Part shown: piece by piece, positions 1 to 64,000 of the stretch
How positions within the stretch are numbered: the first letter of the stretch is position 1
Layout: every line of letters starts with the position of its first letter
Source: Nitrosarchaeum sp.
Lineage (GTDB): Archaea > Thermoproteota > Nitrososphaeria > Nitrososphaerales > Nitrosopumilaceae
NCBI RefSeq assembly: GCF_025699065.1
Contig: NZ_JAILWF010000005.1
Span: 1-64,000 of the forward strand
Direction: 5' to 3'
DNA length: 64,000 bases
The notes under the pieces: generated by a model
The model's input: only the letters and a program-made list of their open reading frames with translations
Database searches by the model: none
What the model was told of the DNA's origin: nothing
Position numbers and translations under genes: made by a program

Positions 1-127
1 TGATTAGGTTTGTTTTGATTAGGTTTGTTTTGATTAGGTTTGTTTTGATTAGGTTTGTTTTGATTAGGTTTGTTTTGATTAGGTTTGTTTTGATTAGGTT
101 TGTTTTGATTAGGTTTGTTTTGATTAG
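1..127. repeat. Perfect 15-bp tandem repeat, at least 8 copies, in frame in a gene
   Basis: The unit TGATTAGGTTTGTTT is repeated eight times without a mismatch from base 1 to 120, followed by a 7-base partial copy. Because 15 is a multiple of three, the minus strand reads as the pentapeptide NQNKP at the C-terminus of the LsrF-like protein. The window begins inside the array, so the copy number is a minimum. There are no spacers, so this is not a CRISPR. Confidence 0.97.
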
Positions 128-914
128 ATCTTTCATTTCGAAGTGATTGATATAATTTGTAGGCTTGATCAACATTTGAATTTCCATGTACAATAGATCT
201 GACTGCTCTAATCATTGCTACTGGATTATCAGATTGCCAGATATTTCGGCCCATATCAACACCTACTGCACCACCTTTGATTGCATTGTAAGTTAATTGT
301 AAAGCATCTCTTTCAGGAATCTTTTTTCCACCTGCAACGATTATTGGGACTGGACAAGATTGAACCACTTTTTCAAAATTTTCACAATAGTATGTTTTAA
401 CAATATGAGCGCCTTGTTCTGCAGCAATTCTACATGCCAATGAAAGATACCTAGCATCTTTACCAAGTTCTTTACCTACTGCAGTAACTGCAAGCACAGG
501 AATTCCGTATTCTTCAGCTTCATTAACTAATTTTCCAAGATTTACAATTGTTTGATGTTCATATTTTGAGCCAACAAAGATAGACATTGCAAGGGCACTA
601 GCATTTAGTCGGATAGCATCTTTGATACTAACAGTGATCTCTTCTTTTGACAAGTCTTCACCAATAATACTAGAACCTCCAGAGACACGTAAAACCATTG
701 GTACATTAGTAGAGGTTGGAACTGAAGTTCGTTGTACACCACGTGTAAGCATTAATGAATCACAGTATTTCAGTAGTGGTGCAATTACTTTTTTTGGGTT
801 TTCTAATTTTTCAGTTGGACCTAAAAAGTATCCATGATCAACTGCTAACATTAACGCGCGATTATTTTGTGGTTTAATTATTTGTGAAATTCTATTTTTT
901 AATCCCCAATCCAT
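1..914 (-). CDS. lsrF: LsrF-type class I aldolase/thiolase family protein, C-terminus beyond the window
   Basis: The frame opens at ATG 914 with MDWGLKNRISQIIKP and stays open to base 1, so the stop lies outside the window. The sequence closely follows LsrF (3-hydroxy-5-phosphonooxypentane-2,4-dione thiolase): the LAVDHGYFLGPT strand, GSKYEHQ, the Schiff-base lysine in HIVKTYYCE, the phosphate-binding VPIIVAGGKK, and VDMGRNIWQSDNP. The TIM barrel ends near residue 260. From there the protein is a run of the pentapeptide NQNKP, encoded by a perfect 15-bp repeat, which is not part of the family. It lies 46 bp downstream of a zinc alcohol dehydrogenase on the same strand, so co-transcription is likely. 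Autoinducer-2 catabolism is not expected in ammonia oxidizers, so the true substrate is unknown. A DeoC/AroA'-like aldolase role (early shikimate pathway) is the main alternative. Confidence 0.85.
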   Translation of the reverse strand, partial: MDWGLKNRISQIIKPQNNRALMLAVDHGYFLGPTEKLENPKKVIAPLLKYCDSLMLTRGVQRTSVPTSTNVPMVLRVSGGSSIIGEDLSKEEITVSIKDAIRLNASALAMSIFVGSKYEHQTIVNLGKLVNEAEEYGIPVLAVTAVGKELGKDARYLSLACRIAAEQGAHIVKTYYCENFEKVVQSCPVPIIVAGGKKIPERDALQLTYNAIKGGAVGVDMGRNIWQSDNPVAMIRAVRSIVHGNSNVDQAYKLYQSLRNERSNQNKPNQNKPNQNKPNQNKPNQNKPNQNKPNQNKPNQNKPN

Positions 915-960
915 GTATCTTCGTTTTTGAAAGAATAAAAATACCTTTCTTAAGCCTTTC

Positions 961-1989
961 TTATTTTGTGATAATTATTTTCATTGCATTATCTCCACTT
1001 TTAGCATGATCAAATGCTTTTTGAGACTCTGAAATTGTATATGTATGAGTAATCAATTGTTTCACATCTATTTTAGATGATTCTATCAGTTTTAGAGCTT
1101 CCTTAGTATCATTATCAGATGCAGCATAACTTGTTACCAGAGTAATTTCTTTAGAATAAATTTTATTCATATCTAAAAGGATTTTAGCGTCTTTAGAAGG
1201 AACACCAAACATCATAACAGCACCACCTTTTCGTACCATGTCTATTGCATCGTCTAATGCTTTTAGACTACTAGTTGCTACAATTGCAACATCTACACCA
1301 CGTCCTTCAGTATGATCTAAAATTTTTTCTTTTCGTTTTTCGTCAAGAGAGTGGATTGAATCAGTAATGTTAAATTTTTTTGCAAATTTCAATCGAAATT
1401 CATTAACATCAAAGCAGAAAATCTTTGAGAATTTTTTAGATTTAGCAAGCATTACGTGCATCATTCCAGTAGGTCCAACGCCAAAAATAGCAACAGAGTC
1501 TCCTTCACGATAAGAGTATTTTGTCCATGCCCTAACACAACATGCTAATGGTTCAATCATTGCAGCTTCTTCAAAACTCATAGAATCAGGAATATTTAGT
1601 ACACCGCCGTGTTCTACATTCCATTGTGGTACAACATACTCTTCAGATAAACCACATGGAGACAGATTTGTTTCATAATATTTTGGACACATTGTTTCAT
1701 TACCATGATTACATAAGTGACAAGAGTAACATGGTACATGATGATGAGTAAATACTCTATCTCCTTTTTTAAATGTAGTAACATTAGGACCAACGTCCAG
1801 CACAATTCCTGCAGGTTCATGACCTAGTCGCATTGATGGTTGTCCATATTCCCCAAATACTTTTTCCAGATCAGACCCACAAATCCCACATGCATGCATT
1901 TGAACCAAAATATCACCAGAACTCAAAAGCGGATGGTCTGTTTCGTTGATTGAAATAACAGATGGTTCCTTAACAAATGCAGTTTTCAT
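961..1989 (-). CDS. Zinc-dependent medium-chain alcohol dehydrogenase
   Basis: A 342-aa medium-chain dehydrogenase/reductase of normal length. The catalytic zinc site is visible as CGICGSD and GHEPAG. The structural zinc lobe carries four cysteines (CYSCHLCNHGNETMC). The Rossmann fold has GVGPTGMMHV followed by the acidic FDVNE, which suggests NAD rather than NADP. It belongs to the sorbitol/threonine dehydrogenase branch, which oxidises secondary alcohols or polyols. The substrate cannot be read from sequence. It lies 46 bp upstream of the LsrF-like gene on the same strand, and the two may act on one phosphorylated or sugar-derived compound (inference). Confidence 0.85.
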   Translation of the reverse strand: MKTAFVKEPSVISINETDHPLLSSGDILVQMHACGICGSDLEKVFGEYGQPSMRLGHEPAGIVLDVGPNVTTFKKGDRVFTHHHVPCYSCHLCNHGNETMCPKYYETNLSPCGLSEEYVVPQWNVEHGGVLNIPDSMSFEEAAMIEPLACCVRAWTKYSYREGDSVAIFGVGPTGMMHVMLAKSKKFSKIFCFDVNEFRLKFAKKFNITDSIHSLDEKRKEKILDHTEGRGVDVAIVATSSLKALDDAIDMVRKGGAVMMFGVPSKDAKILLDMNKIYSKEITLVTSYAASDNDTKEALKLIESSKIDVKQLITHTYTISESQKAFDHAKSGDNAMKIIITK

Positions 1990-2026
1990 ATCAAAACTTC
2001 AGAATATTGAATATAAGTAGATTAAA

Positions 2027-2320
2027 TTACACACCGAGTATCTTTTTGAGCATTAATCTATAATCAACTTCAGATTTTTCACTTCCTGCTGAAGGTAACG
2101 CAAATACCAGAGTAGATTTTTCTGCGCGAAGTTCGGTTAGTTCATCACTGATAGATTCAGTCATGTCATCACTTACCAATACTAATCCAACGTCAGAATC
2201 ATCAGTTAATTTTTTGATTTCGTCTAATGTCTTTTTAGGAGAATCGGATATAATTCCAGGTACACCAGCTAACTGAAAGCTCGTAACAAAGGATTTGCTT
2301 CCAACAGTAAATATCTTCAC
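2027..2320 (-). CDS. atpF: A/V-type ATP synthase subunit F
   Basis: A 97-aa protein with the typical subunit F layout: MKIFTVGSKSFVTSFQLAGV at the start, a central VGLVLVSDDM strand, then a helix and TLVFALPSAG leading into a C-terminal helix. In the A1A0 ATP synthase subunit F sits on the central rotor stalk with subunit D. No other ATPase subunit gene is present in the window, so this gene is detached from the main atp cluster. It reads in the same direction as the alcohol dehydrogenase gene 37 bp downstream. Confidence 0.85.
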   Translation of the reverse strand: MKIFTVGSKSFVTSFQLAGVPGIISDSPKKTLDEIKKLTDDSDVGLVLVSDDMTESISDELTELRAEKSTLVFALPSAGSEKSEVDYRLMLKKILGV

Positions 2321-2409
2321 AGTACAAAATTTTGTTTATTCTAATTTAACCCTTTTTGGCAGGTAGTGGATCAGGAAAGATTGATTTAGCATAAGACTTC
2401 AAAGAAAAT

Positions 2410-2709
2410 ATGGTAGAAATCGACAATCAAAAAAACGTCTATCTATTCACACACGGACGAATGGATCTACAAGAAAAAGCAATCACAGCCCTAGTCTCAA
2501 AAGGATTTTCGAAGGAGAAAATCATAATGGCAGTACCAAACAAAGTTGGAAATGTTGGGGATTACATGGCTATGCTTTGGATGCCACCTACACCAGATCA
2601 TATAAAAATTCAACATATAACCAAAGTTGAACAAGTAAAACCAGAAGGAATGATAGGGTTATGGAAAGGGGTTTCTAAAGATGATATCGATACTGTTTCA
2701 CTAGGATAA
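2410..2709 (+). CDS. Hypothetical protein, 99 aa
   Basis: A short protein that starts at ATG 2410 and ends just before the convergent gene at 2712. I do not recognise a family. It begins with a beta-strand-like KNVYLFTHGR, followed by an amphipathic helix and KIIMAVPNKVGNVGDYMAMLW, and has no cysteines, signal peptide or membrane segment. The base composition matches its neighbours and the spacing is compact, which supports a real gene. It is transcribed divergently from atpF. Confidence 0.6.
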   Translation: MVEIDNQKNVYLFTHGRMDLQEKAITALVSKGFSKEKIIMAVPNKVGNVGDYMAMLWMPPTPDHIKIQHITKVEQVKPEGMIGLWKGVSKDDIDTVSLG

Positions 2710-2711
2710 AT

Positions 2712-2963
2712 TTAAGAAAATCCAGCCCCAAACTCATCGCCTTTTTGAAGTGGATCACCAGAATCAGAATTTTTTAATTTTAAATAAAGTAGTGATTCGT
2801 AAACCAATTTTAATGAATCATCTTCATCTAGATTTGAATTTGATTTTACATCGTCTTTGTATTTTTGAAGTTTCTGAACATTTTGTTCATCAACAGAAAT
2901 TCCATCAGATTCCATCATTGTTGCAATTTTTTCAATTAATGAATTGTATTGATTCTCATCCAT
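2712..2963 (-). CDS. Hypothetical acidic helical protein, 83 aa
   Basis: A small acidic protein predicted to be mostly helical (MDENQYNSLIEKIATMMESD at the start). It has no motif I recognise. I place the start at ATG 2963 because that gives a compact helical N-terminus; an in-frame start at 2996 would add eleven residues. A TATA-like TTTATAATAA near 3013-3022 on the minus strand is compatible with a transcript that starts between the two candidates. It is convergent with the 99-aa gene, two bases away. Confidence 0.5.
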   Translation of the reverse strand: MDENQYNSLIEKIATMMESDGISVDEQNVQKLQKYKDDVKSNSNLDEDDSLKLVYESLLYLKLKNSDSGDPLQKGDEFGAGFS

Positions 2964-3013
2964 AATTATTTGGTATTTTTTCCTGGTTATTAACAAGTTC
3001 TAATTCAGTATTA

Positions 3014-3316
3014 TTATAAATCAGAAATCAATCCTGAAAGAAAAACACTATACTCATCATCAGAAAAGATAATTTTTTCAATTTTGTTTTCTCGTTGTGC
3101 TAAATACACAGATTCCAAATGATAGCAAGTTGTTTTTTCATTTAATCGTCCAAAATAATACCCATTGCATGAACAATACTCGGCATCAGGATCTAACCAA
3201 TGTTCCTTGCTTTTTCCTACTACTGTCCAGATCTTTCTTTGACTTGGTTCAAAGAGATGTAATTTAACTCGATTTTCAGAAACAACAGATTTAATTCTCT
3301 CAGAATCTTTGTTCAC
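3014..3316 (-). CDS. SWIM zinc finger protein
   Basis: A 100-aa protein with a clear SWIM signature, CxCx(n)CxH, in CSCNGYYFGRLNEKTTCYH (about residues 48-66). It is preceded by the beta-strand KIWTVVGKSKEHWLDPDAEY that usually precedes the finger. SWIM domains bind one zinc and mediate DNA or protein contacts; archaeal stand-alone forms are linked in the literature to RadA/Rad51-type recombination partners. No other domain is present. It is divergent from the metallophosphoesterase gene at 3351, from which it is separated by only about 35 bp. Confidence 0.75.
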   Translation of the reverse strand: MNKDSERIKSVVSENRVKLHLFEPSQRKIWTVVGKSKEHWLDPDAEYCSCNGYYFGRLNEKTTCYHLESVYLAQRENKIEKIIFSDDEYSVFLSGLISDL

Positions 3317-3350
3317 AAGAATTTAATCCAAAGTCCATCGTATATCTTTG

Positions 3351-4100
3351 ATGCCCAAAACTAGAATAATGTCATTAAAACCAATAATGGTTTTAGAAGG
3401 AGAAAAAAAGAACCTCATAATAACAGATATTCATATTGGTTTTGAAAGCATATTTGCATCAAATGAAATTTTTATTGGAAAGAATTCTTCTATCAATGAA
3501 ACAATATCAGAATTATTAGATGTAATTGAATTAGAAAAGCCAGATTCTCTGATTTTACTAGGGGATGTAAAATCAAGTATTAAAAATATTTCAAAGAGCG
3601 AATGGGATGATGTTCCATTATTTTTTAAAAAAATCCAAGAAAAATGTCACATAACATTAATTCCTGGAAATCATGATGCAAATATTCAGAGACTCATTCC
3701 TGAAAACATTTCAATGATCAGTGCTACTGGAATGGTAGAAGAAAACATTTTACTTACACACGGACATACAATGCCTTCAGAGAATTTTTCTCATGTTGAC
3801 AAAATTATAATGGGTCATGTACATCCAGTATTTTTTCAAGAGGATTCATTATTAAATGGACAAAGAGTCTGGGTGACAATGAAAACAGAAAAACAAAATA
3901 TTTTTCCAAACAAATCGGGGGACATAGAGATTACGATAATTCCATCATTTAATAGATATTTTTATGCAACACATAAAAAAAAATATAAAAAATCCATTTC
4001 ACCTATAATAGAAAGAATCAAACATGTATCAACTGCTAAAATAATTACGTTAGATGGAACAATTATTGGGGATGAATCAATGATTGATCAAGTGTTATGA
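3351..4100 (+). CDS. Archaeal metallophosphoesterase (calcineurin-like)
   Basis: A 249-aa phosphoesterase with the full two-metal motif set: DIHIGF (DxH), LLGDVKS (GDxx), PGNHDAN (GNHD), LTHGHTM, and GHVHPVF (GHxH). The LGDVK variant and the size fit the archaeal SbcD-related stand-alone family, which acts on nucleic acid or small phosphoester substrates in the cytoplasm. ATG 3351 is preferred over an in-frame TTG three bases earlier. The lysine-rich region around residues 205-225 is outside the core. It is convergent with carB. Confidence 0.8.
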   Translation: MPKTRIMSLKPIMVLEGEKKNLIITDIHIGFESIFASNEIFIGKNSSINETISELLDVIELEKPDSLILLGDVKSSIKNISKSEWDDVPLFFKKIQEKCHITLIPGNHDANIQRLIPENISMISATGMVEENILLTHGHTMPSENFSHVDKIIMGHVHPVFFQEDSLLNGQRVWVTMKTEKQNIFPNKSGDIEITIIPSFNRYFYATHKKKYKKSISPIIERIKHVSTAKIITLDGTIIGDESMIDQVL

Positions 4101-4170
4101 AATATAGATCAAGAAAATATTTCAACATAAATGAAATTCAAAATAAAATTATAAAATTTATTTCTTAAGA

Positions 4171-7100
4171 TTAATCAATTTTATCATATGGTTCTATTGG
4201 ATCTCTGGTTGTTTTATTATCTTTAAGCCATTCCAGAGTCTTTACAAAAGAATCAGCAAGTTCAATTGTAGTAAGAACAGGAATCCCTAACTCCAAAGAT
4301 TTTCGTCTAATTTGATATTCATCTTCGAGCATTCCAACATATTTTTCAAGTGTTGACGTACTTGGTATATTTATGATGAAATCGATCTTTCTATCATAGA
4401 GTAAATCCGCAATGTTTGGTTTTCTTGTAGGCTCTGATATTTTATGTACAACTTCAATATCACCTATTTTTTCTTCAAAAAATTCTGCAGTGTGTTCTGT
4501 TGCTACGATTTTAAATCCAAGACCCTTTAATCGCGCAATAGGTTGTAGTAATTTTTCTTTGTTTTGAGAGCCACCAACGGTTACCAACGCAGTACCTGTT
4601 TTAGGAAGAGTATACCCTGCAGAAGTAAGTCCTTTTGCTAATGCATCGTAAAAACTCGTACCAAAGCATGCAACTTCACCAGTTGATTGCATTTCTACAC
4701 CTAATGTAATATCTGCTCCCTCTAATTGCATAAATGAGAACTGTGGTACCTTGATTCCAAAGTTATGGATTTTTTGCCATTTATTTTCAGGCATTTTAGG
4801 TAGTGGCTTACCTAAGATTGCCTTTGCCGCAAGCATAATTAGATTTGTCTTAACAAGTTTAGATACAAACGGCATAGAACGTGATGCTCTTATGTTTAAT
4901 TCAATTACATAGACATGATCATCGTGGATTAAAAATTGTAAATTAAATGGCCCCTTAACATTAAATGTTTTTGCGATCTTTATAGAATATTCAGTTATGG
5001 TATCAATAGTTTTATTGTTTAATCGCCATGGAGGAATACACATCATAGCATCACCAGAGTGAACGCCTGCGCTTTCAATGTGTTCAACTATTGCTCCAAT
5101 TATTACATCAGTGCCATTACTAATTCCATCAACATCAACTTCAAGTGAATTTAACATGAATTTGGAAATCACTACAGGATGATCAGGAGATACATCAGTT
5201 GCTTCCTTAACATATTTTTTTAGTTCATCTTGAGACCAGACAACTTTCATTGCAGCTCCAGACAACACATAGGAAGGTCTAACAATTACGGGGAATCCTA
5301 CATCATTTGCAAAGTTTTTGGCTTCTACAACATTTGAAAATGCCTGCCATCGAGGTTGTTGAATGTGTAATTTATCTAATTCAGCACTAAATTTAGAACG
5401 GTCTTCTGCTCTATCAACATCATTTGCACTAGTACCCATAATGTTAACACCTAGTTTTGCAAGGCCCAATGTAAGATTATTTGCAGTTTGGCCTCCAACA
5501 CATGTGATAATTCCTTTTGGGTTTTCAAATTCAGCAATATCTAAAATTCTCTCCAAAGTCAATTCTTCAAAATACAATCTACTGCAAATATCATAATCAG
5601 TTGAAACGGTTTCAGGATTACAATTTACTACTGAAACATTTTTTTCTCCATTTTCTTGCAAACCCCAAACCATGTTTACTGTGCCCCAATCAAATTCTAC
5701 ACTACTGCCAATACGATATGGTCCAGCACCCAATACAATTACTCCTTTTTCATCAGGATTAACGGTAATATCATTTTGATTTCCACCATATGTCAGATAT
5801 AGGTAATTTGTGACCGCTGGCCATTCAGCTGCAAGCGTATCAATTTGCTTTACAGAGGGCAAAACCCCTGCTTTTTTGCGTATTTCACGTACTTCTTCAG
5901 GAGATTTATCTTTAGCACGAGCAATTTGCTTATCAGAGAATCCCAATTTTTTTGACTCCCAAAGTAAAGGAGTTGAAAGTTCTTCTTGTTTTAATTTAGA
6001 TTCTACATCTACGATGTTTTTGATCTTTTCAATAAACCATGGATCAATTGAAGATAATTTGTAAATTCTTTCAACTGAAATTCCAATTTTGAGGGCAGCT
6101 GCAACATAATACAAAATCAAATCATCAGGATGAGATAGTTTATCTTCTATTTGCTCTTCATCAAATGTTTTCATGTTTGCTCTGTTTAAAACAAGTCCAT
6201 CATTTCCAATGTCAAGCATACGTATTGCTTTTTGTAATGATTCCTCAAAGCTTCTTCCCACTGCCATAACTTCACCAACTGATTTCATTGTAGGACCAAG
6301 TTTTCGTTTTACAAGATCAAATTTACCAAAATCCCATCTAGGATGTTTACACACAACATAATCTAACGATGGTTCAAAACAAGCAGTAGTGGATTTAGTG
6401 ATTCTATTAACTAATTCAGGGAGAGTATATCCCAATCCAATTTTGGCAGACATGTATGCTAATGGATATCCAGTTGCTTTGCTTGCAAGTGCAGAAGAAC
6501 GAGACAATCTTGGATTAATTTCAATTGCAACATATCGGTCAGAATCAGAATCTAATGCATATTGAATATTACATTCTCCTACAATTCCAACATGTTTTGT
6601 AGCACGTAATGCTGCTGTTCGTAGCATATGATATTCGTGATTATTAATTGTCTGAGAAGGTGCAACGACAATATTATCACCGGTGTGAACTTTCATAGAA
6701 AGAACATTTTCCATATTACACACAATAACATTATTTCCATCCCAATCTTGCATTACTTCATACTCTATTTGCTTCCAATGTCCAATGTATTCTTCAACTA
6801 GAACTTGTCCCACAAGACTTGCACGTAATCCACGCTCTACAATTTCATGTAATTCAATTTCATTGTAAGCTACTCCACCACCCTTACCTCCAAGTGTATA
6901 TGCTACTCGAATAATTACAGGATAACCTAGTTCCTGAGCTATTTCCTTTGCATCTTTAAAATTAGTAACAGTTCTACTTTTTAGAACTGGAACATTACAT
7001 TGGGTCATAGAGTCTTTGAAGAGCTGACGATCCTCAGTTCTTTGAATTCCAGGAATTTGTGTACCTAATACTTTCACGCCATACTTTTGCAGTATACCTG

Positions 7101-7435
7101 CCTCTGCAAGATTAATACCACAATTTAGAGCAGTTTGACCACCATATGCCAGCATAATTCCATCTGGTCTTTCCTTTTCGATAACAGATTCTACATATTC
7201 AGTATTAACAGGTAACAGATACACATTATTTGCAAATCTAGTATCTGTTTGGATTGTTGCAATGTTTGGATTGATTAGAATACTTTGCAGTCCATCTTCA
7301 TGTATTGCTTTGAGGCATTGGCTTCCGGAGTAGTCAAATTGACGGTCGTTTTTAGCGACTCTCGCCGGCTTCTCCGATTTTTATTGCCCCACTACCAAGT
7401 ACAAGAATTTTTTTTATCGACTCATTTTTTGGCAG
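4171..7435 (-). CDS. carB: Carbamoyl-phosphate synthase large subunit, interrupted by a 22-nt BHB intron
   Basis: Joins ammonia (from CarA), bicarbonate and two ATP into carbamoyl phosphate for pyrimidines and arginine. Two ATP-grasp halves are visible (first: LGGKGGGVAYNE, INPRLSRSSALASKATG; second: GPYRIGSSVEFDW, ELNIRASRSMPFVSK), then the allosteric MGS-like domain. Exon 1 (7435-7361, 25 codons) reads PKNESIKKILVLGSGAIKIG and ends GEAGE. Exon 2 (7338-4171) begins FDYSG. The 22 nt between them bring TAA into frame. Spliced length is 1080 aa, normal for CarB. Unspliced, only an internal start at 7224 remains, and the product would lack the N-terminal ATP-binding loop. No ATG, GTG or close TTG precedes the conserved PKNES; the best start is CTG 7435, 9 nt after GGAGG. 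carA overlaps by 14 nt. Confidence 0.9.
7339..7360 (-). other. Candidate 22-nt bulge-helix-bulge mRNA intron in carB
   Basis: Read on the minus strand, exon 1 ends GGCG-AG. The intron is A, GUCG, loop CUAAAAA, CGAC, CGUC, AA, and exon 2 starts with U. GGCG (7366-7363) pairs with CGUC (7344-7341), with one G-U pair, as the 4-bp central helix. GUCG/CGAC forms the intron hairpin. The bulges are AG|A and AA|U, each cut after its second base, as the archaeal splicing endonuclease does. Outside, CGGAG (7376-7372) can pair with CUCCG (7330-7326). Excision is phase 0 and restores GEFDYSG exactly. The components sum to 22 nt. Fold and cut sites are inferred by hand. A natural frameshift or a sequence artefact are the alternatives. 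Confidence 0.75.
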
Positions 7436-8579
7436 ATTTGCCTTCCTCCATAAGGTTCTTGAGCTCTTCAAAGACGAATTTACAATCATAAGGTCCAGGT
7501 GCAGCTTCAGGATGAAACTGAACTGCAATACAATTTTGTTTTTTGTGTTTGATTCCTTCGACTGTTTTATCGTCTGCGTTTGTAAACCATAAAGTAAATT
7601 CAGATGTTTTCAATGATTCAGGAGTTATCCCATAACCATGATTCTGACTTGTAACATAGACTTGATTATTTTCCAAATTAACACACGGTTTGTTTTGTCC
7701 TCTATGACCATATTTTAATTTGTAAGTTTGCGTGTTGCCTGCAAGACCAATAATTTGTGCACCTAAACAGATTCCAAGAGTAGGAATATTTTTTTCAATT
7801 AATTTTTTTGCAGTTTCAATAGTATCTGGACAATTTTGAGGATCACCAGGACCATTGCTAATTACAACACCATTAGGATGATATGACATTATTTTTTCAA
7901 AAGAGGTATTCCAAGGCAATCTTATTACTTTGTATCCCAATTCACGGATGTTTCTTAGTATAGCATTTTTTGTACCAGTATCAATTACAACAACAGATTT
8001 TTCTTCAGAACCATAAACTACTTCTTGTTTTGTAGATACTACATCCATGAATTGTTCAGAATTATAATGAGTTGCATTTGCAAGTTGTTTTTTGACTTCT
8101 TCTACATTAATTTCAGTATCAGAGACTACCAATGCTGCCATTTTCACTCCACCTTGACGAAGATTTTTTGTTACTGCTCTAGTATCAATTCCTGAAATTC
8201 CAGGAATTTTTTCATTATACATCCACTCATCTAAAGTCATAGACATATTCCAATGGCTAGCAGATAAAGAAAGTTCATGTACAACTAAGCCACGTATTTG
8301 GATTTTATTAGATTCAAAGAATGTTGAAATTCCATCTTTATCGGTAAGTGATGGATCAGGAACACCATAATTTCCTACAAGTGGGTAAGTAAGAGTAAGA
8401 ATCTGACCACTGTAGGATGGATCAGTTAGAGTCTCAGTATAGCCTACCATTCCAGTATTAAAGACAATTTCACCAAAAACAGTCGTAGAATAACCAAATC
8501 CTTTACCATCTAAAACCGTGCCATCATCAAAAATTAGCTTCCCAAACTTGTTTGCGTGGACTGATTTCTTTGTAGTAAT
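7422..8579 (-). CDS. carA: Carbamoyl-phosphate synthase small (glutaminase) subunit, probable AUU start
   Basis: Hydrolyses glutamine and channels ammonia to CarB. The class I glutamine amidotransferase domain shows the nucleophile in GICLGAQIIGL and the His/Glu pair in QFHPEAAPG. The N-terminal domain starts KFGKLIFDDGTVLDGKGFGY, and the conserved TGMVGYTETLTDPSYSG contains the first ATG (8450). This ATG is too far in: upstream codons are clearly coding back to ITTKKSVHANKFGK, and no ATG, GTG or TTG occurs before an in-frame TAA near 8610. The most likely start is ATT 8579, 5 nt after GAGGG, giving 385 aa, the usual length. carB overlaps the stop. Confidence 0.88.
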   Translation of the reverse strand: MTTKKSVHANKFGKLIFDDGTVLDGKGFGYSTTVFGEIVFNTGMVGYTETLTDPSYSGQILTLTYPLVGNYGVPDPSLTDKDGISTFFESNKIQIRGLVVHELSLSASHWNMSMTLDEWMYNEKIPGISGIDTRAVTKNLRQGGVKMAALVVSDTEINVEEVKKQLANATHYNSEQFMDVVSTKQEVVYGSEEKSVVVIDTGTKNAILRNIRELGYKVIRLPWNTSFEKIMSYHPNGVVISNGPGDPQNCPDTIETAKKLIEKNIPTLGICLGAQIIGLAGNTQTYKLKYGHRGQNKPCVNLENNQVYVTSQNHGYGITPESLKTSEFTLWFTNADDKTVEGIKHKKQNCIAVQFHPEAAPGPYDCKFVFEELKNLMEEGKSAKK

Positions 8580-8584
8580 TGTGA

Positions 8585-8589
8585 CCCTC
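8585..8589 (-). promoter_or_regulatory. Shine-Dalgarno deciding the carA AUU start
   Basis: GAGGG on the minus strand lies 5 nt before ATT 8579. It is the only purine-rich ribosome-binding site upstream of the conserved CarA N-terminus, and it supports initiation at a near-cognate codon rather than at the internal ATG 8450. Confidence 0.5.
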
Positions 8590-8655
8590 GACGAGTACTT
8601 TTGATTCTGGATTTAAGTTTTTTGAAGGTTGATCGCTAAAAAAATAAAATAGATC

Positions 8656-9849
8656 TTAAAGGGCGCGGAATTCTTCACTCCACTTGTGGTATGCACGTAC
8701 CATCTCAAGTGAAACACTTGGTTTTCTTCTTTCCATTATTGCCTTAAAGTCAGCAGTTGTGAGTTCACGTGGTTGTATTGGATCTTCACCTTCTACTGGC
8801 TCATGATAATCAGGAGAATTGAATATTTCATGAACTGCCTTGATTTGTGCTGCCTGACATACATCTTTGATATCACTTGCACTGTAACCATCAAAAAGTT
8901 TTGAGAGTTCTGCCACATTAACTCTAACAGCATTTTTTAGTGGAGCTGTATATTGTTGAAATAGACTTTCTCTTGCAGCTTGAGTTGGAAGTGAAACATA
9001 AATTCTTTTTTGGAATCTTCTAAGAAATGGCCAGTCAAGACTCCATGGTTTGTTTGTAGCACCGATAACATATAACATCAAATCTTTACCTTTTCCATTA
9101 ACACCATCCATCTCAGTTAAGAATTGATTTTTGGTTCTTACTTCTCCACCGACTTCACTATTTCTAGAACCTAAAAGAGAATCAACTTCATCTACAAAAA
9201 GAATAACAGGTTTACCTTCTTTTTCTGCATATTTTCTTGCCATTACAAATAATTTTGAAACATTCTTTTCAGCTTCTCCTAACCATTTACTCATCATAGA
9301 TGCTGCATCAACATTAATGAAGTAACCGTCCATTTCATTAGCAGTTGCAGCAGCTAACATAGTCTTTCCAGTTCCAGGTGGACCATAAAGTAGCATTCCT
9401 TTTGGCCAGCCTAAAGGAAATAGGTCTGGTCTTTTTGTTGGATAAACAATGGATTCACGTAAAGCATTCTTTGCATCATCCAGCCCAATAACTTCACTCC
9501 AAGTAACATTAGGCTTTTCTTTCATTACAAGATCTTCAAAGTCATTTTCATCAGTTTGTCTTTGTACAGAAGCTTGTTGTTCTTTAGGAGAAGCGTTAGG
9601 GTCAACTGCAGGCTCGACACCGCGTGATTCTTGAAGTGCGGTTATTCTGTTATGGTATGAATTACATCTATCTTTGTAAATTGGATTAAGTTTGCTAGTA
9701 GGATAAAGTTGTATTAGTTTTACAAGCGCATCGATTGCATGTTGGTAATGAGTAATAGCCATGCCTCGTGCTCCTTGGGAGTCAAACTTGATTGCCTCAG
9801 AAGCATACTTGCTTGCATTATTTTCTAATTCTTGTGGTGCTAAACTCAT
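8656..9849 (-). CDS. cdvC: CdvC/Vps4-like AAA ATPase, cell division
   Basis: A 397-aa ATPase that remodels ESCRT-III (CdvB) filaments during archaeal cell division at midcell. An N-terminal MIT domain (residues ~1-75, three helices, with tetratricopeptide-like AITHYQHAIDALVKLIQLYP) is followed by a linker. The AAA module has Walker A GPPGTGKT, Walker B VILFVDEVDSLLG, sensor 1 VIGATNKPW, and arginine finger region LRRFQKRIYV. A short Vps4-type C-terminal helix ends the protein. The start codon directly abuts the stop of the upstream gene, so the three genes from 10889 down to 8656 look like one transcription unit. Confidence 0.92.
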   Translation of the reverse strand: MSLAPQELENNASKYASEAIKFDSQGARGMAITHYQHAIDALVKLIQLYPTSKLNPIYKDRCNSYHNRITALQESRGVEPAVDPNASPKEQQASVQRQTDENDFEDLVMKEKPNVTWSEVIGLDDAKNALRESIVYPTKRPDLFPLGWPKGMLLYGPPGTGKTMLAAATANEMDGYFINVDAASMMSKWLGEAEKNVSKLFVMARKYAEKEGKPVILFVDEVDSLLGSRNSEVGGEVRTKNQFLTEMDGVNGKGKDLMLYVIGATNKPWSLDWPFLRRFQKRIYVSLPTQAARESLFQQYTAPLKNAVRVNVAELSKLFDGYSASDIKDVCQAAQIKAVHEIFNSPDYHEPVEGEDPIQPRELTTADFKAIMERRKPSVSLEMVRAYHKWSEEFRAL

Positions 9850-10344
9850 CTATATCACTTGTACAGTATCCCCTTGAGATTTTTCTTGGTATTTGGAGGT
9901 GTTAATTGGTGTAGTAAAATTGGTTAAATTAAATGAACCATTTTTTGATTCAACATCAGATTCATCAAGATATGATTTTTCAAGATCAGATTTTTCTGAA
10001 ATTTTTGAGTGCATATTTTTGACTTTGTTAATAGAATCTTCAGCGGATAAAATTAATTCAGAGATATCATCATCAACGCTTTCCATGGACTGGGCAGAGT
10101 CACCTATTATCGAAACAAAATGCTGTAAAATTAAACGCGTTTCTTTTTTATCTTCATATTTACAAAGCATAAAGTTAGCCAATCCAACAATTTTATTTAT
10201 ATCCTGTAATTCCTCCAAAGTTAATTTATCAATTTGAACGCCAGATGCAGAGAGTTTTTTTTCAATTTTTGCAGATATTGATTGAATATTAGAGATATCT
10301 TTTGGTAAATCAGTTTTAGGGTTAAGAAAATTCAAGTATTGCAT
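9850..10344 (-). CDS. Hypothetical helical protein in the cdvC operon
   Basis: A 164-aa protein with no signal peptide or membrane segment, rich in predicted helices (IEKKLSASGVQIDKLTLEEL; ISELILSAEDSINKVKNMHS). It ends in a polar, probably unstructured tail (SFNLTNFTTPINTSKYQE), which could be a partner-binding tail for the CdvC MIT domain, although no classical MIM2 motif is visible. It overlaps the upstream gene by 13 bp and abuts cdvC, so translational coupling and a division-related role are likely. I do not recognise a family. Confidence 0.65.
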   Translation of the reverse strand: MQYLNFLNPKTDLPKDISNIQSISAKIEKKLSASGVQIDKLTLEELQDINKIVGLANFMLCKYEDKKETRLILQHFVSIIGDSAQSMESVDDDISELILSAEDSINKVKNMHSKISEKSDLEKSYLDESDVESKNGSFNLTNFTTPINTSKYQEKSQGDTVQVI

Positions 10345-10889
10345 ACTTTAGAAAAATCAAGATTAGGATACTGCTTATTTATTTTAGAGTCTACCATCAA
10401 TTTTACTTCATTTAGGATCAAAGATGATTCAGTATTTGACTGGCTAAAATCAAATCTAGCCTCAGTAAGAATTGCAGAATCTAAAATAATACTACCTAAA
10501 TGGACTGATAACTCTGAGAGATTTTTACTGCAAATAGGAAATAAAGTATAAAGCTGAGCGCTGACAGTTCGCATCATAGGGATTAAAGGTAAAAGTTTAG
10601 GAATACTGGTAATACCAGAGATAGAGTTAATTTTCTTGTGTATTTTAGAGAGAATTTCTAAAGAAAATGAAATGGTTCTTTCAAAATCAAGTGCTCTAAC
10701 ACATGTATGGTCATCATTATCTAGTTCTAGATATACTCGGTTTGATTTTTTTATCTCTGCCTTTTTTCTTTTTAAAGTATCCATTATATCACACAGCAAA
10801 TAATTAGAATATTCCAATCTAGGAACAATAGTAACAGTTTGGGATACGCTAGAACTTTCGTTTCTAACTAGATTAGGATTAACCATCAT
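10332..10889 (-). CDS. Divergent CdvB/ESCRT-III-like protein
   Basis: A 185-aa helical protein, first gene of the putative cdvC operon. The hydrophobic spacing of ISFSLEILSKIHKKINSIS, the following LLPLIPMMRTVSAQLYTLFP, and LSELSVHLGSIILDSA resembles the alpha2-alpha5 region of archaeal CdvB (ESCRT-III/Snf7) proteins, which polymerise at the division site and are depolymerised by CdvC. The N-terminal basic helix (MDTLKRKKAEIKKSNR) fits ESCRT-III alpha1. It is shorter than a full CdvB and lacks a recognisable winged-helix or MIM tail. This is a pattern-level call that a profile search should confirm. It is divergent from the TrmB gene. Confidence 0.5.
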   Translation of the reverse strand: MMVNPNLVRNESSSVSQTVTIVPRLEYSNYLLCDIMDTLKRKKAEIKKSNRVYLELDNDDHTCVRALDFERTISFSLEILSKIHKKINSISGITSIPKLLPLIPMMRTVSAQLYTLFPICSKNLSELSVHLGSIILDSAILTEARFDFSQSNTESSLILNEVKLMVDSKINKQYPNLDFSKVCNT

Positions 10890-11040
10890 GCCATATTTTC
10901 AACATAGATTTGATATTTCAGGACGGTGTCACAATTTTACCAGTAACCGCAGTAACACCACCAAAGAGTTACAATTTTGAATTTTTTTTGAGTATTTGTG
11001 TAAAGGAATTTAGCTTTCAATATTACCTAATCAGATGTAA

Positions 11041-12210
11041 ATGAGAATTATGGTAAATGAGCAAGCATTAACTGTAAGTCTTGAAGAATTTGGACTAAGC
11101 AAATACGAGGCTCAGGCATATGTTGCCCTTATATCAAAAGGCACGATATCCGCAAGCGAGCTTGCATATTATTCAGATCTTCCAAGAACCAAGATATATC
11201 CAACTCTATTAAAGCTAGAAAGCAAAAAATTAGTTATTATCTCAAAAAGCAAACCAATTATGTGTACAGCAACTGCACCTGAAGACGCTTTTGATTCAGT
11301 AATTCATGAACAAATTAACAAAGTGAATGCAATGAATGCTTTGATTTCAAATTTAAAAAAGGCAAGTGAGGAAAGCAGAAAATCAAGAGGATCAGAAGAA
11401 AAAAGATATGTCCATATTAGCGCAAACAACGTACTTGAACAATTAAAAATGATGGTTGATGGATCAAAATCTTCCATCAACATCATGGTTGATCAGTGGG
11501 GTTTGGGGTTACTTGCAGAATGTAAAGAACAATTACTTTCAGTGCTGCGTAGAAATTTAGAAGTAAAATTATTGTTACCGTCAACTCAAATTGGTTCAGA
11601 ATCATACAGAGCAATACCAAACGAAGTAAAAATTAGATCATCAGATATTATACAAAATTGTTTTGTATTTGATGAAACAGAGGTATTAATGATTGATGAT
11701 GAAAATGGAAAAGGGGCAATATTTTCATCTACTGAAGTATTAGGAACAAATCAAAATAGAATTTTTTCAGATATTTGGAGAAATTCAGTTAAAACAGATG
11801 CTCTTGCAGATATGACAAAAAATGAAGCACAGGAAGTATACAAAATTATTCGAATTATAAATGAAAACGGATTGACATACATTCTAAATTCAATCATGAT
11901 TTCAAAAAAACCTGATTTAGATATGCTCAAACTACTTGAGAAAAATGGGATTCATTTAAAAAATAAGTCATTAGATGAAATTATCGAAATTATTGATGCA
12001 GCATTACAAATTATGTGTTCAGGACATGTAAATTTTGATGCAAATACCAAAAACATAACAATTGAATCAAAATTAAACAGTGGGCATTCTTTACCATGGG
12101 CATATGTATTAGACGGTTGTCTTCAAAAACAAGGATTCAAAACAAGAACAATATATCAAAATAATCAAACAAAAGGCGAAAAGGTCACCATAAAAATAAG
12201 TAAAAACTAA
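11041..12210 (+). CDS. TrmB-family transcriptional regulator
   Basis: A 389-aa regulator. Residues ~10-80 form the TrmB winged helix (FGLSKYEAQAYVALISKG and LPRTKIYPTLLKLESK). A coiled linker follows, then a PLD-like TrmB effector domain (SSINIMVDQWGLGLLAECKE to NRIFSDIWRNSV). The last ~120 residues are an additional domain not typical of sugar-sensing TrmB proteins. Such regulators are numerous in ammonia-oxidising archaea and often have unknown ligands. ATG 11041 is used; ATG 11050 is an in-frame alternative. The 150-bp divergent region to the cdvC operon could hold its operator. Confidence 0.8.
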   Translation: MRIMVNEQALTVSLEEFGLSKYEAQAYVALISKGTISASELAYYSDLPRTKIYPTLLKLESKKLVIISKSKPIMCTATAPEDAFDSVIHEQINKVNAMNALISNLKKASEESRKSRGSEEKRYVHISANNVLEQLKMMVDGSKSSINIMVDQWGLGLLAECKEQLLSVLRRNLEVKLLLPSTQIGSESYRAIPNEVKIRSSDIIQNCFVFDETEVLMIDDENGKGAIFSSTEVLGTNQNRIFSDIWRNSVKTDALADMTKNEAQEVYKIIRIINENGLTYILNSIMISKKPDLDMLKLLEKNGIHLKNKSLDEIIEIIDAALQIMCSGHVNFDANTKNITIESKLNSGHSLPWAYVLDGCLQKQGFKTRTIYQNNQTKGEKVTIKISKN

Positions 12211-12235
12211 AATCATCTGAATTAAACCATAATTC

Positions 12236-12688
12236 ATGATAGAGGAAAAAATAAAATCAATTGGAATAAACATTCCAGTCCCGCCAACCCCTGCTGGTTC
12301 ATATATCCCGCTAGTAAAAACTGGGAATTTGTTATATGTTTCAGGACAAATTCCATTACAAGATGGAAAAGTAGCATTTACAGGAAAAGTGTCAGATGAA
12401 AATATTGAAACTGCACAAAAATCAGCAAGAATTTGCGCAATAAACATACTAGCACAATTAAAAAAAGAACTAGGAGATCTAGAGAAAATTTCTAGATTTG
12501 TAAGACTATCCGGATTTGTAAATTCAGTACCAGAATTCACACAACATCCAAAAGTAATCAATGCTGCATCAGATTTACTTTATGAAATATTTGGTGATGT
12601 TGGAAAACACACCAGAATTGCAGTTGGTGTATCAAGCTTGCCACTCAACTCAATGACAGAAATAGATGCAATAGTAGAAATTAAATAA
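12236..12688 (+). CDS. ridA: RidA/YjgF-family enamine/imine deaminase
   Basis: A 150-aa protein of the YjgF/YER057c/UK114 family, of the slightly longer form. Hallmarks are PPAGSYIPLVKTGNLLYVSGQIP, the central AQKSARICAINILAQLKKELGD, and the C-terminal GVSSLPLNSMTEIDAIVEI. RidA proteins hydrolyse reactive enamine or imine intermediates released by PLP enzymes. It lies 25 bp after the TrmB gene on the same strand and is probably co-transcribed or read from a short promoter in the gap. The 3' end is convergent with the DHH gene. Confidence 0.85.
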   Translation: MIEEKIKSIGINIPVPPTPAGSYIPLVKTGNLLYVSGQIPLQDGKVAFTGKVSDENIETAQKSARICAINILAQLKKELGDLEKISRFVRLSGFVNSVPEFTQHPKVINAASDLLYEIFGDVGKHTRIAVGVSSLPLNSMTEIDAIVEIK

Positions 12689-12709
12689 AAAATAATTAAA
12701 TTTTGAAAT

Positions 12710-13762
12710 TTAGTTTAATTTTTTATTAAATTCTGTAAGGAATTTTTTAATTTTGGGTTTTGGAATTACTGCGCCACATGCTTTATCATGTCCTCCACCA
12801 GAGCCTCCAAGTTCAGTTGCAAGCAGATTAACAATTTGACCCAAATGAATTTTACAAGATTTTGAACCTCTAACTGAAACAGCATAGATGCCGTGATCAA
12901 TTCGTTCTTTGTATGCAACTCCAACATCTTTTCCAGATAATCCTAAAACAAAATTAACTGCACCACTTGCTCCAGAGTCCATAATTTCCATATATCCAAT
13001 ATTTTTCATGGTTTTCATTCCTTTTTTGACTTTGGCAATTATCTGAGCTAATTTATCAACTTGAATTTGTGCAAACTCAAAAGTATTTGGAATTTCATGG
13101 GGGAATTTAGATTCTGCCAATTCCTCTACTAAATACAACAAGTAATCAGGATCTTTTTGATGTCCCACTATGTTGTAGGTAAGAACAGTTGCGTTGATTA
13201 AAGCAAATTGTCTATCATAGATTTGAAGTAATTTGGAACCAATTGGCCTATCTTCCATATAATCGGTAATAGCTGCACATGCTGCAATGAATGGAGAATG
13301 ATCAGAGAGTTTTGATTTAAATGCATTGTAGACTTGAACTGTGGTACATTCGTTGATGTCATGAATCATTTTAACTTTAATTTTTTTTAGAGCTTTTGTA
13401 ATTTCTGGATCAATATCATGATGATCAATATAGGTTACAGATACACGATTCTTTTTTAGAGTTTTTAGTAGTTCAACAAACTCATCTTGATTCTTTTTGC
13501 TCAGGCCTAAATCACAAATGTATAGGGACTTTAATTTTTCATCTGCACAAACTTTCTGTATAGCTTCCATCTGACCTGGATAATCAACTAAAACAGAATC
13601 ACCACCAAATGCTTGTCTAATCAAAGCTGCTGAACTAATTCCGTCTGCATCTTCTTTATGAGATATGCAGATTACTTTAGTTCTTTGTTGAGTAGGTTTT
13701 GTTTTTTTCACTATTTTTTTCTTTGTAGGTTTTACAGTTTTCTTTGTCTTTGATGAAACCAT
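12710..13762 (-). CDS. DHH-family phosphoesterase (archaeal RecJ-like)
   Basis: A phosphoesterase of about 350 aa. It has a DHH domain with KEDADGISSAALI, YICDLGLSK and the signature VTYIDHHDID, and a C-terminal DHHA1 domain with GGSGGGHDKACGAVI. This fits the archaeal RecJ/GAN-like nucleases or oligonucleotide phosphodiesterases, which work with GINS/MCM or in RNA turnover. The start at ATG 13762 is favoured over an upstream ATG (13789) because a TATA-like TTTAAAT at 13790-13796 on the minus strand lies about 27 nt before it, implying a leaderless mRNA. A lysine-rich N-terminal tail precedes the domain. Confidence 0.82.
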   Translation of the reverse strand: MVSSKTKKTVKPTKKKIVKKTKPTQQRTKVICISHKEDADGISSAALIRQAFGGDSVLVDYPGQMEAIQKVCADEKLKSLYICDLGLSKKNQDEFVELLKTLKKNRVSVTYIDHHDIDPEITKALKKIKVKMIHDINECTTVQVYNAFKSKLSDHSPFIAACAAITDYMEDRPIGSKLLQIYDRQFALINATVLTYNIVGHQKDPDYLLYLVEELAESKFPHEIPNTFEFAQIQVDKLAQIIAKVKKGMKTMKNIGYMEIMDSGASGAVNFVLGLSGKDVGVAYKERIDHGIYAVSVRGSKSCKIHLGQIVNLLATELGGSGGGHDKACGAVIPKPKIKKFLTEFNKKLN

Positions 13763-13807
13763 TATTGTCGATTTACTTATATGCCTCATTTAAATCAAGA
13801 ATGAAAT

Positions 13808-14002
13808 CTACTGAGATTCACGTGATTCTTGTTTTATGCTTTGATTTGCTAAAGATGTTGAATTTACAAATGCATCATAAAATGATACGCCATCTAGTTG
13901 AGTTTGAATGTCAATCTCTTGAATTTTTAGCAATTCGTCTCCAGATGCAGTTAAAACAAGATTATCGAGTTTCTCTAAAAGTTCTCTTTCTGAAGGGTTC
14001 AT
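13808..14002 (-). CDS. Small hypothetical protein, related to the one at 15286
   Basis: A 64-aa acidic protein beginning MNPSERELLEKLDNLV. It shares the motif G-V/I-S-F-Y-D near the same relative position (DGVSFYDAFV) with the 68-aa protein at 15286-15492 (KGISFYDMVF), and the two sit on either side of citrate synthase. No known family is recognised. It has no cysteines or membrane segment, and the function is unknown. Confidence 0.55.
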   Translation of the reverse strand: MNPSERELLEKLDNLVLTASGDELLKIQEIDIQTQLDGVSFYDAFVNSTSLANQSIKQESRESQ

Positions 14003-14084
14003 AATTTTTATCAAAAAATAATCATTTATGAGCCAGAGTTGTCAGATTAGACTAATTACTAAATTTCATAGACGTGTTTTTCGC

Positions 14085-14093
14085 ATAAATATA
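14085..14093 (+). promoter_or_regulatory. TATA box of citrate synthase
   Basis: ATAAATATA is centred about 30 nt before GTG 14119, the position expected for a leaderless or near-leaderless archaeal transcript. Confidence 0.5.
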
Positions 14094-14118
14094 ATAAAAG
14101 ATTTCACAAAGTAAAGAT

Positions 14119-15282
14119 GTGGAGACAAAAAACATAGGCTTACGTGGAATTGAGGTTGCAGATACCAGAATCTCAAACATAGATGGAGAAAAAGGCAAGC
14201 TGATTTATCGTGGCTATGACATATTAGAACTCACAAAAAGATCAAGTTTTGAAGAAACAGCATATTTGTTATTGCATGATGCTTTGCCAACCAAAGAGCA
14301 ATTGTTAGAATTTAAATCCAAATTAAGTGATGCCAGATGGATTACAAAAAGAATGCAGATAAACATGGGAAATTGGAGAAAAGATGCAGATCCTATGGAC
14401 ATGCTACAAGCATTTGTGGCAGCACTAGCTGGGTATTATGATGAAGAATTTGCAACTAAAGAAGCAAGTTATGACCGAGCAATCAACCTAATTGCTAAAG
14501 TACCAACTATAATTGCGAGTTGGCAAAGAGTAAGAGACGGATTAGATATAGTAGATCCTGATCCAAATTTAGATCATGCGGCAAATTTTTTGTATATGAT
14601 GTCAGGTGAAAAACCAGACGACGAGATTGAAAAGATTTTCGATACTTGTTTAATTCTTCATGCAGAACATACGTTTAACGCATCTACATTTGTTGCAAGA
14701 CAAGTTGCATCAACTAGAGCGCATATGTATTCAGCAACAAGTGCAGCAATCGGTGCATTAAGTGGAGAACTTCACGGAGGTGCAAATACAGAAGTAATGA
14801 AGATGCTTTTAGAAATTGGTACAATAGATAATGTTGTTCCGTGGATTAAAGAAAAAATGAGTAAAGGTGAAAGAATTATGGGCATGGGTCATGCAGTATA
14901 CAAAACATATGATCCTAGAGCACAGGTTCTTAAAGAATTATCAAGAAAACTTGCTGCAAAGACGGGAGACCCATGGTATGCAATTACAGAAAAAGTAGAA
15001 ACAACTACAATTGAAGAAATGAAAAAACAAAAAGGAAAAGACATCTATCCAAATGTGGATTTGTACAGTGCATCTCTTTACTATATGCTAAAGATACCAA
15101 TGGATCTCAATACACCAATTTTTGCAATATCAAGAGTAGTTGGATGGGCTGCACATATCATTGAAGAAAAATTTGCAGAAGCTGCACCAAAGCCTGCACT
15201 TTACAGACCAAAAGCAGTATACGTTGGAAAATATTGCGGACCAGAGGGTTGTGAATACAAATCTCTAGATTTGAGAAAATAG
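14119..15282 (+). CDS. gltA: Citrate synthase
   Basis: A 387-aa citrate synthase of the short archaeal type. It condenses oxaloacetate with acetyl-CoA. Active-site elements are LILHAEHTFNASTF (first catalytic His), GELHGGANTEVMKML (second), and IMGMGHAVYKTYDPRA. The C-terminus has RPKAVYVGKY followed by a short Cys-containing tail. The start is GTG at 14119, confirmed by METKNIGLRGIEVADT and by the TATA box. In an autotroph with the 3HP/4HB cycle it supplies the oxidative part of the incomplete TCA cycle for 2-oxoglutarate. It is flanked on both sides by related small ORFs on the minus strand. Confidence 0.95.
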   Translation: METKNIGLRGIEVADTRISNIDGEKGKLIYRGYDILELTKRSSFEETAYLLLHDALPTKEQLLEFKSKLSDARWITKRMQINMGNWRKDADPMDMLQAFVAALAGYYDEEFATKEASYDRAINLIAKVPTIIASWQRVRDGLDIVDPDPNLDHAANFLYMMSGEKPDDEIEKIFDTCLILHAEHTFNASTFVARQVASTRAHMYSATSAAIGALSGELHGGANTEVMKMLLEIGTIDNVVPWIKEKMSKGERIMGMGHAVYKTYDPRAQVLKELSRKLAAKTGDPWYAITEKVETTTIEEMKKQKGKDIYPNVDLYSASLYYMLKIPMDLNTPIFAISRVVGWAAHIIEEKFAEAAPKPALYRPKAVYVGKYCGPEGCEYKSLDLRK

Positions 15283-15285
15283 TTT

Positions 15286-15492
15286 TTAATTTCTAGTATT
15301 AAGCCATTCTTTTGCTTTAGAATTCACATCGTGTTTGTATAATACTTCAAAAACCATATCATAAAATGAGATACCTTTTTTCTGCGCCTGATCATCTAGC
15401 CAACGAATACCATCAGCAAGTTCAGGATCATATTCGGAAAATTCTACGAGTTCATCAACCATTTTTGAAAAGAATGTGTGTGACTCTAACAT
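15286..15492 (-). CDS. Small hypothetical protein, related to the one at 13808
   Basis: A 68-aa acidic protein starting MLESHTFFSKMVDELVEFSE. It contains WLDDQAQKKGISFYDMVFEV, whose GISFYD core recurs in the small ORF at 13808-14002 beyond citrate synthase. No known domain is recognised. Its 3' end is three bases from the convergent gltA stop. Confidence 0.6.
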   Translation of the reverse strand: MLESHTFFSKMVDELVEFSEYDPELADGIRWLDDQAQKKGISFYDMVFEVLYKHDVNSKAKEWLNTRN

Positions 15493-15568
15493 ATGTTAAT
15501 CTTTGAATCTTTGATCATAAGGGCGGGATTCAAAATATATAGACAAAAAACCACTTTTTGGTTGACAA

Positions 15569-15949
15569 TTGGAGCATATTTTATTTTTTGACGGTAATTC
15601 AAAGAGAATTTCATGGGTCATTCAAACAGATAATTCAATTGTAGAACAAAAAAGAGAACATGCAGAAATTTACTTGGATAAAGTAACAAATCAACAATCA
15701 AAATACATCGGGTTACATATTGGAATATTTTGGGGAATTGGCACATTTATCATTAAAAATGAGGATATGGTAATAATAACAACTGACGATAAAACAGTGT
15801 TTGAGCATTTAATTTCAAATCAAAAAAGTGATGATGAATTCATTGAAAAAAGAACTTTTTTCATCAGACAATTAATTGAGCAAAGAAAATTAAAAATTAA
15901 ATATGAATTAGTAGAACCTGAGAAAAATTTAGCTGCTAAAAAAACATAA
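15569..15949 (+). CDS. Hypothetical protein, 126 aa
   Basis: An unrecognised cytoplasmic protein with alternating beta-strand-like segments (KYIGLHIGIFWGIGTFIIKN; MVIITTDDKTVFEHLI) and a basic C-terminal helix (RQLIEQRKLKIKYELV). The start is probably TTG 15569; no ATG lies near the N-terminus. It has no cysteine motif, signal or transmembrane anchor. Its stop codon overlaps the 5' arm of the hairpin element that begins at 15946. Confidence 0.55.
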   Translation: MEHILFFDGNSKRISWVIQTDNSIVEQKREHAEIYLDKVTNQQSKYIGLHIGIFWGIGTFIIKNEDMVIITTDDKTVFEHLISNQKSDDEFIEKRTFFIRQLIEQRKLKIKYELVEPEKNLAAKKT

Positions 15950-16007
15950 TGCAAAGGTGCTTAAGACCAAAAACGGGAGTTACTTGGTGACAGCTCCATC
16001 GCATTAT
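15946..16007 (+). ncRNA. Candidate structured RNA or hairpin element, copy A
   Basis: Nested inverted repeats: ATAATGC (15946-15952) with GCATTAT (16001-16007); GGTGCT (15956-15961) with AGCTCC (15992-15997), one mismatch; and ACCAA (15966-15970) with TTGGT (15984-15988). TAAG and GAC form an asymmetric internal loop. A second copy at 45240-45282 (minus strand) keeps the TAAG loop, the ACCAA/TTGGT stem and parts of the apical loop (AAxCG, then TAC), while outer-stem bases differ. The remainder of the 317-bp gap to the cupredoxin gene shows no coding frame. It could instead be a protein-binding DNA element. The strand is assigned for comparison only. Confidence 0.45.
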
Positions 16008-16233
16008 TAATTTATGAAATGTATCAAATCATAAAAGAAATACTTGTTCAATATGATTGACTTTAGTTTAAATCAATTAAAGCGATCATATGAGATTTTC
16101 AACGTATGTTTTAGATTTGTGTAATTTTTTGAAGAAAGTCGCAGACATACATAAATTAAAAATAGTTAAAAAATAAGATACTACTCAAATATTGCAATTA
16201 TTTCAAAATATGAACGTAGAAACAAAGATTAGA

Positions 16234-16241
16234 TTTATTTA
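16234..16241 (+). promoter_or_regulatory. TATA box of the cupredoxin gene
   Basis: TTTATTTA is centred about 29 nt upstream of ATG 16267, indicating a leaderless transcript. Confidence 0.45.
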
Positions 16242-16266
16242 GCTTGAAAAAATCATGTGATCAATT

Positions 16267-16881
16267 ATGGCAAACATAGACAAAGCAGCAATTGCATTTT
16301 CTATTGCAATTGTAGCTGTAGGTGTAGGTTTTGCCGCATATGCAGGATATGCGCAAGATATCGCTCCAGTTGCTAAAGCCCCAGTAATTGCAAATACTGA
16401 ACCAAAAACACAAGTTGATCCAATGGCAAGCATTGCAGAAAAGGTGAAAAGCGCTGCGGCTACAACAGAAAAAACTACAGAGCTTAAAGAAGAGGTAAAG
16501 ATGGAAACTGAACCAGCTCCACCAGTTGAAACTGAACCAGTTGAAACTGAACCAGCTCCACCAGTTGAAACATCTGAACCAAAAACAGTTAGCGTAATAA
16601 TTCCAGCTGGAACTTCATCTCCAGGTTGTGAAACAACTAATGAGTGTTATACTCCAGCATCAGTTACAATCAATGTAGGTGATACTGTAGAATGGGACAA
16701 TGTAGATACTGCTGCACACACAGTAACAGGTGGCAGTCCAGCTGATGGCCCATCAGGAGTATTTGACAGTAGTCTAGTCATGGGAAAAGCAAAATATTCA
16801 CATACATTTGATAATGCAGGATCCTATGATTACTTCTGCATGGTACACCCATGGATGGTTGGAAAAGTTATAGTTAACTAA
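16267..16881 (+). CDS. Membrane-anchored plastocyanin-like cupredoxin
   Basis: A 204-aa type 1 copper protein on the outer face of the membrane. The N-terminal hydrophobic segment (AIAFSIAIVAVGVGFAAYAG) is a signal or anchor. Residues ~55-115 are a Pro/Glu/Thr linker with direct repeats of PAPPVETE. The C-terminal cupredoxin domain has the four copper ligands: His in TAAHTVTGG, then Cys, His and Met in FCMVHPWM. A CETTNEC pair may form a disulfide. Such proteins are abundant in ammonia oxidisers, where they are thought to replace cytochromes c as electron carriers. The partner cannot be inferred from the neighbouring genes. Confidence 0.92.
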   Translation: MANIDKAAIAFSIAIVAVGVGFAAYAGYAQDIAPVAKAPVIANTEPKTQVDPMASIAEKVKSAAATTEKTTELKEEVKMETEPAPPVETEPVETEPAPPVETSEPKTVSVIIPAGTSSPGCETTNECYTPASVTINVGDTVEWDNVDTAAHTVTGGSPADGPSGVFDSSLVMGKAKYSHTFDNAGSYDYFCMVHPWMVGKVIVN

Positions 16882-16902
16882 GCAAGAATATTTTCTTTTT
16901 TC

Positions 16903-18504
16903 TTATTTTATTTTATTTTTACGTATTGTTCTATTATATGCAACACCAAATCTATGAGTTTCATCTCTAGCATGTTGTAAAATTTTCAATGAGGGTTTAT
17001 CTTTTGAAATAATAGTAGGATTTTTTTGATTTGGCATATACACTTCTTCATTTTCTTTAGCAAGTGAAATACAATCAAGATTCAATCCAAGTGATTGCAA
17101 TGACTTTAATGCAGCGTTTAGTTGACCCTTTCCACCATCAACTAATATCAAATCAGGTAACTGTGAATTTTCTTCAAGTAATCTAAGATATCGCCGTTTG
17201 ATTACTTCACTCATCATTGCAAAATCATCTCTTCCAGAAACTGTTTTAATTCTAAATTTTCTGTAACCAGATTTATCGGGTTTCCCATTTACAAATCTAG
17301 CCATTGAACCAACAGCAAATTCATCTCCATGATTTGAAATATCAAAGCATTCTATGATATTTGGCATGGTAGAGAGATGTAAAATTTCTTTTAATTCAAT
17401 GAGACCTAAATTACTTCCTTTAGAATGAATTAAAGAAATATTTTTCAAAATTAAATCAACAATATTCTTTTTTTTACCACGTTTTGGATAAATTATTTTA
17501 ACTGAAAAACCTGCTTGCTTTGAGAGTAAAGATTCTAAGAGTATTTTGTTTTTAGGAAGAGTACTTACGTAGATAAATTTTGGAATTTTGTGTACTGTAT
17601 AATATTGAAATAAAAAATTTGAAAAATCATTATCCCCAACAAGATCAAAAAAGAACTTGTCACTATCACGCATTACTCCGTTTATCATTCTAAAATTCAT
17701 CACAGTCACAGTTTGATCTTTATCAGCAATTCCAAAATACTCTTCATCTGAATTTTCAACATATTCCATTTTTTGTTTTGTTTGAAGACTGTCTAATCTA
17801 ATCAAAGTATCTCGAATATCCTTTGCACGTTCAAATTGTTGGGAGGCAGCAGCCTGAGACATCTCTTCTTTTAATTTCTCTGTAAAGATCTGAGTTTGAT
17901 TTTTTCCTTTTAGAACTTCTTCTAATGCAGATACATGATCGGCATATTTTTCCTGAGCGTCTTTAAATTCACATGGGCCTTCACAATTACCAAGATGATA
18001 CTCAAGACATACTTTTTTTGGTAATTGTTTACAGATTCTAATTTGAAATGCTTTTCGCAGAGTACCAATTGTAAGCAGTTTAGAGCTTCCGTGCATAAAC
18101 GGTCCAAAGATTTTACCACTGCCTAGAAACTTTCCATTACGAGTTCTTCGTGCAACTAGCAATCGAGGGTATTTTTCATCCGAAATTCTAAGGTAAGTAT
18201 ATCGTTGTTGATCTTTTAATTCAATGTTAAATTTTGGTCTGTATTTTTTTATCATGTTAGATTCTAAAAGAAATGCTTCACTTTCATTATCAGTTAATAC
18301 AAATTCAATATCAGAAATATGTTCTACTAATTTTTGTGTTTTATAATTCTGATTTTTTAGAAAATATGATTTTACTCTATTTTTTAGATTCTTTGCTTTA
18401 CCAATATAGATAATTTTTTCATCAGAATCTTTCATCAAATAAATTCCAGGATTTGAAGGAATGTGAATTTTTGAGATGTCAAAAGTCATTATTTTAGTCA
18501 TCAT
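16903..18504 (-). CDS. uvrC: Excinuclease ABC subunit C
   Basis: A 533-aa dual-incision nuclease of nucleotide excision repair. The N-terminal GIY-YIG domain (GIYLMKDSDEKIIYIGKAKN) makes the 3' cut. A Cys-containing region, a UVR motif (SQQFERAKDIRDTLIRL) and the RNase H-like 5'-incision domain (IIECFDISNHGD, LILVDGGKGQLNA) follow. The usual C-terminal helix-hairpin-helix pair is absent or very short, so this is a trimmed UvrC. It overlaps uvrA by ATGA (4 bp). It is the last gene of uvrB-uvrA-uvrC. Confidence 0.93.
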   Translation of the reverse strand: MMTKIMTFDISKIHIPSNPGIYLMKDSDEKIIYIGKAKNLKNRVKSYFLKNQNYKTQKLVEHISDIEFVLTDNESEAFLLESNMIKKYRPKFNIELKDQQRYTYLRISDEKYPRLLVARRTRNGKFLGSGKIFGPFMHGSSKLLTIGTLRKAFQIRICKQLPKKVCLEYHLGNCEGPCEFKDAQEKYADHVSALEEVLKGKNQTQIFTEKLKEEMSQAAASQQFERAKDIRDTLIRLDSLQTKQKMEYVENSDEEYFGIADKDQTVTVMNFRMINGVMRDSDKFFFDLVGDNDFSNFLFQYYTVHKIPKFIYVSTLPKNKILLESLLSKQAGFSVKIIYPKRGKKKNIVDLILKNISLIHSKGSNLGLIELKEILHLSTMPNIIECFDISNHGDEFAVGSMARFVNGKPDKSGYRKFRIKTVSGRDDFAMMSEVIKRRYLRLLEENSQLPDLILVDGGKGQLNAALKSLQSLGLNLDCISLAKENEEVYMPNQKNPTIISKDKPSLKILQHARDETHRFGVAYNRTIRKNKIK

Positions 18505-21317
18505 TTGAGTAATTTTTTAAGATATTTTCCAGTATAACTTCCAGGAGCTCTTGAAACTTGTTCAGGAGTTCCAACAGTCACTATCTTACCACCTTCATCA
18601 CCACCCTCAGGTCCCAAATCAATTAACCAATCAGAATTTTTAATCACATCCAAATTATGTTCAATTACCAATACAGTATTTCCTAAATTCACCAATCTAT
18701 TTAGAACATCAAGTAGTTTTTGAACGTCAGCAAAATGTAATCCGGTAGTAGGTTCATCAAGAATGTAAAATGTTTTTCCTGTTCCTCTTTTTGATAATTC
18801 AGATGCAAGTTTTACTCTTTGGGCCTCTCCGCCTGACAATGTAGTTGATGACTGTCCCAATTTTATATATCCCAATCCAACATCATAGACGGTTTGTAGT
18901 TTTCTTTTAATTGAAGGGATATTTTCAAAAAATTGAAGCGCTTCGTAGACAGTCATATTCAAAACATCAGAAATATTTTTTCCTTTATACAAAACTGAAA
19001 GCGTTTCAGAATTGTAACGCTTTCCTTTACATTCATCACATTTTACATAAACATCAGACAAGAACTGCATCTCTATTTGTTTTACACCATCACCTTCACA
19101 TGCAAAACATCTTCCATCAGCCACATTAAAAGAAAACTGGCCCAAAGAATATCCTCTTTCTTTTGCTAACTCAGTATTTGCATATAGTTCTCTAATAGGA
19201 GTAAAGGCACCAATGTAAGTTGCAGGATTAGAACGAGGAGTTCTCCCAATTGGGGATTGATCAATTGCTATAACTTTATCAATATATTCGAGACCTGAAA
19301 TCCCACTATGAGATCCAGATTTAATATTGGATTTATAAAAATAATTTTCAAGGGATTTTAATAAAATATCATTAATCAGAGTGGATTTTCCAGAACCAGA
19401 GACACCAGTTACTGAAACAAACAAACCAAGAGGAATTTCAACATCAATACTCTTTAAATTATTTTCAGATGCGCCTTTAATTACCAGAGTTCCAGAACGA
19501 TTACGAATTTTTCCATCAAGTTTTATAAGAGAATTATTTTTTAGATATTCTCCTGTTATAGATTTTTTATTATGAAGTATTTGTTTTACAGTTCCCTCAA
19601 ATACTACGTTACCGCCATGAACTCCGGCGCCTGGACCCAAATCAATAATCCAATCCGAATTTCGCATAATTTCTTCGTCATGCTCTACAACAATGACCGT
19701 ATTTCCTAAATCTCGCAGCTTTGTTAGCGTTTTAATGAGGCGTTCATTATCACGCTGATGTAATCCAATTGTTGGCTCATCAAGTACATACAAGACACCA
19801 GTAAGATTAGAACCTATTTGAGTTGCCAATCTAATTCGCTGAGATTCTCCACCAGATAGTGTTGAGCTTAATCTATTCAATGTAAGATAGTTTAACCCCA
19901 CATTCATTAGAAATTCTAATCGTTCTTTGATTTCCTTTAGTACGTCTTTGGCGATGTATTGTTCATTCTCAGTTAATTGTAATGTAGAAAAAAAATCATA
20001 GCAGTGATCTATTGATAAGTCACATACATCCATTATTCCTTTATCATTGATTTTTACTGCAAGTGACTCTGGTTTTAATTTTTTTCCATTACATGCAGTG
20101 CAAGGGGTATCTCGCATGAATTGTTTTAGCCATTCACGTTTAGATTCAGAATCGGTCTCCATAAATGACCGCTGAAGATTGACAAGTACTCCTTCAAAGG
20201 CATCAGTGTATTGCCAAGATGAATCACCAGACTTTGATTGATATTTAAAATCAATCAAATCGTTTGAGCCATGTAAAATAATTTTAAGATGTTTTAGAGA
20301 TATTTTTTCAATTGGGGTCATTAAATCAAAACCAAATTTTTTACCAACAGCTCTTAACGCTTGTTTTCTAAATGCAGAAAATCTTCCACTCCAGGGAACA
20401 ATTGCGCCATCTAAAATGGATTTACTTTTATCTGGAATTACAAGATCTTCATCAAACTCCATCTTCACTCCCAAACCATTACATGCTTTACACATTCCAA
20501 ATGGTGAGTTAAATGAGAAGGTTCGTGGTTCTAGATCACCAATTGTCAGACCACAGTAAGGGCAAGCATTATTTTGAGAAAATATCTTTTCAGATTTATC
20601 AGAAGAAACCATAACATCGCCTTTTGATGCTTTTATTGCAGTTTGTATTGCTTCAAAAAGCCTAGATCTTTCAGATTTTTCTGCCTGAATTCTGTCAACT
20701 ACAATCTCAATATTATGCCATTTTTGTCTATCAAGTGGAGAAATTGGCTCATCAAGGCTTAAAATTTCCCCATTTAGGCGTATTCTAGAGTATCCATCTT
20801 TTTTTATCTGTTCAAATAATTTTTCATACGTTCCTTTTTTTCTTTGAACAATTGGAGATAAAATCAAAATCTTTTGATCAGCAAAATCTCTGAGAATAGA
20901 ATCACAGATTGTTTCAACGGATTGACTGGAAATTTTTCGTGAACAATTCACACAATAAGGAATTCCAATTCTTGCAAAAAGTAGTCTCATATAATCATAA
21001 ATTTCAGTAGTGGTTCCAACAGTAGAACGTGGGTTTTTGCTTGTTGTTTTTTGTTGAATAGATATTGCAGGCGAAAGACCTTCAATAGAATCAACATCAG
21101 GTTTGTCCATCATTTCAAGAAATTGTCTTGCATATGCAGAAAGAGATTCAACATAACGTCTCTGTCCTTCAGCATAAATCGTATCAAAAGCTAAAGTTGA
21201 TTTTCCAGAACCAGATAACCCACTAATTACAACGAGTTTATTTTTTGGAATGTCTACATTAATATTTTTTAAATTATGGTGTCTTGCACCACGAATTTTT
21301 AATTTATTTTCTGCCAT
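18501..21317 (-). CDS. uvrA: Excinuclease ABC subunit A
   Basis: A 938-aa damage-recognition ATPase. Two ABC modules are complete: Walker [15 protein letters not shown] and [14 protein letters not shown], signature [12 protein letters not shown] and [12 protein letters not shown], and Walker [14 protein letters not shown] and [12 protein letters not shown]. Zinc modules with CxxC pairs are present ([20 protein letters not shown] with CDEC). The length is normal for UvrA. It overlaps uvrB by 14 bp and uvrC by 4 bp, which indicates one operon. Confidence 0.96.
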
Positions 21318-23256
21318 CTTTAAATTTGATCTCTTTTTCCAGTCTTTTTATTCTATCTCGGCATTCAATTGCTCGCTCAAAATCTAATTCTTCAGAATAT
21401 TTTTTCATTTGGTATTCTAACTCGATAATATCAGTAGCAAGATCATGAGTTGATTTTAGTTTAGATTCATCTAATGTTGTAACTTGTTCAGGAACTGACT
21501 TTATGATAGTCTTGGGAGTGATGTTGTGTTCTTTATTGAATTGTATTTGTTTTTCTTTACGCCTTTTAGTTTCATTTATTGCATTAGACATGGATTTTGT
21601 AATAGTATCAGCATACATGATTACTGTTCCATTTTCATTTCTTGCCGCTCTTCCAAAAGTTTGAATTAAACTAGTAAAATTTCTGAGGAATCCTTCCTTG
21701 TCTGCATCAAGTATTGCAACAAGGGAAACTTCAGGAATATCCAATCCTTCCCTTAACAAATTAATTCCAACTAGAACATCAAATTCACCTAATCGTAGTT
21801 GTCGAATAAGTTCTGTCCTTTGTAATCCCTCGATTTCAGAGTGCATGTATCTTACTCTAACTTGCTTTTTGGAGAGGTACTCAGCTAGGTCTTCAGCCAT
21901 ACGTTTTGTCAAAGTTGTGACTAAAACGCGTTCATTTTTGACGGATCTTTTAGCAATTTCCTGGATTAAATCATCCATTTGATCTTTAGTAGATCTAATT
22001 TCTACAACAGGGTCTAATAGACCAGTTGGTCGTACTAGTTGTTCGGCAATTTGAGAAGATATTTTTTTCTCATAATCACTGGGAGTTGCAGAAACAAAAA
22101 TAGTATTTTTTAGATAATCTTCAAATTCTTCAAATTTTAATGGTCTGTTATCATATGCGCTAGGTAAGCGAAAACCATATGTTACTAGTTGTTGTTTTCT
22201 TGAATAATCACCTTTGTACATTCCATGTAGTTGTGGCAATGTAACATGTGATTCATCAATAACAAGCAAATAATCATCACCAAAAAAATCCATCAGGCAA
22301 AATGCTTTCTCACCAGCTTTTCTTCCATCAAAATGTCTTGAATAATTTTCAATTCCTGAACAATAACCTAATTCTTCAATCATTTCTAGATCATATTTTG
22401 TTCTCATCTCTAATCGTTGTTTTTCTAGTTCGTTGAGTTCAGGTAATCTTTGTTTTAGTTCATTTTTGATTGAGAGGATAGCCTTTTCTCTAACATCTTT
22501 TGCTATCAAGTAATGTTTGGCTGGAAATATTTTCATCTGAGTTATGATACGTTTTTCTTTAAGCGAGATATTATCTAACAAAGTTATTTTTTCTACATCA
22601 TCACCAAACATTGAAATTCGAACAATATCTTCAGAATATGCAGGAATGATATCTATAGTATCACCTTTTACTCTAAAATTTCCAGGAGCCACTTCAGTAT
22701 CATTTCTTTCATATCGTGCATCAATGAATTTTTTTATAAGATCATTTCTTTTTATTACATCACCGGTATTAATTGTAATTGCCAGATCCTCCCAGTCTTT
22801 TGGATTACCAAGCGAGTAGATACAAGATACTGTAGACACAATAATAGTAGGCTCGCCAGATAGAAGCATTGCAGTTGCCTCTAAACGCAGTTTTTCAATT
22901 TTTTCATTAATCTGAGTATCTTTTTCAATATATGTATCGGTCTGAGGCAGATAACTTTCAGGCTGATAGTAATCATAGTATGATACAAAATATCCAACAT
23001 TGTTTTTTGGAAAAAACTGTTTTAGTTCAGAATAAAGTTGTGCAGCCAAAGTCTTATTGTGAGAAATTACTAGTGTGTTCTTTCCAGTTCTTGCAATTAC
23101 ATTTGCAATTGAAAATGTCTTTCCACTTCCTGTTACACCTAATAGTGTCTGAACCGTTCCTTTTTTTACACCTGAAATTAAAGTGTCAATAGCTTGAGGT
23201 TGATCACCTGTAGGCTCATATTCAGATACAAGTTCAAATTTATGGATTTGTTGCAA
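21304..23256 (-). CDS. uvrB: Excinuclease ABC subunit B
   Basis: A 650-aa helicase-like repair protein. It has the Q-like [13 protein letters not shown], Walker [14 protein letters not shown], the beta-hairpin [20 protein letters not shown], helicase motif [13 protein letters not shown], motifs [20 protein letters not shown] and QTFGRAARN, and a C-terminal UVR motif ([20 protein letters not shown]) that binds UvrC. It is the first gene of the uvrBAC operon. The system is bacterial in origin and widely held by mesophilic archaea. The promoter should lie in the 23257-23523 gap. Confidence 0.96.
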
Positions 23257-23523
23257 CAGTTACAATCGTCTAAAACTGAACTTATAGCTAACTATTCTCC
23301 AAGGGTTACCTACGGTACACCATAATTTAGCATATGTTAGCATTAGTACCAGATTTTGATTTTATTTATTAATTAAAAATCTAAAATTTAGTTAGGAAAA
23401 AGATTGCATTGTTTGCAATTGTAAGTTTGAGAACAGAACAAGCGATTGTTGTTCATCTAATTGTAGCGTGGAAGTGATAGAAATAGTCATATCAAAAAAG
23501 GTTGAAATTCAAACCACAAGATT
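23257..23523. other. Intergenic region upstream of uvrB
   Basis: I see no credible coding frame or tRNA here. It must contain the uvrB promoter; an AT-rich stretch around 23355-23385 is the most TATA-like part, but the distance to uvrB would leave a leader of more than 70 nt. No LexA-type or other palindromic operator is obvious. Confidence 0.4.
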
Positions 23524-24165
23524 TTACCAAACTGGTTCATCAACCATCTGCAATCCAGAACTAGTAATTTCAAATCCCATTATTTTCAAAGTTTCTTTTG
23601 CAGTTGGAGAATTTCTTTTTAGTATTTGTTGTGCCAAATGAACTCTACTTTCAGGACGCATGTTTTGTCCAATTTTGTATTTACCTGAAAGAACTTCAGG
23701 GATAACTTTGATAACTGCTACTGCATCTAAAACTCTCATAGAAGATTGGATCGGATCATATCCACCCTCAGGCTGATATTTTTTCATTAAGCCATTTAAC
23801 GCAAGTGTTTTTTCTTCCTTGCTTGATACTAGTGATGCAGTACCTTTGATTACAACGCTGACATACAATGTATCAGCCAGAGATGCATCTTTTGGATCTT
23901 CAAAATATGAGGGTAAAAATTCCAACTCTCTATCAACTTCAAACCCAACTTTACAGTTTCTATTGATGTTATCTATTTTTTCACCTTTGATATGCGAATG
24001 CATGTATACAGAATTATTTAAAAAAACAAAATTCATTGGGATTATCTGAGGATATCCATTCTCATCAATACTTGAAATACGTCCAACATGTTCTTGATTC
24101 AAAAATTCTTTAATTTTTTGGGGTGACTTTATTTGTAAAATTCCAACTAGTTGCAATAAAAGCAA
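23524..24165 (-). CDS. Pyridoxamine 5'-phosphate oxidase-fold flavin-binding protein
   Basis: A 213-aa split-barrel protein. The fold signature is KIKEFLNQEHVGRISSIDEN followed by YPQIIPMNFVFLNNSVYMHS and GFEVDRE, typical of the FMN/F420-binding PNPOx-like family (NimA/HugZ-like). Reactions range from nitroreduction to heme breakdown; the substrate is unknown. The start is a TTG (24165 or 24156); a TATA-like TTTATAATATT near 24180 fits a nearly leaderless mRNA starting at the second. The C-terminal ~70 residues form a helical extension (QQILKRNSPTAKETLKIMGF). Confidence 0.75.
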   Translation of the reverse strand: MLLLQLVGILQIKSPQKIKEFLNQEHVGRISSIDENGYPQIIPMNFVFLNNSVYMHSHIKGEKIDNINRNCKVGFEVDRELEFLPSYFEDPKDASLADTLYVSVVIKGTASLVSSKEEKTLALNGLMKKYQPEGGYDPIQSSMRVLDAVAVIKVIPEVLSGKYKIGQNMRPESRVHLAQQILKRNSPTAKETLKIMGFEITSSGLQMVDEPVW

Positions 24166-24230
24166 TTCTACTAATAATATTATAAATCCAGATCATTAAT
24201 CGCTAAAATACAAGGTAATTAAAGAAAATT

Positions 24231-24455
24231 ATGGACGATCCATATCTGAATGAATTAAAAAATGAGTTCAAAAAATATTCCTCAGAATTAAAAATATTAA
24301 AAAAAAATCTCTTAAAATCAACTTCTCCAGAGGAACAATCAAAAATTATAAAAAAAATAGATAAAGTTGCCAAAGAGATGGAAAAAAATCAAACACAATC
24401 AGCTAAAGTAACAAAATCAAGATTAAAAGAAATCACTAGAACAAAAAAATTCTAA
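24231..24455 (+). CDS. Small lysine-rich coiled-coil protein
   Basis: A 74-aa, very basic and helical protein (NELKNEFKKYSSELKILKKN; KIIKKIDKVAKEMEKNQTQS). The heptad-like spacing suggests a coiled coil, possibly nucleic-acid associated. No family is recognised. It is divergent from the PNPOx gene and 48 bp upstream of the basic protein at 24504. Confidence 0.5.
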   Translation: MDDPYLNELKNEFKKYSSELKILKKNLLKSTSPEEQSKIIKKIDKVAKEMEKNQTQSAKVTKSRLKEITRTKKF

Positions 24456-24503
24456 ATGTGAAATAAGATTCCTAAAATATAGGATTAATGTAGAGAATAA
24501 GAG

Positions 24504-24929
24504 TTGGATGAAAAAGAAGAAGAATGGATGGAAGCAACAAATTTAGTGCTTAAAACACTTGAAGATTGGGGATCAAATTCAAAATTCATTTGGTTTAGAG
24601 AGTTACACAGAATTTCAGATGTTGACAAAGGGCAATTAAGAAATATTCTCAATGAATTAAAAAAATCAAAAGATGTAAAACAGATGCATGGTACAAATAA
24701 TAGAATATTTTTTTGTCTAAGTAAATACTATACAAAATGCCATGATGCAGAATTTAGATTTAAAGGAAAACCAATAATGCTAAGAGATGGAAGTAAAGTC
24801 AAAGTAATTCAAGGTGAAACAAACGCAACTGCACGTACAAGAAAAAGAATTGAAAAACAACACAAAAAACGACAAGTGAGATCATACACTAGAATGAAAA
24901 GTAAAAACAGGCGACCACATAAATCATGA
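24504..24929 (+). CDS. Putative winged-helix DNA-binding protein with basic tail
   Basis: A 141-aa protein that starts at TTG 24504 (the nearest ATG is out of frame). Residues ~5-70 look like a small winged helix (ATNLVLKTLEDWGSNSKF, VDKGQLRNILNELKKSKDVK, then a hydrophobic strand). The C-terminal 45 residues are strongly basic (ARTRKRIEKQHKKRQVRSYT), suited to DNA or RNA contact. The exact role is unknown. Confidence 0.5.
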   Translation: MDEKEEEWMEATNLVLKTLEDWGSNSKFIWFRELHRISDVDKGQLRNILNELKKSKDVKQMHGTNNRIFFCLSKYYTKCHDAEFRFKGKPIMLRDGSKVKVIQGETNATARTRKRIEKQHKKRQVRSYTRMKSKNRRPHKS

Positions 24930-24930
24930 T

Positions 24931-25179
24931 TTAATTTTGTGGAAGATTTTCTGCATTTCTGCGCATAAGATTGAATTCAGCACGTTTTAGTTTTGTAGAT
25001 TCTGCAAGATCTTCAGTCATATCATAAAGATCATGGATTTCTAGATTTGAAACTATTTCATCTTCTTTTTGATCTTCCAAGTCCATCTCAATGTTAGATA
25101 AAATATCAATATTTTCTTCGAGAATTTTGATGCACTTTTTTATTGCCTCAGGAAGTTCGTCATCCATACCAATTAGCAA
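24931..25179 (-). CDS. Hypothetical acidic helical protein, 82 aa
   Basis: A small acidic protein (LPEAIKKCIKILEENIDILS; MTEDLAESTKLKRAEFNLMR). It is probably a helical bundle or coiled coil. The true start may be the internal Met at 25167 (MDDELPE). No family is recognised. It is convergent with the gene at 24504, one base apart. Confidence 0.5.
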   Translation of the reverse strand: MLIGMDDELPEAIKKCIKILEENIDILSNIEMDLEDQKEDEIVSNLEIHDLYDMTEDLAESTKLKRAEFNLMRRNAENLPQN

Positions 25180-25217
25180 GTTATGGTATAGTAAATGATT
25201 TTCGATTTAAAACAGAC

Positions 25218-26321
25218 TTATTTTTGGATTTGTTCACGCAGGTAAGGCATCACATGGCTTGCAAATTTATCAATTGAACCAAAGTAATTCTTACCCCAGA
25301 ATCTAATTACGAAATGATTTACACCTGCTTTCATAAATCGTTCAAATGTAGGAATAATATCATCAGGAGTACCAACAGCAGTTGATGAGCGAGCAATTTT
25401 ATCAGGAATTTTTGTTGCAGCTTCTCTCATTTTTACAATCCAAGATTGATCAGACATTGAATATTCTGTAAAGTATTTTACAAAATCAAACCCTTCAATT
25501 TCTTTAATGCCATGTACTCGTAAGACTTCAGGCTTGAACAAACTTACCTTTACAGCTTCTTTCATTTTTGCCCATGATTCTTCTGCATCTTCTGAAAAGT
25601 AAACGTCAATATCAAGTGCGTATTGGAACTTATCTTTTTCTTCTTGAGTACGATTATGTTTATTCATAGATGTTTGAATTTGTTTTGCATGATCTTCAAA
25701 TAATTCAGGAGTATAACCAATTGGCAACCATCCTTCTCCTAATTTTCCAGTGAGTTCTAAAGTGCGAGTACCGCCTGATGCCATGTAAGTTGGTGGATGT
25801 GGTTTTCTAATTGGAGGTGCTTGAAGACATGCACCTTCTAGTTTGTAATATTTACCATCATAGTTTACAGTATTATCAGGAGTTGAACCATACAATGTTT
25901 TGATAACTTGAATTTGTTCTTCCCATTTTGAAACTGGTTTTTCAAATGGAATACAAAATTCTTTTAAATTTTGAGCTTCACCTGCACCAATTCCTAAAAT
26001 TGCTCTTCCTTTTGAAACTCTATCAAGTGTAATTGCAGCTAATGCAATGTTTGAGGGATGTCTTCTGATTGCATCAGTGACACAAGTTCCCAGTTCAACA
26101 TTATTTGTAACTGCAGCGATTGCAGAAAGCATTACCCAAGGATCTAAAACTATAGCATTTCTCCATTGGGGCACATTTGTGTGGTCCATATAGAAAATAG
26201 AATCATAGCCAGTTTTATCGGCAAGCATACAGGCAGTTAAAATTTGATCTTCAGAATATCCTGCACGGGCAACATTTAATCCGTTTTGAATACCGAACTT
26301 TAATGGCTTTTCAGTAATCAT
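25218..26321 (-). CDS. F420-dependent LLM-class oxidoreductase
   Basis: A 367-aa luciferase-like TIM barrel. It shows DSIFYMDHTNVPQWRNAIVLDPW, LGTCVTDAIRRHPSNIALAA, KGRAILGIGAGEAQNL and PPTYMASGGTRTLELTGKLG, as in the archaeal F420-dependent methylene-tetrahydromethanopterin reductase and glucose-6-phosphate dehydrogenase relatives. Thaumarchaeota make F420 and encode several such paralogues of unknown substrate. It is followed on the same strand by the 82-aa gene and preceded by the semialdehyde reductase gene. Confidence 0.8.
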   Translation of the reverse strand: MITEKPLKFGIQNGLNVARAGYSEDQILTACMLADKTGYDSIFYMDHTNVPQWRNAIVLDPWVMLSAIAAVTNNVELGTCVTDAIRRHPSNIALAAITLDRVSKGRAILGIGAGEAQNLKEFCIPFEKPVSKWEEQIQVIKTLYGSTPDNTVNYDGKYYKLEGACLQAPPIRKPHPPTYMASGGTRTLELTGKLGEGWLPIGYTPELFEDHAKQIQTSMNKHNRTQEEKDKFQYALDIDVYFSEDAEESWAKMKEAVKVSLFKPEVLRVHGIKEIEGFDFVKYFTEYSMSDQSWIVKMREAATKIPDKIARSSTAVGTPDDIIPTFERFMKAGVNHFVIRFWGKNYFGSIDKFASHVMPYLREQIQK

Positions 26322-26421
26322 ACAATTAGACTAAAACATTAGCATAAATAAGTTTAGTCAAAACGAGAATCGTTATAATGTATCAATAAAATAGAAAAAA
26401 AGTAAAATCCGTGTGGATTTT

Positions 26422-27366
26422 TTATAGATTACCTGATTTAATATCCTCTAGACACTTGATGACATCTTGTTTAGTGATTGGAATTGGATTTGGATCCAAA
26501 TGTCCCCTGTCAGTCATTACAGTATCTGCTGCTTCTGATACGTCAGCCTTTAGAGTCAATCTATCAAAGCCAAGTTTAGCCATGGCTTCTTTGAATCTAT
26601 CATAGAAGATAGATTTGTTATGCTTATGTGCAACTGTAGTACAAGAAGACAACGAGTATCCATGTGGGATTCCTTCATTTGAGAATACATATGACAATGC
26701 ATGTCCAAGGGTAGTTGAACAATTACCAAATCCAATACCAGAAAGCATCGAACCATAAGGATAGTTTTCTGGTTTGTCATTCATAATTGCATCATAAAGT
26801 ATCTCAAATGCTTGTTTACACATTGTTCTTGTAAAGTCATTACCGAGTTTGCTGTCATAGCCCTCAGTTGCTTGTGCACATGCATCACAAACAGAGCTTT
26901 TGATGACTTGTTCTGGAGTACCATCCATAAAATATGAATCGACTACAGCCATGTCAGCAAGAAATCTGTCTTCTCGCAATAGTTTCTTTTTTCCATCAAA
27001 CTTCAAAACGCAATATGTTGTCATTTCAGCTCCTGTTCCAAATGTAGTTGGAATCAAGATTTTTTCTTTTTTCATTTCAGGTGCAGCATATTTTACTACA
27101 TCCATTGAACTGCCTCCTCCTAATCCAATTAGCACTGAAGGATTCTTGTCTTTGAATTTTGAAATAACAGTATTGACATCATCGATTGATGGTTCAGGTG
27201 TTACTTGATCATACAGTAAATAGTCCTTAATCCCCATTTTACCAAGCCATTTATCAGAAAGTTCTGGAGGAACGGTTGTAACAACTAGGGCATTTTTTGG
27301 GTATTCTGTTTCACCAAGTGCATTTTTTCCAAAATTAATTATTTTTGGAATGCGTACTGTGTGCAT
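26422..27366 (-). CDS. Fe-dependent alcohol dehydrogenase, probable malonic/succinic semialdehyde reductase
   Basis: A ~314-aa group III metal-dependent dehydrogenase. It has the nucleotide-binding GLGGGSSMDVVKYAA and PTTFGTGAEMTTYCVLKF, plus iron-ligand positions in DACAQATEGYDS and CSTTLGHALSYVFSNEGIPHGYSL. The N-terminus MHTVRIPKIINFG and overall pattern match the family of the Nitrosopumilus enzyme characterised as malonic semialdehyde reductase of the 3HP/4HB CO2-fixation cycle, which also reduces succinic semialdehyde. ATG 27366 is chosen over 27381 because the shared TATA core (27387-27396) lies 25 bp upstream. The assignment to that role is by family and is not proven. Confidence 0.78.
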   Translation of the reverse strand: MHTVRIPKIINFGKNALGETEYPKNALVVTTVPPELSDKWLGKMGIKDYLLYDQVTPEPSIDDVNTVISKFKDKNPSVLIGLGGGSSMDVVKYAAPEMKKEKILIPTTFGTGAEMTTYCVLKFDGKKKLLREDRFLADMAVVDSYFMDGTPEQVIKSSVCDACAQATEGYDSKLGNDFTRTMCKQAFEILYDAIMNDKPENYPYGSMLSGIGFGNCSTTLGHALSYVFSNEGIPHGYSLSSCTTVAHKHNKSIFYDRFKEAMAKLGFDRLTLKADVSEAADTVMTDRGHLDPNPIPITKQDVIKCLEDIKSGNL

Positions 27367-27386
27367 AAATCTAACCATCATTGATT

Positions 27387-27396
27387 ATTATTATAT
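27387..27396. promoter_or_regulatory. Shared bidirectional TATA core
   Basis: TTATTATATC lies within a near-palindromic AT tract (27383-27397). Its centre is 25 bp from ATG 27366 on the minus strand and 27 bp from ATG 27418 on the plus strand. Both distances fit leaderless transcription, so a single core may serve two divergent genes. Confidence 0.45.
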
Positions 27397-27417
27397 CTTG
27401 GCGTGAAAAAGAAACGT

Positions 27418-28695
27418 ATGATTATTCAAAATTATGAAGAATTGGCAATATCAGAAAAGAAGATAGATTGTTTGAAGATCCTAGAGGAAGGACTAAAAGC
27501 TGCAGATCCAGAAAACATCATACCAAAATTTGTCACTCCAGAAGAAATTAAAATTAACGGAAAAATTATCAAACTAAACAAGTTTTCTGGAATCTATACG
27601 GTAGCATTTGGAAAAGCCGGAGATTCCATGACGCGAGCATTAAATGCGATAATTCCAATAAAAAACGGGATCATAGTAATTCCAAAAGGTTCAAAATCAA
27701 AAATAAAAGGTAAAAAATTTCAGATTTTTAATTCAGGACATCCAAAACCTGATCAGACAAGTGTAAAGGCAGCAAAAGAAGTGATAAAATTTCTACAAAA
27801 TAGAAGAGAAGGAGAATTAGTGATTTATTTGGTCTCAGGGGGAGGATCATCATTACTTGCAATTCCTGATGACATAACATTGGATGATAAAATCTACGTG
27901 ACCAATCTGTTGCTAAAATCAGGATCTACAATTCAAGAGTTCAACTGTATTAGAAAACACTTGTCAAAAATTAAGGGGGGTAGACTAGTTGAAAATACGA
28001 AATGTCAAGGAATTGGACTAGTTATGTCAGATGTTGAAGGAGATGATCTTTCATCTATTGCATCAGGTACAACATACATGGACAATACAACATTTTTAGA
28101 GGCACTAAACATAATCAACAAGTACAAATTAAAAAATAAAATCCCATTAGAAATTTTACAAAGATTGGAAGATGGATTTAAAGGAAAAATTCCTGAAACA
28201 CCAAAAAAAGCACTGATTGAAAATTACATCATTGCAAACAATAAAAATTGTCTTGATGCAATGGAATTAAAAGCTAAAGAGCTTGGATATAAAACAAAAA
28301 CGATACAGATATTTGGTAACATAAAAGATGCTACACAAAAAATTATAGAAAATATTTCAGATGAACAAAAAACTTGCCTAATATTTGGTGGTGAACCAAC
28401 AGTTGAAGTAATCGGGAAAGGAACAGGAGGAAGAAATCAAGAGTTAGTTTTAAGAATTTTAAAGAATGCACAAAACATGAAAAAAATTGCTATTGCGTCA
28501 GTAGGTACTGATGGGATTGATGGAAATTCATTATTTGCAGGAGCGATAATAGAAAATATCAAAATTGACGAGTCAATAATTAAAGAATTTTTAAAAAATA
28601 GCGATTCCGCAAGATTCTTTCAAAAACAAAAATGCAATATTCGAACCGATTTTACCCATACGAATCTTATGGACATAGGCATAATATTGAAATAA
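27418..28695 (+). CDS. Glycerate 2-kinase (MOFRL family)
   Basis: A ~425-aa kinase of the DUF4147/MOFRL type that phosphorylates D-glycerate to 2-phosphoglycerate. Signature parts are YTVAFGKAGDSMTRALNAI, the phosphate-binding YLVSGGGSSLLAIPDD, NCIRKHLSKIKGGRLVE, LVMSDVEGDDLSSIASGTT, and the MOFRL segment GGEPTVEVIGKGTGGRNQEL with ASVGTDGIDGNSLFAGA. ATG 27418 is chosen because GTG 27403 would lie upstream of the transcription start implied by the TATA core. It is divergent from the semialdehyde reductase. Confidence 0.85.
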   Translation: MIIQNYEELAISEKKIDCLKILEEGLKAADPENIIPKFVTPEEIKINGKIIKLNKFSGIYTVAFGKAGDSMTRALNAIIPIKNGIIVIPKGSKSKIKGKKFQIFNSGHPKPDQTSVKAAKEVIKFLQNRREGELVIYLVSGGGSSLLAIPDDITLDDKIYVTNLLLKSGSTIQEFNCIRKHLSKIKGGRLVENTKCQGIGLVMSDVEGDDLSSIASGTTYMDNTTFLEALNIINKYKLKNKIPLEILQRLEDGFKGKIPETPKKALIENYIIANNKNCLDAMELKAKELGYKTKTIQIFGNIKDATQKIIENISDEQKTCLIFGGEPTVEVIGKGTGGRNQELVLRILKNAQNMKKIAIASVGTDGIDGNSLFAGAIIENIKIDESIIKEFLKNSDSARFFQKQKCNIRTDFTHTNLMDIGIILK

Positions 28696-28699
28696 ATTT

Positions 28700-28804
28700 T
28701 CAATTACAGATTGATTGTTGTTCTTTCTTTGAATGCTCTTTTCGCATTCTAGCTATAACTGCAGCTAATTGTGCTTCATGAATTTCATCCAGAGTTTCGC
28801 ACAT
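28700..28804 (-). CDS. Mini-ORF, 34 aa
   Basis: ATG 28804 to TGA gives a 34-aa charged helical peptide starting MCETLDEIHEAQLAAVIARM. No family is recognised. It lies in the 404-bp gap between glycerate kinase and the small-gene cluster at 29100; its base and codon use look coding, but the length makes the call uncertain. Confidence 0.35.
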   Translation of the reverse strand: MCETLDEIHEAQLAAVIARMRKEHSKKEQQSICN

Positions 28805-28929
28805 AACACTCACATAAAATACTGAAACTTAAAGATTTAATGAGATTGTATAAAATAAATCAATCAGGATTTAAGAATTATACATTCTTAGAAATTCATA
28901 TTATTTCTAAATCATTAAAATTAACCTGT

Positions 28930-29010
28930 TTATTTTATTACAGTCACTGGAGCCTTTACTGTTTTAACAAGATAACTTGAAACACTTCCCAAAAAAGATG
29001 TAAAAAATTC
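28930..29010 (-). pseudogene. Universal stress protein remnant (C-terminal end only)
   Basis: The minus strand reads FFTSFLGSVSSYLVKTVKAP followed by VTVIK and a stop. This is the characteristic UspA C-terminus (LGSVS plus the final beta strand). An in-frame TAA stands immediately before it, and no other Usp domain sequence lies upstream within the gap, so only about 26 codons survive. Confidence 0.6.
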
Positions 29011-29099
29011 TTACAGTTGTTTAAAACAAATTCAAAAAATAAACGTTTTTTTAATAAAAAATATACTGGTTTGAAATACTATAATCACTAAACCATATC

Positions 29100-29195
29100 A
29101 TGAATAAAAAAAGTATGAGCAAATGCGATAATCCATCTTGTGCATGTGGTTGCCATGAGGGATCAAATTATAGACGGGGAAGGATAAGAGGATAG
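29100..29195 (+). CDS. Cysteine-rich mini-protein, 31 aa
   Basis: ATG 29100 to TAG gives a 31-aa peptide with CDNPSCACGCHEG followed by an arginine-rich end (YRRGRIRG). Four Cys and one His within 11 residues suggest a metal-binding knuckle. It ends 3 bp before the RAM-domain gene at 29199, so it looks like the first gene of a three-gene unit with 29199 and 29445. Confidence 0.5.
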   Translation: MNKKSMSKCDNPSCACGCHEGSNYRRGRIRG

Positions 29196-29198
29196 ATT

Positions 29199-29444
29199 AT
29201 GGAAATTGCATATATTTTGATACAGTGTGATTTAGGTTCCGAAGAGCAGATCATAAATCAAATTATGCAAATTCCAGAAGTAAAAGAGGTAAGAGGAACA
29301 TATGGAATTTATGATGTTTTTTGCAAAGTTCAAGCAGACACAAAAGATTCGCTGGATAATGTAATTACGAATAAAATTAGAAAGATTCCAAAGATTCGCT
29401 CAACTATAACACTTCATTACATACCATCACAAGGGGGAAAGTAG
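29199..29444 (+). CDS. Stand-alone Lrp/AsnC ligand-binding (RAM) domain protein
   Basis: An 81-aa protein with the RAM fold of Lrp/AsnC regulators (AYILIQCDLGSEEQIINQIM; VKEVRGTYGIYDVFCKVQAD; TTL-type final strand) and no DNA-binding domain. Such proteins oligomerise and can bind amino acids or modulate full-length Lrp proteins. It sits between two small Cys-rich proteins. A paralogue is at 53545-53772. Confidence 0.82.
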   Translation: MEIAYILIQCDLGSEEQIINQIMQIPEVKEVRGTYGIYDVFCKVQADTKDSLDNVITNKIRKIPKIRSTITLHYIPSQGGK

Positions 29445-29684
29445 ATGCTAGAAAAACAATTCAATCCAGATTTATTGTATAATAGAATTGTTCATTATTA
29501 CATGGATAAGAAAGGATATTCAATAGACAAGGCAAATTCAATTGCCCAATCAGTTGTAAAAAGAGAGGCTCAAAGAAGAATATGTAAAAATGATAAATGC
29601 AAACATTTCTCACATGATCACATTAGAAATTCTGAAATATGTTTAGTATTAGATTGTGACTGTGGAAAATTTCAAACTAAGTAA
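29445..29684 (+). CDS. Hypothetical zinc-binding protein, 79 aa
   Basis: The start codon abuts the stop of the RAM gene. The N-terminal half is helical (YNRIVHYYMDKKGYSIDKAN), and the C-terminal half has CKNDKCKHFSHDHIRN followed by CLVLDCDCGKF, a Cys/His-rich site. The family is unknown; a metal-dependent regulatory partner of the RAM protein is possible. It overlaps the convergent MBL gene by 8 bp. Confidence 0.6.
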   Translation: MLEKQFNPDLLYNRIVHYYMDKKGYSIDKANSIAQSVVKREAQRRICKNDKCKHFSHDHIRNSEICLVLDCDCGKFQTK

Positions 29685-30663
29685 AGTCGTCTAAAGAATT
29701 TTCACGAAGCGGTTGTGCACTAATTCCAAGTGTTCTTAGATGTGCTGCAAATTCTTCAACAAATCCATGTATAGTGTAAACTTGTTCCGCTCCAGAACGA
29801 ATTACCAAGTCCACTAATTCATTAAAATCACAATGATCACTCATAATTATTGAATAATCTGAACGTCGTCCAAATGCAAATCGAGAAGATTGTGCCCAAC
29901 CACTAAAACCTATAGTTACTGCACCATACTTTGACTTCATATCTTTGAGAAATTGATTCTTTTCAGACATTAAGGGAGCTATCATCACCCACGGTTTGTT
30001 TTTCAATAATCCATTTTTTTCTGCTTCAGTATGACCTATTCCGTCATTTAGAGAAATACCAAGTTTCTGATGAAGCGCATTCATTTGTTTTACAGAATCA
30101 TGAAAATACAATGGCCCCCAATGACCAAAAAGTTGAGTAATAGTTTGAGCTTTTCCTAGCTGATAGCCCAATAAAATCACAGGAACTCCTTTTCCATAAA
30201 GTTCTGAGATCAATTCATTGACTTGTTTTTGGATAATATCTAATTTTGGAAATACAAATTCAGGTAAACCAAATGTACATTCTGTGATTAGTGTTTTACA
30301 TTTTGGAATTATTCCACCTTTAAGAAACCCTCTATCACGTGTACAAATATCCCCAGTGTAAAAAATATCATCAAAAAGCAAACTTTTTGCACCTAAAATA
30401 TGCCCACTATCAATTAATGAAAAATCAACAATATTTTGTACATGATTTTCCATCTTAAAACCTCTAAGATTTGCAATTTCACTTGTCTCAATTGAGGCAA
30501 GTATGGTACCACCATTTTTGGATGGAAGATGATCAGAGTGTGCATGGGATACAAAATTTACTCCCATTGAATCAGTTTTTTTAGGATCCAAACGAACGCG
30601 TTTACCTTCAGTCTCACATAGTATTCCATTTTTGGTCATTCGAATACGAGGAGACAATGTCAA
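29677..30663 (-). CDS. MBL-fold nuclease, YSH1/exonuclease-like
   Basis: A 328-aa metallo-beta-lactamase-fold protein. The metal motif is SHAHSDHLPSK, followed by DSGHILGAKSLLF, the D-containing FYTGDICTRDRGFLKG, and the C-terminal SDHCDFNELVDLVIRSGAEQ with VYTIHGF. This layout matches the COG1236-type archaeal relatives of mRNA 3'-end processing exonucleases and of ligase-associated DNA exonucleases. No KH domain is present. RNA or DNA specificity cannot be told from sequence. Confidence 0.75.
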   Translation of the reverse strand: MTLSPRIRMTKNGILCETEGKRVRLDPKKTDSMGVNFVSHAHSDHLPSKNGGTILASIETSEIANLRGFKMENHVQNIVDFSLIDSGHILGAKSLLFDDIFYTGDICTRDRGFLKGGIIPKCKTLITECTFGLPEFVFPKLDIIQKQVNELISELYGKGVPVILLGYQLGKAQTITQLFGHWGPLYFHDSVKQMNALHQKLGISLNDGIGHTEAEKNGLLKNKPWVMIAPLMSEKNQFLKDMKSKYGAVTIGFSGWAQSSRFAFGRRSDYSIIMSDHCDFNELVDLVIRSGAEQVYTIHGFVEEFAAHLRTLGISAQPLRENSLDDFT

Positions 30664-30715
30664 ACAAAATAATTGGATTTGATATAAATTGCAGGTTTGA
30701 TCTACTATTGACTAG

Positions 30716-31333
30716 TTGCTAAATCTAGGAATTTTAATTTCAGGACGCGGGAGCAACATGGAATCCATTCTAAAAGCAATTAAACATAAAAAAATTCCAA
30801 TTAATCCAGCTATTATTATATCAAACAAACCTGATGCAAAAGGCTTGAAAATTGCACAAAAAATGGGCATAAAAACAGAAGTAATTGAAAGTAAAAATTT
30901 CAAAGGTAGTAGATTAGATTATGATAAAAAAATAATATCAACTCTAGAAAAACATGGCGTTACACCAAAAAATGGGTTGATTTGTTTAGCTGGATTTATG
31001 AGAATAATTAGTCCGGAGTTTGTTAAAAAATATAAAAATAGAATAATCAACATCCACCCAGCTTTACTTCCAGCTTTTCCAGGATTAAATGCTCAAAAAC
31101 AGGCAATTGATAACGGTGCAAAATATTCAGGATGTACTGTACATTTTGTTGATTCTGGGGTAGATACAGGACCAATAATTTTACAACTAGTAGTCAAAGT
31201 AAAAAACAACGATACAGAAAAAACATTATCAAAGAGGATTTTAGCAAAAGAGCATAAAGCATACCCTGAAGCTGTAAGGTTATTTGCTGAAAATAGGATA
31301 AAAATCGTAGGTAGAAAAACTATAATTTCCTAA
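30716..31333 (+). CDS. purN: Phosphoribosylglycinamide formyltransferase
   Basis: A 205-aa enzyme of purine synthesis that transfers the formyl group of 10-formyl-THF to GAR. N-terminal LNLGILISGRGSNMESILKA binds the phosphoribosyl group. Catalytic residues are Asn and His in INIHPALLPAFPG and Asp in HFVDSGVDTGPII. The start is TTG 30716. It fits with folD and the 5-formyl-THF cyclo-ligase 700 bp further on, which supply its folate cofactor, and with purD nearby. Confidence 0.93.
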   Translation: MLNLGILISGRGSNMESILKAIKHKKIPINPAIIISNKPDAKGLKIAQKMGIKTEVIESKNFKGSRLDYDKKIISTLEKHGVTPKNGLICLAGFMRIISPEFVKKYKNRIINIHPALLPAFPGLNAQKQAIDNGAKYSGCTVHFVDSGVDTGPIILQLVVKVKNNDTEKTLSKRILAKEHKAYPEAVRLFAENRIKIVGRKTIIS

Positions 31334-31650
31334 GAATCAAATCCACTAAAAAAATACAATACAACTAATTCTTTTGAATTGCCATGGAAAAAGTGAGGAA
31401 TTTTTTTCTCTACAAAATACATTTTATTTTCAGAAATCTCATAGTCTTTGTTTTTTATTTTTAAAAAACCGTTACCTTTGATTACAAAATATACTTCATC
31501 ACTATCATGTGGTTCTTGAGTGTCTTCTTCTCCAGGTTGCAATACGAGCACACCTGTAGCTAAATTTTCTTTATTGATAAAAGTATGAAAGTAGTTATCA
31601 CTTTTTTTTATTTTTTCAATGTATTTGTTTACGTCAAAAACTAGATTCAT
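31330..31650 (-). CDS. Cupin domain protein
   Basis: A 106-aa single cupin. Metal-site motif 1 is visible as EPHDSDEVYFVIKGNGFLKI, and motif 2 as YFVEKKIPHFFHGNS. Function is unknown; small cupins often sense or isomerise small molecules. It overlaps the purN stop by 4 bp on the opposite strand and is probably co-transcribed with the ABM gene upstream (1 bp gap). Confidence 0.75.
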   Translation of the reverse strand: MNLVFDVNKYIEKIKKSDNYFHTFINKENLATGVLVLQPGEEDTQEPHDSDEVYFVIKGNGFLKIKNKDYEISENKMYFVEKKIPHFFHGNSKELVVLYFFSGFDS

Positions 31651-31651
31651 T

Positions 31652-31960
31652 TTATTGTGAGACTACAGTATAAAATTTAGGTTCAGGTAATTTTTCCATA
31701 AAGGATGCAGCCATGGAATGAAGTTTTTCATGTTCAGGACTTTGATGCATTTTACTGAATTTTTCAAGATTTTCAAATTCAACTAATATCCTATGTTTGC
31801 CATCTTTCGTTTCCAAAAGACGTCTATTTACAAAACCATCAAATTTTGATACTGTTTTATTTGATTCTGAAAACCAATTTTTAAAGATAATAAGAGATTC
31901 AGATTTTATTTGAACGTCAGATATTACTACAAACATAAAATTATTCCAATTTAGTTCCAT
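31652..31960 (-). CDS. Antibiotic biosynthesis monooxygenase (ABM) family protein
   Basis: A 102-aa ferredoxin-like fold protein (FVVISDVQIKSESLIIFKNW; FDGFVNRRLLETKDGKHRIL). ABM proteins are heme-degrading or quinone monooxygenases acting as dimers. ATG 31960 is used, preceded by AAAGGA and a TATA-like TCTATAATTG near 31985. It reads in one unit with the cupin gene. Confidence 0.7.
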   Translation of the reverse strand: MELNWNNFMFVVISDVQIKSESLIIFKNWFSESNKTVSKFDGFVNRRLLETKDGKHRILVEFENLEKFSKMHQSPEHEKLHSMAASFMEKLPEPKFYTVVSQ

Positions 31961-32006
31961 AATTTCCTTTCTAAGATTTTCAATTATAGATCAAGTCATT
32001 TCAAGG

Positions 32007-32015
32007 ATTAAATAT
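32007..32015 (+). promoter_or_regulatory. TATA box of folD
   Basis: ATTAAATAT is centred 27 nt upstream of ATG 32038, so the folD transcript is probably leaderless. Confidence 0.45.
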
Positions 32016-32037
32016 CTACAAGTTAGAATTAATCCTG

Positions 32038-32901
32038 ATGGCGGGCATAAAAATAGACGGTAAAGAAATAGCCCAGTCAGTAAAAAATAGAGTTAGAAAA
32101 GCTGTTGAAGAATTAAAAAATCAAGGGATCAATCCATGTTTGGCAACTGTTCTAGTTGGAGACAATCCAGCATCTGCTACTTATGTTAAAAACAAGCACA
32201 AAGCATGTGAAGAAGTCGGAATTATCACTAAAGATTTCAAGTTTGCTTCAGAAATTAGCCAATTAGAATTAAATAAAAAAATTGATGATCTAAATAAAGA
32301 TAAAACTGTTCACGGAATTTTAGTACAACTACCGTTACCAAGTCAATTAGATGAATTTTTCACAACATCAAGAATTTCTCCTCTAAAAGATGTGGATGGT
32401 CTCACTCCACATAATGTAGGATTATTAGCAATGAGAAAAGCTGCACTTGTAGCATGTACGCCATTAGGAGTAATGGAAATGTTTGATTATTACAAGATAG
32501 ATTTGGATGGCAAAAATGTAGTTTTAATTAATCGAAGTAATTTAGTTGGAAAACCACTATATCATTTACTTTTAGCAAGAAATGCAACCGTGATTACATG
32601 TCATTCTAAAACAAAGAATATCAAAGAATTATGTCAACATGCAGATATTATAATTACAGCTGTTGGAGATAGAAACAAGTTCACATTAACACCAGATATG
32701 ATAAAAAAAGATGCAATAGTAATCGATGTTGCAATATCAAGATACAACGAAAAATTAGTTGGAGATACAGATTATGAACAAATTATTCAAAAAGCATCAT
32801 ATGCAACGCCTGTTCCAGGAGGAGTAGGACCTATGACAGTTGCAATGTTGTTGAAAAATACAATAACAGCCGCATCATTAAGTAGTCAAATTGAAAGATA
32901 A
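32038..32901 (+). CDS. folD: Bifunctional methylene-THF dehydrogenase / methenyl-THF cyclohydrolase
   Basis: A 287-aa FolD that interconverts 5,10-methylene-, methenyl- and 10-formyl-THF. The active-site lysine is in YVKNKHKACEEVGI, followed by ILVQLPLPSQLD, KDVDGLTPHNVG, the NADP site VLINRSNLVGKPLYHLLL, and TPVPGGVGPMTVAML. It supplies one-carbon units to purN. The next gene overlaps by 11 bp. Confidence 0.95.
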   Translation: MAGIKIDGKEIAQSVKNRVRKAVEELKNQGINPCLATVLVGDNPASATYVKNKHKACEEVGIITKDFKFASEISQLELNKKIDDLNKDKTVHGILVQLPLPSQLDEFFTTSRISPLKDVDGLTPHNVGLLAMRKAALVACTPLGVMEMFDYYKIDLDGKNVVLINRSNLVGKPLYHLLLARNATVITCHSKTKNIKELCQHADIIITAVGDRNKFTLTPDMIKKDAIVIDVAISRYNEKLVGDTDYEQIIQKASYATPVPGGVGPMTVAMLLKNTITAASLSSQIER

Positions 32902-33460
32902 TTCAGAAAAAACATCATTAAGAAAATTTCTTCTTGATAAAAGAGATAGTACTTCATTTGATTTAATGAAAATCATAAGCAAAGCAATACAAAAAAGACT
33001 AAAAAAAATTGATTCGTTCAGAAATGCAAAAAAAATAGGGATGTATTACCCCATCGGAAGTGAAATAATGACACAAGATATCATCCAAGAAGCACTAAGT
33101 GAAGGAAAAGAAGTATTTTTGCCCAAAGTAGTTGGAAAAAATATAGAATTTAGAAAGATTGAGAGTGTTAGCAATCTAGAAAATGGATCTTTTGACATAA
33201 TGGAACCTCGTAATGAATGCCCAATGGATAACAATCTAGACATCATATTGGTTCCAACAGTAGGAATTTCACAAAAGGGAGTAAGATTGGGATATGGTCA
33301 TGGATTTTATGATAGATTTTTAGCTGAAAATAAAATTGAAACAATTTCAATAACAATGGAAAAACAAATAGTAAAAAACATACCAGCTTCAGAACATGAC
33401 ATAACAATTAATTGGATTGTTACTGAAGATAGAATAATCGATACATCAAAGATAAGATAG
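32891..33460 (+). CDS. 5-formyltetrahydrofolate cyclo-ligase
   Basis: A 189-aa enzyme that recycles 5-formyl-THF to methenyl-THF with ATP. It has KIGMYYPIGSEIMTQ, EVFLPKVVGKNIEFRKI, and the signature LVPTVGISQKGVRLGYGHGF with YDRFL. The start is TTG 32891 inside the end of folD, so it is translationally coupled. It is convergent with purD (15-bp overlap of 3' ends). Confidence 0.9.
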   Translation: MKDNSEKTSLRKFLLDKRDSTSFDLMKIISKAIQKRLKKIDSFRNAKKIGMYYPIGSEIMTQDIIQEALSEGKEVFLPKVVGKNIEFRKIESVSNLENGSFDIMEPRNECPMDNNLDIILVPTVGISQKGVRLGYGHGFYDRFLAENKIETISITMEKQIVKNIPASEHDITINWIVTEDRIIDTSKIR

Positions 33461-34711
33461 ACCTTTTTTACCAATATCCATTCTGCAAAATTTGCTTGGC
33501 CAAGTGATTTTATCTACTGCAGCATATGCATTTGAAATTGCAGAAGATAATGTATCACCAAGTGCAGTGACTCCTAATACTCTACCGCCATTTGATAGAA
33601 TTTTTCCATTTTGTTTTTTTGTTCCGGCATGAAAAACAATAGCATTTTTTGGAATCAAATCAAATCCAGTTATTTCTTCACCTGATGGATAAGATTCAGG
33701 ATATCCTTGAGATGCCAAAACAATACAAACAGCTGATTGGCATTTCCATTTTGGTGTAGGCATAGAAGATAATGTACCATCTACACTTGCAACAAAATAA
33801 TCATACAAATCAAAATCCATCCTCATCATAATGGGTTGACATTCTGGGTCACCCATACGTGCATTAAATTCTAAAACATATGGTTCATTGTTTCTAATCA
33901 TTACTCCGGCATAAAGGAATCCTTTGAAAATAATTCCCTCATTTTTCATTGATTGAATTGTTTTATGGATAATTTTTTTTTGGATCTTTTCAGCAAGGAT
34001 ATCATTAATGACAGGAGTTGGAGAATATGCACCCATACCTCCAGTATTAGGGCCTTTATCATCATCAAAAATTCTTTTGTGATCTTGGCTTGACGCCATA
34101 GGTATTGCAGTTACTCCATCACATAATGCAATGTAAGAAGCTTCAATTCCATCAATCCTCTCTTCCACAATAATTCTATTACCAGCATTGCCAAATGCCT
34201 TTTTTACCAATATAGAATTAATTGCTGCGATTGCTTCATCAGAGCTATTACAAACTATTACTCCTTTTCCAGAGGCAAGGCCATCAGCTTTAACTACAAC
34301 ATTATAATCAAGAGATTTTACATATTCTTCTGCTTTTTTTGGATCATCAAAGATTTCAAATTTTGCTGTTTGAATTCCATTTCTTTTCATGAAATTTTTT
34401 GCCCAGATTTTACTAGATTCTAATTGTGCTGCATTTTTAGAGGGTCCAAAAATTTTCAAATTCATTTGATTAAATTTATCGACAATTCCTGCTGCAAGCG
34501 GAATCTCTGGACCAACTACAGTAAAACAATTATTCTTTTTTGCAAAGTCTGCAAGGGAATCAAGATCATCAACATTAATTGAAACATTGTTTTCAGTTCC
34601 ACCATTTCCAGGTGCAGTAAATACAGTATCAATCTTTGGACTTTGTGATAATTTCCAAGATAGTGCATGTTCTCGTCCACCCGAACCAATGACTAAAACA
34701 TTAACCAACAA
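33446..34711 (-). CDS. purD: Phosphoribosylamine-glycine ligase
   Basis: A 421-aa GAR synthetase of normal length. It has the N-terminal VNVLVIGSGGREHALSWKLS, ATP-grasp motifs VVKADGLASGKGVIV and RIIVEERIDGIEASY, then DDKGPNTGGMGAYSP and VLEFNARMGDPECQPI. It begins at TTG 34711 or the adjacent TTG. Together with purN it gives two steps of purine synthesis in the same 4-kb region. Confidence 0.94.
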   Translation of the reverse strand: MLVNVLVIGSGGREHALSWKLSQSPKIDTVFTAPGNGGTENNVSINVDDLDSLADFAKKNNCFTVVGPEIPLAAGIVDKFNQMNLKIFGPSKNAAQLESSKIWAKNFMKRNGIQTAKFEIFDDPKKAEEYVKSLDYNVVVKADGLASGKGVIVCNSSDEAIAAINSILVKKAFGNAGNRIIVEERIDGIEASYIALCDGVTAIPMASSQDHKRIFDDDKGPNTGGMGAYSPTPVINDILAEKIQKKIIHKTIQSMKNEGIIFKGFLYAGVMIRNNEPYVLEFNARMGDPECQPIMMRMDFDLYDYFVASVDGTLSSMPTPKWKCQSAVCIVLASQGYPESYPSGEEITGFDLIPKNAIVFHAGTKKQNGKILSNGGRVLGVTALGDTLSSAISNAYAAVDKITWPSKFCRMDIGKKGLSYL

Positions 34712-34869
34712 AAATTATCTTTCACTCAATTATATAATCCAAGTTATCAAAATGTAAAAATCACATTTTTAGACAATTCAGTATTTTAGTTATTTTACTC
34801 ATTGGATGCGAATCAGCGTGAAACAAACTAGGGCAAGAATTGAATAAAGAATAAGAAAATCAATTTAGC

Positions 34870-34877
34870 TTTATAAT
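34870..34877 (+). promoter_or_regulatory. TATA box of ileS
   Basis: TTTATAAT is centred 28 nt before ATG 34902, consistent with a leaderless mRNA. Confidence 0.5.
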
Positions 34878-34901
34878 GCCACACCTATATCAGAATTCAA
34901 G

Positions 34902-37900
34902 ATGGAACTTTCATCGAAATTTGATGCAAAATCAATTGAGTCAGAAATTAAAGCATATGTCAAATCAATCGACATTGAAAAATTAATCTTTGAATCAAAC
35001 AAGCCTGAAAAGATCATGTTTATTGAAGGCCCTCCAACTATGAATGGAATTCCACACGCAGGACATCTTAGAGGACGTGTAATCAAGGATCTTTGGTACA
35101 GATTCAATACCTTGAAAGGAAAAAAAATTGTATTTAATGGGGGTTGGGATACACAAGGACTTCCTGTGGAATTACAGGCAGAAAAAGAACTTGGAGTAAC
35201 TGGAGGTAAATCAGAAGTTATTGAAAAAGTAGGAATTGAAAAACTAGTTGAAGAATGTAAGAGGATTGTAAAAAAATTCAATACAAAATGGGTAGAAGTA
35301 GATGAATTACTTGGAATGTCATTTAATCACAACAAAGCATATTGGACTTATCGAGATGAATTTATTGAAAGAGAATGGAAGATACTAAAAAAAGCACATG
35401 AAAATAAAATATTAGAAGAAGATTTTACAGTAATTGCGTATTGCCCTAGTTGTCAAACGTCACTTAGCCATGCAGAAGTCAATCAAGGATATGAAGAAGT
35501 TAAAGATCCATCATTATACTACAAAGTTAAACTCAGAGATGAAAACACATACCTAATTGTTTGGACAACAATGCCTTTCACATTAGTTACAGATGCAATG
35601 GTTGGGTTGAATCCAGATGAAGATTATGCGTGTGTCAAAGTAGAAAACGAAAAATGGATCATAGGAAAAACAAGACTCGAGGAATTTTTCAAAGAAGTAA
35701 ATATTGAAGGATATGAAATTGTAAATACTATAAAAGGTTCAGAGTTTGAAGGAAAAAAATACATTCACCCACTTTTAGATTTAATTCCAGGATTAGATGA
35801 ATGTGCAAAAGAAAATAATTTCCATGTAGCAGTATCAGAAGAATTTGTAGATGCCACAACAGGTAGCGGGTTGGTTCATTTATCCCCTGCAAATGGTGAG
35901 GAAGATATCAAAATTGCAAATAAAAGAAAAGTCAAAGTGTTCAGCCCAATAAATGATCAGGTAAAGTTCACTGATTTAGCTGGAAAGTACGAAGGCATGT
36001 TTGTCAGAGACGCTGACAGAATAATCGTAGACGATCTAAAGGAGCGAAATGCATTAGTAAAGATAGGTAAAATTAAGCACAAATACCCGCTGTGTTGGAG
36101 ATCTCATCACCCAATTGTATGGCTAGCACGAAAAGGATGGTTTTACAAACTAGACAGATTAGATGACAAAGCAATCAATGCAGCAGAAAGCGTAGAGTAC
36201 TTTTTTGAACAACCAAAAAATAGATTTTTAGGAATTATTAAAGAAAAGCACCCATGGTGTATATCCCGAGAAAGAATTTGGGGATGTCCATTACCAGTTT
36301 GGATATGCAATGATTGTAAAAAACAAAATTGGTTTTTTACAAGAAAAGATATTGTTGAATCATCTGCAAAATTACCAGATGGTCCAAATTTTGAGTTGCA
36401 TCGTCCTTGGATTGATAACATCATCATAAAATGCAAACATTGTAGCAGTACTAATACAAAAAGAGAAGAGTACGTACTTGACACATGGCATAACAGTGGG
36501 TCAGCTCCATATTCATCATTAACAGATGAAGAATATTCAAAAAATATTCCAGCTCCGTTTTTCACAGAAGGTATTGATCAAACTAGAGGATGGGCATATA
36601 CACTATTGATAGAAAACGTGATTCTAAATAATGGACCAATTCCACCATTCAAGTCATTTTTGTTTCAGGGTCATGTACTTGATGAAAAAGGTGGTAAGAT
36701 GAGTAAAAGTTTAGGAAATGTAATTGATGGTGAAGAACTACTAAAAAAATACCCAACTGATTTGATTAGATTTTATTTTATTTGGAAGGCAAGCCCGATA
36801 GAACCACTTAGCTTTAGCACTGATGAATTAATGTCAAGACCATATCAAGTAATAAACACGTTATTTAATTTACATCTGTATTTTAAACAAAACAGCGAGT
36901 ATGATGAATTTGATGAAACAAAAACCATTTCATGGGCAAAAGAAAACGGTCTGTTAACCTCACCAGATATTTGGCTGGTATCTAAATTACAAAAATTAAT
37001 TAAAAAAATCACGGAACGTAACGAATCTTGCAAGTTTCACGAAGCTGCAAAGTCTATTGATGATTTTATTATAAACAATCTAAGTCAAATTTACATCCCA
37101 ATTACTAGAAGTGAGTTATGGGATGATAATGAGTCAAAAAAGAACAGAAGACTGGCAATTTATGCAGTACTAAGCGATGTCCTCAGAACATTAGATATCT
37201 TAATTCATCCGCTTTGCCCATTTACTAGCGAATATCTCTATCAAACAGTATTTGACGGAAAAAAGAGCATATTGCTTGACAAATGGCCACAATACAAAGA
37301 GGCTTTAGTAAATGATGAGATTGAAGAATCATTTGACATCATGAAAGATGTTGTTTCAATTTCATCAGCTGCAAGAATGAAGGGAAAATTAAAACGAAGA
37401 TGGCCACTCGCTGAAGCATTAATCTGTGTAAGTAAAGGTCAAAAGAAAAAACTAGAATCACTTTCTAATTTACTAATGTCACAGCTAAACGTAGAGAAAT
37501 TTACAATTTATGAGACAGAAAAAGAATCAGGATTAAACCAAATCTTAGAATTAAAACAACTAAACTTACCACTAATATCAGTAGTTGAATTAGAACGAAA
37601 AAAAATCGGTCCAAAAGCAAAACAACATATGGGAAAACTGGTCAACATGTTTTCTGAAACTAACAGAGAAGAGATCATAACATCACTTCAAAAACAAGGA
37701 CATCATGATTATAAAATTGACGGAGAAAAAATTTCATTAGACAAAGATGATTTTATAGTTGATTTTGATGCAAAAGAAGAATTTGCGGTTTCAAAAAGAG
37801 ACAACTACATTGTATTCATATCAACTTCAAGAAATAAAGAGATGATGGCAAGAGGATTAGTAAAAGATATTGCAAGACGATTACAGACTCTAAGAAAAGA

Positions 37901-38099
37901 AAGAGGATATAATCCAACAGACATTCTAAATGTTGCATCAATACTTGATTTAGATGAAGAGTCATTAGAGATGATTAAAGAAAAATCAGAGGATTTGGCA
38001 TTTTTAGTCAGAGTCAAAAAAGTAGATTTTGCAGAATCATGCAAAGAATACAAAGATGAGGACATTGATGGTCAAAAAATAAGAATTTCAGTAGAATAA
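34902..38099 (+). CDS. ileS: Isoleucyl-tRNA synthetase
   Basis: A 1065-aa class I synthetase of the archaeal/eukaryotic type. The HIGH-box region is GIPHAGHLRG, and the second signature is KMSKS in EKGGKMSKSLGNV. A full CP1 editing domain is present (VWTTMPFTLVTDAMVGL; SGLVHLSPANGEED), and zinc pairs CPSC, CNDC and CKHC are visible. The anticodon-binding domain and a C-terminal extension with AARMKGKLKRRWPLAEA follow. It is monocistronic between purD and the Dps-like gene. Confidence 0.96.
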   Translation: MELSSKFDAKSIESEIKAYVKSIDIEKLIFESNKPEKIMFIEGPPTMNGIPHAGHLRGRVIKDLWYRFNTLKGKKIVFNGGWDTQGLPVELQAEKELGVTGGKSEVIEKVGIEKLVEECKRIVKKFNTKWVEVDELLGMSFNHNKAYWTYRDEFIEREWKILKKAHENKILEEDFTVIAYCPSCQTSLSHAEVNQGYEEVKDPSLYYKVKLRDENTYLIVWTTMPFTLVTDAMVGLNPDEDYACVKVENEKWIIGKTRLEEFFKEVNIEGYEIVNTIKGSEFEGKKYIHPLLDLIPGLDECAKENNFHVAVSEEFVDATTGSGLVHLSPANGEEDIKIANKRKVKVFSPINDQVKFTDLAGKYEGMFVRDADRIIVDDLKERNALVKIGKIKHKYPLCWRSHHPIVWLARKGWFYKLDRLDDKAINAAESVEYFFEQPKNRFLGIIKEKHPWCISRERIWGCPLPVWICNDCKKQNWFFTRKDIVESSAKLPDGPNFELHRPWIDNIIIKCKHCSSTNTKREEYVLDTWHNSGSAPYSSLTDEEYSKNIPAPFFTEGIDQTRGWAYTLLIENVILNNGPIPPFKSFLFQGHVLDEKGGKMSKSLGNVIDGEELLKKYPTDLIRFYFIWKASPIEPLSFSTDELMSRPYQVINTLFNLHLYFKQNSEYDEFDETKTISWAKENGLLTSPDIWLVSKLQKLIKKITERNESCKFHEAAKSIDDFIINNLSQIYIPITRSELWDDNESKKNRRLAIYAVLSDVLRTLDILIHPLCPFTSEYLYQTVFDGKKSILLDKWPQYKEALVNDEIEESFDIMKDVVSISSAARMKGKLKRRWPLAEALICVSKGQKKKLESLSNLLMSQLNVEKFTIYETEKESGLNQILELKQLNLPLISVVELERKKIGPKAKQHMGKLVNMFSETNREEIITSLQKQGHHDYKIDGEKISLDKDDFIVDFDAKEEFAVSKRDNYIVFISTSRNKEMMARGLVKDIARRLQTLRKERGYNPTDILNVASILDLDEESLEMIKEKSEDLAFLVRVKKVDFAESCKEYKDEDIDGQKIRISVE

Positions 38100-38150
38100 A
38101 TCAGTCAAATTAACCCTCGTTTATCTAAAATCATTTTTTGAAAAATGCAA

Positions 38151-38160
38151 TATTTTTATT
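38151..38160 (+). promoter_or_regulatory. TATA-like box of the Dps-like gene
   Basis: TATTTTTATT is centred about 30 nt upstream of ATG 38186. Confidence 0.4.
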
Positions 38161-38185
38161 AGAACACCTAACTTGACAAGCAGAT

Positions 38186-38770
38186 ATGTCCGATTCAAAA
38201 ATCCCAGTTGTTGGAATCAATGTTCTAAAACAAAATGGCTTGGACGTAGAGGAACTAAAAAAACTATTGATTCAAAACGCATCAGTAGAATTTACTGCCT
38301 ACTACTACTTTACCAATTTGAGGGCACATTGTACAGGCTTGGAGGGAGAAGGACTCAAGGGAATTATCGAAGATGCAAGATTAGAAGATCTTAGCCACTT
38401 TGAAGCATGTCTTGAGAGAATTTATCAATTAGGAGGCTCACTTCCAAATGACGCTACACAATTCATCAAAATGTCAGGGTGTGAGTTCTTACAGCTTCCA
38501 GCAAATCCAACAGATCACAAGGCGATACTAGAAAAATGTCTCAAAGCCGAACAAGGAGCAATTGTAAATTGGGACAAAGTATGTAAAATGACTTTCGGAA
38601 AAGATCCTACAACATACGACATTGCAAAAGATATTTTGGCAGAAGAGATCGAACATGAGTCTTGGTTCCTAGAATTAATCTACGGAAGACCATCAGGACA
38701 CATGAGAAGAAAATATTCTGGAGAAAGACCACATACCAGAAAACATTCTAGAGCACTTGATATGGCATAA
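38186..38770 (+). CDS. Dps-like ferritin-superfamily protein
   Basis: A 194-aa four-helix protein of the archaeal DPSL type (thioferritin), which stores iron and detoxifies peroxide in a dodecamer. Di-iron ligands are in VEFTAYYYFTNLRAH, DLSHFEACLERI, EQGAIVNWDKVC and EEIEHESWFLELI. Conserved cysteines in MSGCEFLQLP and CLKAEQ fit the DPSL thioferritin motif. The basic C-terminal tail (RRKYSGERPHTRKHSR) may bind DNA. Its own TATA box suggests a separate, probably stress-controlled transcript. Confidence 0.85.
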   Translation: MSDSKIPVVGINVLKQNGLDVEELKKLLIQNASVEFTAYYYFTNLRAHCTGLEGEGLKGIIEDARLEDLSHFEACLERIYQLGGSLPNDATQFIKMSGCEFLQLPANPTDHKAILEKCLKAEQGAIVNWDKVCKMTFGKDPTTYDIAKDILAEEIEHESWFLELIYGRPSGHMRRKYSGERPHTRKHSRALDMA

Positions 38771-38868
38771 TAGCCAAATCACACTCTTTTCTTTTAATTA
38801 AAAATGAACCAACTGGTTAGCTTTTAGTTAAACCTGTATGATAAATAGAAAAAACGCATAGTAATTGT

Positions 38869-39198
38869 ATGGTAAAACAGATTAGTCTTGATGCTTGGCA
38901 AATTCAACATTTAACAGATCTCTTAAAAAAAGGCTCAGATATTGTTGCAAAAACCAACAAACCAATTGTATTGTACAGACAAACACTAGAAGAAGAAGAA
39001 GATTCGTATGAAGAAATTGTATGTACCATCACCAAAGATTATGTCATTGAACAATTAGTCACATCAGGTGGAGTGATAGTTCCAAGTTTTCATCAACAAT
39101 ATGTTTTTACAATTGAAGAATTTCCTCAAGAATTATTGAGAAAAAGTCGTGATCGATTTTTACAGATAATTGATTTTCTAGAAGAGCAGCTAAATTAG
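38869..39198 (+). CDS. Hypothetical protein, 109 aa
   Basis: An acidic cytoplasmic protein: LDAWQIQHLTDLLKKGSDIV, then a beta segment, an EEEEDSYEEIVCTI stretch and a C-terminal amphipathic helix (RDRFLQIIDFLEEQLN). No family is recognised. It is 40 bp upstream of sucC and on the same strand. Confidence 0.6.
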   Translation: MVKQISLDAWQIQHLTDLLKKGSDIVAKTNKPIVLYRQTLEEEEDSYEEIVCTITKDYVIEQLVTSGGVIVPSFHQQYVFTIEEFPQELLRKSRDRFLQIIDFLEEQLN

Positions 39199-39238
39199 CC
39201 TCATAATTAATAAAGATCGTAAAATTGTTGGCTTTTGT

Positions 39239-40345
39239 ATGCGTCTATTAGAGTTTCAAGCAAAAGAGTTGTTTAGAAACTATGGAATTAATCTCCTTCC
39301 AAGCAAAGCATCTACAACTATAGAGGAAGGCAGAAAACATGCAAAAGAATTAGGATATCCATTTGTAATTAAAATTCAAGTTCCCGTAGGAGGTAGAGGA
39401 AAAGCCGGAGGCATTCAAAAATGTCAAAATGATGACGAATTTGAGTTAAAATATCCACAAGTGTTAGGCTTGACAATTAAAGGAGAAAAAGCAAGAGCAA
39501 TTTTACTTGAAAAGATGGCAGATATCAAAAAAGAGTTGTACCTGTCATTATTTTTGAATCGATCAAAAAGGTGCTATACAATTATTGCATCGCCTGAAGG
39601 AGGAGTTGAAATTGAATCAGTTAAAAATCAGATTATTAAAGAAGTTGGCCTAGGTGAAGTTTCAGATCAAGTAGCAAGAGAAGTTGCAAAAGAGATGAAA
39701 CTAGAAGGTAAAGCCGCAGATGACTTTGTAGACATATTACAAAAGTTAGCAAAACTTACAGTTGAAAAAGAAGCTGAGCTTGCAGAGATAAATCCGCTAG
39801 CAATTATGCAAGATGGTTCATTGATAGCACTTGATGGAAAATTTGTAACAGATGACAACAGCAACTTTAGACATGATGAATTACAAAAGTATCAAGAAAA
39901 AACAGAGATTGAAGAAAGAGCAGAAAAAAGTGGATTTTCACTTGTAGAATTAGATGGAGATATTGCAGTTGTTGGAAACGGTGCAGGACTAGTAATGTCT
40001 ACACTGGATATGTTATCTGATAACGGAGGCAAACCAGCATGTTTCTTGGATGTGGGAGGTGGTGCAACAACTGATTCAGTTTATGAAGCACTAACTTTGA
40101 TTAGCAAAATGCATAGAGTTAAAGGAATTTTAGTTAATCTTTATGGTGGAATTGTAAAAACTACAGTAGTTGCAGAAGCATTTCTAAAAGCATATGATGA
40201 TAAATTGATTAACTTACCAGTGTTTGCAAGACTAAAAGGTACAGAATCAGACAAAGCAAAAGAAATGTTGAAAGATTCTAGAACAAAAATTTTTGATTCA
40301 GTAGAAGAAGCAATTAATGCAGTAGTTATGGGAATTAAAAGATGA
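39239..40345 (+). CDS. sucC: Succinyl-CoA synthetase beta subunit
   Basis: A 368-aa ATP-grasp subunit that forms succinyl-CoA reversibly with SucD. It starts RLLEFQAKELFRNYGINLLP, with GGRGKAGGIQKC for nucleotide binding, LAEINPLAIMQDG for Mg2+, and the C-terminal VVGNGAGLVMSTLDML, FLDVGGGATTDSVYEAL and NLYGGIVKTT. In a 3HP/4HB autotroph succinyl-CoA is a cycle intermediate, so the enzyme links the cycle to the incomplete TCA cycle. It overlaps sucD by 4 bp. Confidence 0.94.
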   Translation: MRLLEFQAKELFRNYGINLLPSKASTTIEEGRKHAKELGYPFVIKIQVPVGGRGKAGGIQKCQNDDEFELKYPQVLGLTIKGEKARAILLEKMADIKKELYLSLFLNRSKRCYTIIASPEGGVEIESVKNQIIKEVGLGEVSDQVAREVAKEMKLEGKAADDFVDILQKLAKLTVEKEAELAEINPLAIMQDGSLIALDGKFVTDDNSNFRHDELQKYQEKTEIEERAEKSGFSLVELDGDIAVVGNGAGLVMSTLDMLSDNGGKPACFLDVGGGATTDSVYEALTLISKMHRVKGILVNLYGGIVKTTVVAEAFLKAYDDKLINLPVFARLKGTESDKAKEMLKDSRTKIFDSVEEAINAVVMGIKR

Positions 40346-41259
40346 CAGATATTTTCAAAATACTAAAAGGTACTCCTGAAGATTCAGATTACAAGAAAAA
40401 AGGGGTAATTGTTCAAGGTATCACTGGAGCATATGGTTCACTTCATGCAAAAAACATGATAACTTATGGAACCAACATTGTTGCAGGGGTAACTCCAGGA
40501 AAAGGCGGTCAGAAATTTGAAAACAAGGTGCCAATTTACAATACAGTTAAAGAAGCAGTTGATGCAAGTGGTGCAAAAATTTCAATTATTTTTGTTCCAG
40601 CAAAATTCTTTTTGGGAGCTGCAAAAGAGGCACTTGAAGCAGGAATCAAACTACTAGTTGCAATTCCAGAACATGTTCCAGTTAGAGACACAATGGAAGT
40701 ATTAGATTTAGCAAATAAAAAAGGCGCAGTAATTATCGGACCCAATACTCCAGGAATAATGATTCCAGAATTAATAAAAATTGGAATCATGCCAGCAACT
40801 CCATTTAAGGCAGGAAAGATTGCCGTGTTATCAAAAAGCGGTACATTACTTTATGAAATTTCAGATGCACTTACAAGTGCAGGATTTGGACAGTCAATAA
40901 CGATAGGAATTGGAGGAGACCCAATTAACGGAACTAGAATGATTGATGCATTTGATATGATAAAAGACATTCCAGATTTAGAAGGATTAGTAGTAGTTGG
41001 AGAGATAGGAGGAGATTCGGAAGAAATTTTGGCTCAACGAATTATAGATATTGGATTCAAAAAACCAACTGTAGCATACATTGCAGGAAGAGCTGCTCCA
41101 AAAGAAAAGAGAATGGGGCATGCAGGGGCCATAGTGATGGGAACGTATGGTTCTGCAGAATCAAAGGTATCGATGTTTAACAAGGCAAACATTCCAGTGG
41201 CAAAAAGACCGTCTCAGGTGCCAGTACTACTAGCAGGAAAAATGCAACAATCCGATTAG
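40342..41259 (+). CDS. sucD: Succinyl-CoA synthetase alpha subunit
   Basis: A 305-aa CoA-binding subunit. Conserved parts are VIVQGITGAYGSLHAKNMI, AGVTPGKGGQKF, IIGPNTPGIMIP and SKSGTLLYEISDAL. The catalytic His is in KRMGHAGAIVMG with GSAESKVSM following. It directly follows sucC with an ATGA overlap. Confidence 0.94.
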   Translation: MTDIFKILKGTPEDSDYKKKGVIVQGITGAYGSLHAKNMITYGTNIVAGVTPGKGGQKFENKVPIYNTVKEAVDASGAKISIIFVPAKFFLGAAKEALEAGIKLLVAIPEHVPVRDTMEVLDLANKKGAVIIGPNTPGIMIPELIKIGIMPATPFKAGKIAVLSKSGTLLYEISDALTSAGFGQSITIGIGGDPINGTRMIDAFDMIKDIPDLEGLVVVGEIGGDSEEILAQRIIDIGFKKPTVAYIAGRAAPKEKRMGHAGAIVMGTYGSAESKVSMFNKANIPVAKRPSQVPVLLAGKMQQSD

Positions 41260-41290
41260 AATAAAAGAGAGAGATTAAGGAGAAAATTAT

Positions 41291-41458
41291 ATGCCCATAA
41301 CAGACCCGGAGAAAAAACGCATTGCACAAGCTGCACGTTTGGTAATGAAGATTTGCTTTAACTGTGGTTGTAGAAATGACATTAATGCTAGCAGATGTAG
41401 AAAATGTAGAAATCCATACTTGAGACTAAAGAACAGAAATCTCGGCGTCAAAAAGTAG
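41291..41458 (+). CDS. rpl40e: Ribosomal protein L40e
   Basis: A 55-aa zinc-ribbon ribosomal protein: MPITDPEKKRIAQAARLVMK, then CFNCGCRNDINASRCRKC (four zinc cysteines) and LRLKNRNLGVKK. This is the typical archaeal L40e without ubiquitin. It starts 31 bp after sucD. Confidence 0.93.
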   Translation: MPITDPEKKRIAQAARLVMKICFNCGCRNDINASRCRKCRNPYLRLKNRNLGVKK

Positions 41459-41460
41459 AG

Positions 41461-41709
41461 TTAGAAATTCATCAATCTTTGCCTATATTCAACAATTGCT
41501 GATCTTATCTTGTATTGATATTCAGAGATAAATGGTCTAACAGCATTTTCGTTTTCCAATTCATCAAGGGATAGTTGCAAGTCATCAGGTAATTGGTCAT
41601 TCATTTGATAGAGTACTTTGGCAGCTTCTGTGTATTGTCCCAAATTAGCAGCATACTCAAATGCTAGTTGCATTCTCTCAATTAGAGCATCAAATTCGTG
41701 TAAAGACAT
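41461..41709 (-). CDS. Hypothetical helical protein, 82 aa
   Basis: MSLHEFDALIERMQLAFEYA at the start, then YTEAAKVLYQMNDQLPDDLQ and a C-terminal helix. It is all helical and acidic, with a tetratricopeptide-like feel but only one possible repeat. The family is not recognised. It is convergent with L40e (2 bp apart). Confidence 0.6.
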   Translation of the reverse strand: MSLHEFDALIERMQLAFEYAANLGQYTEAAKVLYQMNDQLPDDLQLSLDELENENAVRPFISEYQYKIRSAIVEYRQRLMNF

Positions 41710-41801
41710 ATTTGATTTTTGAAATTTTACTAGAAAAGGTCAAGGTTATCATAATATACAAAACCTAAAGGCAAAAAAGACGCTTGTTTTGCAATTTCGT
41801 T

Positions 41802-41891
41802 GGACCGGTTGTCTAGTGGTTAGGATGACGCACTCACACTGCGTATGGAGAAATCCCGCAAAGGTCGAGGGTTCAAATCCCTCCCGGTCCA
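41802..41891 (+). tRNA. tRNA-Val(CAC) with a non-canonical 17-nt intron
   Basis: Acceptor stem GGACCGG pairs with CCGGTCC (41884-41890), discriminator A. The anticodon stem ACGCA/TGCGT encloses loop CTCACAC, anticodon CAC for valine. The T arm is GAGGG-TTCAAAT-CCCTC. Between anticodon stem and T arm stand 22 nt instead of five; removing 41846-41862 leaves the variable loop AGGTC and a 73-nt tRNA. A TATA-like ATAATATAC lies about 45 nt upstream. Confidence 0.93.
41846..41862 (+). other. tRNA intron, BHB, variable-loop position
   Basis: Exon TGCG (41840-41843) pairs with intron CGCA (41857-41860) as the 4-bp central helix. Bulges are TA|T and AA|G. GGA/TCC with loop GAAA forms the intron hairpin. 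The cut after tRNA position 44 is non-canonical. This is the same architecture as the carB insert. Confidence 0.85.
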
Positions 41892-41970
41892 CTCCTCTAG
41901 TCTCATTTTTAAGTCCCAAAAATGAGAATTAATGATCGCATTTATTAGAGTACCAAAAAACGTGATCGCA

Positions 41971-42132
41971 TTGAAATCTATCTGCATGCATTGTGGAAAA
42001 TCTTTTGAGGACAATGATAAATTTTGTTCTCAAAATTGTAGGGATTCACATATCATTGAAATCACAGTAAGAATCAATGAAGCGACTCAAAATGATAAGA
42101 GTCATACTAAAAAAATCAGCGAAGATAATTAA
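41971..42132 (+). CDS. Small zinc-ribbon protein, paralogue of 42430
   Basis: TTG 41971 gives a 53-aa protein with CMHCGKSFEDNDKFCSQNCR (two CxxC-type pairs) and SHTKKISEDN at the end. Alignment with the 54-aa paralogue at 42430 sets the start. It resembles DUF2116-type stand-alone zinc ribbons. Function is unknown. Confidence 0.65.
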   Translation: MKSICMHCGKSFEDNDKFCSQNCRDSHIIEITVRINEATQNDKSHTKKISEDN

Positions 42133-42140
42133 AACTAAAA

Positions 42141-42287
42141 TCAATATCTGTGTTTTCTAGGAGATAGTTCTTCAGGCTGCATTAACAATTTTTTCTTTTC
42201 TACGGCTTCATGAACTTCTGTAAGCAGTTGGGCCAATTCCTTAACGAGTAACTGTTCCATTTCCTTTTCAATTTCACTTTGAATCAT
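42141..42287 (-). CDS. Small coiled-coil ORF, 48 aa
   Basis: MIQSEIEKEMEQLLVKELAQ followed by a further heptad-rich helix and a polar end (LSPRKHRY). It lies between two zinc-ribbon paralogues, on the opposite strand. The family is unknown; coding potential is reasonable for its length. Confidence 0.45.
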   Translation of the reverse strand: MIQSEIEKEMEQLLVKELAQLLTEVHEAVEKKKLLMQPEELSPRKHRY

Positions 42288-42322
42288 CTAAAAATTCTTA
42301 CAAAAATGAATTTATTAACTAT

Positions 42323-42367
42323 ATGAAAAAATCATATTAGTGTAATATTTTATTACATATTTTTCAT
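42323..42367. promoter_or_regulatory. Nested palindrome, possible operator
   Basis: TGTAATA-TTT-TATTACA (42341-42357) is a perfect inverted repeat, flanked by a second one, ATGAAAAA (42323-42330) with TTTTTCAT (42360-42367). It lies between the divergent starts at 42287 and 42430, a suitable place for a dimeric regulator. Confidence 0.4.
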
Positions 42368-42429
42368 GAAATTCCCAAAACTTGGAAATTCTAGTTAGAC
42401 TTAACTAATATAGAAAAAAATGACGAGCA

Positions 42430-42594
42430 ATGAAATTAGTGTGTATGAATTGTGGACATCAATTTGAGGGGGATAATACTAAATTCTGTTCTCAGAGTTG
42501 TAGAGATTCATACATAATGAATATCGAAAAAAGAGTTAGAGAATCAGTAAAAAATGATTCTAGTCACACTAAAGAATTAAGTCGTGATTCTTAA
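42430..42594 (+). CDS. Small zinc-ribbon protein, paralogue of 41971
   Basis: A 54-aa protein, MKLVCMNCGHQFEGDNTKFC followed by SQSCRDS, with a charged helix and SHTKELSRDS at the end. It shares the cysteine framework, the CRDS turn and the SHTK tail with the ORF at 41971. The two copies lie 300 bp apart. Confidence 0.65.
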   Translation: MKLVCMNCGHQFEGDNTKFCSQSCRDSYIMNIEKRVRESVKNDSSHTKELSRDS

Positions 42595-42700
42595 TACTAA
42601 CACAGATAATTTGAACAAATTAACCATGCAGAGAATAATCAGAAATTTTTGCCTCAGCGTAGGCCCATATACTATGGCAAATAATCTTCGTTACAGATGT

Positions 42701-42793
42701 TTATTGAGATATCTTTGATTGTTCTTTAATTTTTGATAGAAATATGTCAGTCATTTGCAATAATCGATTCATTTCAGAATCACCCATAGTCAT
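42701..42793 (-). CDS. Mini-ORF, 30 aa, resembling the C-terminus of its upstream neighbour
   Basis: ATG 42793 overlaps the stop of the gene at 42790 (ATGA). The peptide contains GDSEMNRLLQMTDIFLSKIK, which resembles DDSEINYLLKMTKHVLMKIR in that neighbour. It looks like a short partial duplication that stayed translatable. Confidence 0.4.
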   Translation of the reverse strand: MTMGDSEMNRLLQMTDIFLSKIKEQSKISQ

Positions 42794-42990
42794 TGTGAGT
42801 CCTCCGTTATTTGCTCTCTTATCTTCATGAGAACATGTTTTGTCATTTTTAGCAAATAGTTGATTTCGGAATCATCAAGATTATCACGTCCTTGTTCATA
42901 GGAACTTTTTGAAATATTGCCAACTTCCTGCTCTAAACTAGATAGTGCCAAAACTGTATGAATCAATATAATGTCTCTCCTTTTTCCCAA
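42790..42990 (-). CDS. Hypothetical helical protein, 66 aa
   Basis: A small helical protein (IILIHTVLALSSLEQEVGNI) that overlaps the end of the TrmB gene by 28 bp on the same strand, so it is probably translated from the same mRNA. No family is recognised. Its last 28 residues are echoed by the next mini-ORF. Confidence 0.5.
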   Translation of the reverse strand: MGKRRDIILIHTVLALSSLEQEVGNISKSSYEQGRDNLDDSEINYLLKMTKHVLMKIREQITEDSQ

Positions 42991-43805
42991 GATAGATCAA
43001 ATAACGAATTCATCATATCTACTAGAGTTTCAGAATCGGACCACCATGCAAAAGTTTGTCTTGTTGCATGAGTTGCATTTCTCATAAAGATTAAAACCTC
43101 TTTTTTGTCATTAATGACAAAACACTTGTTATCGGAATCAAAGGTAATTGCTCGGATTTTTTTCTGATCTAATTCAGAGATAAACTCAGGAGTTTTACTT
43201 AATGGTGAGATGACCATTTCCATTTCAGATTTAGATTCATCAATCCAATCAAACACATCCGAATGATAGAATTGTAAAACGTCGGGAATACTTCCATAGA
43301 TTTTGATAGATTCAGTACTGGTTCCAACCATTTCTTTTATTTTGTTTATGATTGGGCCCATGCCATGAAGCAATTGCATCTTTTCAGATTTTGACTCGTC
43401 AGTCTCCACTACAAAAAATGGTACCTGTTTCCACAATTCTGAGAGAGATTCTTCTTTACCAGCCAAAGAGTCAACTCGTTGTTGTTCTTGTTTTACCAGG
43501 GTTTCAATTGCTTGTTTCATCTCCATTGCAGAATACTTGGTAGGATGTTCCATCTGAGCAATTACCAATCCCAAATTTTGGAGAGAGTTTACCAGGTGGT
43601 ATGTCTCAGTTCTAGGTAACTGAAGCGCTTTTGCTATTTCAGAAGCTGTTTTTGGACCATACTTACCTAGATAGATAAACACCTTACTTTGATTTGCAGT
43701 TAATCCAAAATTGATTAATTCATTCTTGATTTTCTCAAGAGTTATTTTATGTTGATACAGTTCAGTCTCAGACTCGTTATCAAAAAGAGTTAGTTCTGAA
43801 ATCAT
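42963..43805 (-). CDS. TrmB-family transcriptional regulator
   Basis: A 280-aa regulator. An N-terminal winged helix (FGLTANQSKVFIYLGKYGPK, ALQLPRTETYHLVNSLQNLG) is followed by a coiled linker and a TrmB/PLD-like sensor half (VGTSTESIKIYGSIPDVLQF to WWSDSETLVDMM). It is shorter than the 389-aa TrmB at 11041 and lacks that protein's extra C-terminal domain. Targets and ligand are unknown; the palindrome at 42323-42367 is one nearby candidate site. Confidence 0.8.
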   Translation of the reverse strand: MISELTLFDNESETELYQHKITLEKIKNELINFGLTANQSKVFIYLGKYGPKTASEIAKALQLPRTETYHLVNSLQNLGLVIAQMEHPTKYSAMEMKQAIETLVKQEQQRVDSLAGKEESLSELWKQVPFFVVETDESKSEKMQLLHGMGPIINKIKEMVGTSTESIKIYGSIPDVLQFYHSDVFDWIDESKSEMEMVISPLSKTPEFISELDQKKIRAITFDSDNKCFVINDKKEVLIFMRNATHATRQTFAWWSDSETLVDMMNSLFDLSWEKGETLY

Positions 43806-44003
43806 CTAGATTACGATTATCAGTATTGGATATAGGTAAAATGGAAATTTTTTACGCACATAGGATCCAATTTGGAAAATATCATCAAATCATCATACTG
43901 TAAAAACATCATTATTTGCAGATACTATTTTTTATTACCCACACAAGTTGTTGATTTTGCAAAAACATTAGTATTATAACCAAGAAATTTCATTTATCAG
44001 GAC

Positions 44004-44426
44004 ATGATAAAGATAGGCATCATACATTTTGTGTTAATAGTATTAGTAGCAACAGGGTTTGGATATACATCAAATGCTACTGCCACAGACACATCTGAAG
44101 ATATAACAATTACACAAATTAATGACGAAATCAGTCTCCAAAAGACAATTTCAACAATGCGTATACCTGAAGACAAATCACTCTCATGGGGAAAAGTAAA
44201 GGGGGATGCTTCTGACTATGTTGAGAGATATCCAGTAATAATTCAATTTTTCAAAGGAGATGAACCAGTACATGTAGCTCAGGTTAAAGTCAAGGGGGAT
44301 GGTTCCTATGAATACAAATTCAAAATAAGAAATACTGATCAAAACACTGGTAAAATAATAGATATTTTTGAAGGAGAATACACTGTAAAGATATTCAAAG
44401 TTATTCCCACCAAATCACAAATTTAG
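44004..44426 (+). CDS. Exported hypothetical protein, 140 aa
   Basis: The signal peptide IGIIHFVLIVLVATGFGYTS is followed by a beta-rich domain (YPVIIQFFKGDEPVHVAQVK, SYEYKFKIR, YTVKIFKV), like an immunoglobulin-type surface module seen in thaumarchaeal envelope proteins. Function is unknown. It is the first gene in the direction of ppa, with a 48-bp gap. Confidence 0.65.
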   Translation: MIKIGIIHFVLIVLVATGFGYTSNATATDTSEDITITQINDEISLQKTISTMRIPEDKSLSWGKVKGDASDYVERYPVIIQFFKGDEPVHVAQVKVKGDGSYEYKFKIRNTDQNTGKIIDIFEGEYTVKIFKVIPTKSQI

Positions 44427-44474
44427 AAAGTCATAGAATTCATATACAGTTCAAAGAGTTTTAAGAATTAGAAT

Positions 44475-45014
44475 ATGAGTAAAAATTTTTGGCATGATAT
44501 AGAATCAGGAGTAGACATTCCAGAGATTGTTAATGTCATAGTTGAGATTCCAAAAGGATCCATGAACAAATATGAATACGATAAAAAACACAACATGATA
44601 AAACTAGACCGAGTATTATTTTCACCATTTCATTATCCAGGAGATTACGGTTTAATTCCTCAAACACTTTCAGAAGATGGCGACCCACTTGACGCCCTTG
44701 TATTGGTAACAAATCCAACATACCCAGGAATTCTAATCGAGGCAAGACCGATTGGATTGTTACAAATGAAAGATGATGGAAATCCAGATGACAAAATTAT
44801 CTGTGTTTCAACAAATGATCCAAGGTATCTTCATACGGTAGACATTACAGATGTAGAAGATCATTTCCGCTCAGAGATTGGGCATTTTTTCCAGGTCTAC
44901 AAAGATTTGGAAGGGAAAAAAGTTGAGATATTAGGTTGGAAAGGAGCTATAGAAGCAAAAGAGATCATCGTGGAATCAATCAAAAGATACAAAGAGACTT
45001 TAAAAAAATATTGA
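44475..45014 (+). CDS. ppa: Inorganic pyrophosphatase (family I)
   Basis: A 179-aa soluble pyrophosphatase that hydrolyses PPi and so pulls biosynthetic reactions. Metal and substrate residues are in VEIPKGSMNKYEYDKKHNMI, the signature DGDPLDALVLV, and the later DDGNPDDKIICV. It has the normal length for a hexameric archaeal enzyme. Confidence 0.94.
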   Translation: MSKNFWHDIESGVDIPEIVNVIVEIPKGSMNKYEYDKKHNMIKLDRVLFSPFHYPGDYGLIPQTLSEDGDPLDALVLVTNPTYPGILIEARPIGLLQMKDDGNPDDKIICVSTNDPRYLHTVDITDVEDHFRSEIGHFFQVYKDLEGKKVEILGWKGAIEAKEIIVESIKRYKETLKKY

Positions 45015-45061
45015 AAATTAAGATATGCGTATTTGTTTTAACAAATACTGTATTTTAATGA

Positions 45062-45139
45062 CTATTCGTCATCTAGAATTATCCAAGATAATCCCATTAT
45101 AGATTCCCAAGCAGGTGGGGTATCAGTATTATTTGTCAT
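45062..45139 (-). CDS. Possible mini-ORF, 25 aa
   Basis: ATG 45139 to TAG encodes MTNNTDTPPAWESIMGLSWI plus a short acidic end. It lies 100 nt downstream of hairpin element B on the same strand. Its composition looks protein-like but the length gives no statistical support. Confidence 0.25.
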   Translation of the reverse strand: MTNNTDTPPAWESIMGLSWIILDDE

Positions 45140-45239
45140 ACAATACAATTACAAAATTTGCTTAAAACACTCGCGTATGAATCATACATAGAAATCATCA
45201 GCACGCCCTAAATACTAATTTTGAAAATTAATATCAATT

Positions 45240-45282
45240 GGAACTCTCACCAAGTACCCAATCGGTTTTGGTCTTAAGTTCC
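45240..45282 (-). ncRNA. Candidate structured RNA or hairpin element, copy B
   Basis: On the minus strand: GGAACT (45282-45277), TAAG, ACCAA, a 14-nt loop, TTGGT, GAG, AGTTCC (45245-45240). All six outer pairs are Watson-Crick, and one more pair extends it to 45239/45283. It matches element A at 15956-15997 in the internal loop, inner stem and loop edges. A TATA-like TTAAAATATT lies about 25-30 nt upstream on the minus strand. The rest of the 311-bp gap holds only the 25-aa ORF. Confidence 0.45.
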
Positions 45283-45330
45283 AGTTAAAAATTTCTTTGA
45301 ATATTTTAATTTTTAGGCATACAGCATGCA

Positions 45331-45340
45331 TTTTTTAATA
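45331..45340 (+). promoter_or_regulatory. TATA box of pepF
   Basis: TTTTTTAATA is centred 26 nt before ATG 45362 and supports this start over the in-frame ATG at 45326. Confidence 0.45.
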
Positions 45341-45361
45341 GATGTAAAATATGATTATCAT

Positions 45362-47134
45362 ATGTCAGAGTACAAACTGGAGAGATGGGATCTTTCAGAA
45401 CTTACAAAGGATCCAAAGAGTCCAGAATTTCAAAAACAAATTAAAGAATTAGAGGAAATGGCAAAGAGATTTGAAAAAATAAAATTAAAACTAGACCCTA
45501 AAATGTCATCAAAAAAATTTATTGATATACTACATGAAGTAGAAGAAATTTCTGAAAAAATGAGCAAAATTGGAGGATATGCGTCATTACAATACTCTGC
45601 AGATACACAGTCAGATGAAGCAACCTCACTAATTACTAGAATGTCAAAATTAGGTTCAGAAATTTCAAATAAAATTTTGTTTTTTGATTTATGGTGGAAA
45701 ACTCAGGTTGATGATAAAAATGCAAAAAGACTGATTAAAGATTCAGGCGAACTTTCAGAATATCTCAATCATAAAAGACTATTTGCAAAATATGCTTTAT
45801 CGGAACCAGAAGAAAAGATCATCAATACTTTAGATGTTACAGGAATTTCTGCCCTTGTCAAACTGTATGATAAAATGACTAGCGCATATGTGTACAAAAT
45901 GAAAGTAGGTGGAAAAACAAAAAAGATGACACGTGAAGAGATTACAAATTACATTAGAAGTACAAATGCAAAAGTTAGAGAGACTGCATACAAGACAATT
46001 TTAACAAAATATACTGAAAACAAGGGAGTAAATGGAGAGATATATCAGAACATTGTTTTGAATTGGAAAGATGAAGGAATCGAAATTCGAGGGTACAAAT
46101 CGCCAATCTCTATGAGAAATATTGGAAACGATGTAGATGATAAAACAATAGAGTCGCTTCTAACGGTATGTAGAAAAAATTCTCCTGTATTTCAAAAATT
46201 CTTTTTACAAAAAGCAAAAATGCTAAAAATGAAAAAATTACGCAGGTATGATCTGTATGCTCCTGTAGCAACCCACATGAAAGAGAAAAATTATCAATAT
46301 GATAAATCAGTAAAAATTGTTTTAGAGTCACTGGGAAGATTTAGCCCTAAACTAGAAGGGTTTGCAAGAAAAGTCTTTGATGAAAAACATGTTGATTCAT
46401 CCATAAGACCTGGAAAAAGAGACGGTGCATTTTGCAGCACATTAACTCCAAAGATTACACCATACGTTTTAGTTAATTTTACTGGAAAAACTAGAGACGT
46501 TTTCACACTAGCTCATGAATTAGGCCATGCCGTTCACAGTCAAGCAGCTCAAGATAGATCAATTCTTGTTCAAGATGCCCCGTTACCTCTAGCTGAAACT
46601 GCATCCACGTTTTCGGAATTATTACTATATGATAATTTATCAAATAAAGTAACAAACGATGAGAAAAAAATAATGCTAGCTGAAAAAATTGACGACCTAT
46701 ATGCAACAATTATGCGTCAAGCATTTTTTACTATTTTTGAAGTATCAGCACATGAGCAAATTGGAAAAGGAACCATAGTGGATGAGATTTCAAAGACATA
46801 TCTTCAAAATCTAAAAGAGCAGTTTGGAAATGCAGTTGTCATCTCAGATGATTTTGCAATAGAGTGGAGTTGCATACCTCATTTTTACCACACACCATTT
46901 TATTGCTATGCATATTCATTTGGAAATTTACTTGCATTGGCATTATTTCAAAGATATAAAAAAGAAGGAAATAGTTTCGTTCCATCATATATCGATATTC
47001 TTGCTGCAGGTGGTTCAAAGAAGCCAGAGAAATTGTTGGCAGAGCACGGATTTGACATAAGATCAGAGAAATTTTGGCAAGACGGATTTGATTATGTCCA
47101 AAGCCAAGTAAAAGCACTTTCAGCATTAAATTAG
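45362..47134 (+). CDS. pepF: M3-family oligoendopeptidase F
   Basis: A ~590-aa zinc metallopeptidase that cuts oligopeptides in the cytoplasm. The zinc site is HELGHAVHSQAA with the third ligand Glu in PLAETASTFSELLLYD. The N-terminal helical domain (YKLERWDLSELTKDPKSPEF) and the C-terminal HFYHTPFYCYAYSFGNLLAL are typical of PepF. No signal peptide is present. Confidence 0.92.
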   Translation: MSEYKLERWDLSELTKDPKSPEFQKQIKELEEMAKRFEKIKLKLDPKMSSKKFIDILHEVEEISEKMSKIGGYASLQYSADTQSDEATSLITRMSKLGSEISNKILFFDLWWKTQVDDKNAKRLIKDSGELSEYLNHKRLFAKYALSEPEEKIINTLDVTGISALVKLYDKMTSAYVYKMKVGGKTKKMTREEITNYIRSTNAKVRETAYKTILTKYTENKGVNGEIYQNIVLNWKDEGIEIRGYKSPISMRNIGNDVDDKTIESLLTVCRKNSPVFQKFFLQKAKMLKMKKLRRYDLYAPVATHMKEKNYQYDKSVKIVLESLGRFSPKLEGFARKVFDEKHVDSSIRPGKRDGAFCSTLTPKITPYVLVNFTGKTRDVFTLAHELGHAVHSQAAQDRSILVQDAPLPLAETASTFSELLLYDNLSNKVTNDEKKIMLAEKIDDLYATIMRQAFFTIFEVSAHEQIGKGTIVDEISKTYLQNLKEQFGNAVVISDDFAIEWSCIPHFYHTPFYCYAYSFGNLLALALFQRYKKEGNSFVPSYIDILAAGGSKKPEKLLAEHGFDIRSEKFWQDGFDYVQSQVKALSALN

Positions 47135-47146
47135 ATTTTTAATAAT

Positions 47147-47187
47147 GGGGCTGGCAGCCCAACGCATGGACTGCCAGCTTGTTCCCC
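47147..47187. other. GC-rich hairpin between convergent genes
   Basis: GCTGGCAG (47150-47157) and CTGCCAGC (47171-47178) form a perfect 8-bp stem with a 13-nt loop. GGG (47147-47149) can extend it by pairing with the CCCC at 47184-47187 across a 3' bulge. It is strikingly GC-rich for this genome and has no T-tract on the plus strand. Confidence 0.5.
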
Positions 47188-47247
47188 GAACGGTTTGAAT
47201 TCGATGTCAATTTGAAGTTTAAAATTATCTGATTTAAATGTTTGAAA

Positions 47248-47823
47248 CTATCCCCAGTCTATTTTTCTTGATTTTAGTTTTCGAATAGAGCCAGCCAAAA
47301 TCCCAATAGTAATCCCAATATGATAAAGAAAGTACAAAAAGACTTCAAAAGTACTTGGCGTTAGATCAGTAAATCTACTAAGACCGGTTAATAGTAAAAT
47401 AAGCAAGCTAAAAAACAAAACAAAAATTTTGGTGGCTCCATGGATAGGTGCAAATTTCATCAATACAAAACTCATAACAGTTACAGATATGGCAAGAACT
47501 GCCAAGAATCCAACATTCAATCCAAATACAAGAAAAATTAGAGAGGTTATCTCTCCAAGATTATTTGCCTGAAAAATGCTAGAGATGTCAATTTTTTCAG
47601 TGGATGCAAACCTAGGAACACTCAAGATGGCATTTGCAAGAAACAAGAAAAATAAAGAGACAGAAACGGTCTTTACATGATTTTGGAGACGCGGAAATCG
47701 TAAGAGAATTGCTTTTCCCAAAATAATTCCTTGAAAAACCCCAATCCCAAACGCACTTACTATTGCAGCTATTGAAAATATAGGATTTTGAAAAACTTCA
47801 ACTAAGTATGGAGCTAGGACCAC
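47248..47823 (-). CDS. Integral membrane protein, 191 aa
   Basis: Six hydrophobic segments are visible (e.g. IFSIAAIVSAFGIGVFQGII; VSLFFLFLANAILSV; IFVLFFSLLILLLTGLS). No transporter or enzyme motif is recognised. The C-terminus is basic (RKLKSRKIDWG), probably cytoplasmic. It stands alone between convergent pepF and the divergent exported protein gene. Confidence 0.7.
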   Translation of the reverse strand: MVLAPYLVEVFQNPIFSIAAIVSAFGIGVFQGIILGKAILLRFPRLQNHVKTVSVSLFFLFLANAILSVPRFASTEKIDISSIFQANNLGEITSLIFLVFGLNVGFLAVLAISVTVMSFVLMKFAPIHGATKIFVLFFSLLILLLTGLSRFTDLTPSTFEVFLYFLYHIGITIGILAGSIRKLKSRKIDWG

Positions 47824-47967
47824 ATCTAAAAAATAATTTAAATTACAATATTAGGTACCAGATAGAGAGTTTTAGTAAAATTAGCAAAAAAATTTCATCA
47901 AAGATCAAAGGTGTGATGAATAAAAAGAGAGTAAATTTAATAATTTCATTATAAAAAAGTCAAACCT

Positions 47968-49122
47968 ATGCAGAAGATCTTGATTTTGTTTGGATTGATA
48001 GGTATACTAATTGGGATGACCGGTCATGCATATTCCCAAGAAACTAGTCTTGCTACATTTCAAGAGACGGCACAGATAATTATTGATAAGAGTATATCTC
48101 AAAATGTTACAGCCTCAATTGCCTTACAAAGTACAAGTATTCAAGAGATAAAAATCCCAGCAGAATTGGAGCAAAAGATCAGAGAAGATAGAAGAATTAC
48201 AGCAATAGTAGTAACAAATGAGAATCATTGTATTTTAGGAGTTTTTGACAAATCATGTATTATCATAAACGTTGCAAGAAACCCAGAAGACAAAGGCATT
48301 TTAGCAATACAAAATACTACAAAAAGAGTTGCATCGTTATTTATCGATGATGTGAATAAGGCATTAGATACAGAAGCAAAATTTCATTCAGTATTCATTC
48401 AAAGTGGAGATGAAACAAGTAAGGCTTTAGAAACATCTGGGTCTATTTCAGGCAAAGGGACTGTATCGGCAGTGTATACAATGCCTATGGAAGATACTGC
48501 TTCAATGTATGAAAAAATCTCAGCAATGCTTCTTCCACGAGAGATTAGAGATAGAGGGGGATTTTATGATATAGCAAAGAATCTATCAAAAGAAGAAAAT
48601 GCAAAGGTAACATTCTCCATAATACCAATAGAAAGTAAATCATTATTACAATTAAAATTATCAGTGGATTATCCAAATACTGCCTCATCAATAAATCAAA
48701 TCAGTCCATTAGAATTGTTGAAAACAAATGAATTGAAAAGATCAGAATACTTTGCATCAGGATTTTATCCATTAAATTCAATATTACAAGTAGTAATACT
48801 ATCACCAGAATCAACTAACGTATCAGACGTAAGAGGAAATATCGTACCTTCACAATTAGTCGATGGTGAAAAAATTCCTACTGAAATTACAAAAGAAGGA
48901 TGGATTTTTGATCCTGAACAAGGAAAGAGAATTCAAGGGAAATTTATTTTTGGGGAAAGAAAATCAATTGATAAAGATGAATTAATATTTTCATTAGGAG
49001 GTAGTCAGTTATCTACGCCTAAAATTGAAACATCATTTGATGAATCAATTGTAATTGTAATAATAATTTCAGTTATTGCAATTGGTGCTGCAATATATTA
49101 TCTTAAAGGGTATAGAAAGTAA
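47968..49122 (+). CDS. Exported, C-terminally membrane-anchored protein, 384 aa
   Basis: The N-terminal signal peptide (ILILFGLIGILIGMTGHAYS) is followed by a long extracellular domain of unknown family and a single C-terminal transmembrane helix (IVIVIIISVIAIGAAIYYLK) with a short basic cytoplasmic end. This is the layout of a surface protein anchored by its C-terminus. Two nearby cysteines (NHCILGVFDKSC) may form a disulfide. It is convergent with the arginine decarboxylase gene, and the two abut. Confidence 0.7.
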   Translation: MQKILILFGLIGILIGMTGHAYSQETSLATFQETAQIIIDKSISQNVTASIALQSTSIQEIKIPAELEQKIREDRRITAIVVTNENHCILGVFDKSCIIINVARNPEDKGILAIQNTTKRVASLFIDDVNKALDTEAKFHSVFIQSGDETSKALETSGSISGKGTVSAVYTMPMEDTASMYEKISAMLLPREIRDRGGFYDIAKNLSKEENAKVTFSIIPIESKSLLQLKLSVDYPNTASSINQISPLELLKTNELKRSEYFASGFYPLNSILQVVILSPESTNVSDVRGNIVPSQLVDGEKIPTEITKEGWIFDPEQGKRIQGKFIFGERKSIDKDELIFSLGGSQLSTPKIETSFDESIVIVIIISVIAIGAAIYYLKGYRK

Positions 49123-49674
49123 TCACACTAGTAAAACAGCAGCTGCAAAGACAGTAGTCCATTTTCCATCTTTATCGCCTTTTGTTGATTGAGTAACATT
49201 TTGTGTTTTGTAAATTTGACCAGAGATAGTCCATTGTTGTCTTTTTTCATCCCAGCTTTTATCAATATCAAATGGAATTCCAAGTGAAGATGCAAGCATT
49301 TGTGCTGCAATATCTTCAGCATAGTCACCTGACTGTTGTTCATTTTGACCAAATGATTCGTATTCAGAAAGATATCCATAACGATTAGTATCTTTAGGTC
49401 TGGCAATACCGACTGAAGCAGAACACAGTCTTTGTGGTTCATTTGTTTGATTTTTAGAATAAATTGTAAACAAGATTTGTCCAGGTTTAATTTGCTTAAG
49501 ACCTTCATTTCTAGATATTAATTTTGCATTTGGCGGGAATATACTAGAAATCAAAACCAGATTTGTACCAGCAATACCAGCATCCCTTAGTGCATACTCA
49601 AAACTTGTCAATCGGTCTTCATGAACGCCTTTACCTTTTGTAAGAAATAATTTCTTTGCAACTAAATCTAGCAA
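49123..49674 (-). CDS. pdaD: Pyruvoyl-dependent arginine decarboxylase
   Basis: A 183-aa proenzyme that makes agmatine for polyamine synthesis. The self-cleavage site is the Ser-Ser in NLVLISSIFPPNA; cleavage makes the pyruvoyl group on the second Ser. KGKGVHEDRLTSFEYALRDA at the start and CSASVGIARPKD are family hallmarks. Thaumarchaea need agmatine also for tRNA-Ile modification. Confidence 0.9.
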   Translation of the reverse strand: MLDLVAKKLFLTKGKGVHEDRLTSFEYALRDAGIAGTNLVLISSIFPPNAKLISRNEGLKQIKPGQILFTIYSKNQTNEPQRLCSASVGIARPKDTNRYGYLSEYESFGQNEQQSGDYAEDIAAQMLASSLGIPFDIDKSWDEKRQQWTISGQIYKTQNVTQSTKGDKDGKWTTVFAAAVLLV

Positions 49675-49972
49675 TTCTTTTTTGATGAAACAGTTTTATT
49701 ATTTATACTTTGATTGAAAAATCTAAAAACAGGTTTTAAAAAATATCAATTGGTCGTATCACCACATCAAAATGTTTCAAGATGTTTTCTCATTTACAAA
49801 ATCGTTCTATAGAAATTTACCATATTTGTGAAAAAATGAGATGATTTTAAGATGTTATTGTACCTAGAGCGAATTAGCATAACGGAATAAAACACAGCCA
49901 AGATTATCATTTAAAGGCATCCTAGTGATTGATGAGTTAGATTTTTTACACAATATAAGAGCAATTTGAATT
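49675..49972. other. Intergenic region, 298 bp, no feature found
   Basis: It separates the divergent pdaD and CPBP genes and should hold both promoters. I see no coding frame, tRNA, strong hairpin or repeat. Confidence 0.4.
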
Positions 49973-50521
49973 ATGCTAGAGGATTTTTTTCAATCAGATT
50001 CATTTGTGATTGGATATTACATTCTAACTGTAGGGGCATCATTACTTCTCATCAAAGAGACTAGGAAAAGAATCACAGATCTAAAAATAGGAATTGGTTC
50101 AATAAAATATGCGCCAATTCCATTTGGAATTTTATTTGCATATATCGTTTTTGCGCATGATTTTGTTGAGACCATACCAATTCTAAATTGGAGTTGGTTA
50201 GGGTACAACATTGCGTTTGGCCCATTTGCAGACCAAGGGTTTTGGGGAATAGTACCGTTTATCCCATTATTAGTGTACATGTTTATTCACATCAACTATG
50301 TCGAAGAATTGTATTTTAGAAAATCAAAGAAGATGGTAGTAGTTTGGGCATTGATCCATATTGCTATGGGAATTAAAGTACACATGGCACTGTTACTTTT
50401 GCCAATAGGATTTTTGTTCAAATATATTTATGATAAAAAGGGAATTAATCATTCGTTTGCAATGCACTTTGCAACAAATATTCTAGTTATTATCGCGCTT
50501 TTTCTTTCTTTTGTTATCTGA
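49973..50521 (+). CDS. CPBP-family intramembrane protease
   Basis: A 182-aa membrane protein with about five hydrophobic segments. The CPBP (Abi) motifs can be read: EE with R in VEELYFRKS, His in WALIHIAMG, and HxxxN in MHFATN. These form the intramembrane metalloprotease site of the Rce1/CPBP clan, whose prokaryotic roles include protein processing and bacteriocin self-immunity. The substrate is unknown. The 3' end overlaps the convergent gene by 39 bp. Confidence 0.65.
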   Translation: MLEDFFQSDSFVIGYYILTVGASLLLIKETRKRITDLKIGIGSIKYAPIPFGILFAYIVFAHDFVETIPILNWSWLGYNIAFGPFADQGFWGIVPFIPLLVYMFIHINYVEELYFRKSKKMVVVWALIHIAMGIKVHMALLLLPIGFLFKYIYDKKGINHSFAMHFATNILVIIALFLSFVI

Positions 50522-50710
50522 TTGTGGTGTCTGATTAAGAAAGACCCAACCAAAAAATCCACCCAACGAGATATTGATGACACCCATAAATGTAATTAAT
50601 AATGAGGTATTTGGTGGTGCAACTTTCAGACCCACAACAATACCAACAATACCAGTTACAAAAAACATCATCATTAAGACTTTGAGTCGTAAAGGATTGA
50701 CATATTTCAT
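50483..50710 (-). CDS. Small membrane protein, 75 aa
   Basis: Two transmembrane helices (VLMMMFFVTGIVGIVVGLKV; LLITFMGVINISLGGFFGWV) and a strongly charged C-terminus (SDNKRKKKRDNN). The family is unknown. Its last 39 bp lie antisense to the CPBP gene end. Confidence 0.55.
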   Translation of the reverse strand: MKYVNPLRLKVLMMMFFVTGIVGIVVGLKVAPPNTSLLITFMGVINISLGGFFGWVFLNQTPQSDNKRKKKRDNN

Positions 50711-50860
50711 GGATAAATTATTGATTATTTGACACTATTATAATCTGATGTAATAGATCCATCAAATAATTTCAGAAGTTTTGCATAACTAAACTCATGA
50801 TACGTAGATTGAAGATATTCGGTAACACTTTAAAGATCCGAAATTTTTATTGGATTTTGT

Positions 50861-50935
50861 GCCAATATAGCTCAGCCTGGTTAGAGCATCAGATTTGTAA
50901 TCTGAGGGTCGTGGGTTCGGATCCCATTATTGGCT
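50861..50935 (+). tRNA. tRNA-Thr(TGT)
   Basis: Acceptor GCCAATA pairs with TATTGGC (50928-50934), discriminator T. The anticodon stem TCAGA/TCTGA encloses TTTGTAA, anticodon TGT for threonine. The T arm carries GGTTCGGATCC. There is no intron. T-rich tracts follow directly (CTTTTTAATTTTT), a likely terminator. Confidence 0.95.
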
Positions 50936-50948
50936 TTTTAATTTTTAT
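50935..50948 (+). terminator. T-rich terminator of tRNA-Thr
   Basis: Two T runs (TTTTT and ATTTTTA) directly follow the tRNA 3' end, as in intrinsic archaeal termination. Confidence 0.5.
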
Positions 50949-51000
50949 AAAAATAACTTCAAAAGAGTAAAAGAAAAAACGACGTTAAGCGTATTTCAGC

Positions 51001-51159
51001 CTAATATCTTCCTCTATTTTCAGATCTTGGTTTTCTATGTTTTGGTAAACATTCTTTGCAGAATACATCTCTACCTTCTATTGGTTGAAAAGGTACTTGG
51101 GATTCTTTTCCGCAATCAGAACATGTACATGGGTACATTTTTCGGTCATCTACTGACAT
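51001..51159 (-). CDS. CxxC-CxxC small zinc-finger protein, 52 aa
   Basis: MSVDDRKMYPCTCSDCGKES, then VPFQPIEGRDVFCKECLPKH and a basic end (RKPRSENRGRY). The spacing C-x2-C ... C-x2-C with PF-P-GR before the second pair is that of the widespread CxxC-x17-CxxC zinc-ribbon family. It is a likely nucleic-acid-binding protein. Confidence 0.75.
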   Translation of the reverse strand: MSVDDRKMYPCTCSDCGKESQVPFQPIEGRDVFCKECLPKHRKPRSENRGRY

Positions 51160-51248
51160 TGCTAGAGATACTTATGAGGGAATATAAGAACTGTTAGAAA
51201 GAAAAATAGGCAATACGAATAAGTATGTAACAATTGAAGCAAGCCTAA

Positions 51249-52043
51249 ATGGATTCAGATGTAGAATCAAATCACAGTGGGAAAAAAATAGTGAATAAAT
51301 CGGTTTTTAATATTTTAGTGGTTTCAATAATTGGAGTTAGTTTGATAGCTGCATTTTTTGCAGGTTCTTTTATTAGTTTAAAATCAGAGCAGGTAACAAA
51401 ATCGGAATTAAACAATGCAATAGCAAGTCTTGAAGCAAAAATTTCAAAAAATCAGATGCCAACACAACCAAACATACAGCCAATCAAGATATCTGCAGAT
51501 GACGACCCAGTCATTGGAAATCACGATGCACCGATTACCATAATAGAATTTTCAGATTTTCAGTGTCCATTTTGTGCTAGATTTCAAATTCAAACCCTAC
51601 CATTAATCTTAGAACAATATGTAGAAACAGGAAAAGTGAAATTTGTGTTTAGAGATTTCCCAATTCAATCCAGTCATCCTAATGCAATGCCAGCAGCTGT
51701 TGCATCAGAGTGTGCAGATGAGCAAAACAAATTTTGGCAGTATCATGATATGTTATTTGAAAACCAAGGAATTTGGAATAAGATGGATTTTACATCTGCA
51801 ATTACAACCTTTAAAGAATATGCAATAGAATTAGAGTTAAATCAAGAACAATTCAACGCTTGTCTTGATTCTGGCAAATATGTCAATGAGATCAACAATG
51901 ATCTAACAGATGGAAGAAATTATGAGATTACTGGAACACCTGGATTTTTCATTGGAAATGAAAAGTTGGGATTTGTAAAAGTAAATGGAGCCCAGCCCTT
52001 TGAGGTATTTCAAGGCATAATAGAGTCTCAGCTCAACTCTTGA
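51249..52043 (+). CDS. DsbA-like thiol oxidoreductase, membrane-anchored
   Basis: A 264-aa protein with one N-terminal helix (VFNILVVSIIGVSLIAAFFA) anchoring a thioredoxin-fold domain outside the cell. The active site is CPFC in FSDFQCPFCARFQIQ, and the cis-Pro loop is in ITGTPGFFIGN. A helical insert contains two more cysteines (SECADEQ; FNACLDSG). It probably forms or repairs disulfides in exported proteins such as cupredoxins (inference). Confidence 0.88.
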   Translation: MDSDVESNHSGKKIVNKSVFNILVVSIIGVSLIAAFFAGSFISLKSEQVTKSELNNAIASLEAKISKNQMPTQPNIQPIKISADDDPVIGNHDAPITIIEFSDFQCPFCARFQIQTLPLILEQYVETGKVKFVFRDFPIQSSHPNAMPAAVASECADEQNKFWQYHDMLFENQGIWNKMDFTSAITTFKEYAIELELNQEQFNACLDSGKYVNEINNDLTDGRNYEITGTPGFFIGNEKLGFVKVNGAQPFEVFQGIIESQLNS

Positions 52044-52149
52044 AAAATCAGAACAAGCGTTTATTAGACCTAAAAATGACTTTAATGTATCGGAATAATG
52101 ACGAGTGGGCAATGAGCTTTTTCGTCATTGCTTTAGAGAAGAAAACAAA

Positions 52150-53496
52150 ATGACAAAATTTCAAGATTTAGGATTAAGAGAAGAATTACTGAAAGGGATT
52201 CGTGAAATGGGATTTGAAGAAGCATTTCCTATTCAAGAAGCCGTTATTCCAGTATTACTTACAGGGAGAGATGTCGTAGGACAAGCTCATACTGGTTCAG
52301 GTAAAACAGCCGCATTTGCTTTAGCAATGCTTCAAGAGATTCAACCAAAAAAAGGCATCCAAGGTTTGGTAATGGCTCCAACAAGAGAGCTTGCAATGCA
52401 AATTTCATCAGAGATAAAGAAATTTGGAAAATATACGGGAATTAGAGTAGCAACAGTGTACGGAGGCCAAGGAATGGGATTACAATTAGATGCACTAGAT
52501 AGAGGAGTGGAGATAGTAGTTGCGACTCCGGGAAGATTAATTGATCATCTTAAACGTGGTTCAATTGAACTAGGAGATATCACTCACATTGTGTTAGATG
52601 AAGCAGATACAATGTTAGATATGGGATTTGTTGACGACATTCAGTTTATTTTAGATCTTGCTCCAGAAGAGAGAGTAATGTCATTGTTTTCAGCAACAAT
52701 GCCAACTGAAATTTTAAGATTATCTGAAGACTATCTAAAGAATCCTAAACAATTTTTGCTTGATGCAGATGATCTTAGCGGAGAGGGTATAGACCAAGCA
52801 TATCTGGTAATTAAAGACAGAGATAAAATGAAATACCTTATTGATTTTATCAAACCACTTAAAGGTCAGATCATAGTTTTCTGTTCTACAAAATATAGAA
52901 CCAGAGATGTAGCAAAATATCTTCATCAAGAAAAATTTGATGCAGTTGCAATCGAAGGAGATATGTCACAAAGCAGAAGAGAACAATCAATGTCCAAATT
53001 TAGAAGTGGCAAAGTAGACATTCTTGTTGCAACTGATGTAGCATCAAGAGGAATTGATGTTCCAAGAGTAGAACTGGTAGTAAATTATGATGTTCCAAAT
53101 CAAGAGATGGCATATTTCCATAGAATTGGAAGAACCGCAAGAGCAGGAGCAAAAGGAAGAGCAATCACACTAGTATCATACTCATCAGTAGGAGATTGGA
53201 ATTTAATTAAACGCCAAATCAAAGTACCACTAACAGATTTGAATAAAGAAATGGGAATAGAAATTTCAATTCCGGACCCACTAAAGAGACAGTCTCCATC
53301 CAGAAGATTTGGAGGTTCACAATCAAGATCAGGTTACTCAAGAGGCAGAGGCGGTAGTGGATATGGAAGGTCTGGAGGTTCTGGTGGGTATAGAGGTTCC
53401 AGTAGAGGAGATGCAAGAGATGACAGAAGTGGTGGAAGAAAAAGATATGGTGACCGAAATAGTGGAAATAGCTATGGCGGACGCAGTAGATGGTAG
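52150..53496 (+). CDS. DEAD-box RNA helicase with RG-rich tail
   Basis: A 448-aa helicase: Q motif GFEEAFPIQEAVIPVLL, motif I AHTGSGKT, Ia PTRELAMQ, II VLDEADTMLD, III SATMP, V VATDVASRGIDVPRV, VI HRIGRTARAG. The C-terminus (~70 residues) is rich in Gly, Arg and Ser with RGRGGSG-type repeats, a non-specific RNA-binding tail as in cold-inducible CsdA-like helicases. ATG 52150 gives the standard N-terminus TKFQDLGLREELLKGIREMG; an upstream in-frame ATG (52105) would add 15 residues. Confidence 0.93.
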   Translation: MTKFQDLGLREELLKGIREMGFEEAFPIQEAVIPVLLTGRDVVGQAHTGSGKTAAFALAMLQEIQPKKGIQGLVMAPTRELAMQISSEIKKFGKYTGIRVATVYGGQGMGLQLDALDRGVEIVVATPGRLIDHLKRGSIELGDITHIVLDEADTMLDMGFVDDIQFILDLAPEERVMSLFSATMPTEILRLSEDYLKNPKQFLLDADDLSGEGIDQAYLVIKDRDKMKYLIDFIKPLKGQIIVFCSTKYRTRDVAKYLHQEKFDAVAIEGDMSQSRREQSMSKFRSGKVDILVATDVASRGIDVPRVELVVNYDVPNQEMAYFHRIGRTARAGAKGRAITLVSYSSVGDWNLIKRQIKVPLTDLNKEMGIEISIPDPLKRQSPSRRFGGSQSRSGYSRGRGGSGYGRSGGSGGYRGSSRGDARDDRSGGRKRYGDRNSGNSYGGRSRW

Positions 53497-53544
53497 TAGC
53501 TGTAAAACTTAAAGACAAGTAATAGAACTATTATTCTAAGAAAA

Positions 53545-53772
53545 ATGCATATTGGATTTATTTTGTTAAATTGTGATCTTGGTGCAGAAGAATACATTGT
53601 TGAGGAATTAAAACAGATGCCCAAAGTCAAAAACGCACATCTGACTTATGGAGCATATGATGTAATTGTAGAAGTAAACACAGAAGAGCAAAAAGATTTT
53701 GAAAAAGCGGTTGCAGATATTAGAAAATTATCAAGAGTAGTAAGTACAATGACGCTAAATGTCATAAATTAA
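53545..53772 (+). CDS. Stand-alone Lrp/AsnC ligand-binding (RAM) domain protein
   Basis: A 75-aa RAM domain without helix-turn-helix: IGFILLNCDLGAEEYIVEEL, VKNAHLTYGAYDVIVEVNTE and a final TMTLNVIN strand. It parallels the protein at 29199 (LGSEEQI versus LGAEEYI; TYGIYDV versus TYGAYDV). The ligand is likely an amino acid. Confidence 0.82.
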   Translation: MHIGFILLNCDLGAEEYIVEELKQMPKVKNAHLTYGAYDVIVEVNTEEQKDFEKAVADIRKLSRVVSTMTLNVIN

Positions 53773-53843
53773 GAATGGATATCAATTTAAACTAAATTTT
53801 TATCAACTAGCAAGTTATTGAAAAATTATTGACATATAGAATA

Positions 53844-54044
53844 ATGGAAGATACACTGAATGCATCTGAAGTCAAAATCCATCTTGAGACTTGTGGTGTC
53901 TATCAAAGCAATCCAAATGATACAGCCACATCAAAATGGCATAAAGCCAGTAGTATCGCAGAAGCAGAGAATATTGCAAAAGAAACATCAAAGAAATACA
54001 ACAAGGGTTGGAAAAAAGCAGATTGCTGTATGAAATTTGCTTAG
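53844..54044 (+). CDS. Hypothetical small protein, 66 aa
   Basis: Begins MEDTLNASEVKIHLETCGVY and ends KKYNKGWKKADCCMKFA. Three cysteines are present. TTG 53829 is an alternative start five codons earlier. The family is not recognised. Confidence 0.55.
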   Translation: MEDTLNASEVKIHLETCGVYQSNPNDTATSKWHKASSIAEAENIAKETSKKYNKGWKKADCCMKFA

Positions 54045-54066
54045 GTTCAGTTTCGTGAAATTAGAT

Positions 54067-54867
54067 TTATGAGATTTTAAACAATTCTTTTGCTTTTTTG
54101 TACATGAAATTATCTATAAATTCCTGTTTGATTTTCAACTTTGCAACAAAGTTAAGGTATGAATCCATTGAGCTGATAGGCCAGTCAGTTCCATAAAGTA
54201 GGTATTTTGGTTCTCCGGCATAATTAATTAGCTCGGCAACTTTTTCTTTGATCATTTTTTCAAAAAAGTGATCAAAGCTGCCAATAACGAGGCCAGAGAT
54301 ATCAGCATAGACATTTTTATTTTTATATATCACTTCTTGAGCATCTTGAATCCATGGGTTTCCTAGATGACACATTACAATTTTTAGCTCAGGATTGTCT
54401 ACTGCAACATCATCGAGATTTAACGGACGGGAATAGCGAAGTTTTCCTTTTGGACTATATGTATCCCCAGTATGAAACATTGCAGGAACGTCAAATTCCA
54501 CACAAGTATCATAAATTTTTTGATATCTTTCATCATAGGGATAATAATGTTCATAACCAGAATAGATTTTGAGTCCTTTTACTAATCCATCTTTAATCCA
54601 AGTTCTGTAATTTTTTAGATCATCATCAGTATGATTGTCAATTGAGAATCCTGCAACGACACCAAGATTATCGTATTTTTTAATTGCATCAATGATCTGT
54701 TTTGCAGAAGGCCTCTCTGAATTTGTTTTGTAGGATGATAAAATAATAGCGTAATCTACATTGTTACTTGTCATTTCTTTTTGAAGTTCATCTATTCTAT
54801 CATCTAAAGAAGAGATATGTTGGATGAGTTCGTACTGATTTACGTGAACATGGCAGTCGATGATCAT
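54067..54867 (-). CDS. Amidohydrolase-family TIM-barrel hydrolase
   Basis: A 266-aa metal-dependent hydrolase of the amidohydrolase 2 type. Metal ligands are in IIDCHVHVNQYE (HxH), the central MFHTGDTYSP (His), IVMCHLGNPWIQDA (His) and YGTDWPISS (Asp). Relatives are decarboxylases or lactonases; the substrate is unknown. It overlaps the GNAT gene by 4 bp, so the two probably share an mRNA. Confidence 0.82.
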   Translation of the reverse strand: MIIDCHVHVNQYELIQHISSLDDRIDELQKEMTSNNVDYAIILSSYKTNSERPSAKQIIDAIKKYDNLGVVAGFSIDNHTDDDLKNYRTWIKDGLVKGLKIYSGYEHYYPYDERYQKIYDTCVEFDVPAMFHTGDTYSPKGKLRYSRPLNLDDVAVDNPELKIVMCHLGNPWIQDAQEVIYKNKNVYADISGLVIGSFDHFFEKMIKEKVAELINYAGEPKYLLYGTDWPISSMDSYLNFVAKLKIKQEFIDNFMYKKAKELFKIS

Positions 54868-55514
54868 TTTGCTTTGTAATTTGGATTAATCCATTCAATA
54901 AAAGTGGCATGGTTAAGTGATCGTGGATCCTTCATGTAATCATTAAGAATTTTTATAAATTTGAAACCGTTTTTGACTTGAAATTCTAAAACAGGTTCTC
55001 TAATTTCATGTTTCAAAACTTTTTTAACATATTCAAGAGGAGATAGTTCTTTTGCATATTCACAATAGTTGAACAATCTCGCACCTGCAATAATTCTACG
55101 TAAATTGAGTTTTATTGCAAGTGCTTTTCGTGCATCATAAATTTTAGTTGCTACACCTAATCGTCTGTTATCTGGATGTGTGGAGATATCTGCACCATAT
55201 AATGAATCTCCTTTTGGATTATGTGCTGAAAAGATACTATCACCACAAGCTTCTTTCCAAGTGTGTTCTTTGTATTCAGGGTCAAATTTCACAATTAAAC
55301 TACTACATGAACCGACAATCTTGCCATCATAGTCAGCCACAAATTGGCCTTCTGGAAATACTTTGAGATGTGCTTCTAATTGTTCAGGTTTCCAGTAAAC
55401 ACCTTCAGCTGCCATATATGGAAATGCGGCTTTTTGTAATTCTACAATTTTGGGTATGTCCTCTTTAGTCATATTACGAATGATTACCTTACTTTTACGA
55501 GTTTGAGCAGACAT
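54864..55514 (-). CDS. GNAT-family N-acetyltransferase
   Basis: A ~216-aa acetyltransferase. VIIRNMTKEDIPKIVELQKA and DISTHPDNRRLGVATKIYDA (motif A, acetyl-CoA binding) are clear, and the C-terminal half (EFQVKNGFKFIKILNDYM) completes the fold. ATG 55514 is preferred; an upstream in-frame ATG (55580) would place the start before the TATA-like ATTAAATAG near 55540. The acceptor is unknown. Confidence 0.8.
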   Translation of the reverse strand: MSAQTRKSKVIIRNMTKEDIPKIVELQKAAFPYMAAEGVYWKPEQLEAHLKVFPEGQFVADYDGKIVGSCSSLIVKFDPEYKEHTWKEACGDSIFSAHNPKGDSLYGADISTHPDNRRLGVATKIYDARKALAIKLNLRRIIAGARLFNYCEYAKELSPLEYVKKVLKHEIREPVLEFQVKNGFKFIKILNDYMKDPRSLNHATFIEWINPNYKAK

Positions 55515-55554
55515 GTGTAAATAAAACACGTGACGACTATTTAATGAATCGGAA

Positions 55555-56400
55555 TTAAATAGGATGTTCTGAATCATCAACTTTGGATTTTTTCTCTTTG
55601 TGAAAAAATCTGATTTTAATTAGATAAATTATGCTTAAGAAAATTTCAACAATCATTGCTACAATCATAAATGATGCAATTTGTGTTAGAAATGATGGTA
55701 TCTCAGATAATCTTTGGAGAACATCAACGAGTGAATAAAATTGCGGATCAAATAAAAATATAGCAAGTAATGCAAATGGAAGTAATTTTGCAAGGTCTCG
55801 TGAAAGATCTTCCCTATAATATGCAGATATTCTAATTGCAATAATTAATGAGCTTGATACAAGAAAGATTGTTGCAGTTGGCATATGTTGTACAAGAATA
55901 AACATAAATGAAGAATATCCCAAAAACCACAAAAATATCACAAATGGAAATACAAAGAAATTAGTTGCGATAAATGCTGCAGCTCTAGGGGCACCGGATG
56001 ATTTTTTTCCAGAAGAGGAAAAATAACCTTTAGAAATTTTTTCTATGTTGATATTAAATAAATCTCGTTTGGATAAAAATCTGTAAAAATTATAAACAAA
56101 TACACCATAGACAACCATTCCAATAGAAAATCCAACAATATCATAAATTGAGGAATCCTTTGCAATTTCAGTAATTAGGCTATTGATATAATCAATAGGC
56201 AGAAAATCAGAATTTTCTGCTTTTTGAAAAGCAGTTCGAATATTATCGTAAAAAGAAGTTGCATCTTCTTCGAGTATTTGGGCAGAAGACGGTTCATTTC
56301 CATTTTGAAGTAAAGTAAATGAATCACCCAAAGAGAAAGAAGATACAAGTAAAATTCCAATAAATGTAACTATGAAAACAAAAAGGAGATTTTTACGCAT
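55555..56400 (-). CDS. Multi-pass membrane protein, 281 aa
   Basis: N-terminal hydrophobic segment (NLLFVFIVTFIGILLVSSFS), then an extracytoplasmic stretch, then five or more transmembrane helices (e.g. FFVFPFVIFLWFLGYSSFMF; LAKLLPFALLAIFLFD; IASFMIVAMIVEIFLSIIYL). The C-terminus is charged (FFHKEKKSKVDDSEHPI). No family is recognised. It stands 114 bp downstream of the MscS-type channel on the same strand and could be functionally linked. Confidence 0.65.
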   Translation of the reverse strand: MRKNLLFVFIVTFIGILLVSSFSLGDSFTLLQNGNEPSSAQILEEDATSFYDNIRTAFQKAENSDFLPIDYINSLITEIAKDSSIYDIVGFSIGMVVYGVFVYNFYRFLSKRDLFNINIEKISKGYFSSSGKKSSGAPRAAAFIATNFFVFPFVIFLWFLGYSSFMFILVQHMPTATIFLVSSSLIIAIRISAYYREDLSRDLAKLLPFALLAIFLFDPQFYSLVDVLQRLSEIPSFLTQIASFMIVAMIVEIFLSIIYLIKIRFFHKEKKSKVDDSEHPI

Positions 56401-56514
56401 AAAAATAGTTGATTCCTGGCTTTTTGTACCTTTATGTTCTAAAATGTGTAAAAAAGAGTGAAAATATTGAATGTAGTAAAATTGTCAAAATTTGGAATTT
56501 AAAATGAATTTAAT

Positions 56515-58278
56515 TTAGTTTGTATCTCCACCATCGCCTTTTAGCAAATCTCCGATACCATATTTTTCAATAAGCTTTTTGCGTTCAGTGTTGAGTTTAT
56601 CAATTTCTTCAGTCTCTTTTTTTTCATCGCCCTGATAGATAGTTCTAATTGGCCATGGGATTCTAATATCATATTTTTTAAATTCTTCATAGATCATCAT
56701 CCTCATGTCAGTTTCCATTTTGAATTGGGAACCATAATCTCTCACATACACCCAAATTGCAAAATCAAGCGAGGAATCATTGAATTTTTGGAATCTAACA
56801 GTTGGTTGTTCTAAATCTAAAATGAATGTCTTATCACATCCACAGCTAGGTTTGTTTTCATCAATATTTGGACATCTTGATTGAACTGCAAGGTGTTTAC
56901 CCTTAGAGTCCTTTACTTCATTTAATGCACGAGTTCCTACTTTCATTAATGCAGCTGCTACTTGTTTTGGGTCATTTAGGTAAGAAACACCAACTTCAAC
57001 TGTTGCAGGAACAATTGCAAATTCTTTAGTGTAGTTGATGATCTCACTTGTTACTAGTTGTCGTGTAGGAACAATTGCTACGGATTCATTTAGTGGGTGA
57101 CGTACAAATGTTACACGTGAAGTAATTTTATAGACTATACCTTTGTAACCACTTGCTAATGCAATTCTTTCTCCTTCAACAAAGATCTTGTCTTTTCTTA
57201 TCATCATATATGCAAAGTAATTTTCAAAAGTTTCTTTCAATGCAAAACCAACGCCAAGAGCAATACCACCACTGGCAGTAGCCAATACAAAGAGGTCAAC
57301 TCCCCACCAAGCTATTATGCCCAGAGCTGCACCTAAAACAACTCCAAGAGGAATAAAATTTCTGAACGGTTTTGGAAGTCCTTCTCTTTTCTTTTCTGCG
57401 TAACCTGGAGGTTTTGAACCGGCAATAATTGGCTCATAGGAGTTAGTTCTCTTTTCTTCAGCCCATATATCAATTTCATAAATTTCGTCTGGAGTTTTAC
57501 CAGGAAGTAATGGTCTACCTAGGTCATTTTCTCCAGTTATGCAATCATTGTAATATTGTTCATATTTTTTTTGTTCTGACTTTTTCCATTCTGAAAAAGG
57601 ATCTTTTACAAGTTTTTGATAACTGCCAATTCTTGCGCCAGTTGAGGTGGTAAACTTTTCTAGGAAATTTCTACCTTGCGGGGTTTGTAAAAGTTCGTTG
57701 AATTCATTACTACTTATTTCTTCAGGAGGATTTTTAGGTGGAATCCATTTGTAACATCGATGAAACAAATCATTCTCATCGTCTTTAAAACCATTCAAAT
57801 CTCGCCAAGCTTTAAAATCCTCTTTTTCCTGTTTTATCCTTTCTCCTTTTTCAAGAAGAATTGTTATGATGTGGCCTGCAGTAAATGCAATAACAAGAAT
57901 ATTCATTGAATTGAGAAGTTTAGCAAATGTTTCTCCAACAGTAAGTTCAGCACTTAATTGTTCTTCAATAATTTCTGCAGGGTCATCAAATAATTCAAAA
58001 GTCTGAATGTAAATATTAATCGAAGAGATCAAAGCCAATGCAAGAACAGGTAAGACTGCTCTTCGAACTATATCAGCCAATATAGGATTAGAATAGCTGA
58101 ATTTTTTGGTTCTGGTCCATTGTCTAAATTTATTATAAATTGTACCAATCACAATCAATCCTACTACTAAAATTACAAATGCTATTTGGAGTGAAACTGA
58201 AGATGATAACAATTCCACTAGAGTTCCAAGTTGTCCAACTGCTTGTCCTTCTGCAAGTGTTACTTCCTCTCCGGCCAT
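56515..58278 (-). CDS. MscS-family mechanosensitive channel, large form
   Basis: A 587-aa channel. The MscS pore and beta domains are visible: GVVLGAALGIIAWWGVDLFV, then ASGGIALGVGFALKETFENY (glycine/alanine-rich pore helix), ASGYKGIVYKITSRVTFVRH and VGVSYLNDPKQVAAALMKVG. Two or more further N-terminal helices (LQIAFVILVVGLIVIGTIYN; AVLPVLALALISSINIYIQT) and a ~170-residue cytoplasmic insert make it larger than E. coli MscS. A Cys pair (CPNIDENKPSCGC) lies in the beta domain. It releases solutes on hypo-osmotic shock. Confidence 0.85.
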   Translation of the reverse strand: MAGEEVTLAEGQAVGQLGTLVELLSSSVSLQIAFVILVVGLIVIGTIYNKFRQWTRTKKFSYSNPILADIVRRAVLPVLALALISSINIYIQTFELFDDPAEIIEEQLSAELTVGETFAKLLNSMNILVIAFTAGHIITILLEKGERIKQEKEDFKAWRDLNGFKDDENDLFHRCYKWIPPKNPPEEISSNEFNELLQTPQGRNFLEKFTTSTGARIGSYQKLVKDPFSEWKKSEQKKYEQYYNDCITGENDLGRPLLPGKTPDEIYEIDIWAEEKRTNSYEPIIAGSKPPGYAEKKREGLPKPFRNFIPLGVVLGAALGIIAWWGVDLFVLATASGGIALGVGFALKETFENYFAYMMIRKDKIFVEGERIALASGYKGIVYKITSRVTFVRHPLNESVAIVPTRQLVTSEIINYTKEFAIVPATVEVGVSYLNDPKQVAAALMKVGTRALNEVKDSKGKHLAVQSRCPNIDENKPSCGCDKTFILDLEQPTVRFQKFNDSSLDFAIWVYVRDYGSQFKMETDMRMMIYEEFKKYDIRIPWPIRTIYQGDEKKETEEIDKLNTERKKLIEKYGIGDLLKGDGGDTN

Positions 58279-58427
58279 TATTTTTCACTATTTCCTTCTA
58301 AATACAAAGATTTCATAGAGATATTTTAGATATTATCATTTTTTATAAATCATTCAATTGAATTTCTTTAAAAAAACAGAATGAATCCATCACTAACATT
58401 TAACAATGATAAAAGCTATCAATTTAC

Positions 58428-59795
58428 ATGCAAAATCAAAAATCAGAATGGGCTACGAACGAATCTCCACGCATTATGAGTTACACTTTAGCAAATTTTC
58501 GACAATTACCACAAATTCAAAAATTAGGTGAGGAAAAACAGTTTGAAATGGAAGTTGTGGGCAATGTGCTTCCATTTAAGACAAACAACTACGTCGTAGA
58601 ACAACTAATTGACTGGAATAATGTTCCAGATGATCCAATGTTTGTTTTAACATTCCCACAGAGAGGAATGTTGATTCCTGAACATTATGCAAAAATGGAA
58701 GCAGCTCTAAAAAAAGGAGATAAAAAAGAAATTCAAAACACTGCAAATGAGATCAGATTGCAGTTAAATCCACATCCAGCAGGTCAAATGGAGTTAAACG
58801 TACCAACGCTAAAAGACGGAACTAAACTTTATGGAATGCAACACAAATACAAAGAGACTTGCCTGTTCTTCCCAAGTCAGAGTCAGACATGTCATGCATA
58901 TTGTAGTTTTTGTTTTAGATGGCCACAATTTGTTGGAATGGATGAACTCAAATTTGCAATGAAAGAAGGAGAACAACTAGTACAGTATCTGCGAGAGCAT
59001 CCGGAAATCTCAGATGTTTTGTTTACAGGAGGAGATCCAATGATCATGAAGGCAAAAATATTTTCAACGTACATCAATCCGCTTCTTGAAGCAAATCTAC
59101 CAAATCTCAGAACAATACGAATTGGAACAAAAGCATTGTCATATTGGCCATACAAATTTCTAACAGAAGATGATGCAGAAGAAATGCTAGACATCTTCAA
59201 ACGAATTGTAGATAAAGGGATTCATCTAGCATTGATGGGACATTTCAATCATGTTATAGAATTAAAAACAGATGCAGTAAAAGAGGCAATCAAAAAAGTA
59301 CGAGCAACTGGAGCTCAAATTAGAACTCAATCGCCAATACTTCGTCATATCAATGATGATTCAGAGATGTGGGCCGAAATGTGGAAGACTCAAGTCCAGT
59401 TAGGATGTATTCCATACTACATGTTTGTTGTAAGAGATACTGGCGCACAGCATTATTTTGGAATACCATTGATAGAGGCTCAAAGAATATTCCGTGACGC
59501 TTACAAAAAAGTAACTGGACTTGCAAGAACTGTAAGAGGTCCAAGCATGTCTGCAACACCAGGAAAGGTTCAGATTCTTGGAATTGCAGAATATGGGGGA
59601 GAAAAGCTAATGGTGTTAAGATTCTTGCAAGGAAGAAATCCAGACTGGGTACAAATTCCATTTCTAGCAAAATATGATGAAAAAGCAATTTGGCTTGATG
59701 ATCTAAAACCAGCAACGGGTGACAAGTTTTTCTTTGAAGATGAATTAAATGAAAAAATGAAAGTAATTAGAAATCAGGACTATCCTGAATCTTAG
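58428..59795 (+). CDS. kamA: KamA-family radical SAM protein (lysine 2,3-aminomutase type)
   Basis: A 455-aa radical SAM enzyme. The [4Fe-4S] motif CxxxCxxC is CHAYCSFC in SQTCHAYCSFCFRWP, and SAM contacts include DVLFTGGDPMIMKAK. PLP-binding and zinc regions are less clear by eye. Family members convert L-lysine to beta-lysine, the precursor of the compatible solute N-epsilon-acetyl-beta-lysine; the length and the WPQ motif after the cluster differ from typical bacterial KamA, so the substrate is not certain. It is followed by glnA. Confidence 0.8.
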   Translation: MQNQKSEWATNESPRIMSYTLANFRQLPQIQKLGEEKQFEMEVVGNVLPFKTNNYVVEQLIDWNNVPDDPMFVLTFPQRGMLIPEHYAKMEAALKKGDKKEIQNTANEIRLQLNPHPAGQMELNVPTLKDGTKLYGMQHKYKETCLFFPSQSQTCHAYCSFCFRWPQFVGMDELKFAMKEGEQLVQYLREHPEISDVLFTGGDPMIMKAKIFSTYINPLLEANLPNLRTIRIGTKALSYWPYKFLTEDDAEEMLDIFKRIVDKGIHLALMGHFNHVIELKTDAVKEAIKKVRATGAQIRTQSPILRHINDDSEMWAEMWKTQVQLGCIPYYMFVVRDTGAQHYFGIPLIEAQRIFRDAYKKVTGLARTVRGPSMSATPGKVQILGIAEYGGEKLMVLRFLQGRNPDWVQIPFLAKYDEKAIWLDDLKPATGDKFFFEDELNEKMKVIRNQDYPES

Positions 59796-59863
59796 ATATG
59801 AATTTACAAACTAGCTTAAACAATATCACAGTATCACATTAGTAATGTAAGAAAATAAACAAA

Positions 59864-61309
59864 ATGATGAATTCAAAACAAGTTATAGAAAAAATAAAAG
59901 AAGAAAATATTTCGTTTATTGATTTTTGGTTTGTAGATATTTTTGGAGAACTGCGTTCTATGGGAATGCCAAGTTATTCTCTTTCAGAAGACGATTTTAA
60001 TGATGGATTGGAAAAACTTGATGCAAGTTCTATTCTTGGTTTCAAGTCAGTAAATAAATCAGACATGATCTTAAAACCAGATCCTTCTACATTTCGAATT
60101 TTACCACCAGATTATGATCCAAGCAGAAAAAATGCAAGAATATTTTGTGATCTTTATGAAGGAAATAAAGCAGAGGAGACACGCTTCAACAGAGATTCTC
60201 GTGGAATTACTGCAAAAGCAAAAGGGAAGCTAAAAGAATTTGGATTAACACATTCGATGTGGGGTCCAGAGATTGAATTTTTTGTATTTGATGCAATCAA
60301 CATCTACCCTTCACCATATGGTGCAACTCACTCATATGGAGGTTCAGGCTATTCGATTGAATCAAAAGAGTCGCCATGGGCAAAAGGAAATGCAAGTACT
60401 GCAATTGATCTCAAAGAAGGGTACTATCCATCACAACCCAAAGATACGCTAGGTAGCCTCAGAAAAGACATTTGTGATGATTTGTATCGTTACTTTGGAA
60501 TTCAAGTTGAAGCTGAACACCATGAAGTTGCAACATCAGGGCAGAGTGAGATTAATTTCAAATACGGTGAAATGACTGAAATTGCAGATGCAGTAATTAC
60601 AATAAAAAATGTTGTTAAAGTAAAAGCCAAAAAAAGAAACAAGGTTGCCACGTTTATGTCAAAACCAATTTTTGGAGACAATGCATCTGCAATGCACACT
60701 CATCAAAGCATATGGAATAATGATACAAATAGAATGTATGATCCAAATGATAGTGTTGCACAGTTATCGCAAGAAGGACGTTACTACATAGGCGGACTTT
60801 TAGATCATGCGTCTGCATTATGCGCAATAACAAATCCAACAACAAATTCATACAAAAGATTGGTACCTAATTTTGAAGCGCCTGTCAATGTTTGTTGGGG
60901 GTTAGGAAATAGGTCTGCTGCAATTCGTGTACCAATGTATCTAAAAAATAGAGAAAAAAGTAAGCGAATTGAATATCGAGTGCCAGATCCTACTGCAAAC
61001 ATCTACTTACTTGAAGCGGCATTATTACTTGCAGGATTAGATGGAATTAAAAATAAAAAAGATCCAGGAGATCATGTGGAGGAAAATGTTTACAAGCTTA
61101 GCGCAGAAAAAAAGAGAGAGCTCAATATTGGATCTTTACCTACGTCGCTTAAGGAAGCATTAGATGCATTTCAAAGCGATATGAAATTTCTTGAAGATGT
61201 ATTTACAAAGGACTTTCTTGATGCGTATACAGAATTAAAATACAAAGAGTATCATGCATTTGCACAAACTCCAACTGCATGGGAAGTTTCAATGTATACA
61301 GATGCATAG
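59864..61309 (+). CDS. glnA: Glutamine synthetase
   Basis: A 481-aa type I glutamine synthetase, the main ammonium-assimilation enzyme. Landmarks are FVDIFGELRSMGMP, GPEIEFFVFDAIN, HHEVATSGQSEINFKYG, MSKPIFGDNASAMHTHQSIW, TNPTTNSYKRLVPNFEAPVN and IEYRVPDPTANIYL. The usual C-terminal adenylylation site is not evident. It has its own upstream gap of 68 bp after kamA. Confidence 0.94.
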   Translation: MMNSKQVIEKIKEENISFIDFWFVDIFGELRSMGMPSYSLSEDDFNDGLEKLDASSILGFKSVNKSDMILKPDPSTFRILPPDYDPSRKNARIFCDLYEGNKAEETRFNRDSRGITAKAKGKLKEFGLTHSMWGPEIEFFVFDAINIYPSPYGATHSYGGSGYSIESKESPWAKGNASTAIDLKEGYYPSQPKDTLGSLRKDICDDLYRYFGIQVEAEHHEVATSGQSEINFKYGEMTEIADAVITIKNVVKVKAKKRNKVATFMSKPIFGDNASAMHTHQSIWNNDTNRMYDPNDSVAQLSQEGRYYIGGLLDHASALCAITNPTTNSYKRLVPNFEAPVNVCWGLGNRSAAIRVPMYLKNREKSKRIEYRVPDPTANIYLLEAALLLAGLDGIKNKKDPGDHVEENVYKLSAEKKRELNIGSLPTSLKEALDAFQSDMKFLEDVFTKDFLDAYTELKYKEYHAFAQTPTAWEVSMYTDA

Positions 61310-61420
61310 GAATACAATTTAGGAATTACTCAAATTTGAAAGATTAAAGTTTCCAGATTCAATAAAATTTTGAAAAGAATTGGAAAAATACTTTTAACTT
61401 TTGAACAAAAATTGTGCGTA

Positions 61421-62728
61421 ATGAATACAACATTGAAGATCATAGCCTTTTTGGCTATCTTGCCACTCTTTACTGCAGGCTTGACGCAAAGCTACGACGT
61501 AGCATTTGCTGAGAAAGCACAAGGGACACCATCAAAATCATATGGTTCTAAAAATGCAGGAATAGTTTGTGGGGATAGATTATGCTCTGAAGTGCCTGTC
61601 ACTCAACCAGTTCAAGAAAAAACCGAACAAAAGAAGATGGATGACAAACAGATGACAGACAAGCATATGGCCAATAAAGAGATGATGGACAAAAAAATGT
61701 CTGAAAAAGAGACGATGGATGATAATCACATGATGGAGAAAACAGAGATGTCTGCAGATGCAGGTTCTGTTTTAAAACTATCACGTGCAAATGTTCCAGC
61801 AAAGATTCCATTGCATAAAGGATTCTATAATGGAGGCGATGTTTACTTTATCATTACAGATTCAAGTGATAAAACACATGCAGATATCATTACAAAGAAT
61901 CAAAAATGGAAAGTAGAGCTAGCTCCATTACTAAAGAATACTCCTACAACTGCACTCTCAAAAACATACATGTTTACTAATGGAATTAGTGGAGATGGAG
62001 TTCACGGATACCAAGGCGAAGTCTTTACCAGTACTCCTGCACAACCAGAGACATACAGTGCACTTACATCACATGTTCATGTAACATGGAAAGATGGGAC
62101 AACTCCAAGAATATTGAATTCTGAAAAAGCAATAACGGATGCAGAGAAAAAAGGAGAGATATCATTGACACCACTAGAAGTTGTCATAAACATGCCACAA
62201 ATTGTTTGGCCAGATGGACAAATGATGGTAAAAGAAGACAAGATACTTTCTGATCATACACCATACGGTGGAGGACAAATTCTAGATATCGATACGGAAG
62301 GAAAAACTGTGACATTCATTGCACATAGAGGTTGGGGTCCAGATGGAAGAACTATCTACTACATTGTAACTGATGCAACACCTTCAGGTCCAGCCGAGAT
62401 GATGGGAGTGATTAGCTCACCAACATCTGCCAGTCTTATTGCAAATTCAGTCGCAGTTGATCTGTTTCAATTCACAAATGGAATTAAGGGCTCAGGCCCA
62501 TTAGGATTCCAAGCTGGAATTGCCTCAGGGGCACAAGGAGATGCAAACTATTCTCCAATGTGGAGAATTAATGTAATTACTTGGAAGGATGCAAACAACT
62601 CAGCATTGCTTGAAAACATTTCAGATATCACAGCATACCAAAAAGCAGGTTTGATCGATATAAGTCTAGCAAGACCAATGGATAGTGATCATATAGTTAA
62701 CTGCCCATTCATTGATCCCTTTCAATAG
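61421..62728 (+). CDS. Exported protein with Met/Lys-rich linker and duplicated domain
   Basis: ATG 61421 gives the signal peptide LKIIAFLAILPLFTAGLTQS; the in-frame start at 61370 would place 17 residues before it. Residues ~70-115 are a Met/Lys/Asp/His-rich linker (KKMDDKQMTDKHMANKEMMD and on). Two copies of a ~130-residue domain follow: TYMFTNGISGDGVHGYQGEV with HVTWKDGTTP, and LFQFTNGIKGSGPLGFQAGI with VITWKDANNS. The family is unknown. The Met/His-rich stretch could bind copper, fitting an ammonia oxidiser rich in copper enzymes (inference). Confidence 0.7.
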   Translation: MNTTLKIIAFLAILPLFTAGLTQSYDVAFAEKAQGTPSKSYGSKNAGIVCGDRLCSEVPVTQPVQEKTEQKKMDDKQMTDKHMANKEMMDKKMSEKETMDDNHMMEKTEMSADAGSVLKLSRANVPAKIPLHKGFYNGGDVYFIITDSSDKTHADIITKNQKWKVELAPLLKNTPTTALSKTYMFTNGISGDGVHGYQGEVFTSTPAQPETYSALTSHVHVTWKDGTTPRILNSEKAITDAEKKGEISLTPLEVVINMPQIVWPDGQMMVKEDKILSDHTPYGGGQILDIDTEGKTVTFIAHRGWGPDGRTIYYIVTDATPSGPAEMMGVISSPTSASLIANSVAVDLFQFTNGIKGSGPLGFQAGIASGAQGDANYSPMWRINVITWKDANNSALLENISDITAYQKAGLIDISLARPMDSDHIVNCPFIDPFQ

Positions 62729-62766
62729 GGATTAATCTTTTTTATTTTTTATTCCAAAATTTGGAG

Positions 62767-64000
62767 TTATGATTTCTGAGTTTCAGTTAACAAATTCATT
62801 ATTCCATGAGTTGTTACAATTCCAATTACACGTTCATTTACAGGATCAATTACAGGAATCATATCAAAAGGATGTGAATTCATTTTTTGTATTACAGAAT
62901 ACAAAAATTCGTCAGGTGACACGGTATAAACTTTTTTGTACATTACATCATCAATAGTAATTGCATCATAAGTTTTTTTATGAAATCTATCAATTTCTCG
63001 TTTTGAAACTAGTCCTACAAGTTTATCATTAGCATCAATTACCAAATATGGTTTTTTACTAATAACATTTTGGCTTAAAAATGACTTTACAGTAAGCAGA
63101 GGAGTTGTCTTTGGAAAATCAGTTTCAATAACAGCAATTGCAGGTACATCAGATACTACTCTTCTAAAATAAATTGGCATCAACCCAAGTTCTACGGTTC
63201 CTACTTTTACATGAATTATTTTCTTTAACTTTCGTTGGAGTTCGATGCTGGATATTATCATCGTTAAAAGAGTACCAAATACCAGAAGTGAGAAAAGATC
63301 GTTATCTAAGATGTCAGCCTGTAACAAAGACAACATTAAGGCTAAATCTACTGCACCTTTTGCCATTACACCATAGGCTACAGTTCTAGCAGGACGCATC
63401 TTTGCGATTCGAACAGCAATGTACGAGCTTACAAATTTCACACCAATTATGATTCCAATAAACACAGCAATAATCCACCAATCTAGATTTAGAAAACCAA
63501 GACTAAAGTGAAGACCGATACCTGCAAAAAAGATTGGAATGAAAATTCCATGTCCAATAACACCGATATTTTTTGAAATTTCAGAATAATCATCTTTAGC
63601 CATTCGAGAAACGGCAATTCCTAAAAGAAGTGCACCTATTGCACCGTGAATTCCACTAACCTCAGCAAAATACGCTACAAGTAAAATTACTCCTATTATA
63701 ATACCGAAATAAATTTGCTGATCTTTAAGCTGTTTTTTTAACATTCGGAAAAATCGTGGCAAAATAAAAACTGAAAGTAGACCTGCAACTGCAAAAAAGA
63801 TTATCATCTTTGCAAACAACCAGAAAAATTCTGAAACTTCAGGAGTATCACTTGAATTTACTTGGATTAATACACTTGTAACAATAATCGCAATAAATTC
63901 TACAATTGCAGTAACTGTGAAAATCTCAAGACCTATTGTAGATTTTAGCTTACCAAGATCACTGAGGATCTTTGCAGTAACGCCAAGACTAGATGCAGCA
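62767..64000 (-). CDS. Kef-type CPA2 cation/proton antiporter with CBS domains, N-terminus beyond the window
   Basis: The frame is open from the stop at 62767 to base 64000, so the N-terminus is missing. The membrane part shows SGIHGAIGALLLGIAVSRMA, VIGHGIFIPIFFAGIGLHFS and GVMAKGAVDLALMLSLLQAD, typical of the Na+/H+ exchanger fold of the CPA2 family. The C-terminal ~150 residues form a CBS pair (LLTVKSFLSQNVISKKPYLV; IVTTHGIMNLL), which commonly senses adenosine nucleotides. It exports K+ or Na+ in exchange for protons. The 3' end is convergent with the Met-rich protein gene. Confidence 0.85.
   Translation of the reverse strand, partial: AASSLGVTAKILSDLGKLKSTIGLEIFTVTAIVEFIAIIVTSVLIQVNSSDTPEVSEFFWLFAKMIIFFAVAGLLSVFILPRFFRMLKKQLKDQQIYFGIIIGVILLVAYFAEVSGIHGAIGALLLGIAVSRMAKDDYSEISKNIGVIGHGIFIPIFFAGIGLHFSLGFLNLDWWIIAVFIGIIIGVKFVSSYIAVRIAKMRPARTVAYGVMAKGAVDLALMLSLLQADILDNDLFSLLVFGTLLTMIISSIELQRKLKKIIHVKVGTVELGLMPIYFRRVVSDVPAIAVIETDFPKTTPLLTVKSFLSQNVISKKPYLVIDANDKLVGLVSKREIDRFHKKTYDAITIDDVMYKKVYTVSPDEFLYSVIQKMNSHPFDMIPVIDPVNERVIGIVTTHGIMNLLTETQKS

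Follow-up and report, generated by a model that had tools for sequence, protein, structure and literature searches.

A predicted non-canonical bulge-helix-bulge intron in the tRNA-Val(CAC) gene of a Nitrosarchaeum species and an insert of the same form in its carB gene

The window is a stretch of 64,000 nucleotides from a Nitrosarchaeum species (Nitrosopumilaceae; contig NZ_JAILWF010000005.1). ARAGORN finds a tRNA-Val(CAC) gene at 41802-41891 on the forward strand, and Rfam RF00005 matches the same interval with 57.8 bits. Exon 1 (41802..41845, tRNA positions 1-44), with the anticodon CAC at 41835-41837, and exon 2 (41863..41891, positions 45-73) flank a 17-nt insert, TGGAGAAATCCCGCAAA, at 41846..41862. 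Both exons are placed by the sequence, Rfam and a test of possible cuts, exon 1 also by ARAGORN, and the insert by sequence, fold, cut test and comparison with relatives. Read directly, the acceptor stem is GGACCGG/CCGGTCC and the anticodon stem is ACGCA/TGCGT, enclosing CTCACAC. The last base of exon 2 is the discriminator A, and CCA is not encoded. Upstream of the tRNA (39239-41259, forward strand) lie genes matching the beta and alpha subunits of succinate-CoA ligase, with scores somewhat below the NCBIfam cut-offs. On the reverse strand the window holds carB, the gene for the large subunit of carbamoyl-phosphate synthase. It carries a 22-nt insert at 7339..7360, and its part downstream of the insert, recognised by TIGR01369, lies at 4171..7338.

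A script enumerated the bulge-helix-bulge (BHB)-like cuts of the tRNA-Val(CAC) gene (n = 13), and each product was rescanned with ARAGORN. One of the 13 gave an accepted product, a 73-nt Val(CAC) tRNA made by cutting after base 44 and taking exon 2 from base 61. This cut removes 17 nt, has 4 central, 3 inner and 2 outer pairs, and leaves a regular tRNA with an ordinary 5-nt variable loop, AGGTC. The uncut gene, in which 22 nt stand ahead of the T stem, is also accepted as a tRNA by ARAGORN and by Rfam, its variable region then being long. That acceptance, together with the insert's own hairpin, would suit an insert retained in the mature tRNA as a class-II-like long variable arm with a GGA-GAAA-TCC stem. 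Val tRNAs, however, are class I; the two remaining Val tRNAs in this genome, TAC and GAC, are of ordinary length (75 and 74 nt), and the ordinary loop left by excision likewise speaks against a retained arm.

The junctions have the geometry of a 3-nt bulge, a 4-bp helix and a 3-nt bulge. In the central helix, TGCG (41840..41843), which is the 3' strand of the mature anticodon stem, faces CGCA (41857..41860), which lies within the intron and is identical in its letters to the 5' anticodon-stem strand. The 5' splice-site bulge is TA^T (41844..41846) and the 3' bulge is AA^G (41861..41863); both are read from the sequence, with the geometry taken from the cut test. Between them the intron forms the inner hairpin GGA-GAAA-TCC (41847..41856), which is seen in the fold and in relatives. 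When the unspliced RNA is folded to minimum energy, the TGCG/CGCA helix, the bulge and the GGA/TCC hairpin all form; the fold has a z-score of -2.52, with 1 of 200 shuffles folding equally well or better. The inner helix has 3 bp and the outer helix merely 2 bp, which places the motif nearer the relaxed forms of BHB than the strict one. A sequence-only reading of this DNA had proposed a 17-nt insert after position 44, a regular 73-nt tRNA on its removal, and a BHB with two 3-nt bulges around TGCG/CGCA; position, length, junctions and product are all borne out by ARAGORN, Rfam, the cut test and the precursor fold.

The same reading had called for a comparison with the tRNA-Val(CAC) genes of relatives, and this comparison agrees with it. 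The 90-nt gene was used as a query against 61 genomes (E up to 1e-8) and matched 33 of them; 31 matched loci were read whole (30, plus one later). An insert at 44/45 could be parsed in all 31 family loci, with lengths of 17 to 48 nt. Inner pairs number at least 3 in 31/31, and central pairs number 4 in 30/31 and 3 in the remaining locus, L056. A wider pattern search covered 250 genomes of the order and matched 109 of them. By hand count the sample includes 82 genomes of the family, of which 77 have pattern matches, 64 with the insert and 13 without. The pattern missed five more, in which the insert is present (G018, G030, G021) or absent (G035 and G248, the contig of the latter ending inside the T arm). 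Altogether 67 of the 82 sampled family genomes have an insert at the 44/45 site and 15 have none. The insert-free genomes belong to genera g9, g6 and g19, and g9 also includes insert-bearing genomes; the insert can thus be lost and is dispensable. One insert in the family, the 48-nt insert of L256 (G030), contains a loop stretch, CGTATGGAGTAATCC, that resembles the exon-intron junction of shorter inserts, as if a partial copy of the junction lay inside the intron.

Outside the family the picture is mixed. Eight genomes of family f10 have inserts of 16 to 29 nt at the same site, with 4 central pairs in 7/8 and 3 or more inner pairs in 6/8. The insert of one of them, G157, fits the BHB form poorly (2 central and 0 inner pairs). 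That of G079 (family f2) does not fit it, having no pairs, and that of G160 has 1 inner pair only. Val(CAC) copies without an intron are present in further families, among them f7, f12, f13 and f14. For the intronless copies in G025, G022, G244 and G261, the flanks compared for synteny contain no match to the neighbouring genes of the window. In the f8 genomes given, a query with the spliced tRNA and a pattern for the D arm and anticodon found no Val(CAC) gene, G137 aside. The G137 gene (L137) has an intron of the f1 type, and contamination, a binning artefact or transfer are possible.

For the analysis of pairing, 72 of the 110 rows of the order-wide pattern search were typed. The rows left out comprise 14 family repeats of typed introns, intronless rows from the family (13) and from other families (7), and 4 whose reading as Val(CAC) is unclear (G262:C38, G151, G100, G041). 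The family rows reduce to 47 distinct helix-intron combinations, each with 4 central pairs and 3 or more inner pairs; among mononucleotide-shuffled hairpins, 5.5% reach 3 or more inner pairs. When the 3' arms were redealt among the sequences, the maximum in 5000 trials was 132 inner pairs against 141/141 observed (0/5000 equal) and 186 central pairs against 188/188 observed; since the sequences are related, the redealing serves as a control and yields no probability. In the family introns inner pair 1 is G-C or A-T, pair 2 is G-C, A-T or G-T, pair 3 is A-T or G-C, and pair 4 is mostly A-T or T-A, with compensatory two-sided changes between G-C and A-T, A-T and G-C, and A-T and T-A. Across the family the structure of the insert is kept and its sequence is not.

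The central helix covaries with the anticodon stem. The stem pair adjoining the loop is altered in 5 of the 31 loci (C-G or T-A replacing A-T), and in four of these the altered 3' stem strand keeps its pairing with the intron; the exception is L056, whose central helix contains an A-C mismatch. One strand of the anticodon stem, the 3' one, is therefore held to two partners, the mature stem and the intron, a constraint that BHB splicing predicts and a long variable arm does not. An arm would have no need for the 3' part of the insert, CGCAAA, to pair with the anticodon-stem 3' strand, or to go on doing so in 4/5 altered stems, and at the same site the 15 insert-free family genomes and the intronless loci of other families have a short class-I loop. 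We regard retention as a long variable arm as very improbable. As a class II tRNA the gene was rejected, the long arm being neither kept in orthologues nor independent of the anticodon stem. Less likely still, and hardly credible, is a decaying gene copy with a chance insertion: what is kept over the family is the structure of the insert, and not its sequence, and in this genome the 41 RF00005 matches, a list that may be incomplete, include no second Val(CAC) gene. Nothing was found in favour of such decay. We conclude that 41846-41862 is almost certainly a non-canonical archaeal tRNA intron at 44/45 of tRNA-Val(CAC), spliced through a BHB.

Before splicing, TGCG on the 3' side of the anticodon stem would pair with the intron CGCA rather than with its mature partner and so form the bulge-helix-bulge. 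A two-subunit EndA would then cut each 3-nt bulge after its second base, and RtcB would join the exons. The freed TGCG could then pair with the 5' anticodon-stem strand to give the ordinary 73-nt tRNA. Genes for such enzymes are present in the genome, which encodes one RtcB (L134) and two EndA-type proteins (L102 and L103), both scoring above the NCBIfam endA cut-off. The protein at L102 keeps Tyr, His and Lys, which we take to be the active site, in alignment with 2cv8 and 3p1z; the protein at L103 lacks the His aligned to 2cv8 and 1a79. Two EndA-type subunits, one with and one without the catalytic His, make up the predicted alpha2-beta2 arrangement. That arrangement is the one given for Thaumarchaeota in the accessible part of PMC4090602.

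Five other tRNA genes of this genome have inserts. A BHB cut was accepted for the elongator Met tRNA (40-nt insert, non-canonical), for the Tyr tRNA (50-nt insert) and for tRNA-Gln(CTG) (L070, G000:C6:24392-24499; 20-nt insert in the D loop). Inserts in Ser(GGA) (14 nt) and in a gene called Ser(CGA) by ARAGORN and read here as Leu(CAA) (17 nt) were found by the intron mode of ARAGORN; splicing and rescanning yielded no accepted product for these two genes. By eye, about 15 further nt stand in the anticodon region of tRNA-Gln(CTG), a gene that seems to contain two introns.

The insert in carB lies between the Glu (GAG) and Phe (TTT) codons of GEAGE^FDYS and breaks the reading frame near the N-terminus: on the minus strand GGCGAG is followed by AGTCGCTAAAAACGACCGTCAA and then by TTTGACTAC. 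The open frame at 4171-7224 matches TIGR01369 with 1314 bits, and removal of the insert restores the protein sequence GEAGEFDYS. The central helix is GGCG/CGTC, the bulges are AGA and AAT, and the hairpin is GTCG/CGAC. This is again a 3-nt bulge, a 4-bp helix and a 3-nt bulge, as in the tRNA-Val(CAC) intron. Common descent of the two inserts was considered, and by eye they show no sequence likeness beyond this geometry. The sequence-only reading had taken the tRNA intron as evidence for splicing of small BHB introns of the carB form in this organism, and the five further tRNA inserts, the two EndA-type proteins, RtcB and the matching geometry support it.

We read 140 carB loci (L072-L101 and L144-L253) from two collections that share some genomes. 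The insert is present in 84 and absent from 54; of the remaining two, L213 is cut off and the Lokiarchaeal L251 has an insert that is not of BHB type. The 84 inserts comprise 49 distinct combinations, with 4 central pairs in 43 and 3 in 6. The four inner pairs are formed in 193/196 cells, against a maximum of 171 in 5000 shuffles, and the 49 distinct sequences show compensatory changes. One change in the central helix is seen in G040, where GGTG with CACC replaces GGCG with CGCC. Lengths range from 20 to 34 nt and are split 19, 15 and 15 among the three phases, so read-through cannot serve all of them. In each insert-bearing locus whose spliced reading was written out, that reading is IGEAGEFDYS.

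In the exons next to the site, insert-bearing loci use uniform codons and insert-free loci a mixture. GGA is found in 27/30 distinct intron-bearing flanks vs 3/27 intronless ones, GGC in 29/30 vs 2/27, and TAC in 29/30 vs 10/27. Such uniformity would fit the requirements of a helix that takes in exon bases, with relatedness contributing. The insert occurs in loci titled Nitrosarchaeum, Nitrosotalea, Nitrosotenuis, Nitrosocosmicus and Nitrososphaeraceae, and in some titled Nitrosopumilus; it is absent from other Nitrosopumilus-titled loci, from Nitrosopelagicus and from most other families read. The carB of the window is closest to Nitrosarchaeum and Nitrosopumilaceae records, with 92-93% identity over the part compared. 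Taken together, the conservation and covariation support an intron of the tRNA-intron form in carB. As for the start of the gene, near 7430 on the minus strand, no in-frame ATG, GTG or TTG is seen there, and a CTG stands at a fitting distance after GGAGG. Among loci with a simple start pattern recognised, the pattern gives CTG in 38 of 58 insert-bearing carB loci vs 0 of 20 insert-free ones.

The Val(CAC) insert resembles the non-canonical BHB introns of archaeal tRNAs, known from Crenarchaeota and Thaumarchaeota, in being short, in lying outside 37/38, in its BHB junctions, in leaving a normal tRNA once removed, and in a host with a two-subunit EndA. That introns of this kind were already known, as the sequence-only reading had noted, is confirmed by PMC8450103 (tRNAscan-SE 2.0), which, in the part available, counts 107 noncanonical tRNA introns in Thaumarchaeota and treats them as a recognised class with its own covariance model. 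The sites given in the accessible text of PMC4090602 include 29/30, 30/31 and 45/46; 44/45 is not named there, in a list that ends with 'etc.'. The literature searched on Thaumarchaeal and variable-loop tRNA introns, as far as its text was accessible and with supplements outside its reach, yielded no paper naming the Val(CAC) insert. The 44/45 intron may well be catalogued already, for example in supplementary tables.

For carB the nearest parallel is the pre-mRNA intron of archaeal cbf5, which, according to the accessible part of PMC2738675, likewise interrupts a protein gene, with BHB junctions, in lineages whose EndA has two subunits. Unlike it, the carB insert lies in another gene and another lineage, and the table in that source counts 0 cbf5 introns in both Cenarchaeum and Nitrosopumilus. 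The same source states that as of 2009 splicing was confirmed for no gene other than cbf5, and in the part seen of PMC7714728 (2020) the archaeal pre-mRNA intron is still found 'in one mRNA', with cbf5 as the confirmed case. No paper naming the carB insert was found in the accessible text of the literature searched, supplements being outside its reach.

The tRNA-Val(CAC) intron is thus real, well supported and ordinary in kind for its group. It is a family-wide example of a non-canonical intron in which the intron strand substitutes for one strand of the anticodon stem. A BHB-type insert in the protein gene carB is far less ordinary, and what makes it credible as a pre-mRNA intron is that the machinery and other small inserts of this form are present in the organism. 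Very probably a single splicing system acts on both, the carB insert being an old pre-mRNA BHB intron of archaea of the Nitrososphaerales type. Gene callers unprepared for the insert would annotate carB as broken or shortened at its N-terminus. If the carB insert is such an intron, its removal would be required to make the first enzyme of pyrimidine and arginine synthesis, the exon codons adjoining the site would be held by RNA structure, and the tRNA splicing endonuclease would be necessary for a central metabolic enzyme.
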